Of a stretch of 33,531 nt of DNA, positions 1 through 33,531 are shown piece by piece (the stretch's first letter is position 1; every line of letters begins with the position of its first letter). Position numbers and translations under genes: made by a program. Source of the stretch: Thiotrichales bacterium (GTDB lineage Bacteria > Pseudomonadota > Gammaproteobacteria > UWMA-0217). Where the stretch lies: positions 1-33,531 of the forward strand of contig JANTGD010000003.1 in NCBI GenBank assembly GCA_024763135.1, written 5' to 3'. The notes under the pieces were generated by a model, which searched no databases, was not told where the DNA came from, and saw only the letters and a list, made by a program, of their open reading frames with translations.

Positions 1-726
1 CATGCACAGAGAGACCGCTATGGCCTGGTAGAGATAGTTGCGCATGACGATGAACGCAGTCTGCATTTTGGGAGTTCGATCGAGCAGGCGAGAATCCGCA
101 AGGGCGCGCCCGATCCTCTGTTTCACTACGCGCGTTGGCTGACGTTCACCGCCGCATTGAGGCATCGCGCCGATACTGCGCTGTTGCTGGGGTTGGGCGC
201 GGGCAGCGTGGCCCGATCGCTCTGGCAGCGCTCGGCCACTCTGCAGCTGGATGCGGTAGAGTTGCGGGAGGCGGTCGTCGAGGCTGCTTACACATGGTTT
301 GAGTTGCCCATCGATTCCCGGCTGGAAGTCTATGTGGCCGATGCGGGGCATTTTGTAACAGTGATGGATAGGCAGTACGACTTGCTGATCGTCGACCTCT
401 ACGATGCCCGGGGGGAAATTGAATTGCTTTTGGAGCGGGATTTTCTTTGCGCCTGTCGTGATCGATTGGCACCGGGTGGAGTGCTGGGGATCAATCTCTG
501 GCGCGTGAGTCCGCAGCGCTTCGAGCGTTCCTTAACGTTACTGCGCAGCGTTTTCGATTCGCAACTCCTCTGTGTCGATGCCGATGAAGCCAATACAGTC
601 GTGTTTGCTTTCAAGGGACGGCGACCCACACCTGAGGCGCTGGCTCGGCGAGCCCGGGTGCGCCGCTGGGCGAGTGCCCTGGATCTGGATACTGGCGGTC
701 TTTTGCAGTCCTACGCGATAAAGTGA
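1..726 (+). CDS. Spermidine synthase-like (SpeE-type) methyltransferase, 5' truncated by window edge
   Basis: Frame is open from base 1 (HAQRDRYGLVEIVAHDDERSLHFG...) through the listed ORF; LLLGLGAGSVARSL SAM-binding-like motif, DLLIVDLYDARG, GGVLGINLW. Confidence 0.75.
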   Translation, partial: HAQRDRYGLVEIVAHDDERSLHFGSSIEQARIRKGAPDPLFHYARWLTFTAALRHRADTALLLGLGAGSVARSLWQRSATLQLDAVELREAVVEAAYTWFELPIDSRLEVYVADAGHFVTVMDRQYDLLIVDLYDARGEIELLLERDFLCACRDRLAPGGVLGINLWRVSPQRFERSLTLLRSVFDSQLLCVDADEANTVVFAFKGRRPTPEALARRARVRRWASALDLDTGGLLQSYAIK

Positions 727-1027
727 GACCTGCAACAAGGAACGCGATAAGCGGTGTCACTATACTGCTGATCAGATGCTCTGGCACAGATTGCTACTTG
801 GCTCCATTCGGGTTTTTGTTGCCAACCAGATCTTCACATTGGGTATAGATTCAGGCGTCGGGACTGTAATTGTGTTGGGTCTTCGTCGCCGTGGGCTCCA
901 GGTCGATTGACCATTGTTTTGCAGGCATATTGAGAGTCTCCCGGCATATCTTTTACCGCCCACCGAGCCCGTCTGTGTCAGCGCATCTTCTCTTCCTTTG
1001 GCTTGTCTTAGTCTCTGCTGTGCAGTC

Positions 1028-1357
1028 TCAGGTGTTCGTTCCCTCTGGCAGTATCACCCACAGCTCTCCGTCGTCCAGCGTTACCCCATAGGTCTGTAGC
1101 GGAATGGTCGCCGGCTCTACCACTGCTTCACCCGTCTTTACATTAAACATGCCACCATGCAGTGAGCATTGCACGCGTTCGCCTTTAAGGCAGCCCAGAT
1201 ATAGGGAAGAATCTTCATGGGTACAGGTATCGTCAACGGCGTAGTATTCCCCGTCCACATTGGCAACGAGAATCGCAACCCCCGGTTGTTTGATACGCAA
1301 TGTTTTACCTGGCTTAAGGGCGTCTGCTGGGCCTGCGGAGATGCGATGTGCGCACAT
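1028..1357 (-). CDS. Rieske [2Fe-2S] ferredoxin-like protein
   Basis: CTHEDSSLYLG...CSLHGGMF: the CxH...CxxH Rieske motif pair in a ~109 aa protein. Confidence 0.9.
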   Translation of the reverse strand: MCAHRISAGPADALKPGKTLRIKQPGVAILVANVDGEYYAVDDTCTHEDSSLYLGCLKGERVQCSLHGGMFNVKTGEAVVEPATIPLQTYGVTLDDGELWVILPEGTNT

Positions 1358-1635
1358 GGGTTCGATCCTGTTCCGAAAAGCCCGTCGTTATACCAAACCC
1401 AAGCCAGCGGTACCAATATCCCTACAAGCCTCTGTCCGAGAATAGACCTCGTAGCGAGGGGGCGATTTTGAGTCCGTTATTTTGCTCATAGTGGGTGATA
1501 GTTACGCCTATTCATCGAATTTGGGCGGAAATATGGGCCAAAAGGGCATTCCAGTCATAGACCATCAATTCTTGGACAGGCTTCTGGGTATTGTTCATTC
1601 TGGTATTCTTAAGATGAAATAGTCTTGGTCTTGTT

Positions 1636-2172
1636 ATGCCGTTGCAACCCGAACAGTTCCTGCCAATTGCTCAGGCCCATCGCCTGATGATCCCTTGTGC
1701 GCAGGCGTTAGCCGAACCGCTTTACCGCGAGTACCTGCAAGCACGCGATCGACCCGATACCCACAGAAGTCACTATTTCGAGGGTCGTTTCGAAAATATT
1801 TATATCGATCGCCAGGCACTGCCAGCTTTGTCTCCCCTATTGGCGTTGGCAACTGAGGCGGCTGCGCTCCTGTGTCCGGCGTCGCCACCGTTGCAGGTGG
1901 GGTATTGGTTCAACGAAATGGCACCGGGGCAGCGCACCCTTATGCACACTCATGATGAAGCGGAGGAATGTTTGTCGGCGGTTTACTATGTCCGGGTTCC
2001 ACCGGAATCCGGGCGTTTTTTGCTCGGGTCGGGTCGTGGTCAGCGCAAGATCGAACCGATGACCGGTAGCCTGTTGTTTTTTCCGCCCACGCTTCTGCAT
2101 GGGGTCGAAACCAATCGTTCAACGCAGACACGCCTGTCGCTCGCTATGAATTTTGGCCCCCGCCATGCGTGA
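1636..2172 (+). CDS. 2OG-Fe(II) oxygenase-like / cupin-fold hypothetical protein
   Basis: HTHDEAEECLSAVYYV ... GSLLFFPPTLLHGVETN pattern resembling HxD/E...H double-stranded beta-helix proteins. Confidence 0.6.
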   Translation: MPLQPEQFLPIAQAHRLMIPCAQALAEPLYREYLQARDRPDTHRSHYFEGRFENIYIDRQALPALSPLLALATEAAALLCPASPPLQVGYWFNEMAPGQRTLMHTHDEAEECLSAVYYVRVPPESGRFLLGSGRGQRKIEPMTGSLLFFPPTLLHGVETNRSTQTRLSLAMNFGPRHA

Positions 2173-2797
2173 AGTTGTCGTTTTGGTGCATGGGATTTGG
2201 ATGACCGGCGCTGAATTGATGCTGTTACGCCTGCATTTGCGTAGTGCGGGGTTTCGCGTCGTCCTATTCCATTATCACAGCCTGCTGCGCACACCTCACC
2301 AGAATGCTCAGCGATTGCACCACTGCCTGGATAACATCGATGCAGACCTGGTTCATCTTGTTGCGCACAGTCTCGGTGGCATTGTGGTGACGCACTTATT
2401 CAACGATTTTCCGCTGCAAAAGCCCGGACGCGTGGTGCTGATTGGGACGCCGCTGCATGGCAGCGCCGTGGCGCGGGCCTATGCACGCTTCTGGCCGACG
2501 CGATTATTGCTGGGACGGAGCGTTCAACAAGGGCTGCTCGGCGGCGCACCACGCTGGAAAGGCCAACGGGATTTGGCCATGATCGCGGGGAATCGTGGTG
2601 TGGGGATTGGTATGCTGACCTTTGGCGCTTTACCCGCGCCCAATGATGGCACCGTCGCAGTGGTGGAAACTGACAGCCCGGAGGTAAGCCAGCATCTGGT
2701 GGTCCCTTATAGCCACTTTGGAATGCTGTTTGCGCGGCCCGTTGCGCAGGCTGTGGTGGCATTTCTGCGCACCGGACGCTTTGACGACGCACTGTAA
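2165..2797 (+). CDS. Alpha/beta hydrolase (lipase/esterase-like)
   Basis: [11 protein letters not shown] oxyanion-type motif and VAHSLGG nucleophile elbow; likely start ATG 2165 overlaps the upstream stop. Confidence 0.8.
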
Positions 2798-2936
2798 AAG
2801 TAGGTGGGCCGATGTCCTGTGTGCAAACGCTTTTGTCCCAGCGGTTGGCCTACGTGGCAACGAATTAGACGGGCATGCAGAGTTGCCGCTGTTTCCTATG
2901 TTAAACTGCTGCTATTTTACTTGGAGAGCTGACGGT

Positions 2937-3686
2937 ATGGCTGGACATAGTAAATGGGCCAATATCAAACATAAGAAAGCCGCGAATGACAAGAAGCGTG
3001 GCAAGATCTGGACAAAGCTGATTCGCGAAATCACGGTCGCGGCGAAGGAGGGAAAGACGTCCGATCCCGCCGCGCACCCCCGTTTACGCCTTGCAGTGGA
3101 CAAAGCACTCGCGGCAAATATGCCGAAGGATACGATCGAAAAAGCCTGTAAGCGTGGCGCGGGTGAAACCGAAGGCGTGAACTATGAAGAAGTCCGCTAT
3201 GAAGGTTACGGGCCTTCAGGCGTGGCTATTATGGTGGATTGCCTCACGGATAACCGCAATCGTACGGTTTCCGAAGTGCGCCATGTGTTTACCAAGTTGG
3301 GTGGTAATCTGGGTACCGATGGTTCCGTTGCCTACATGTTCAATAAAACCGGCATTCTGAGTTTTGCCCCGGGTACGGACGAGTATCAGATTATGGAGGC
3401 GGCATTGGAAGCCGGGGCCGAAGATGTTGTCGCCAACGACGATGGGTCGGTCGATGTGCTGACCAGCCCTGAGAGTTTTCAGGACGTCAAGGCGGCTCTC
3501 GAAGCCGCTGGACTCAAACCGGAATCGGCAGAGGTCACTATGCGGGCCGATACATTGACCGCCCTGGACAAGGAAACCGGGGAAAAGGTGCTGCGCATGA
3601 TCGACATGCTCGAAGATCTGGACGATGTTCAGGAGGTCTATTCGAATGCGGATATCCCGGATGAGGTTTTGGAGGCTGCAGGTTAA
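2937..3686 (+). CDS. yebC: YebC/TACO1 family protein
   Basis: [39 protein letters not shown] is the YebC signature; start refined to ATG 2937 inside the longer ORF. Confidence 0.97.
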
Positions 3687-3745
3687 GTGACTTGGGGGGG
3701 AGCGCGCACGAGTCGCGATGCGCAACAATTACCAGGGAGGGTTGC

Positions 3746-4243
3746 ATGAGAATTTTAGGGATCGATCCCGGTTCCCGATTGACGGGGTTTGGCGTAATCG
3801 ACAGTGATGGCCGGCAGAGTCGCTATGTCGCCAGCGGTGCCATCAAGGTCGAGGGCGCGGATCTTGCGCAAAAGCTGGGATTGATCTTCACGCAGGTACA
3901 GCAGGTGATCATGGATTATGCCCCGACTGAAATGGCCATTGAAAAGGTCTTTGTCTCCCGCAGCGCCGATTCTGCGTTGAAGCTGGGTCAGGCGCGTGGT
4001 GCAGCCATCTGCGCCGGAGTGCTGCAGACACTTCCCGTCGCCGAATATACACCGCGAGGTATCAAGCAAGCTGTTGTCGGTCAGGGTGGCGCAAGCAAAG
4101 AGCAGGTGCAGCATATGGTTAAGATGTTGCTGAATTTGCAAGGTCGTTTGCAGGCAGATGCGGCCGACGCGCTGGCCGTAGCGCTGTGTCATGCGCATAC
4201 CAGCGTGACGCAGAAGCGCTTGCGGGCCGGGGTCTCACCATGA
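3746..4243 (+). CDS. ruvC: Holliday junction resolvase RuvC
   Basis: MRILGIDPGSRLTGFGVI...; followed directly by ruvA and ruvB. Confidence 0.97.
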   Translation: MRILGIDPGSRLTGFGVIDSDGRQSRYVASGAIKVEGADLAQKLGLIFTQVQQVIMDYAPTEMAIEKVFVSRSADSALKLGQARGAAICAGVLQTLPVAEYTPRGIKQAVVGQGGASKEQVQHMVKMLLNLQGRLQADAADALAVALCHAHTSVTQKRLRAGVSP

Positions 4244-4833
4244 TTGGCAGGCTGCGCGGGCGCTTGGTGCAGAAACGCCCCCCTGAGCTATTGATCGAGG
4301 TCAATGGGTTGGGTTATGAAGTCCTCGCGCCCATGTCGACGCTGTTCGATTTGCCCGCGCTGGGTGAAGAAGTCACGCTAGTGACACATTTTCATGTGCG
4401 TGACGACGCTCAGGTGTTGTATGGCTTTTTAACCGAGGCCGAGCGGAGTCTGTTTCGCGGGCTGATCAAGGTCAATGGCGTGGGTGCCAAGATGGCGCTG
4501 GCGGTACTCTCGGGTATGAATCCCATGGAATTCAGCAGTTGCGTGCGCAATGGCGATCAAGCCGCTTTGACGCGTGTGCCGGGAATCGGAAAAAAAACAG
4601 CGGAGCGTCTGATCATTGAAATGCGCGATCGTCTGGACCTAGACGCCTTGGATGCGCCTAGCGATACGCTGGTGGCGCCGGCCACGGAAGAAGATCCGGC
4701 CAGCGAGGCGACCCAGGCGCTGGTTGCGCTGGGCTATAAACCCCAGGATGCCACGCGCATGATTCGTACGGTCGCGCAACCCGGTCTCAACAGTGAAGCG
4801 CTGATCCGTCTGGCACTGAAGGGGGCGCTGTGA
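4240..4833 (+). CDS. ruvA: Holliday junction branch migration protein RuvA
   Basis: [12 protein letters not shown]...[15 protein letters not shown]...[16 protein letters not shown]. Confidence 0.97.
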
Positions 4834-5879
4834 ATCGCGATGCCGTTTTCGATGCCCATGCGGCTGGGGATGAATTGGTGCTTGAGCAAAGCATTCGTCC
4901 CAAATTACTGAAAGACTACGTCGGACAGCCTGTGGTGCGCGAGCAAATGGAAATATTTATTGGTGCTGCGCGCCAACGCCACGAGGCCCTGGACCATGTG
5001 TTGATCTTTGGACCGCCGGGTCTGGGAAAGACCACCTTGTCGCATATTATTGCTCACGAAATGCAGGCCAGCCTGCGCCAGACCTCGGGGCCTGTTCTGG
5101 AAAAGGCCGGTGATCTGGCCGCAATCCTAACCAATCTAGAACAAGGCGACGTGCTGTTTGTGGATGAAATTCACCGCCTCAGCCCCGTGGTGGAAGAGAT
5201 CCTGTATCCCGCCATGGAGGATTTTCAACTGGATATTATGATTGGTGAGGGGCCCGCCGCGCGTTCGATCAAGCTGGATCTGCCCCCCTTTACGCTCGTG
5301 GGCGCCACGACACGCGCCGGTTTGCTTACCTCGCCGCTGCGTGATCGCTTTGGTATTGTGCAGCGTCTGGAGTTTTATAGCCGTGAGGATCTGGCCTCGA
5401 TCGTGACGCGTTCGGCGGTGATTCTGGGGGTGAGTATCGACACGCAGGGCGCACAGGAAATTGCCAAGCGCTCACGTGGTACACCGCGCATTGCCAACCG
5501 CTTACTGAGACGAGTGCGTGACTATGCCGAAGTGCGTCATGATGGGCATATCGATGCCGTAATAGCTGGTGCAGCGCTCGATCTGCTGAATGTGGATGTC
5601 CACGGGTTTGATGGTATGGATCGACGACTCTTGCTGGCGATCATTGAAAAATTCGACGGTGGGCCGGTGGGCGTGGATTCGCTGTCGGCCGCAATCGGCG
5701 AGGAACGCGGCACGATCGAGGACGTCATTGAGCCATTTCTCATTCAGCAGGGTTTTATGATGCGCACACCGCGAGGGCGTGTGGCGACTCGGACTGCCTA
5801 CCAGCATTTTGGCCTGCGCCTACCGGAATCGAGCACTGAGTCCTCTCCTGAACGTGATTTATTCGGCGAATCCGGGTAG
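4830..5879 (+). CDS. ruvB: Holliday junction helicase RuvB
   Basis: [20 protein letters not shown] Walker [12 protein letters not shown] Walker B; GTG start overlapping the ruvA stop. Confidence 0.98.
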
Positions 5880-5910
5880 ATTGTGCGCTTTGGAGCGAAT
5901 TGTTGCTTAG

Positions 5911-6318
5911 ATGGACCAAGTGTCGACTTGGCCGGTGCGGGTTTACTATGAGGATACCGATGCCGGCGGCGTGGTGTACTACGCAAATTACCTCAAATTC
6001 ATGGAACGAGCCCGCACCGAATTTTTGCGCGGGCTGGGCTATGAGCAGGATCGGTTAGCCGCTGACGAGGGCGTTCTGTTTGTCGTCAGGCATGTCGAGA
6101 TAGACTATCATTTACCGGCTCGTTTCAATCAGTTACTTCAAATTGTAACCCGTGTTGTGGAAACTGGCCGCGCCCGGCTAGTGTTCGAGCAGCATATTAA
6201 TTACCAGGATCGGTGTCTGACGCAAGCCAAGGTCACCATCGCCTGTATTGATGCTGGCCGCTTCAGGCCACGGGCCATCCCTGAATCTATGCGTAAGGAA
6301 CTACAACGTGTCTGTTGA
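5911..6318 (+). CDS. ybgC: Tol-Pal associated acyl-CoA thioesterase YbgC
   Basis: VRVYYEDTDAGGVVYYANYLKFMERARTE hotdog thioesterase motif; upstream of tolQ. Confidence 0.95.
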   Translation: MDQVSTWPVRVYYEDTDAGGVVYYANYLKFMERARTEFLRGLGYEQDRLAADEGVLFVVRHVEIDYHLPARFNQLLQIVTRVVETGRARLVFEQHINYQDRCLTQAKVTIACIDAGRFRPRAIPESMRKELQRVC

Positions 6319-6985
6319 TCTCTCGATACTGAGCCTGGTGATGGAAGCCAGCCTGGTCGTCAAAGTAGTCATGGCGATTTTGTTATTCGCCTCGATGGCT
6401 TCTTGGACCGTTATTGTCATCAAATGGCGAATCATTGGCCGCGCAAAACAGCAAGCTGAAGACTTTGAGGAAAAATTTTGGTCGGGAGGTGAGTTGGAAA
6501 AGCTCTACGACGGCATTACGCGCCAGCCCGAAGTATCCGGAATGGAGAACATCTTCGCCTCAGGTTTCAAGGAATACCTGCGTCAACTGCGCTCCAAGAC
6601 CCCCTCACATATCGGCCAGCTGGAAATGATCACCCGCTCAATGCGCGTGGCCACCGCGCGTGAAGTGGATGCCTTGGAAAGCTCGCTGGCATTTTTGGCC
6701 ACGGTAGGCTCCACGAGTCCTTATATCGGGCTATTTGGTACGGTTTGGGGCATTATGAATTCCTTTCGCGCCTTGGGGGATGCGCAACTCAACACCCTGT
6801 CGGCTGTTGCGCCGGGCATAGCCGAAGCGCTGATTGCAACCGCCATCGGCTTGTTTGCCGCCATTCCCGCAGTGATTGCCTATAACCGCTATTCCGACGA
6901 TGTGGAGCGTCTGATCACGCGGTACGATAATTTCGTTGAGGAATTCATTACCTTGCTGCAGCGTCACGCTACACGAAAGTCCTAA
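6308..6985 (+). CDS. tolQ: TolQ proton channel protein
   Basis: TolQ/ExbB family sequence (GLFGTVWGIMNSFRALG, PGIAEALIATAIGLFAAIPAVIAYN); probable GTG start at 6308. Confidence 0.95.
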   Translation: MSVDLSILSLVMEASLVVKVVMAILLFASMASWTVIVIKWRIIGRAKQQAEDFEEKFWSGGELEKLYDGITRQPEVSGMENIFASGFKEYLRQLRSKTPSHIGQLEMITRSMRVATAREVDALESSLAFLATVGSTSPYIGLFGTVWGIMNSFRALGDAQLNTLSAVAPGIAEALIATAIGLFAAIPAVIAYNRYSDDVERLITRYDNFVEEFITLLQRHATRKS

Positions 6986-6989
6986 GCGT

Positions 6990-7433
6990 ATGTCTTACCA
7001 TCGTCGCAATAAACGCAAACCCATGGCGCAGATCAACGTGGTGCCCTATATCGACGTCATGTTGGTGTTATTGGTCATTTTTATGGTGACCGCACCCATG
7101 ATGCAAACTGGTGTGGAGATCGATCTGCCCAATGCCAGCGCCAAACCTGTAGACGACGAACCGACCGAGCAATTGGTGGTTTCCATTGATCGGGAGGGCC
7201 AGTTTCATATTGATGCCGATGGCCCGAATGCTCCGCCCGTTGCGGATGAAATCGAATTAGCCAATCGTGTGGCGTCCATGCTCCAGGAGCATAAAAATAA
7301 ACAGGTTTATGTGCGTGGGGACGAAGCCGTTGATTACGGGCGAGTGGTATTGGCGATGACAGCCATTCAGGCAGCCGGTGCCACCGGAATTGGCTTGATC
7401 ACCGAACCACCCAAAGGGCAGCAGGCCAGGTAA
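6990..7433 (+). CDS. tolR: TolR
   Basis: MAQINVVPYIDVMLVLLVIFMVTAPMM ExbD/TolR signature; start refined to 6990. Confidence 0.96.
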   Translation: MSYHRRNKRKPMAQINVVPYIDVMLVLLVIFMVTAPMMQTGVEIDLPNASAKPVDDEPTEQLVVSIDREGQFHIDADGPNAPPVADEIELANRVASMLQEHKNKQVYVRGDEAVDYGRVVLAMTAIQAAGATGIGLITEPPKGQQAR

Positions 7434-7440
7434 GCGCATT

Positions 7441-8400
7441 ATGTGGGAGACCATCAGGCAGCACCCCAAATCGGTTTTGGTTGCCGTTTTAATTCATCTT
7501 TTTCTGCTAGCGTTCTTTGTCATCAAATTCGACTGGCATCGCGAGGTGGCGGCCCCGGCGCAGCCAATCCAGGCAACTGTGGTGAGTGATCCCAAGGCCA
7601 TTGAGCAATTGCGAGAGCAGCTTCAACCCGAGCCTGAACCCCCGCCTCCCGATCTGCAGGCCATTGAGGCTGAAAAGCAGGCCGAAGCCGAGCGCCAACA
7701 AGCAGCAGAAAGGCAGCGTGAAGAGGCACGCAAACGTGAGGAAGCCGAACGACAATTAGCATTGCAGAAAAAACAGGAAGAAGCGCAGCGGCAATTGGAG
7801 TTGCAGCGTCAGCAGGAAGCCGAACAGCGTCGTGAAGAGGAACTTAAACGCCAACAGCAAGCGGCAGAAAAAAAACGCCAGGCCGAACTTGAAAAGCAGA
7901 AAGCCGAAGCAGAGAAGCGTCGCCAAGCGGAACTGGAGAAGAAAAAACGTGAAGAAGAAGCCAAACGGCGTAAGGCAGAGGAAGAACGCAAGCGTAAACT
8001 AGCCGAGAAAAAACGCCGTGAAGCCGAGCAAAAGAAGATCCGGGAGGCAGAAAAAAAGGCCGAGGCCGAGCGGCGCGCGCAGATGATTGCCCAAGAGCAG
8101 GCGGCGCTTGAGCAGGCAAGATTCGCCGGGCTAAAAAATCAGTATATTGCTGCAATTAAAAGCCGCGTGGAAAGTAAATGGTTTCGACCACCCGGAGAGG
8201 AAGCCGTGAAATGCGTGGTGCAAGTCAAGCAGGCGCCCACGGGCATTGTGTTGGATGTGCGTGTGCAGCAATCTGCAAGTTGCAGTGCAGCCATGGCGGA
8301 ATCAGTAAAAAAAGCGGTTGAGCGGGCTGATCCATTGCCCCGCGCGCCCGATCCCCGAGTATTTGAGCGGGATCTTCGCTTTATTTTTGAACCACAGTAA
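7441..8400 (+). CDS. tolA: TolA (long K/E/A/Q-rich helical domain)
   Basis: N-terminal TM, ~150 residue charged coiled coil, C-terminal TonB/TolA-like domain; genomic context. Confidence 0.93.
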   Translation: MWETIRQHPKSVLVAVLIHLFLLAFFVIKFDWHREVAAPAQPIQATVVSDPKAIEQLREQLQPEPEPPPPDLQAIEAEKQAEAERQQAAERQREEARKREEAERQLALQKKQEEAQRQLELQRQQEAEQRREEELKRQQQAAEKKRQAELEKQKAEAEKRRQAELEKKKREEEAKRRKAEEERKRKLAEKKRREAEQKKIREAEKKAEAERRAQMIAQEQAALEQARFAGLKNQYIAAIKSRVESKWFRPPGEEAVKCVVQVKQAPTGIVLDVRVQQSASCSAAMAESVKKAVERADPLPRAPDPRVFERDLRFIFEPQ

Positions 8401-8414
8401 GAAGGGAACAGCTC

Positions 8415-9692
8415 ATGAGGAGTTTCAAGACAATCACGCTGATACTGTTGTGGCTCGCGGTGCTACCCGCCCAGGCTGCTTTGGAAATCAGAATTACCCA
8501 GGGGGCCGCCAATGCCATGCCGATTGCGATTGCGCCCTTTGCGTTTACAGGTGCTGCACAGCCCCGCGAGCAGGTGGATGAAATCGTGATGGCAGATCTC
8601 GGTCGTAGCGGTCGTTTTAAGCCCGTACCGAGAGACCGTTTTGCGCAACCGAATATGGGGCCTGGCAATATTGAGTTCTTCCGCTGGCGTGACCGCAATG
8701 TGCCCTATCTGGTCGTGGGCCAAGTGTTGGAAAATGGCACGGACTATGTAGTAGAGTTTCAGTTGTTCGATTCGGCCAGCGGCCAGCAAATGGCAGGCTA
8801 TCGCGTGCCGGCAAAAGCCAGTGGCCTGCGTATGGCAGCGCATCAAGTTGCCGACCTCATCTACGAAAAAGTGATTGGGGTGCGCGGCGCGTTCAATACA
8901 CGGATTGCCTATATCACCTCTTCACCCGGCAGTTATAAGCTCGAAGTGGCGGATTCAGATGGTTACAATGCGCACACGATTCTAAATTCCGACAGTCCAC
9001 TGATGTCGCCGGATTGGTCTCCCGATGCGCGCAAAATTGCTTATGTTTCTTTCGAAAACAACCGCTCGAGTATCTATGTGCAGGATGTGATTACCGGGCA
9101 GCGTCAACGCGTTTCCAGCCATCGCGGGATTAACGGCGCTCCGGCATTTTCACCAGACGGTTCGCGACTGGCGCTCACCTTGTCAGAATCGGGTTATCCG
9201 CAAATCTACGTTTTGGAACTCAGCAGTGGCAAACTCAAGCGTTTGACCAATGATCGCGCCATTAATACTGAACCTGCCTGGATGCCAGATGGGAAACGCA
9301 TTGTATTCACCTCGAATCGCACCGGAAAACCGCAGCTCTATCAGGTCTCTGCCCAGGGAGGTGCTGCGCGTCGCCTGACCTATGAGGGAGAGTATAATTC
9401 CGCAGCGTCGGTGGCACCTGACGGTACAAAAATAGCATTGGTCAATGGCGATGGCGGGCGATTTCGCATTGGTATTTTTGACCTGGAAAGCGGAGAGCTG
9501 CGGATCGTTACCAACGGTACCTTGGACGAATCACCCAGTTTCGCGCCGAATGGCAGTATGGTGATCTACGCGACTAAAGAAGGCGGGCACGACGTGCTTG
9601 CCGCAGTGAGTGAAGACGGGAGTGTGCGCCAGAGCCTCGTTTTACGCGGTGGCGAAGTGCGGGAACCCGATTGGTCGCCGTTTCTCAATTAA
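8415..9692 (+). CDS. tolB: TolB beta-propeller protein
   Basis: Signal peptide; repeated SPDWSPDARKIAYVS / FSPDGSRLAL / MPDGKRIVFTSNRTGKPQLY blades. Confidence 0.97.
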   Translation: MRSFKTITLILLWLAVLPAQAALEIRITQGAANAMPIAIAPFAFTGAAQPREQVDEIVMADLGRSGRFKPVPRDRFAQPNMGPGNIEFFRWRDRNVPYLVVGQVLENGTDYVVEFQLFDSASGQQMAGYRVPAKASGLRMAAHQVADLIYEKVIGVRGAFNTRIAYITSSPGSYKLEVADSDGYNAHTILNSDSPLMSPDWSPDARKIAYVSFENNRSSIYVQDVITGQRQRVSSHRGINGAPAFSPDGSRLALTLSESGYPQIYVLELSSGKLKRLTNDRAINTEPAWMPDGKRIVFTSNRTGKPQLYQVSAQGGAARRLTYEGEYNSAASVAPDGTKIALVNGDGGRFRIGIFDLESGELRIVTNGTLDESPSFAPNGSMVIYATKEGGHDVLAAVSEDGSVRQSLVLRGGEVREPDWSPFLN

Positions 9693-10048
9693 TTGGCTGC
9701 CCAAATAAACATTGGAGGGTGCGGAACCCTTTGTCGGATGTTGGCGCGAGGAAATGTGTGGAATTGCGAAGCGGATCGCGTGGGTTACTCGTTTTTTACA
9801 TACTTTAACATCTGTCACGCGATATAGTCGGCTTTTTTTAAATGCTAAAAATCCCGCGCATCCAGGGGTTCACTTTGGATTGGCTTGGTCATTGAGTATT
9901 GGGAGCGACAGCGCGCGCTACGATAATCAGCGCGTCAATGGGTTTTTTGGGTGCGATGGACTGCTTGATGCGCAGACCAAGATGGTCGAGGGTGTTGATG
10001 CATTGAGACTGATCGAAACAGCAAGTGACTATTTTATATGGAGTTGAA

Positions 10049-10585
10049 ATGACGATACGTAGTGTAGTGATAATGATCGTAGTGGCGCTTTTCCTTGGCG
10101 GTTGTGCGGGGAATAAAAAAGTGACCAAGCCAGAAATCGAGCGCGGCGCGCCCGAGCCTCCGAGCAGCGCTCAAACCAGCGGGGCAGGAATGGGCAGCGG
10201 CACTGCGACTGAAATGCAGGGCGCCATGGATCCGTTTGAAGATCCCAATAATCCCTTGTCACAACGTGTGATTTACTTTGACTACAACAGCAGTGACGTC
10301 AAAGATATCGATATTGTCAATGCACACGCCCAGTATCTTGCCGATCATCCTCAAGCACGTGTGCGTCTTGAAGGGCACGCGGATGAACGCGGTTCGCGGG
10401 AATACAATGTGGCACTGTCCGAACGGCGCGCATTGGCAGTCAAAGAACTGATGATGTTCCGTGGCGTTAGGCCCAATCAGATCACAATTATTGCTTATGG
10501 AGAAGAACGTCCTGTGGTCTATGGGCATGACGAGGCGTCGTACCGGGAGAATCGCCGCGTAGAGATTGTCTATGAAGCCAAATAA
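10049..10585 (+). CDS. pal: Peptidoglycan-associated lipoprotein Pal
   Basis: Lipobox LFLGGC, OmpA-like VIYFDYNSSDV...LEGHADERGSREYNVALSERRA. Confidence 0.96.
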   Translation: MTIRSVVIMIVVALFLGGCAGNKKVTKPEIERGAPEPPSSAQTSGAGMGSGTATEMQGAMDPFEDPNNPLSQRVIYFDYNSSDVKDIDIVNAHAQYLADHPQARVRLEGHADERGSREYNVALSERRALAVKELMMFRGVRPNQITIIAYGEERPVVYGHDEASYRENRRVEIVYEAK

Positions 10586-11408
10586 AAAGCGCCTGAGTCT
10601 TTGGGTCGGTATGGTGCTGCTGGTGGCCAGTGCCGCCGCCAGTGCGCGCATGAACAAGGAAGAGGCCGCGCGTTTTGCGTCTATGGAGCAGCAGGTTGCG
10701 CAGATGCAGGCGCGCCTGGAGCGCGCCGAAAGGCAGGCGGAGAATCTGCAGCAGATGTATATGCAGATCCAGCGGCTCGATGAGCGGAATCGGATGTTGC
10801 AAGGTCGGGTCGAAGAACTCGAACACCGTCTTCAGCAAACCAACCAACATCAACGGGAACTGTATCTGGACATGGATCAGCGTCTGCAGCGATTCGAGGC
10901 CGGCGGGATGACGCCCGGGTTCGGCGCGGGTGTGTCAGGTGCTGCAGAGACAGGTACAGGTATGACGGAGCAACCTGCGGGAGAGGGGGGCGTGGCGCAA
11001 AACACTGTAGCGCCCACCGGACTCGATGAGCAGACGGCCTACAGCCGCGCATTCGAGCAGCTCAAAGCAGGTCAGTATCCAGAAGCGATCGCGAGCTTTC
11101 GGGCCTTTTTGGAAACTTTCCCATCGAGCCCCCTGGCGGGAAATGCGCAGTATTGGCTGGGAGAAGCCCACTATGGCGATGGTAATTTCAAGCAGGCGAT
11201 CGTGGAGTTTGACCGGGTGCGAAAAAACTATCCTGATTCAAGCAAAGTACCGGACGCCGGATTGAAGCTCGCGTACAGTTATTATGCGCTGCGCCAATGG
11301 AAAAAAGCCCGTAATATTCTGCGCGCACTCAAACAGGATTACCCCAACTCAGACGTTGCAAAACTCGCCGATGATCGTCTTCGGCGCATGAAGTTGGAAG
11401 GGCACTGA
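10572..11408 (+). CDS. cpoB: Cell division coordinator CpoB (YbgF)
   Basis: Signal peptide, coiled coil, C-terminal TPR (AYSRAFEQLKAGQYPEAIASFRAFL...), directly after pal. Confidence 0.93.
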   Translation: MKPNKKRLSLWVGMVLLVASAAASARMNKEEAARFASMEQQVAQMQARLERAERQAENLQQMYMQIQRLDERNRMLQGRVEELEHRLQQTNQHQRELYLDMDQRLQRFEAGGMTPGFGAGVSGAAETGTGMTEQPAGEGGVAQNTVAPTGLDEQTAYSRAFEQLKAGQYPEAIASFRAFLETFPSSPLAGNAQYWLGEAHYGDGNFKQAIVEFDRVRKNYPDSSKVPDAGLKLAYSYYALRQWKKARNILRALKQDYPNSDVAKLADDRLRRMKLEGH

Positions 11409-11429
11409 ATATCACTGCTAGGTTGAATT

Positions 11430-12092
11430 TTGACTGCAGTTGACGCCCCCTCGACGCGGCTGAGGATCACCGAGATCTTCCAATCCCTGCAAGGCGAGTC
11501 TCGTACGGTCGGTTTGCCTACGGTCTTTGTGCGCTTAACCGGTTGCCCCTTGCGCTGCGACTATTGTGACTCTGAGTATGCGTTTACCGGCGGACAATGG
11601 ATGACGCTCGATGAAGTGCTCAGTGAGGTAGCACGCTACCCCGCACGTCATGTCACAGTCACCGGCGGCGAGCCGCTGGCGCAACGCGGATGCCTGGACT
11701 TATTGCGCCATTTGCTGGATCAGGGGCGTCTGGTCTCGCTCGAAACCAGCGGGGCACTGGATATTTCAGCGGTCGATGCGCGGGCCGTGAAAGTGCTTGA
11801 TATTAAAACGCCGGATTCCGGTGAGGTCGAACGTAATCGCTGGGAAAATCTGGCCTGGCTCAGCCCGTTGGATCAGATTAAATTCGTCCTGTGCAGCCGC
11901 GCTGATTACGAATGGGCGCGCGACTGCATTCATACGCGCGACCTGACGACTGTCGCCGAAGTGCTGCTTTCCCCTTGTTATGGCCGCCTGTCACCCACAG
12001 AATTAGCCGAATGGATACTGCAAGATGGCTTGCAGGTCCGTTTTCAGCTGCAACTGCATAAAGTGCTGTGGGGAGATGAACCGGGAAGATGA
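11430..12092 (+). CDS. queE: 7-carboxy-7-deazaguanine synthase QueE
   Basis: Radical [33 protein letters not shown]; adjacent queC; apparent TTG start. Confidence 0.95.
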
Positions 12093-12787
12093 CGAAAAAA
12101 GCAGTCGTATTGTTATCGGGTGGCATGGATTCAGCCACCACCTTGGCCATTGCGAAACACGCAGGATTTGATTGTTACGCGCTGAGTTTTCGTTATGGAC
12201 AGCGACATAGCGCAGAATTGCACGCGGCTGCGCGAATCGCGGCGCAACAACAGGTGGCGGCGCACCGAATAATCGATCTCGATCTCGCGGGCATCGGCGG
12301 CTCTGCCTTGACCGATCCCAGTATTGCCGTCCCGGAATCGCCCTCCGAGGGGATTCCCGTGACCTATGTGCCCGCTCGTAATACTGTCTTCCTTTCCATC
12401 GCCCTGGCGTGGGCCGAAGTATTATCCGCTCAGCATATCTTTATTGGCGTCAATGCTGTGGACTATTCAGGGTATCCGGATTGTCGGCCCGAGTTTATTT
12501 CTGCATTCGAACGAATGGCCAATCTTGCAACCAAGGCAGGGATCGAAGGACAGCACTTAACCATTGAAACACCGCTCATTCAAATGCGTAAAGCGGATAT
12601 TATTAAAACCGGGATTGCGTTGGGCGTTGACTACAGCCAGACAGTGACCTGTTACCAGGCAGACGAAAGCGGTCGCGCCTGTGGTCGCTGTGATGCCTGC
12701 CGCTTACGTGCTGAAGGGTTTGCGCTGGCGGGTGCTCCCGATACCACGCGCTACGCCACCTCTGAACCAGACAGCACAGACCGTTAG
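12089..12787 (+). CDS. queC: 7-cyano-7-deazaguanine synthase QueC
   Basis: [20 protein letters not shown]-loop; C-terminal [16 protein letters not shown] zinc motif. Confidence 0.97.
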
Positions 12788-12970
12788 TGTTGTGTTTTTT
12801 CATACAAAGCCACGATTAAGAAAGCCAGTCTATCCGTAAGTGCAGGGCGCAGCGCGTGGGGAAGGGTGGTGCCCGTGTCTGGGGAAGTCCCGGGGCACGC
12901 GGGGGCCGCTTAACTGATAGGCAGGTCGTATACTTCGGTTCCTTAATTCATACAGACTAAGAGGCTTGCA

Positions 12971-14188
12971 ATGAGTTTGTTAATGCAGGTGTTACTGGCG
13001 GGTTTTGTGATTACGCTGGTCATGGGTGCGGTTGCAGTAAAAACCAACTTCTGCACCATGGGCGCCGTCTCAGATGCCGTCAATATTGGGGATACTGGGC
13101 GTCTGCGCGCGTGGATCTTTGCCGCGGCGGTTGCCATCCTTGGCGTTATGGGATTGCAAGTTGCCGGTTTGAGTGATTTTTCGATCACCGCTGATGGGGG
13201 TTCGGCTATTCCACCCTATCGCACGGCCATGTTTGCTTGGCCACGCTACATCCTGGGAGGGCTATTGTTCGGTATTGGCATGACCTTGGGCTCGGGTTGC
13301 GGAAACAAGACACTATTACGCGTTGGAGGAGGGAATTTAAAATCTCTGTTCGTTCTCGCAGCCATGGGGTTTGGCGCGTATTTGATGATTTTTACCAATT
13401 TCAGCGCCACGGTGTTTATGAGCTGGATGTCACCGTTGTTTGTGGACCTGAGTGCGTTTGGCATTGCGGACCAGAGCTTGCACACACTGATTGGTAGCAG
13501 TTTTGGCATCGCATCGGCGAATCTGGAATATATGCTCGCTGCGGCTTTAGGACTCGCCCTGATTGCCTGGGCGCTTGCCAGCCGGGATTTTAGAAACAGC
13601 TTCGACAATATACTGGGTGGATTCGTGGTTGGACTTGCCGTGGTGGCTGCGTGGTATGTCACCACCGGCCCATTGGGAGCCGCTCTGCTGGAAGAAGTGG
13701 AATTCATGGACGAGCGCCCCTTGGCGGTTGGTGCCCAGTCATTGACCTTCGTACAACCCAGCGGTCAGTTCATCAACTGGATCAAACAGGGCGGCGACAG
13801 CAACTTGCTCACTTTCGCTATGTTTGCAGGCGCAGGAGCAATTGTTGGGGCATTTCTTTACTCGGTCATCGCGCGCAAATTCAAGTTTGAATGGTTTACC
13901 GGCATACGAGATTTCACCAATCACATCATTGGGGGATTTCTCATGGGAATCGGTGGTGTACTCGGTATGGGCTGTACCATTGGTCAGGGCGTCACCGGCG
14001 TCTCCACCCTGGCGCTTGGCTCCTTTATCACCATGCTATCCATCATGTTGGGGAGTGCGCTGACCATGAAAGTGCAACTTTATAAAATGGTGTACGAAGA
14101 AGAAGCCAGCTTTGGAAAAGCGTTGCTCACCGGTTTGGCCGATCTACATTTACTACCCAATAAATTGCGTCGGCTCGATGCAGTTTGA
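12971..14188 (+). CDS. YeeE/YedE (TsuA-like) sulfur-compound transport family protein
   Basis: Two-lobed membrane protein with KTNFCTMGAVSD, GIGMTLGSGCGNKTLLRVGGGN and GIGGVLGMGCTIGQGVTGVS motifs. Confidence 0.85.
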   Translation: MSLLMQVLLAGFVITLVMGAVAVKTNFCTMGAVSDAVNIGDTGRLRAWIFAAAVAILGVMGLQVAGLSDFSITADGGSAIPPYRTAMFAWPRYILGGLLFGIGMTLGSGCGNKTLLRVGGGNLKSLFVLAAMGFGAYLMIFTNFSATVFMSWMSPLFVDLSAFGIADQSLHTLIGSSFGIASANLEYMLAAALGLALIAWALASRDFRNSFDNILGGFVVGLAVVAAWYVTTGPLGAALLEEVEFMDERPLAVGAQSLTFVQPSGQFINWIKQGGDSNLLTFAMFAGAGAIVGAFLYSVIARKFKFEWFTGIRDFTNHIIGGFLMGIGGVLGMGCTIGQGVTGVSTLALGSFITMLSIMLGSALTMKVQLYKMVYEEEASFGKALLTGLADLHLLPNKLRRLDAV

Positions 14189-14230
14189 GCCTTGCCGTTA
14201 AGATCGGATACAGGTGGATAAAAGGAAGTT

Positions 14231-14258
14231 TTGCGCAGGTTTTCATGGGCCTGCGCAA
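14231..14258. terminator. Perfect 9-bp-stem hairpin downstream of the YeeE/YedE gene, possible terminator
   Basis: TTGCGCAGG - 10 nt - CCTGCGCAA; no clear T-tract on the + strand. Confidence 0.4.
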
Positions 14259-14330
14259 CCTTAAGCCTGGCCGCATAAAGCACTTGTCATTCTCGTCACA
14301 ACGTGTATCATTACGCCCTCTTTACGGAAC

Positions 14331-14406
14331 GGGTCGTTAGCTCAGCCGGTAGAGCACCGCACTTTTAATGCGATGGTCGAGCGTTCGAATCGCTCACGAC
14401 CCACCA
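14331..14406 (+). tRNA. tRNA-Lys (anticodon TTT)
   Basis: GGGTCGTTAGCTCAGCCGGTAGAGC...CTTTTAA...TTCGAAT...ACGACCCACCA; cloverleaf with encoded CCA. Confidence 0.97.
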
Positions 14407-14429
14407 TCTTTTTCAAAGGGTTACGGCGA

Positions 14430-14596
14430 TTAAATTTTTTTCAGCCGTTTCCAGTGTGGCCTGAATGTGGCTACAAAGCCGATCCAACGGCGGTTTTCCT
14501 CTAAGATTTCCACTGCTGCCTGAACGTTGTGGCGACCCATCCGCAGCAAGCGATTGATCGATGCCGGTGATTCGCTTTCGGCATAAGCCAAAAGCT
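14430..14596 (-). pseudogene. C-terminal remnant of an unidentified protein, cut at the repeat-element edge
   Basis: Minus-strand frame AYAESESPASINRLLRMGRHNVQAAVEILEENRRWIGFVATFRPHWKRLKKI* has no start and is cut where the repeat begins. Confidence 0.5.
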
Positions 14597-14850
14597 AGGA
14601 AGTTCAAGCCTCATTCGCAACCAGAGCCTGACAAAATCTCCCGATTCAGGACACATCATCTTGTCCCGGCACCGAGCCACCATCCCTTCTTAATACCGTA
14701 TTCTGGCCGGACCAGTCACCCAAGCATTATGAAAATGCCGTATTACCACGGAAAACCGCAAACAGCGGGCGCAAAATAACCTGCCGGAACGTCGTTGCTT
14801 CACTCAGCATTTACATTACTGAGAGTGTCCTGGGCTTCGTTACCAGCTCA
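14596..14850. repeat. Copy 1 of a ~225-255 bp dispersed direct repeat; terminal (post-transposase) part of the IS91-like element
   Basis: Core 14619-14850 matches 31588-31810 with 4 substitutions and two indels (3 and 6 bp) by eye. Confidence 0.93.
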
Positions 14851-15784
14851 CGCTCTGGTCAAACGCCCAATCGCCGGTATCCTGATTGGTATCTTCGTGC
14901 AAGGTGATCGTCTGATCGCACATCGGCCAGTTTGGTGGTGCGTGTGGCGGATGGATTCGTGATGGCTCACCGAATACTCCAATACAGTTGAGAACACGGC
15001 GTACCGGTTCTATCTCTTCGAGGAAGGCGATGACTCTCATCTTGGCGCCACAGTCGGGGCATGCCAGTGGTGAGGCGTCGTAGATTCTGGCAATCAGCAC
15101 AACCCACAGATGAATCAACAGGCACGCTATTGTCGTATCGCTCTGGCCTTGATCCTCTTTCTCCCTCGGCTTCGGCTGCCTGTTTTGGGATCGCGGTAAA
15201 AATCGGTCATCCTGGCCGTGCAACAATCGCGTCGCGCCTGCCTCGCCTCCAGGGAGGGAGGCGGGTCTCAGGACGAGAGGAGCAAAGTAACGATGCCGCC
15301 CGACTCTGAATCCACCGGTGCGTCCGGGCTATGCATTTTGATGGCGCGGATGATTTCATCCTGTGCATTCCGGGTCACCCGATTGAGCAGTTCGACATTA
15401 TCATTGAAGTAGTGGCGTAGCCATTTTGGGAAACAGATGACCACTTGTCGCAGGGGCGTTTCGGGTAATACGTTGTCCAGTAGATGCGCGGCGGTAAAAA
15501 CCCCATGCGTTGTGTAGTGCAGGAGGGGCAGGTGCCGCGACCCTTGCAGAAAAATCCGATGAGAAAGTCATGCCCGCAGCCGTGACAGCGGGCGCGGGCG
15601 AAGCCGTGCGCCAGAATTCCACAACGTAGAAATCCACGCAGGTCACGATCAATAGGGTGTGGGACATCTTCCTGTCGGGATGCAACAGCCGTTTTTCTTC
15701 CCGCCAGCTTTCCAGTTGCTGCTGCACAGCTTGATAAGCCGTGCTTCGTTCGGGATGACGATTAGCGTCATTGGGTCCTGGCAT
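14840..15784 (-). pseudogene. IS91-family (Y2-type) transposase, frameshifted and internally deleted
   Basis: N-term AYQAVQQQLESW; shifted frame RCGILAHGFARARCHGCGHDFLIGFFCKGRGTCPSC; then LLDNVLPETPLRQVVICFPKWLRHYF; C-term LIARIYDASPLACPDCGAKMRVIAFLEEIEPVRRVL...GEPSRIHPP...FDQSVSW*. Catalytic core not found. Confidence 0.85.
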
Positions 15785-16369
15785 CGTGCAAGGGAGTGAG
15801 GCTTGAAATGTGATCTTTGCAGTAGGTTCTACCCAAGCCCGCCAAAGCGCTTTGAGTGATCTTTCTCACATCGCTCGGTCTAGAGAGTTGCGGGGGGGGA
15901 ATCGGAGCACTTCACTGGAAAGCAAAACAATGCGCTCTGGAGCAAATGAAAATGCGGGTAATTCACGTCGACTCGGAGCCGGGGTTGTCAATTCAGCAAT
16001 TTACAAGGCAAAAGGAGTGGGGCTCCTGTAAGTTGTAGCCCGCATAAGCGAAGCACCATCTCGCATGTTCCCCCAAAAGATGGCTGTGGAGTCCGGTTTC
16101 GCGCCCGGACAATCAGCGATAATTTTTGTTTAAATCGCGGAGGCGCAAGTAGATTTTCTTTTCTCACCCAAAGAAAATATAGCCGGATACCTGCCTTTTT
16201 CCACACCCTCGGCGATAAAAAAATGTGCCGCATATCTTCAATAGGGTACAACTGTTGTCTTATTTTAACGATCACTGCGCGATCCTGTGAGAAATGCGGG
16301 CTAGCGGTTGCCATATAAAACGTTCTCGGCTAAATAATAAATATCGACCTGTAATCAGAGGCTGCATGT

Positions 16370-17119
16370 ATGGCTGCTTCAGAATTAAATATCTCAATTA
16401 GGCCTGATTCTTCGCTATCGGTTGTCTTTCAGGCAAAGGGGGTCACCAAGATTTACCAGATGGGTGAGGTGCAGGTTCATGCGCTACGCGGTGTTGATCT
16501 GGAGCTGCGGGAGGGTGAATTTGTTGTCTTGCTAGGTGCATCGGGGAGCGGCAAGTCGACATTGCTCAATATCCTAGGCGGCCTGGACGTACCTACCAGT
16601 GGAACAGTGCACTACAGAGACCAGGACCTGACCACCTTTAGGGACTCGGTGCTTACCCGTTACCGTCGTGAGCATATTGGATTTGTGTTCCAGTTCTACA
16701 ATCTGATACCCAGCCTCACCGCAAGGGAAAATGTCGCGCTGGTAACCGAAATTGCAAAAAACCCTCTGGCGCCGGCAGAGGCTTTAAAGCTGGTTGATCT
16801 GGGCGATCGTCTGGACCATTTTCCGGCGCAGTTATCCGGTGGTGAGCAACAGCGCGTGGCGATAGCACGGGCGATTGCCAAGCGTCCCGAGGTGCTGCTT
16901 TGCGATGAACCCACCGGTGCGCTGGATCTGAAAACCGGTATTGTGGTGCTGGAAGCTCTCGAACGGGTCAACCGTGAACTGGGCACCACCACGGTAGTGA
17001 TCACCCACAATGTGGATATCGCGCAGATGGCTGACCGTGTCATTCACTTGAGCGATGGCAGAATTGTCAGTGATGAAACCAATCCGGACAAAGTGCCGCC
17101 CTCGGAACTGACATGGTAA
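16370..17119 (+). CDS. ABC transporter ATPase, LolD/MacB type
   Basis: [51 protein letters not shown]. Confidence 0.95.
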
Positions 17120-17131
17120 TGAGGCCCTGAA

Positions 17132-19498
17132 ATGAACGCTCTTGACCTTAAAATGTGGCGGGATCTGTGGCGTCTGCGCGGTCAGGCGTTTGCAATCGTC
17201 GCCGTGATGGCCAGTGGCGTCGCCTGTTTTATCATGTTTCTCACCACGCTGGACTCAATGCAACTGACCCGCGAGTTGTACTATCGGGATTACCGTTTTG
17301 CAGAAATCTTCGCCCCGTTAAAACGTGCACCACAATCCTTACAGGCGCGTATTGCCGCACTCAATGGCGTTGCCAGGATTGATACACGGGTGATCGCGCC
17401 GGCGACTATCGACATTGAAGGCTTTTCAGAGCCCGTCACGGGCGTCATTACTTCCATACCCGATAGCGGTGAACCACTGCTCAATAATCTCTATTTACGT
17501 TCAGGGAGATTGCTGGACGCGGGAAGAAATGATGAGGTCATCATCAGCGAGCCTTTTGCCGAGGCCCATGGTTTTAAACCAGGCGACAAGCTGCACGTCA
17601 TTGTCCGTGGTAAGCGCAAACAGCTGCGCATCGTCGGTACAGGCAGTTCACCGGAATATATTCATCAATTGCGCCCTGGGGGGACGTTCCCGGATTATAA
17701 GCACTTTGGCGTCATGTGGATGGCGCGCACGCCATTGTCCCATGCGTATGACATGGAGGGCGCGTTTAACAATATCGTGCTGACCCTCGACGAGGGCGCG
17801 AAAGGGCAGGATATTATTGACCGGATTGATGACATTCTGGATCCCTATGGCGGTGGTGGCGCCTATTTCCGCAAAGATCAGAGTTCGCATCGTTTTCTTT
17901 CTCAGGAAATCGACCAGATCGAAAATCTTGCCAATATTTTTCCGATCATTTTTCTTGGCGTGGCCGCTTTTCTGTTGAATGTGGTGGTCACGCGTCTGGT
18001 GGGCGCGCAGCGTGAACAAATCGCGGCGCTGAAGGCGTTTGGCTATGGCAACCCGGCGGTTGCGGTACATTTCTTAAAAATGGTTCTGCTGATTGTGCTG
18101 GCGGCAGTGGTGCTGGGGGTGCTGGTCGGAGCCTGGCTTGGCGTGATGCTCAGCGGGATTTATGTCGAGCTGTTTCGTCTGCCGTTTCTGAATTTCGAAC
18201 TCAGGCCGCAGCGTATCATCCAGGCGACTACTATCACCGCGATAGCCGGTTTACTCGGCACATTAGCTGCGGTGCGCATAGCGGCAAAGCTAAAGCCAGC
18301 GGAAGCGATGCGCCCTGAATCTCCGGCTGCCTATCGCCAGACCCTGATTGAAGCACTCGGAATGAAACGACTGTTTTCGGCCCCAACGCGTATGATTCTG
18401 CGCCATATCAGTCACAAGCCGCTAAAATCGCTGTTGTCAGTGCTGGGCATCTCATTCGCCTGTGCCATCCTGATGTCTGGTCGTTTTCAGGAAGACACTG
18501 TTAATTATATGATGGATATACATTATGGGCTGTCACAACGCGATGATCTTTATCTGTTATTTAACGAAGCCACCTCGCGCAAGGCGCTTGCGGAATTGGT
18601 CAGCCTGCCTGGCGTTGAATTTGGAGAGGTCTTCCGCGCTGTATCGGTTCGCCTGCGTCATGAGCATCATCATTATCGTACCTACATCCAGGGCTTTGAA
18701 CCGCGGGGTGAAATCAAGCGTCTGGTGAATACCGACCTGCAACCCTTTGAGTTGCCACGCGCCGGTATCGTGTTAAATGAATATCTTGGCAAAAATATAC
18801 TGGGCCTGAAACTGGGTGACCGGGTAACCGTGGAAGTGCTTGAAGGCAATAAACCCGTCCGCGAAGTTCCAGTGGTGGCGATGGTGCACCAGCATCTCGG
18901 GGTGGGCGCGTATATGGACAGGCGCGCACTCAACCGCCTGTTGTCCGAGGGAGACTTAATCTCTGGCGCTTATCTTTATATCGATGAAGCTTATGAAAAC
19001 GAGATCTATCAGCGCCTTAAAGAACGGCCACGCATCATAGGCACTGCAGTGCGTGCTCATGAACTGGCCAACTTCCATCGCACCATGGATGACACCATGT
19101 TGTTCAATGCGTATATCTCCGCCTTTTTCGCCAGTATTATTGCGTTTGGTGTGATCTATAACAGCGCACGCATCACTTTGACAGAGCGTGGCCGTGAGCT
19201 GGCCAGCCTGCGCGTTCTCGGTTTCACAAGAGGAGAGATTTCCTACATCCTGCTGGGTGAGCTGGCGATATTGACGCTGGTCGCGATACCACCAGGGCTT
19301 TTGTTGGGCAAGGGGCTGTGCGCCTACATCGCCAAGTCCATGGATAGCGATCTGTATCGTGTGCCACTGATTCTGGAGCCCCATACCTATGCATTCGCCG
19401 CACTGGTGGTACTCATTTCCGCGGTGGCTTCCGGTCTGCTTGTGCGCAGGCGGCTTGACCGCCTTAATCTCATTGAGGTCCTCAAAACCAGAGAGTAA
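17132..19498 (+). CDS. FtsX/MacB-like ABC permease with duplicated permease domains
   Basis: 788 aa; two FtsX-like TM blocks (AFLLNVVVTRLVGAQREQIAALKAFGYGN and IAFGVIYNSARITLTERGRELASLRVLGFTRGEI). Confidence 0.92.
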   Translation: MNALDLKMWRDLWRLRGQAFAIVAVMASGVACFIMFLTTLDSMQLTRELYYRDYRFAEIFAPLKRAPQSLQARIAALNGVARIDTRVIAPATIDIEGFSEPVTGVITSIPDSGEPLLNNLYLRSGRLLDAGRNDEVIISEPFAEAHGFKPGDKLHVIVRGKRKQLRIVGTGSSPEYIHQLRPGGTFPDYKHFGVMWMARTPLSHAYDMEGAFNNIVLTLDEGAKGQDIIDRIDDILDPYGGGGAYFRKDQSSHRFLSQEIDQIENLANIFPIIFLGVAAFLLNVVVTRLVGAQREQIAALKAFGYGNPAVAVHFLKMVLLIVLAAVVLGVLVGAWLGVMLSGIYVELFRLPFLNFELRPQRIIQATTITAIAGLLGTLAAVRIAAKLKPAEAMRPESPAAYRQTLIEALGMKRLFSAPTRMILRHISHKPLKSLLSVLGISFACAILMSGRFQEDTVNYMMDIHYGLSQRDDLYLLFNEATSRKALAELVSLPGVEFGEVFRAVSVRLRHEHHHYRTYIQGFEPRGEIKRLVNTDLQPFELPRAGIVLNEYLGKNILGLKLGDRVTVEVLEGNKPVREVPVVAMVHQHLGVGAYMDRRALNRLLSEGDLISGAYLYIDEAYENEIYQRLKERPRIIGTAVRAHELANFHRTMDDTMLFNAYISAFFASIIAFGVIYNSARITLTERGRELASLRVLGFTRGEISYILLGELAILTLVAIPPGLLLGKGLCAYIAKSMDSDLYRVPLILEPHTYAFAALVVLISAVASGLLVRRRLDRLNLIEVLKTRE

Positions 19499-19500
19499 AC

Positions 19501-20724
19501 ATGAATTTATACTGGCGAAGAAGAATCATCTGGTTACTTGTCTTGCTATTGATAGGCGCCGCATTGCTATATGGATTCCGCCCTCAACCCCGCCTTGTCA
19601 ATATCGCCGAGGTAAAACGAGCCCCCATGCAGGTCAGCGTTGAAGAAGAAGGCAAGACCCGCGTCATCGACCGTTATATTATCTCTGCGCCTGTGGCCGG
19701 AACCACCTGCCGCGTGGACATGGACATTGGTGACCATGTGAAAAAAAACCAGCCGCTCGTTACCATCGAACCCCTGAAATCACAGGCGCTGGATCCGCGC
19801 AGCCGGGCCGAAGCGCAGTATCGTGTGGCTACAAAGGAGGCCGCTTTACGCGCTGCGGAACAAAAAGCCCAATCGACCAAGGCCGAGGCCGAGCTGGCAC
19901 GAATAGAATTAAACCGCATAAAACCACTGGCGAATAAAGGCCATATAGCCAGGGAGGAACTGGACCATGCCGCTACACTTGCTCGCAGTAGTACTGCGGC
20001 CAAACGTTCTGCCGATTTTGCAGTGGACGTTGCCCGTCATGAACTGGGCGCCGCCAGGACTGCACTGAAATTCGCAGGCGCAAAAGGCGAATTGGATTCG
20101 TCAAACACGGTACAGGTTCGAGCACCGGTATCGGGAAGAATATTGAAAATCCAGCAGCAGTGTGCAGGCGTCGTCGCCGCGGGCCAGCCGTTGCTGGAAA
20201 TTGGCGATACCCGCTCCCTGGAAATTGCGACCGAGGTGCTTTCCCCGGACGCGGTTAAAATCAAACCCGGTATGCGCGTGATCTTCAATCGCTGGGGTGG
20301 AGAAAAACCCCTGCAGGGACAGGTTCGGACCGTGGAGCCGGTCGGTTTCACTAAAGTGTCTGCGCTGGGTGTGGAGGAACAACGTGTGCGGATTATTGCC
20401 GATATCACATCGGAAGAAAAGCAATGGCGAAGCCTGGGGGACGGTTATCGCGTCGAAGCTCGTTTTATTCTCTGGGAAGCAAAAAACATTTTGCAAATAC
20501 CGGGGAGTGCGCTATTTCGGGTTAACAATCACAACCAGGACCCAATAAAGGGTGGCTGGGCGGTATTTGTAATGGAAAACGAAAAAGCAAGCAGACGCAA
20601 CGTAGAGATTGGAAAGCGAAATGGTTTGTCGGCCCAGATAGTCAGGGGATTACAGAAAGGCGAAAAAGTTATAACACATCCGGATGACAGCATCGAAGAA
20701 GGTGTGGCTATAAAGCTTAGATAA
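19501..20724 (+). CDS. HlyD/RND-type periplasmic adaptor (membrane fusion) protein
   Basis: N-terminal TM, lipoyl halves (ISAPVAGTTCRVDMDIGDHVKKNQPLVTIEP / VRAPVSGRILKIQQQCAGVVAAGQPLLEIGD), coiled coil. Confidence 0.92.
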   Translation: MNLYWRRRIIWLLVLLLIGAALLYGFRPQPRLVNIAEVKRAPMQVSVEEEGKTRVIDRYIISAPVAGTTCRVDMDIGDHVKKNQPLVTIEPLKSQALDPRSRAEAQYRVATKEAALRAAEQKAQSTKAEAELARIELNRIKPLANKGHIAREELDHAATLARSSTAAKRSADFAVDVARHELGAARTALKFAGAKGELDSSNTVQVRAPVSGRILKIQQQCAGVVAAGQPLLEIGDTRSLEIATEVLSPDAVKIKPGMRVIFNRWGGEKPLQGQVRTVEPVGFTKVSALGVEEQRVRIIADITSEEKQWRSLGDGYRVEARFILWEAKNILQIPGSALFRVNNHNQDPIKGGWAVFVMENEKASRRNVEIGKRNGLSAQIVRGLQKGEKVITHPDDSIEEGVAIKLR

Positions 20725-20882
20725 GATGGCGAAGTTGTCAGTAATCAGCGTTTCATAAGATCAAGCGTTCTGAGTGTTCGATTAAGAATAAAACATGGGA
20801 ACACCCTTTAAATAGCCTTGTAGACAGGTTTCTTTGATGTCCTGCGGATCGTTAAAAGAGCACGCAAAAAGGAGATCGAAGA

Positions 20883-21305
20883 ATGACCATACAAGTCGAA
20901 ATTGTTCGGATTACTGTTGCAGTTTTTATGTTTTATGGAACTGGATTTGTGCTCTCCCCCGAACTCTTGTCGCAGTTCGTCACTGGAACTATTCCAGCGT
21001 CTGCATCAGGCTTGATCGACATGCGCGCCACCTATGGAGGCATATCTGTTGCTGTAGGCATCTAGCTCTTCGCCCTGTCGTCGAAACGTAGAAATATCAA
21101 GAATGAACTCTTGGGTGTCATTTTACTGATGCTCTGTATGGCAAGTAGCCATATTTACGGCTTTGCGATAGACGGACCGGCGAACATGCTGATGTATATT
21201 TATTTGGCGATAGAGATCGGAATGGCTGGAATTTCTTGGTGGGCCTTGGCCTATAGTAGTGAGCAAAAGCGCGCTAACCTCGTTGTTGCAAATTATGGCG
21301 GATAA
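20883..21305 (+). pseudogene. DUF4345-like small membrane protein with one in-frame TAG (21063-21065)
   Basis: One continuous frame: MTIQVEIVRITVAVFMFYGTGFVLSPELL...IDMRATYGGISVAVGI*LFALSSKRR...MAGISWWALAYSSEQKRANLVVANYGG*. Confidence 0.7.
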
Positions 21306-21424
21306 GATGGACCGCCCGCGAGTGGCCTGTTGCTTCATTATCAAACGGTTGTGCGAGTTGTTCGGTGGGCCTGAGGTCAGAAAAGTTACGGCGATAAGCA
21401 GTAGTGAAGAAAAGGAGATGCCGA

Positions 21425-21616
21425 ATGGCAGCGAAACCTTCAGAAAATGAGTTCGAAGTTATTGTTATCGGGCCCGGCATGGGCGGCATGACGATGACTG
21501 CTGCACTTTCCCGGCTGGGACATAAGGTCTGGCTTCTTGGGCAAACTCACACAATCGGCGGACTCACTCACGTCTTCCCCCGAGAGGGCTGCACCTGGGA
21601 CTTTGGCGCAGCGTAG
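21425..21616 (+). pseudogene. N-terminal fragment of an FAD/NAD(P)-dependent oxidoreductase (retinol/carotenoid-type)
   Basis: FEVIVIGPGMGGMTMTAALSRLGHKVWLLGQTHTIGGLTHVFPREGCTWDFGA then stop: dinucleotide-binding fold without the rest of the enzyme. Confidence 0.75.
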
Positions 21617-21638
21617 AGCACGAAGGCACCTTTTTCCA

Positions 21639-21866
21639 TTAGCCCGTTCTGGACTCATTTACAGCATCAAGTATGTCCTGAGTTGTTGCTTTTGTTTTTA
21701 CCCCAGGAACATCGAAAGGTGACTTGCTTTCTTCCTTTTTAGCTACAAGAGAAAAAATGGCCCCATCCCTTCTGCGAATTTCAACCTCTTCTTTTTGGGC
21801 GATTTTTAGAAGTTTTGCTAAATTCTGACGAGCTTCTGAATAAGTAAATACTTTCATGGTATTCAT
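21639..21866 (-). CDS. Antitoxin, Phd/YefM-like
   Basis: MKVFTYSEARQNLAKLLKIAQKEEVEIRRRDGAIFSLV; overlaps the PIN toxin gene by 4 bp. Confidence 0.85.
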   Translation of the reverse strand: MNTMKVFTYSEARQNLAKLLKIAQKEEVEIRRRDGAIFSLVAKKEESKSPFDVPGVKTKATTQDILDAVNESRTG

Positions 21867-22252
21867 TCCATTACTTCAATATTTAGGTTTCTCGCTACTT
21901 GCTTCATGCGCTTATCCAGTGTTATCAAAGGAGAAAAATACTGTATTGCGCACTGTAAGAAATAGGCATGATAGGCGTAAATTTTAAATTCAAGTGCTAG
22001 TTTCAGAGCTTGATGTATATCGACTGATACCAACCTAACTGGAATGCGATTCACTGTGTTATAGGCTGACATAGCTTCATCAGCTGTAAGCGCTTTACGT
22101 TTCACCATTGCAGTCAAGGCATTCCCAATTTCGAAAGGCAGTACCTCAGGGGCAACAGCATCAGCTTGTGAGGTAAGCTGGATAATATTCTCTTTTTCCG
22201 GCTTCTCTAACACCACAGCCAAGAGTATATTTATATCGGGAATAATATTCAT
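21863..22252 (-). CDS. PIN-domain (VapC-like) toxin
   Basis: IIPDINILLAVVLE...PFEIGNALTAM...YAYHAYFLQCAIQ...LITLDKRM: PIN motif order. Confidence 0.87.
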   Translation of the reverse strand: MNIIPDINILLAVVLEKPEKENIIQLTSQADAVAPEVLPFEIGNALTAMVKRKALTADEAMSAYNTVNRIPVRLVSVDIHQALKLALEFKIYAYHAYFLQCAIQYFSPLITLDKRMKQVARNLNIEVME

Positions 22253-22258
22253 TTTGAC

Positions 22259-22287
22259 AGTTGTACAACTCTTGCTTTAATTGTCAA
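22259..22287 (-). promoter_or_regulatory. Putative TA promoter/operator: TTGACA -16 nt- TACAAC overlapping perfect palindrome AGTTGTACAACT
   Basis: Read on the minus strand; palindrome at 22259-22270, -35-like TTGACA at 22282-22287, 6-30 bp upstream of the toxin ATG (22252). Confidence 0.55.
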
Positions 22288-22330
22288 CGAGCAAACGACT
22301 AGCTCAGGGGGGTGCTGCACCGGGCGCGAG

Positions 22331-22740
22331 GCGATAAGCTACTTTAGTGCCGGCAGTTATGGAGAGTAGCGTAGTGGCGTAGCGACAAGGTCGACTTCAC
22401 CACAGCAATCACTCGATAACCCATTGGACGGCTGGCCAGGTGGAAGATGGCTGGACATCCGTACCCCCGCCATCCGGACAACCATGAAATAACGCCTCGA
22501 CCTCTCCTGAATAAAACTCTGTGTTGACGTAGGACCGGACAACGTTGACGGCACCTCAATAACCCGGGATTACCGCTAACGACTGGTGATCAGCTACAAC
22601 CGGTTCCTTGCCACAGAAGCCGATAGAAGAGGTCTCGCCTTTGGTTTCAAAAACGACCTCGACACGATGCCTCAACTGGAAGCCGTTTTCGATGCCGAAT
22701 ACCAGCAGAAATATATCGATAACCGTAGCAGCTCCAGGGG
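22331..22740 (+). pseudogene. Endo-alpha-1,4-polygalactosaminidase-like (GH114) remnant
   Basis: Fragments ISYFSAGSYGE*RSG, NPLDGWPGGRWLDIRTPAIRTTMK*, VGPDNVDG, YNRFLATEADRRGLAFGFKNDLDTMPQLEAVFD in GH114 order with stops and a frameshift. Confidence 0.65.
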
Positions 22741-23075
22741 CGAGCTCTGGAGCGCTGCAGCCAGTCGCAGGGGGAGGTTCAGCACTATCGTATTGCCGCT
22801 ATTGTTGGATGACACCTTTTAGTTTGACTGCAAGTCCTAGATGGCAGCCAACCGGAGGCAGTTCCGTGTAGCTTGGATCCGGCTTGTGAGTTAGTGTTAC
22901 CCACGGCCAGTTTCCGTAGCCGGGAAGGAGTTAAATCACCATGAGGCTGAAAAATATCTGGTTATGCGTCATGGAAAGACCTGATAATCATCTAGCGAGT
23001 TAGAGTTTGCTATAGAAAATGGCATGGGGGAGTTAGCCGCCTTTTCAATCGAAGCTGACCCAACTGGTTCGCCTT

Positions 23076-23783
23076 CTACCACAGGCCGGGGATCAAACGG
23101 AAACGAGTTTGTTTAGCATATTCTGGATAGCCGTTGAGCTCTTCGTGCAGGGTACGATCCTCCAAGTAGGTGCGCAGGATTAACAACAGTGCCAACAAGA
23201 ACGAAAGTGTTAACGCCCAGCGAGAACCCAGCGCAATGGGTACCGCGAAAAACAAGACGATCGTGAGCGTATACATCGGGTGCCGGACCCAGGCATAAGG
23301 ACCGGTTGTGATGACATGGTGGCCGCGCTGCTCATCGATTTTTACGACCTGGGCGAGATAAGTATTTTCTCGCAATACCCAGCCGAACAGAACGAAGCAA
23401 GGGATATGTACAGCGATCGCGACCAGCCTCATCCATAGCGGCAGGGGATCACTCCATTCGTATCTCACTACATCAAACCCCGGGATGATGTACAAACCGA
23501 TTGCCGCAATTAAAAACAAGGCCATAATTACCTTGTCCCAGCTTTGTTGATCTTTTTGGATTGGCACAAGCCTCATACGTTCCGCGAGCAACGCTGGATC
23601 GTGCTTCATTAAATATGGAGTAATAGTCAGTCCGAAGCCAGTCCAGAGGGTGACAACGGCCCAAGCCTCCCACCAGTACAGCGTTCCTGCAGGCCACATC
23701 AACGCAACCGCAAAAAAGATCATGCGTATTAGTAGTCGCAGCCAGATATGAGCAGGTTTATTTAGGGAGTTCGGTTGGGCCAT
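23076..23783 (-). CDS. Isoprenylcysteine carboxyl methyltransferase (ICMT)-family membrane protein
   Basis: C-terminal VITTGPYAWVRHPMYTLTIVLFF...RTYLEDRTLHEELNGYPEYAKQTRFRLIPGLW; start refined to MAQPNSL at 23783. Confidence 0.85.
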   Translation of the reverse strand: MAQPNSLNKPAHIWLRLLIRMIFFAVALMWPAGTLYWWEAWAVVTLWTGFGLTITPYLMKHDPALLAERMRLVPIQKDQQSWDKVIMALFLIAAIGLYIIPGFDVVRYEWSDPLPLWMRLVAIAVHIPCFVLFGWVLRENTYLAQVVKIDEQRGHHVITTGPYAWVRHPMYTLTIVLFFAVPIALGSRWALTLSFLLALLLILRTYLEDRTLHEELNGYPEYAKQTRFRLIPGLW

Positions 23784-23812
23784 CTGCTCTGTCCTGAAGT
23801 CCGCAGAGATTT

Positions 23813-24940
23813 TTACGAAAGCGCGACGGTGCGCCGAAATCGTGCCAGCGCGACCAGAAAGAAAATGCTGCCAATGGCGAGATTGGCCAGCAGTTGTGGC
23901 CATACGATGGACAGCCCTGCACCTCTGAAAAGCACTGCCTGGGCGAGACTCACGAAATGGGTGGTAGGTGCGGCGAGCATAATGCTTTGTACAGCGGGGG
24001 GCATGCTTTCTGGCGGGGCGTTGGCACCGGACAGCATATTCAGGGGCACAACCACAAGAATCATGAGTAGTGCGAACTGAGGCATTGAGCGGGTGATCGT
24101 TGCGAGCAGAATGCCGAGCGCCGTGGTTGAAAAAAGATGCAAGGCGGTGGCGAGAAGAAACAGTGCCATGGAGCCAGTGATAGGCATCGCAAGTCCACCC
24201 TTTACCACAATCATGAGCGACGCTGCTGCCACGGCCAGCACAACCAGTCCATTGGCCCAGACCTTAGCGGCCATGATTTGAAAGGGCGTGAGTGGCATGA
24301 CGAGCAAATGCTCGATCGTGCCATGTTCCCGCTCGCGTATCAGTGCCGCACCAGCCAGGATAATCGACAGAAAAGTGATGTTATTGACGAGCTCCATGGC
24401 TCCAAAAAACCACACCCCATTCAGATTGGGATTGAACTGCATACGAGTCGTAAGCTGGATCGGTAGCGGCGGGTCGCCGTGATAACCCAGTACGAAACGC
24501 GATACCTCACCAATGCCGATGTTCTGGATATAGCCACTACCGATAAATGCCTCGTTCATGCGGGTTGCATCGATATTGAGCTGGACGGTCGGCTGATGTC
24601 CGGCCAATACGTCGCGCTGAAAATCGGCTGGCAGATGTACCGTGAAGGTGTACAACCCCGCATCGAGGCCAGGGTCGATCTCGTCGAAGGCAATGGCCGT
24701 GGCCGGCATAAACTCCGGGGGACGCAGGGCATCGATTAAACGCCGGGACAAGGGTGATTGGTCCTCGTCAACAACGGCCACCGATGCATTACGGAGCTCG
24801 GTGGATTGGCTGTTCGCCGATTCGTAGAGTCCGAAGGAGAATGACCAGATCAGGAAGAACAGCAGCACCTTGTCGAACCACAGACTGCGCATTTCCTTCA
24901 CACCGAGCTGCAGAATATTAAGGAAACGGCGCACGATCAC
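23813..24940 (-). CDS. ABC-2 type permease (YhhJ/YbhR-like)
   Basis: [28 protein letters not shown]...; [35 protein letters not shown]. Confidence 0.92.
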
Positions 24941-27669
24941 TTCTCCTGCTTGCGCAACAGCATGGTGGAAATAATGGTGATGGCCAGAACGAAGATTGCC
25001 AGTGCAGCGAAACGGTCACCGAGGTCGCTAAAGCCCAACGCCTTGCTGAACGTGCCCTGGCTGATCACCAGAAAGTGGGTTGTTGGGTAGATCTTCGAAA
25101 ATACCGCAGCTCCGCCTTCCAGTGCGGATACCGAAGAGGTAAGTCCGGAAAAGGCAAAGGCGGGCGTCATCGTAGCGATTGCGGTTCCGAAGATGGCCGC
25201 CACCTGGGAGCGCGTAAATGTCGACATCAACAAGCCTAGTCCGCTGGTTGCTGTTACGTAGAGGAAAGCGCCCAGGCTGATGGCGCCAAGACTTCCCTTT
25301 AATTGCACTCCGAACATCGATACGGATAGCGCCAGTAAGCCGAAAAAGCCGATCATGCTGATGCCTACGTAGGGGAGTTGCTTGCCGAGCAGAAATTCCA
25401 GCCGTGTTATGGGGGTGACATATAGATTGGTAATCGAGCCCAACTCCTTTTCGCGCACGACACCGAGCGCCGTCAGCATGGCCGGAACGAGCACCAGCAG
25501 GATCGCGATGGTGCCGGGCACCATCGCATTAAAGCTTTCAAAGTCCTGATTGTACCGGTAACGCACCTCGACGCTTGCCGCGGCCGTGGGTGAGGCAACA
25601 CCGTTGCGTGTAGCGAGATCGGTGAGGTATTGATAATGCAGGCCCTGCACATAGCCACGAACTGTCTCGGCGCGAAATGGCATCGCGCCGTCAATCCACA
25701 TAGCGACTTCGGGCGAGCGGTTGCGCTTGAGATCACGCCCGAAGCCGGGAGGTATCTCTAAGGCCAGACTGAGTTCGTGATTGCGCATGCGCAGGTCGAG
25801 TTCGGCGTGATCGCGTATGGGTGATCGCTCAATGAAATAACGGGAACCAGAAATATTCTGTATATAGTCGCGGCTCTCCGGTGTCTGGTCGTGATCCAGG
25901 CTTGCGAAACTCAGTGAATCCACATCGAAGGTCATACCGTAACTCAGCAGGATCATGAGCAGCACGGTACCAAACAGGGCGAAGGTGAGGCGGATCGGAT
26001 CACGCCACAATTCGAGGGTTTCCCGCCGCGCCACGCCGAGCATCCGGGGGAGCCTGAAGCCGTGGCGCAGCGGTGGTGCTGCTGGCCGTTCAGTGGCTGG
26101 GGCGATCGGTGCTGTATCGGGTTCAACGCCCGCTGCTTCCTCCAGATAAGCGATGAAGGTCTCCTCCAGCGTGGCGCTGCCGCGCGCATGCTTGAGCGCT
26201 TCCGGAGTATCGCTTGCCAGCACTTTGCCCGCATGCATTAAAGAAATGCGATCGCAACGTTCGGCCTCATTCATAAAGTGGGTGGAAATGAAGATGGTCA
26301 CGCCCTGGCAACGGGAGATATCCATCAACAGCTCCCAGAACTGATCGCGCGCGACCGGATCGACGCCGGAGGTTGGTTCATCGAGGATCAGTATCTCCGG
26401 CTTATGGACCATCGCAACCGCCAGCGACAGACGCTGCCGAATACCCAGAGGTAATTCGGCGGCCAGTGCGTCAGCGTGATCGCCCAGATCAAATCGATCG
26501 ATGAGCTCCTGCACACGTGGCAACACTTCATCTGCGGGCAAATGAAAAAGGCGTGCATGCAATACAAGGTTCTGGCGCAAGGTCAGTTCGGAGTAGAGCG
26601 AGAAGGCCTGGGTCATGTACCCGACCCGCTTGCGGGTATCGAGGTCCTGCGGATCGACAGGTTGGCCGAACAGCTTGGCTGTGCCCGCGCTCGGTGGCAG
26701 CAAGCCGGTGAGCATCTTCATTGTGGTTGTTTTCCCGCAACCGTTGGAACCCAGAAAGCCAAAGATTTCACCGCGCTCAATGCGAAAGGACACGCTATCA
26801 ACGGCTGTAAAATCGCCGAAGCGCATCGTCAGCCCCGCGGCCTCGATAGCCAGATCACCGCCGCTTTCCAGCTGGCGAGGTGGCACAGTGAGTTCGTGGT
26901 GGCCCGCGCGTTTTGACTCGGGCAGGAGGGCTATGAACGCAGAATCCAGGTTACTGCTGCCGGTGCGGGTCTTGAGTTCGTCCGGGCTGCCGGTGGCGAG
27001 TATCTGTCCATCGTTCATCGCTACAAGCCAATCAAAGCGCTCGGCCTCTTCCATGTAGGCGGTGGCAACCAACACGCTCATATCCGTTCTTCGTGCGCGC
27101 AAGCGATCGATCAGCTCCCAGAACTGGCGACGGGACAGGGGATCGACGCCGGTGGTTGGTTCATCCAGGATCAGTAGATCGGGGTCGTGGATGAGGGCAC
27201 AACAGAGTCCCAGTTTCTGCTTCATTCCACCTGAAAGCTTGGCGGCTGGCCGGTCGCGAAAGGGCGCAAGACCGGTACTGACCAGCAGTTCGTCTATACG
27301 CTCGACACGCTCGGCTCGCCTCTGGCCGAACAGTCGGCCGAAGTAGTCCACATTGTCGAAAACCGAGAGTGTTGCATACAGGTTGCGTCCCAAACCCTGC
27401 GGCATATAGGCGATACGCGGCGAGATGGAATTGCGGAATCCGGCGCGGCTCATGTCGCCCTCAAACACCTCGACAGAACCGCTTTGCAGGCGGCGTGCGC
27501 CGGCAATCAGTGCTAGCAGGCTGGACTTGCCGACACCATCAGGCCCGATCAGCCCCACACGACATCCGGCCGGGATGTCCAGTGTGACGTTGTTGAGTGC
27601 GTGGACCTTGCGATAGCGATGGCTTACGTCGATAACGCGAGCAACCGGGGTGGCTGTTTGCCCGTTCAT
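24937..27669 (-). CDS. RbbA/YhiH-like ABC transporter: two ATPase domains fused to an ABC-2 permease
   Basis: Walker [10 protein letters not shown] and [22 protein letters not shown] and [13 protein letters not shown]; signature KLSGGMKQ and degenerate [11 protein letters not shown]-terminal permease with [28 protein letters not shown]. Confidence 0.93.
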
Positions 27670-28652
27670 TATGGCAGGCGCACCTGTAATGATTCAGGCC
27701 AGCTGATATCCGTGCCGAGTCGCAGATAAGCGACGCCCGGTACGCCGGTCTTCATAATTGCGCCGTGCTTGGTGAGCAGCTCCGGATCGATACGGACCTT
27801 GACGCGGAACATGAGCTTTTCACGTTCAGTGCGAGTCTCGACTTCCTTGGGTGTGAACTGCGCATCGGGTGAGACAAACGACACGGTGGCTGGAATGGTG
27901 TATTCAGGTATGGCATCGAGCACGATGCGCGCTTCATCTCCGATGCGTAACCGCCCCGCCTGCATGGTTGGCAGGAATATGGTCATGTAGGCGTCGGTTA
28001 GGTTTAGGATGGTTAACACCTTGCCGCCAGACGGAAGCACCTCACCCGGTTCGGCCAGACGATAGAGCACCCGTCCCGCGATCGGTGTTTTCAGCGTGCT
28101 GTCGTCAATACGGGTACGCACCGATTCGACTCGCGCCTGAGCTGCGTCAATTGCCGCGCCCGCGAGCGCAAGCTCAGCCTCTGCCGCAGACAGTGCTGCC
28201 GAGGCCGTCTGCACGGTGGTCTCGCTGCGTTGTAACTGCTCGATAGGGATGTTCCGGTTTTCGTACAGCCCGCGCGAGCGCGCTAGGCTCTTCTCCGCCA
28301 GACTGACTTCGCTTTTCCGCTGGGCTATGACTGCTGCGGCAGCGGTACGTTGTTTTTGTGCCTGTATGACCTGAGCCATTGCCTGACGCAGCTCGGCCTC
28401 CAGTTCGCGCACATCCATCACTGCCAGAACCTGATCTGCACTGACGTTATCGCCTTCTCGAACCTCTATGCTGGACAAGCGTCCCGGGAATTTGGTTGTG
28501 ATGTCGACCTGGGTTGCTTCCAGGCGGCCATTGCCGGATGCGATGCCGGGCGGTGTTTCGGGCGGCTGCAGGTACTGCCAGGTGAGCATGGCGAACACCC
28601 CGAGTACCGCAAGCACAACAAGCGTTACCTTCATCTTATTCATTTCGACCAC
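27669..28652 (-). CDS. HlyD-family adaptor (YhiI/YbhG-like)
   Basis: [38 protein letters not shown] ... [32 protein letters not shown]. Confidence 0.92.
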
Positions 28653-28669
28653 GCTTTCGCTCCTGCTGA

Positions 28670-31051
28670 TTAATTTGGCATCGGTATGCCTTGTTCTGAG
28701 AAATAACGCTCTGCGCGCGCAAACCAGTCAGCCTGGTCATCGCTGGTAAGGAAAAAATCAAAGCGCGCAGCGGCACGCTCCACTTCCATTAAGGTGCGCA
28801 CAAAGTCATAGACTGCAGTTGCGGCCCTCAGGTCGGCCACGAGCGCGGCATTCTGCGCATCCAGTAGATCAAGGACTGACATCGCGCCGCTGGAGTAGGC
28901 ATCACGGACCACAACAAAATTGCTCTCTGCGGCATCGGCCGCTTGTCGTGACAGGCGAATGGCCGTGTAGGCTGCGCGGGTTGTATACAGGGCCGAGCGC
29001 ACGCGTTGTTCAACACGCTCGGCTACAGCCTGTCGCTGTATGCGCAGCCCGCTGAGTTCCTCGTTAGCGCTGGCCTCCCGGGCGGCGCGCGCGCCACCGG
29101 TAAATACCGGTAACGACAATTGCAGCCCAATTGTTGTTTCACTGTCGTCCATACCTGGCAACGGTGCGTTCCCAGCACCATTGCGTGAAAAGGTTTCGGT
29201 GCGGTCTGCACGCAGGCTTAGCGTTGGCTGCCAGTAAGCGCGATTCGCAGAGTCCAGAGTTCGCTCCTGCGCGCGGATGAGGGCGTCAAGTTGGCGTAGT
29301 TCAGGAGCACTGGTGAAGGCATCTTGAACGATGAAGTCGCGCAAAACCCGAAAGCTCGCGGGATTGGCAATGAGCTTAAACAGGCGTTGCTGGCTCGTTA
29401 CGAGGACTGGTTCATTGAGACCGACTTCCAGGGTGGCAACGATGTCTTCCAGCGGTCGATGGAGCAGTGCATTCAGGGCAGTCTCGGCCACCTGTGTTTG
29501 CGCCTGAGCTTCGACAACAGCGCGCTGAGCATTGGCAATTTCGCTTTCCCAACGATAAACCTCGCTTGGTCCCGCAGTGCCGATGCGCCGCCGTCCTCGG
29601 GCCAGCTCTAGATTTGAGCGCGACAGTCGCAGATTGTCTTTCTGGACTCCGCTGTTGGTCTTGGCGCGCAACACGTCGAGGTAGGTTTGGGTAGTCTCTA
29701 GGACGATGTCGAGGCGGACCCGTTCGTACTCTATCTCCCGGGCGCTATGCAGCTGTTTCTGTATATCGAGATTAGCGCGTGCCGGTTCCGAGTAGATGAC
29801 CTGATCAAGCGTGAGCGAACCGCTGGCTGTGTGCTCAGAACGGCCAGGAATAACTGTGGCGTCATCTTCTTCGATCGTGAGGCTGCGACCGCTGAGACCA
29901 ATCTGTGGGAGCAGAGCGGAGCGTGCTTCGCGGATATTCTCTCTGCCAGCGACCACGCCAGATTGAGCGATACGGAGATTGAGGTTTTTCTCCAGCGCCT
30001 GCTCAACTGCGTCTGCCAGCGTTAGGGGTGGTCCGACCGCCTCCGGCTCGTCGTATAACAATTCAGCTTGAGTCAGCAATGGCCACTTCGGCGAAAATCC
30101 GATAGCGCGAGCAGTGCGCATATTGAGCGTCAGCCCTTCGGCTCGTGCAAAGGCGACAGGCAGGTTGCTGGCCTTCTCGCCGAGCAGAATACGGCGCATA
30201 TTCAATGCTACGCGCCGCGCCACCCTGTCCATCTCAAGCGCCGGCGTGATACCAACCAGCAGGCCGCGCGCGACGTCGGTTTTCCCCTCGAAGGCGAAGC
30301 TCGGGAGGCGTCGCTCGATCAGCCCCTTAACCAGCCGTTGATATTCCAGTGATGATAGTGCCGGTAACGGACCGACATAGACTGCCTGGGAGTCCTCCGG
30401 GATGGCCGCAAGAATAGCCATGGCCGAGTCAGATCCGGTCACGGGACTAATCGTAATATCAAGCTCCTGTGCTACCCGAGAAACTTCTTTATTAATACCC
30501 GGGATTGCTTCGGCAATCGCAGCATCGAGCAGCAGTGTCAGCCGCGTGAATGGTACAACCTCCTGGAATGCGCTGAGGTCGCGGAGGATGTCTACGTCCA
30601 GACTGATGTAGCTGAGGTTGCGTTTGCCGCTGGCGCCATCTTTATACGGAATCTTTTGTAGCCCATGGTTGGATATCAACGGAGCGACAACGGGCTTGGG
30701 TAGCCTTTTCCGTAGTGCCGCTACATGGGACCCCAGCGCACCTAGCGTTACAACGACGTCGGTGCGTGGATCTGCGATTGCTTTATCAAGGGCATTGCGA
30801 ACGCCCGCCAATGTGCGATCAGCTTCAAGCTGGAGAGCAGTGGGTGCCTGAATATCGAATTCGCCCTCATTGACAGCGCGCATCTCGTCCAGGAAAACAG
30901 AGCGTAGTGATTGGGCACGCTCTGAAGGGCCGTCTGTCAGGATGGCGACATTGACAACAGGTAGTTGGCGGGCGGCCTGCACAGTAACCGGGAGATTGAG
31001 TACAATCGCCAGAGCCAAAATGACAATCTGTTTTGTCATGAGCTGCCTCAT
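28670..31051 (-). CDS. Fusion: N-terminal ABC substrate-binding-like domain + C-terminal TolC-family outer membrane efflux domain
   Basis: 793 aa; signal peptide; residues ~30-330 resemble the ABC_sub_bind/COG2984 fold (VVTLGALGSHVAAL, VYVGPLPALSS, RRVALNMRRILLGEKASNLPV); from ~350 OEP repeats (TLADAVEQALEKNLNLRIAQ, TYLDVLRAKTN, LPVFTGGARAAREA). Confidence 0.82.
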   Translation of the reverse strand: MRQLMTKQIVILALAIVLNLPVTVQAARQLPVVNVAILTDGPSERAQSLRSVFLDEMRAVNEGEFDIQAPTALQLEADRTLAGVRNALDKAIADPRTDVVVTLGALGSHVAALRKRLPKPVVAPLISNHGLQKIPYKDGASGKRNLSYISLDVDILRDLSAFQEVVPFTRLTLLLDAAIAEAIPGINKEVSRVAQELDITISPVTGSDSAMAILAAIPEDSQAVYVGPLPALSSLEYQRLVKGLIERRLPSFAFEGKTDVARGLLVGITPALEMDRVARRVALNMRRILLGEKASNLPVAFARAEGLTLNMRTARAIGFSPKWPLLTQAELLYDEPEAVGPPLTLADAVEQALEKNLNLRIAQSGVVAGRENIREARSALLPQIGLSGRSLTIEEDDATVIPGRSEHTASGSLTLDQVIYSEPARANLDIQKQLHSAREIEYERVRLDIVLETTQTYLDVLRAKTNSGVQKDNLRLSRSNLELARGRRRIGTAGPSEVYRWESEIANAQRAVVEAQAQTQVAETALNALLHRPLEDIVATLEVGLNEPVLVTSQQRLFKLIANPASFRVLRDFIVQDAFTSAPELRQLDALIRAQERTLDSANRAYWQPTLSLRADRTETFSRNGAGNAPLPGMDDSETTIGLQLSLPVFTGGARAAREASANEELSGLRIQRQAVAERVEQRVRSALYTTRAAYTAIRLSRQAADAAESNFVVVRDAYSSGAMSVLDLLDAQNAALVADLRAATAVYDFVRTLMEVERAAARFDFFLTSDDQADWFARAERYFSEQGIPMPN

Positions 31052-31411
31052 CAGAGCGAAAATCTACCAGCGCATTTGAAATTTTTATGCGTGGGTATTA
31101 TTTAAACGCCAACCCCATAGAACTGTGCGTCCCAACAGCATGTCCTACTTGAATTCGATGTCCTGTCTCCAGTGAAAGCAACAGAACCAGTATCAAGTAG
31201 AGACACTCTGTATTCTTCGGACTAACCCGGTAAAAACAACAGCTAATTACCATGCTGTCAATATAAGTATAGCAAACAGAATCTGAGATTTTTTCTGAAT
31301 TCAATTCAATCGGTATTAGATCAATGAGACGCAATATTTTTAGAGAATCTCTGCTTGCAGTTATACTTTCCGAACTGGAAAAACAGCATTTAATTGACGT
31401 ATTAAAATTGA

Positions 31412-31564
31412 GTGAAAGTAGATCAGGAATTTTCTGCCGGCGATCATCATTGGATGCGTGAGGCACTTGCTCTTACTGAGCAGGTGGCGGCGCAGGGCGA
31501 GGTCCCGGTCGGTGCTGTTTTAGTGCATGAAGGAGAGGTTTTAGGGCGGGGAGCCACTGAAGGA
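31412..31564 (+). pseudogene. tadA: tRNA adenosine deaminase TadA N-terminal fragment, truncated by the repeat element
   Basis: GTG start; VKVDQEFSAGDHHWMREALALTEQVAAQGEVPVGAVLVHEGEVLGRG then divergence into the repeat; deaminase HAE and PCxxC motifs absent. Confidence 0.82.
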
Positions 31565-31810
31565 TAGGAACTTCAACCCCCTTACTCAACCAGAGCCTGA
31601 CAAAATCTCCCGATTCAGGAAACATCATCTTGTCCCGGCACCGAGCCACCATCCCTTCTTAATACCGTATTCTGGCCGGACCAGTCACCCAAGCATCATG
31701 AAAATGCCGTATTACCACGGAAAACCGCAAACAGCGGGCGCAAAATAACCTGCCGGAACGTTGCTTCACTCAGCATTACTGAGAGTGTCCTGGACTTCGT
31801 TACCACCTCA
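31565..31810. repeat. Copy 2 (solo) of the IS91-associated dispersed repeat, same orientation as copy 1
   Basis: Core 31588-31810 nearly identical to 14619-14850; no transposase beside it. Confidence 0.93.
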
Positions 31811-31915
31811 GCCTTGAGCTTGTCGATCACATCCGGGGCAAGCAGGCAGCGCTTGCTGTGTTGGTGAAAATTCAGCCAGCCACAACCGCCAACAGGGAGG
31901 GAATAGAGCGGCGGT

Positions 31916-33217
31916 TTATCGCTCGGTCAGTGGTTGATATTGGCGTCGGGCGTATCCGGTGTAGAGTTGTCGTGGTCGCCCGATGCGTTGTTGAGGGTCG
32001 TTCATCATCTCTGTCCAGTGGGAGACCCAGCCGACTGTTCTGGCGATGGCGAACATTACGGTGAACATGTTTTTGGGAATACCGAGCGCTTCGTAAATAA
32101 TTCCTGAGTAGAAGTCGACATTGGGGTAGAGCTTGCGCTCGATGAAGTAGTCATCTTGCAGGGCGATGTCTTCCAGTCGTTGGGCCAGTTCGAACAAGGG
32201 GTTGTTGTGGTCGCCGAGTTTGGCCAGCACTTTTTTACACAGTTCCCGAACGATTGCGGCTCGCGGGTCGTAGTTTTTATACACCCGATGACCAAACCCC
32301 ATGAGGCGGAAGTGATCCTGTCTGTCTTTGGCTTTGGCGATAAAACGGTCCAGCTGAGCCGGGTCGCCGATTTCTTCGAGCATATTCAGTACGGCTTCGT
32401 TGGCACCGCCGTGTGCGGGCCCCCAGAGTGACGCAATGCCGGCGGCGATGCAGGCAAAGGGATTGGCTTGCGAGCTGCCCGCTAGTCGAACCGTGGAGGT
32501 GCTTGCGTTTTGTTCGTGATCAGCGTGCAGAATAAACAGGGTATCCAGTGCTTCGACCGCCAGCGGGTCGGGTTCATAGTCTTCACAGGGGGTGGCGAAC
32601 ATCATGTGCAGAAGATTGGCGCAGTACGACAGGTCGTTCCGCGGAAAGATCGAGGGCTGGCCGATATTGTGTTTGTAGCAGGCGGCGGCAATGGTAGGCA
32701 TTTTGGCGATTAGCCGATGTGCCGAGATGTCCCGGTGACGGGGGTTTTTGATGTCGAGAGAATCGTGGTAGAACGCAGACAATGAGCCGACGACACCTAC
32801 CATAATCGCCATGGGATGCGCATCGTGATGAAATCCCTCGAAGAAATTATAGAGGGATTTATTGAGCATGGTGTGGTGGGTAATGATGTCGGTGAAATCT
32901 GTCAGTTCACTTACCGATGGCAATTCACCATAGAGCAATAAATAAGCGGTTTCCACAAAGTTGCCGTGTTGTGCAAGTTGCTCGATGGGGTAGCCGCGAT
33001 ATTCGAGAATGCCGGCGTCACCGTCTATAAAAGTAATTTTGCTTTCGCAGCTGGCGGTGGACATAAAGCCCGGATCAAAGGTCAATAGTGACGCTTCCCG
33101 ATACAGTCGGGAAATGTCAACGGCCGGATCTCCCTGCACTGGTCGGCGTTCAGGCAGCGTGATCGATGTTTGTGTCCGATTATTGGTGAGTGTGTAAGCT
33201 TGTTTGTCTGCCTCCAT
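31916..33217 (-). CDS. gltA: Citrate synthase (type II, hexameric-like)
   Basis: [22 protein letters not shown]...[17 protein letters not shown]-like [18 protein letters not shown]...[13 protein letters not shown]... Confidence 0.97.
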
Positions 33218-33393
33218 GTGGCTATTCCTCGCTGTATCAGTGTTGCGTAGGCGATCTCTGCGGGTTGACGGGGCGGATCGTTGGCATGGCGTATCGATGA
33301 CAGAGTCATACCTGTTAAATCAGAGTATAGATCACTGCATGCGTAACTGGCCCCTGCAAGCAGCTGTCGCAAACCTGCAGCGCTGCGTGCTTT

Positions 33394-33441
33394 GTACTAG
33401 TACCTCGTCAATATCATGTTGACGAGACGAGGTACTAGTAC
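33394..33441. repeat. Long perfect inverted repeat with nested palindromes upstream of gltA
   Basis: GTACTAGTACCTCGTC -16 nt- GACGAGGTACTAGTAC; each arm contains the palindrome GTACTAGTAC; internal hairpin CTCGTCAA-TATCATG-TTGACGAG. Confidence 0.9.
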
Positions 33442-33531
33442 ACCGACAAGTCCAAACTGTCTATATCAGCGCAAACCCACGCGTACAGAACAAGGCATTG
33501 TTGCGAAGCCATGGTTGTTCCATGTCGAGCA

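Follow-up and report, generated by a model that had tools for sequence, protein, structure and literature searches.

A TolC-type outer membrane channel fused to an ABC_sub_bind-type binding domain adjoins export pumps in several bacterial phyla

Results

An operon on the minus strand of the window (the whole stretch of DNA analysed, 33,531 nucleotides) has the order fusion gene–HlyD–RbbA–ABC2 permease, its first gene joining a periplasmic-binding domain to an outer membrane channel. Its features are as follows.

28670..31051, minus strand: fusion protein, ABC_sub_bind-type binding domain plus TolC-type outer membrane channel, 793 aa (ORF, Pfam, profile, structure model)
30974..31051, minus strand: Sec-type signal peptide, residues 1–26 (MRQLMTKQIVILALAIVLNLPVTVQA), read by eye from the sequence
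30059..30958, minus strand: bilobed class I periplasmic-binding domain (N-domain), residues about 32–331 (AF2, Foldseek, profile matches)
30020..30058, minus strand: linker of 13 residues (332–344) into TolC helix 1 (full-length model)
28742..30019, minus strand: TolC-type channel, residues 345 to about 770 (two OEP matches, DSSP order, Foldseek TolC/OprM)
27669..28652, minus strand: HlyD/YhiI-type periplasmic adaptor (PF13437, PF16576)
24937..27669, minus strand: RbbA, two ABC ATPase domains and an ABC2 permease in one chain (NF033858)
23813..24940, minus strand: YhhJ-like ABC2 permease (PF12698, 9.6e-31)
23076..23903, minus strand: PEMT/ICMT-type membrane methyltransferase, possible accessory gene (PF04191, 8.4e-10)

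The fusion gene (28670–31051) is a single uninterrupted frame with an ATG start, one stop and none internal, which bears out the claim of an earlier note on this DNA that one in-frame ORF joins both domains. The signal peptide has no lipobox cysteine; in the full-length model, residues 3–19 form a helix and residues 20–26 have low pLDDT. This model (pLDDT 88.5, pTM 0.73) contained both folds, and a Foldseek search with it returned TolC (7NG8, target TM 0.83, E 1.4e-20) as well as 3LKV (target TM 0.81). At the junction, a strand stops at residue 332 and a helix (345–355) starts, with pLDDT dropping to about 76 to 84 between them. The two-domain split of the earlier note (25–345 and 346–793) stood, while the exact ends shifted slightly to about 32–331 and 345 to about 770.

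Genes in the operon were tightly packed, with a gap of 17 bases between the fusion gene and hlyD, an overlap of one base between hlyD and rbbA and of 4 bases between rbbA and yhhJ. RbbA reached the equivalog score of NF033858 (1503.6 bits vs a cut-off of 1050), and the HlyD protein matched NF002939 (E 5.4e-37) with a score under the cut-off of that model. The adjoining HlyD adaptor, RbbA and ABC2 permease are exporter genes, in agreement with the earlier reading that the fusion belongs to export. Elsewhere in the same 33 kb lies a second ABC exporter (16370–20724, plus strand), comprising a LolD/MacB-like ATPase, a LolCE-like permease of 788 aa and a MacA-like adaptor. ARAGORN called a tRNA-SeC at 26056–26140 (plus strand), antisense within rbbA; this is probably a false call, because Rfam found no RNA family over 23000–33531.

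PF02321 (OEP) matched the window protein twice (171.7 bits vs a gathering score of 22), both repeats lying from residue 345 on and the best stretch being residues 345–530 (E 1.9e-50). According to DSSP, the elements of the channel run in the order H1/H2, two beta strands, two long coiled helices and an equatorial insert, all repeated once. Residues Y719, G722 and D731, hallmarks of the channel's periplasmic end, were invariant or nearly so in relatives. The score for the type I secretion TolC subfamily, TIGR01844, was 146.6 bits and lay under the cut-off of 225.15. Together, the two OEP repeats and the TolC fold identified by Foldseek uphold the earlier call of a TolC-type channel following the N-domain.

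The N-domain of the window protein alone gave no Pfam match even at E 1, the PF04392 ABC_sub_bind profile included. Among 64 aligned relatives, 40 matched PF04392 (E up to 0.1; best 2.4e-10), and any other Pfam family was matched by one member only. A profile built from these 64 relatives and searched against all PDB sequences found 3LKV (E 2.3e-10) and 3LFT (E 1.6e-4). The AlphaFold2 model of the N-domain, made from the 64-sequence alignment, had a mean pLDDT of 93.2, and its five top Foldseek matches in the PDB (3LKV, 3LFT_B, 6HNJ, 3LFT_A and 6HNI; E 8.7e-16 to 1.7e-14) were all ABC_sub_bind proteins, followed by a ribose-binding protein at E 6.2e-8. Target TM was 0.80 for 3LKV and 3LFT_A and ranged from 0.76 to 0.80 over 3LKV, 3LFT and 6HNI. 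As modelled, the N-domain is a class I bilobed ABC_sub_bind-type fold. The earlier call of such a fold is thus matched by both profile and structure, and the Venus-flytrap architecture it implied is that of the proteins placed first in the structure search.

Solved ABC_sub_bind relatives have Trp, Phe or Tyr as ligand and hold its amino and acid groups alike (PMC6816091), the shared ligand-coordinating residues of TrpX being T108, A127, T129, D152 and N233 (PMC9382623). None of these five was kept in the window protein, which by profile alignment has A105, L125, S127, L151 and A231; a separate MAFFT alignment likewise kept none, with N233 falling on P230 instead of A231. Nor were they the majority residues in the fused family, where these positions are mostly hydrophobic or variable. 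The same residues were also absent from many standalone gammaproteobacterial ABC_sub_bind members, so their loss signifies another ligand or none and does not mark the domain as dead. Cleft loops, defined solely by the strand ends of the model, showed no higher conservation than other parts of the domain in the 64-member family (permutation P = 0.78). At the equivalents of the five ligand positions, similarity was above average in the gammaproteobacterial RbbA clade (0.84 vs 0.68) and in Nitrospirota (0.77 vs 0.61), as lineage-specific ligands would give, and below average in 3/5 clades examined; with five positions, this comparison is weak.

Residues invariant in 64/64 N-domains included D40, G41 and G104 in first-lobe loops, together with V260, G263, R279, G291, L307, N310, T313, A314 and A329. 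The most conserved stretch of the N-domain was its C-terminal motif, LTxNMATARAIG, which adjoins the channel and whose conservation there would fit a structural role.

To find relatives, genome contigs were scanned with the single sequence, which gave 0 matches, and with an alignment of five, which gave 80 loci. Both domains lay in one open frame at 76/80 loci, a rate biased because the scan used one pattern, taken from the C-terminal motif that the fused proteins share. The exceptions were L015 (in-frame TAA), L083 (frame break), L046 (broken copy) and L041 (contig end). In a class-wide profile search, free of this bias, 19 of the 20 best matches fell in frames of 772–832 aa and the other was L098, a broken copy next to an RND fragment; standalone binding proteins appeared only from about E 1e-24 and weaker. 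The fusion occurred in about 5% of the 369 genomes of the class-wide sample. Its nearest relative, L008, is one frame with 74% identity to the window protein.

Fusion loci were labelled Gammaproteobacteria, Thermodesulfobacteriota, Nitrospirota, Nitrospinota, Gemmatimonadota, Acidobacteriota, Myxococcota and Hydrogenedentota, amounting to at least eight phyla. Beyond these, Campylobacterota and Fusobacteriota were represented, by complete plasmids from Sulfuricurvum kujiense and Cetobacterium somerae. A literature search, mostly of papers available without subscription, found none on this fusion architecture.

Several loci were irregular. The in-frame TAA of L015 (10000–10002) lies early in the channel half, and this locus has no recognised pump adjoining. 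In L012, from the Olavius algarvensis delta symbiont, an in-frame TAG (10330–10332) lies in the channel half with homology on both sides, and could be a recoded codon or the mark of a pseudogene. At L046 and L098 the N-half of the fusion runs into an RND pump fragment and the channel half is gone; these loci are broken or recombined.

In FastTree trees with a small outgroup sample from other Gammaproteobacteria, made up of unfused channels and of binding proteins that stand alone, fused channels formed one group (support 91), as did fused binding domains (support 100). Since each half forms one clade, the simplest reading of the sequences would be one old fusion event, followed by vertical and perhaps lateral spread. 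The N and C halves diverged in step (Spearman 0.77 over 1225 pairs with rows and ancestry in common). Differences between the window protein gene and L008 fell mostly at codon position 3 (0.21/0.14/0.57 for positions 1–3 of the N half, 0.17/0.11/0.53 for the C half), suggesting that both halves are under purifying selection in this pair.

An export pump of either type adjoined the fusion, judged by gene neighbourhood, at 67/80 loci. An RND-type pump gene lay within 6.5 kb at 49/80 loci, its identity being checked by Pfam on one member (ACR_tran, 3.2e-159), and RbbA and/or YhhJ-type genes adjoined at 18/80. The remaining 13/80 had neither pump type, most being on short or cut contigs. The rarity implied in the earlier note did not hold: the architecture is widespread, and mostly adjoins RND pumps. 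No importer genes were recognised beside the fusions whose neighbours were read, and the permease and ATPase of an ABC importer, with which ABC_sub_bind proteins work, did not appear in these neighbourhoods. The association with RbbA requires at least three changes on the tree, so the same kind of channel has switched pump partner. Because the binding domain is present beside both pump types, it goes with the channel and not with one pump.

Gene order varied. The fusion gene is first in the operon in the window, L008 (as far as the contig goes), Desulfuromusa (L010) and Sulfuricurvum (L115), and last in the gammaproteobacterial clade. On the Sulfuricurvum plasmid (L115, NC_014754.1) the order is TetR, fusion, HlyD, rbbA, permease, TetR, and phospholipase genes lie close by. 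General control by TetR was rejected, as only L106 among the loci compared matched the Sulfuricurvum TetRs; given the fast divergence of TetRs, this test is weak. Lipid-transport genes of MCE/PqiAB or MlaF-like type adjoin the fusion at L034, L031, L025, L029, L037 and L015, which are related loci, small in number, from Nitrospirota, Nitrospinota and delta lineages; at L034 they lie just upstream on the same strand. Relatives of the window methyltransferase also occur at fusion loci L070, L072 and L076. The lipid-transport genes, with the PEMT-type genes beside some RbbA operons, hint at lipid cargo.

Discussion

The window channel resembles TolC/OprM outer membrane factors in its two OEP repeats, its full alpha-beta barrel fold and its adjoining adaptor and pump. 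However, the known TolC, OprM, CusC and VceC begin either with helix 1 or with a lipid anchor, whereas this channel carries about 300 extra residues. These residues share their fold, and a conserved C-terminal motif with Asn, with TrpX/SP1069 (3LFT), VC_1101 (3LKV) and CD0873 (6HNI). Those are separate, mostly lipid-anchored importer proteins binding Trp, Phe or Tyr; in contrast, the window N-domain has 0/5 of their shared ligand residues and is fused to an exporter channel. The HlyD, RbbA and ABC2 permease genes follow the same order as in E. coli YhiI-RbbA-YhhJ, an operon that, to our knowledge, lacks its own channel gene, whereas the window operon begins with the fused channel. An additional periplasmic part outside TolC is also seen in YbjP-TolC, although YbjP is a separate DUF3828 lipoprotein without a binding-protein fold, and the YbjP-TolC data give no support to an allosteric role (PMC13082787). 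Overall, this is a variant of the known tripartite exporter, with a channel that bears a binding-protein domain.

We propose, with a probability of roughly 0.45, that the N-domain is a module, tethered to the exit duct of an exporter, that captures substrate or senses in the periplasm. The sensor, gate or capture function put forward in the earlier note is plausible. On this reading the operon encodes all parts of a tripartite ABC exporter (channel-HlyD adaptor-RbbA-YhhJ), the fused channel being its outer-membrane part. After Sec export and signal cleavage, the binding domain would sit in the periplasm on its 13-residue linker at TolC helix 1, and a trimeric channel would present three such domains, one per protomer. 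In channel homologues that are lipidated, the N-terminal segment extends across the channel as far as the outer membrane, a course that YbjP imitates in E. coli (PMC13082787). By analogy, the N-domain is probably held beside the equatorial belt of the channel, under the outer membrane, three per trimer. There it may bind a periplasmic ligand, either the cargo or a signal for the cargo, and binding could raise the local concentration at the pump or alter the readiness of the channel to couple. This ligand would vary by lineage and differ from the aromatic amino acid of the solved relatives. We hold rather loosely the broader view that these proteins constitute a widespread, undescribed class of export channel with a Venus-flytrap receptor, in which the exit duct captures or gates on a ligand and both RND and ABC engines are served.

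A ligand-less former binding protein, retained as a scaffold or docking domain that braces the channel against the adaptor, peptidoglycan or outer membrane, is the main alternative, though we rate it as less probable. It would account for the lost ligand-holding residues, for cleft conservation no higher than elsewhere and for the strongest conservation lying next to the channel, and the E. coli lipoprotein YbjP does reach from the equatorial domain of TolC to the membrane (PMC13082787). However, the two-lobed fold is complete, the hinge residues, first-loop D40-G41 and G104 are kept in 64/64 members, and the size of the binding domain is constant over phyla, all of which count against mere bracing.

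Binding-protein domains gate glutamate receptors, and by this parallel the N-domain might act as a sensor only, reading a periplasmic signal and gating the channel while handling no cargo. Such a domain need not match one cargo, consistent with its adjoining two unrelated pump classes, and in the full-length model a short linker joins the two folds within a single chain. Nevertheless, the coupling of domain to channel that this presupposes is putative, and we regard sensing alone as improbable.

Import, with the channel admitting a ligand that the domain hands to an importer, would follow the ABC_sub_bind proteins of known function, which serve aromatic amino acid import (PMC6816091, PMC9382623), but it is very improbable given that the adjoining pumps are exporters (RND, or RbbA/YhhJ with HlyD) at 67/80 loci and no importer was recognised beside the fusions whose neighbours were read. 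Finally, a frameshift or assembly join of two genes, a worry of the earlier note and conceivable for a MAG-like assembly of 432 contigs, has a negligible probability and was rejected, as independent genomes show one frame, L008, 76/80 relatives and the complete plasmids among them.

Public annotations name the fusion by one half, as an ABC transporter substrate binding protein or a TolC family protein, which hides the class. In the usual picture of tripartite pumps the outer-membrane channel is a passive duct, the substrate being selected by the inner-membrane pump and partly by the adaptor. If our proposal is true, recognition or control would be placed at the exit, over many phyla and two unrelated pump classes. 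The transport role of RbbA is unsettled, and the window operon would give it a complete channel-adaptor-pump set for testing export.
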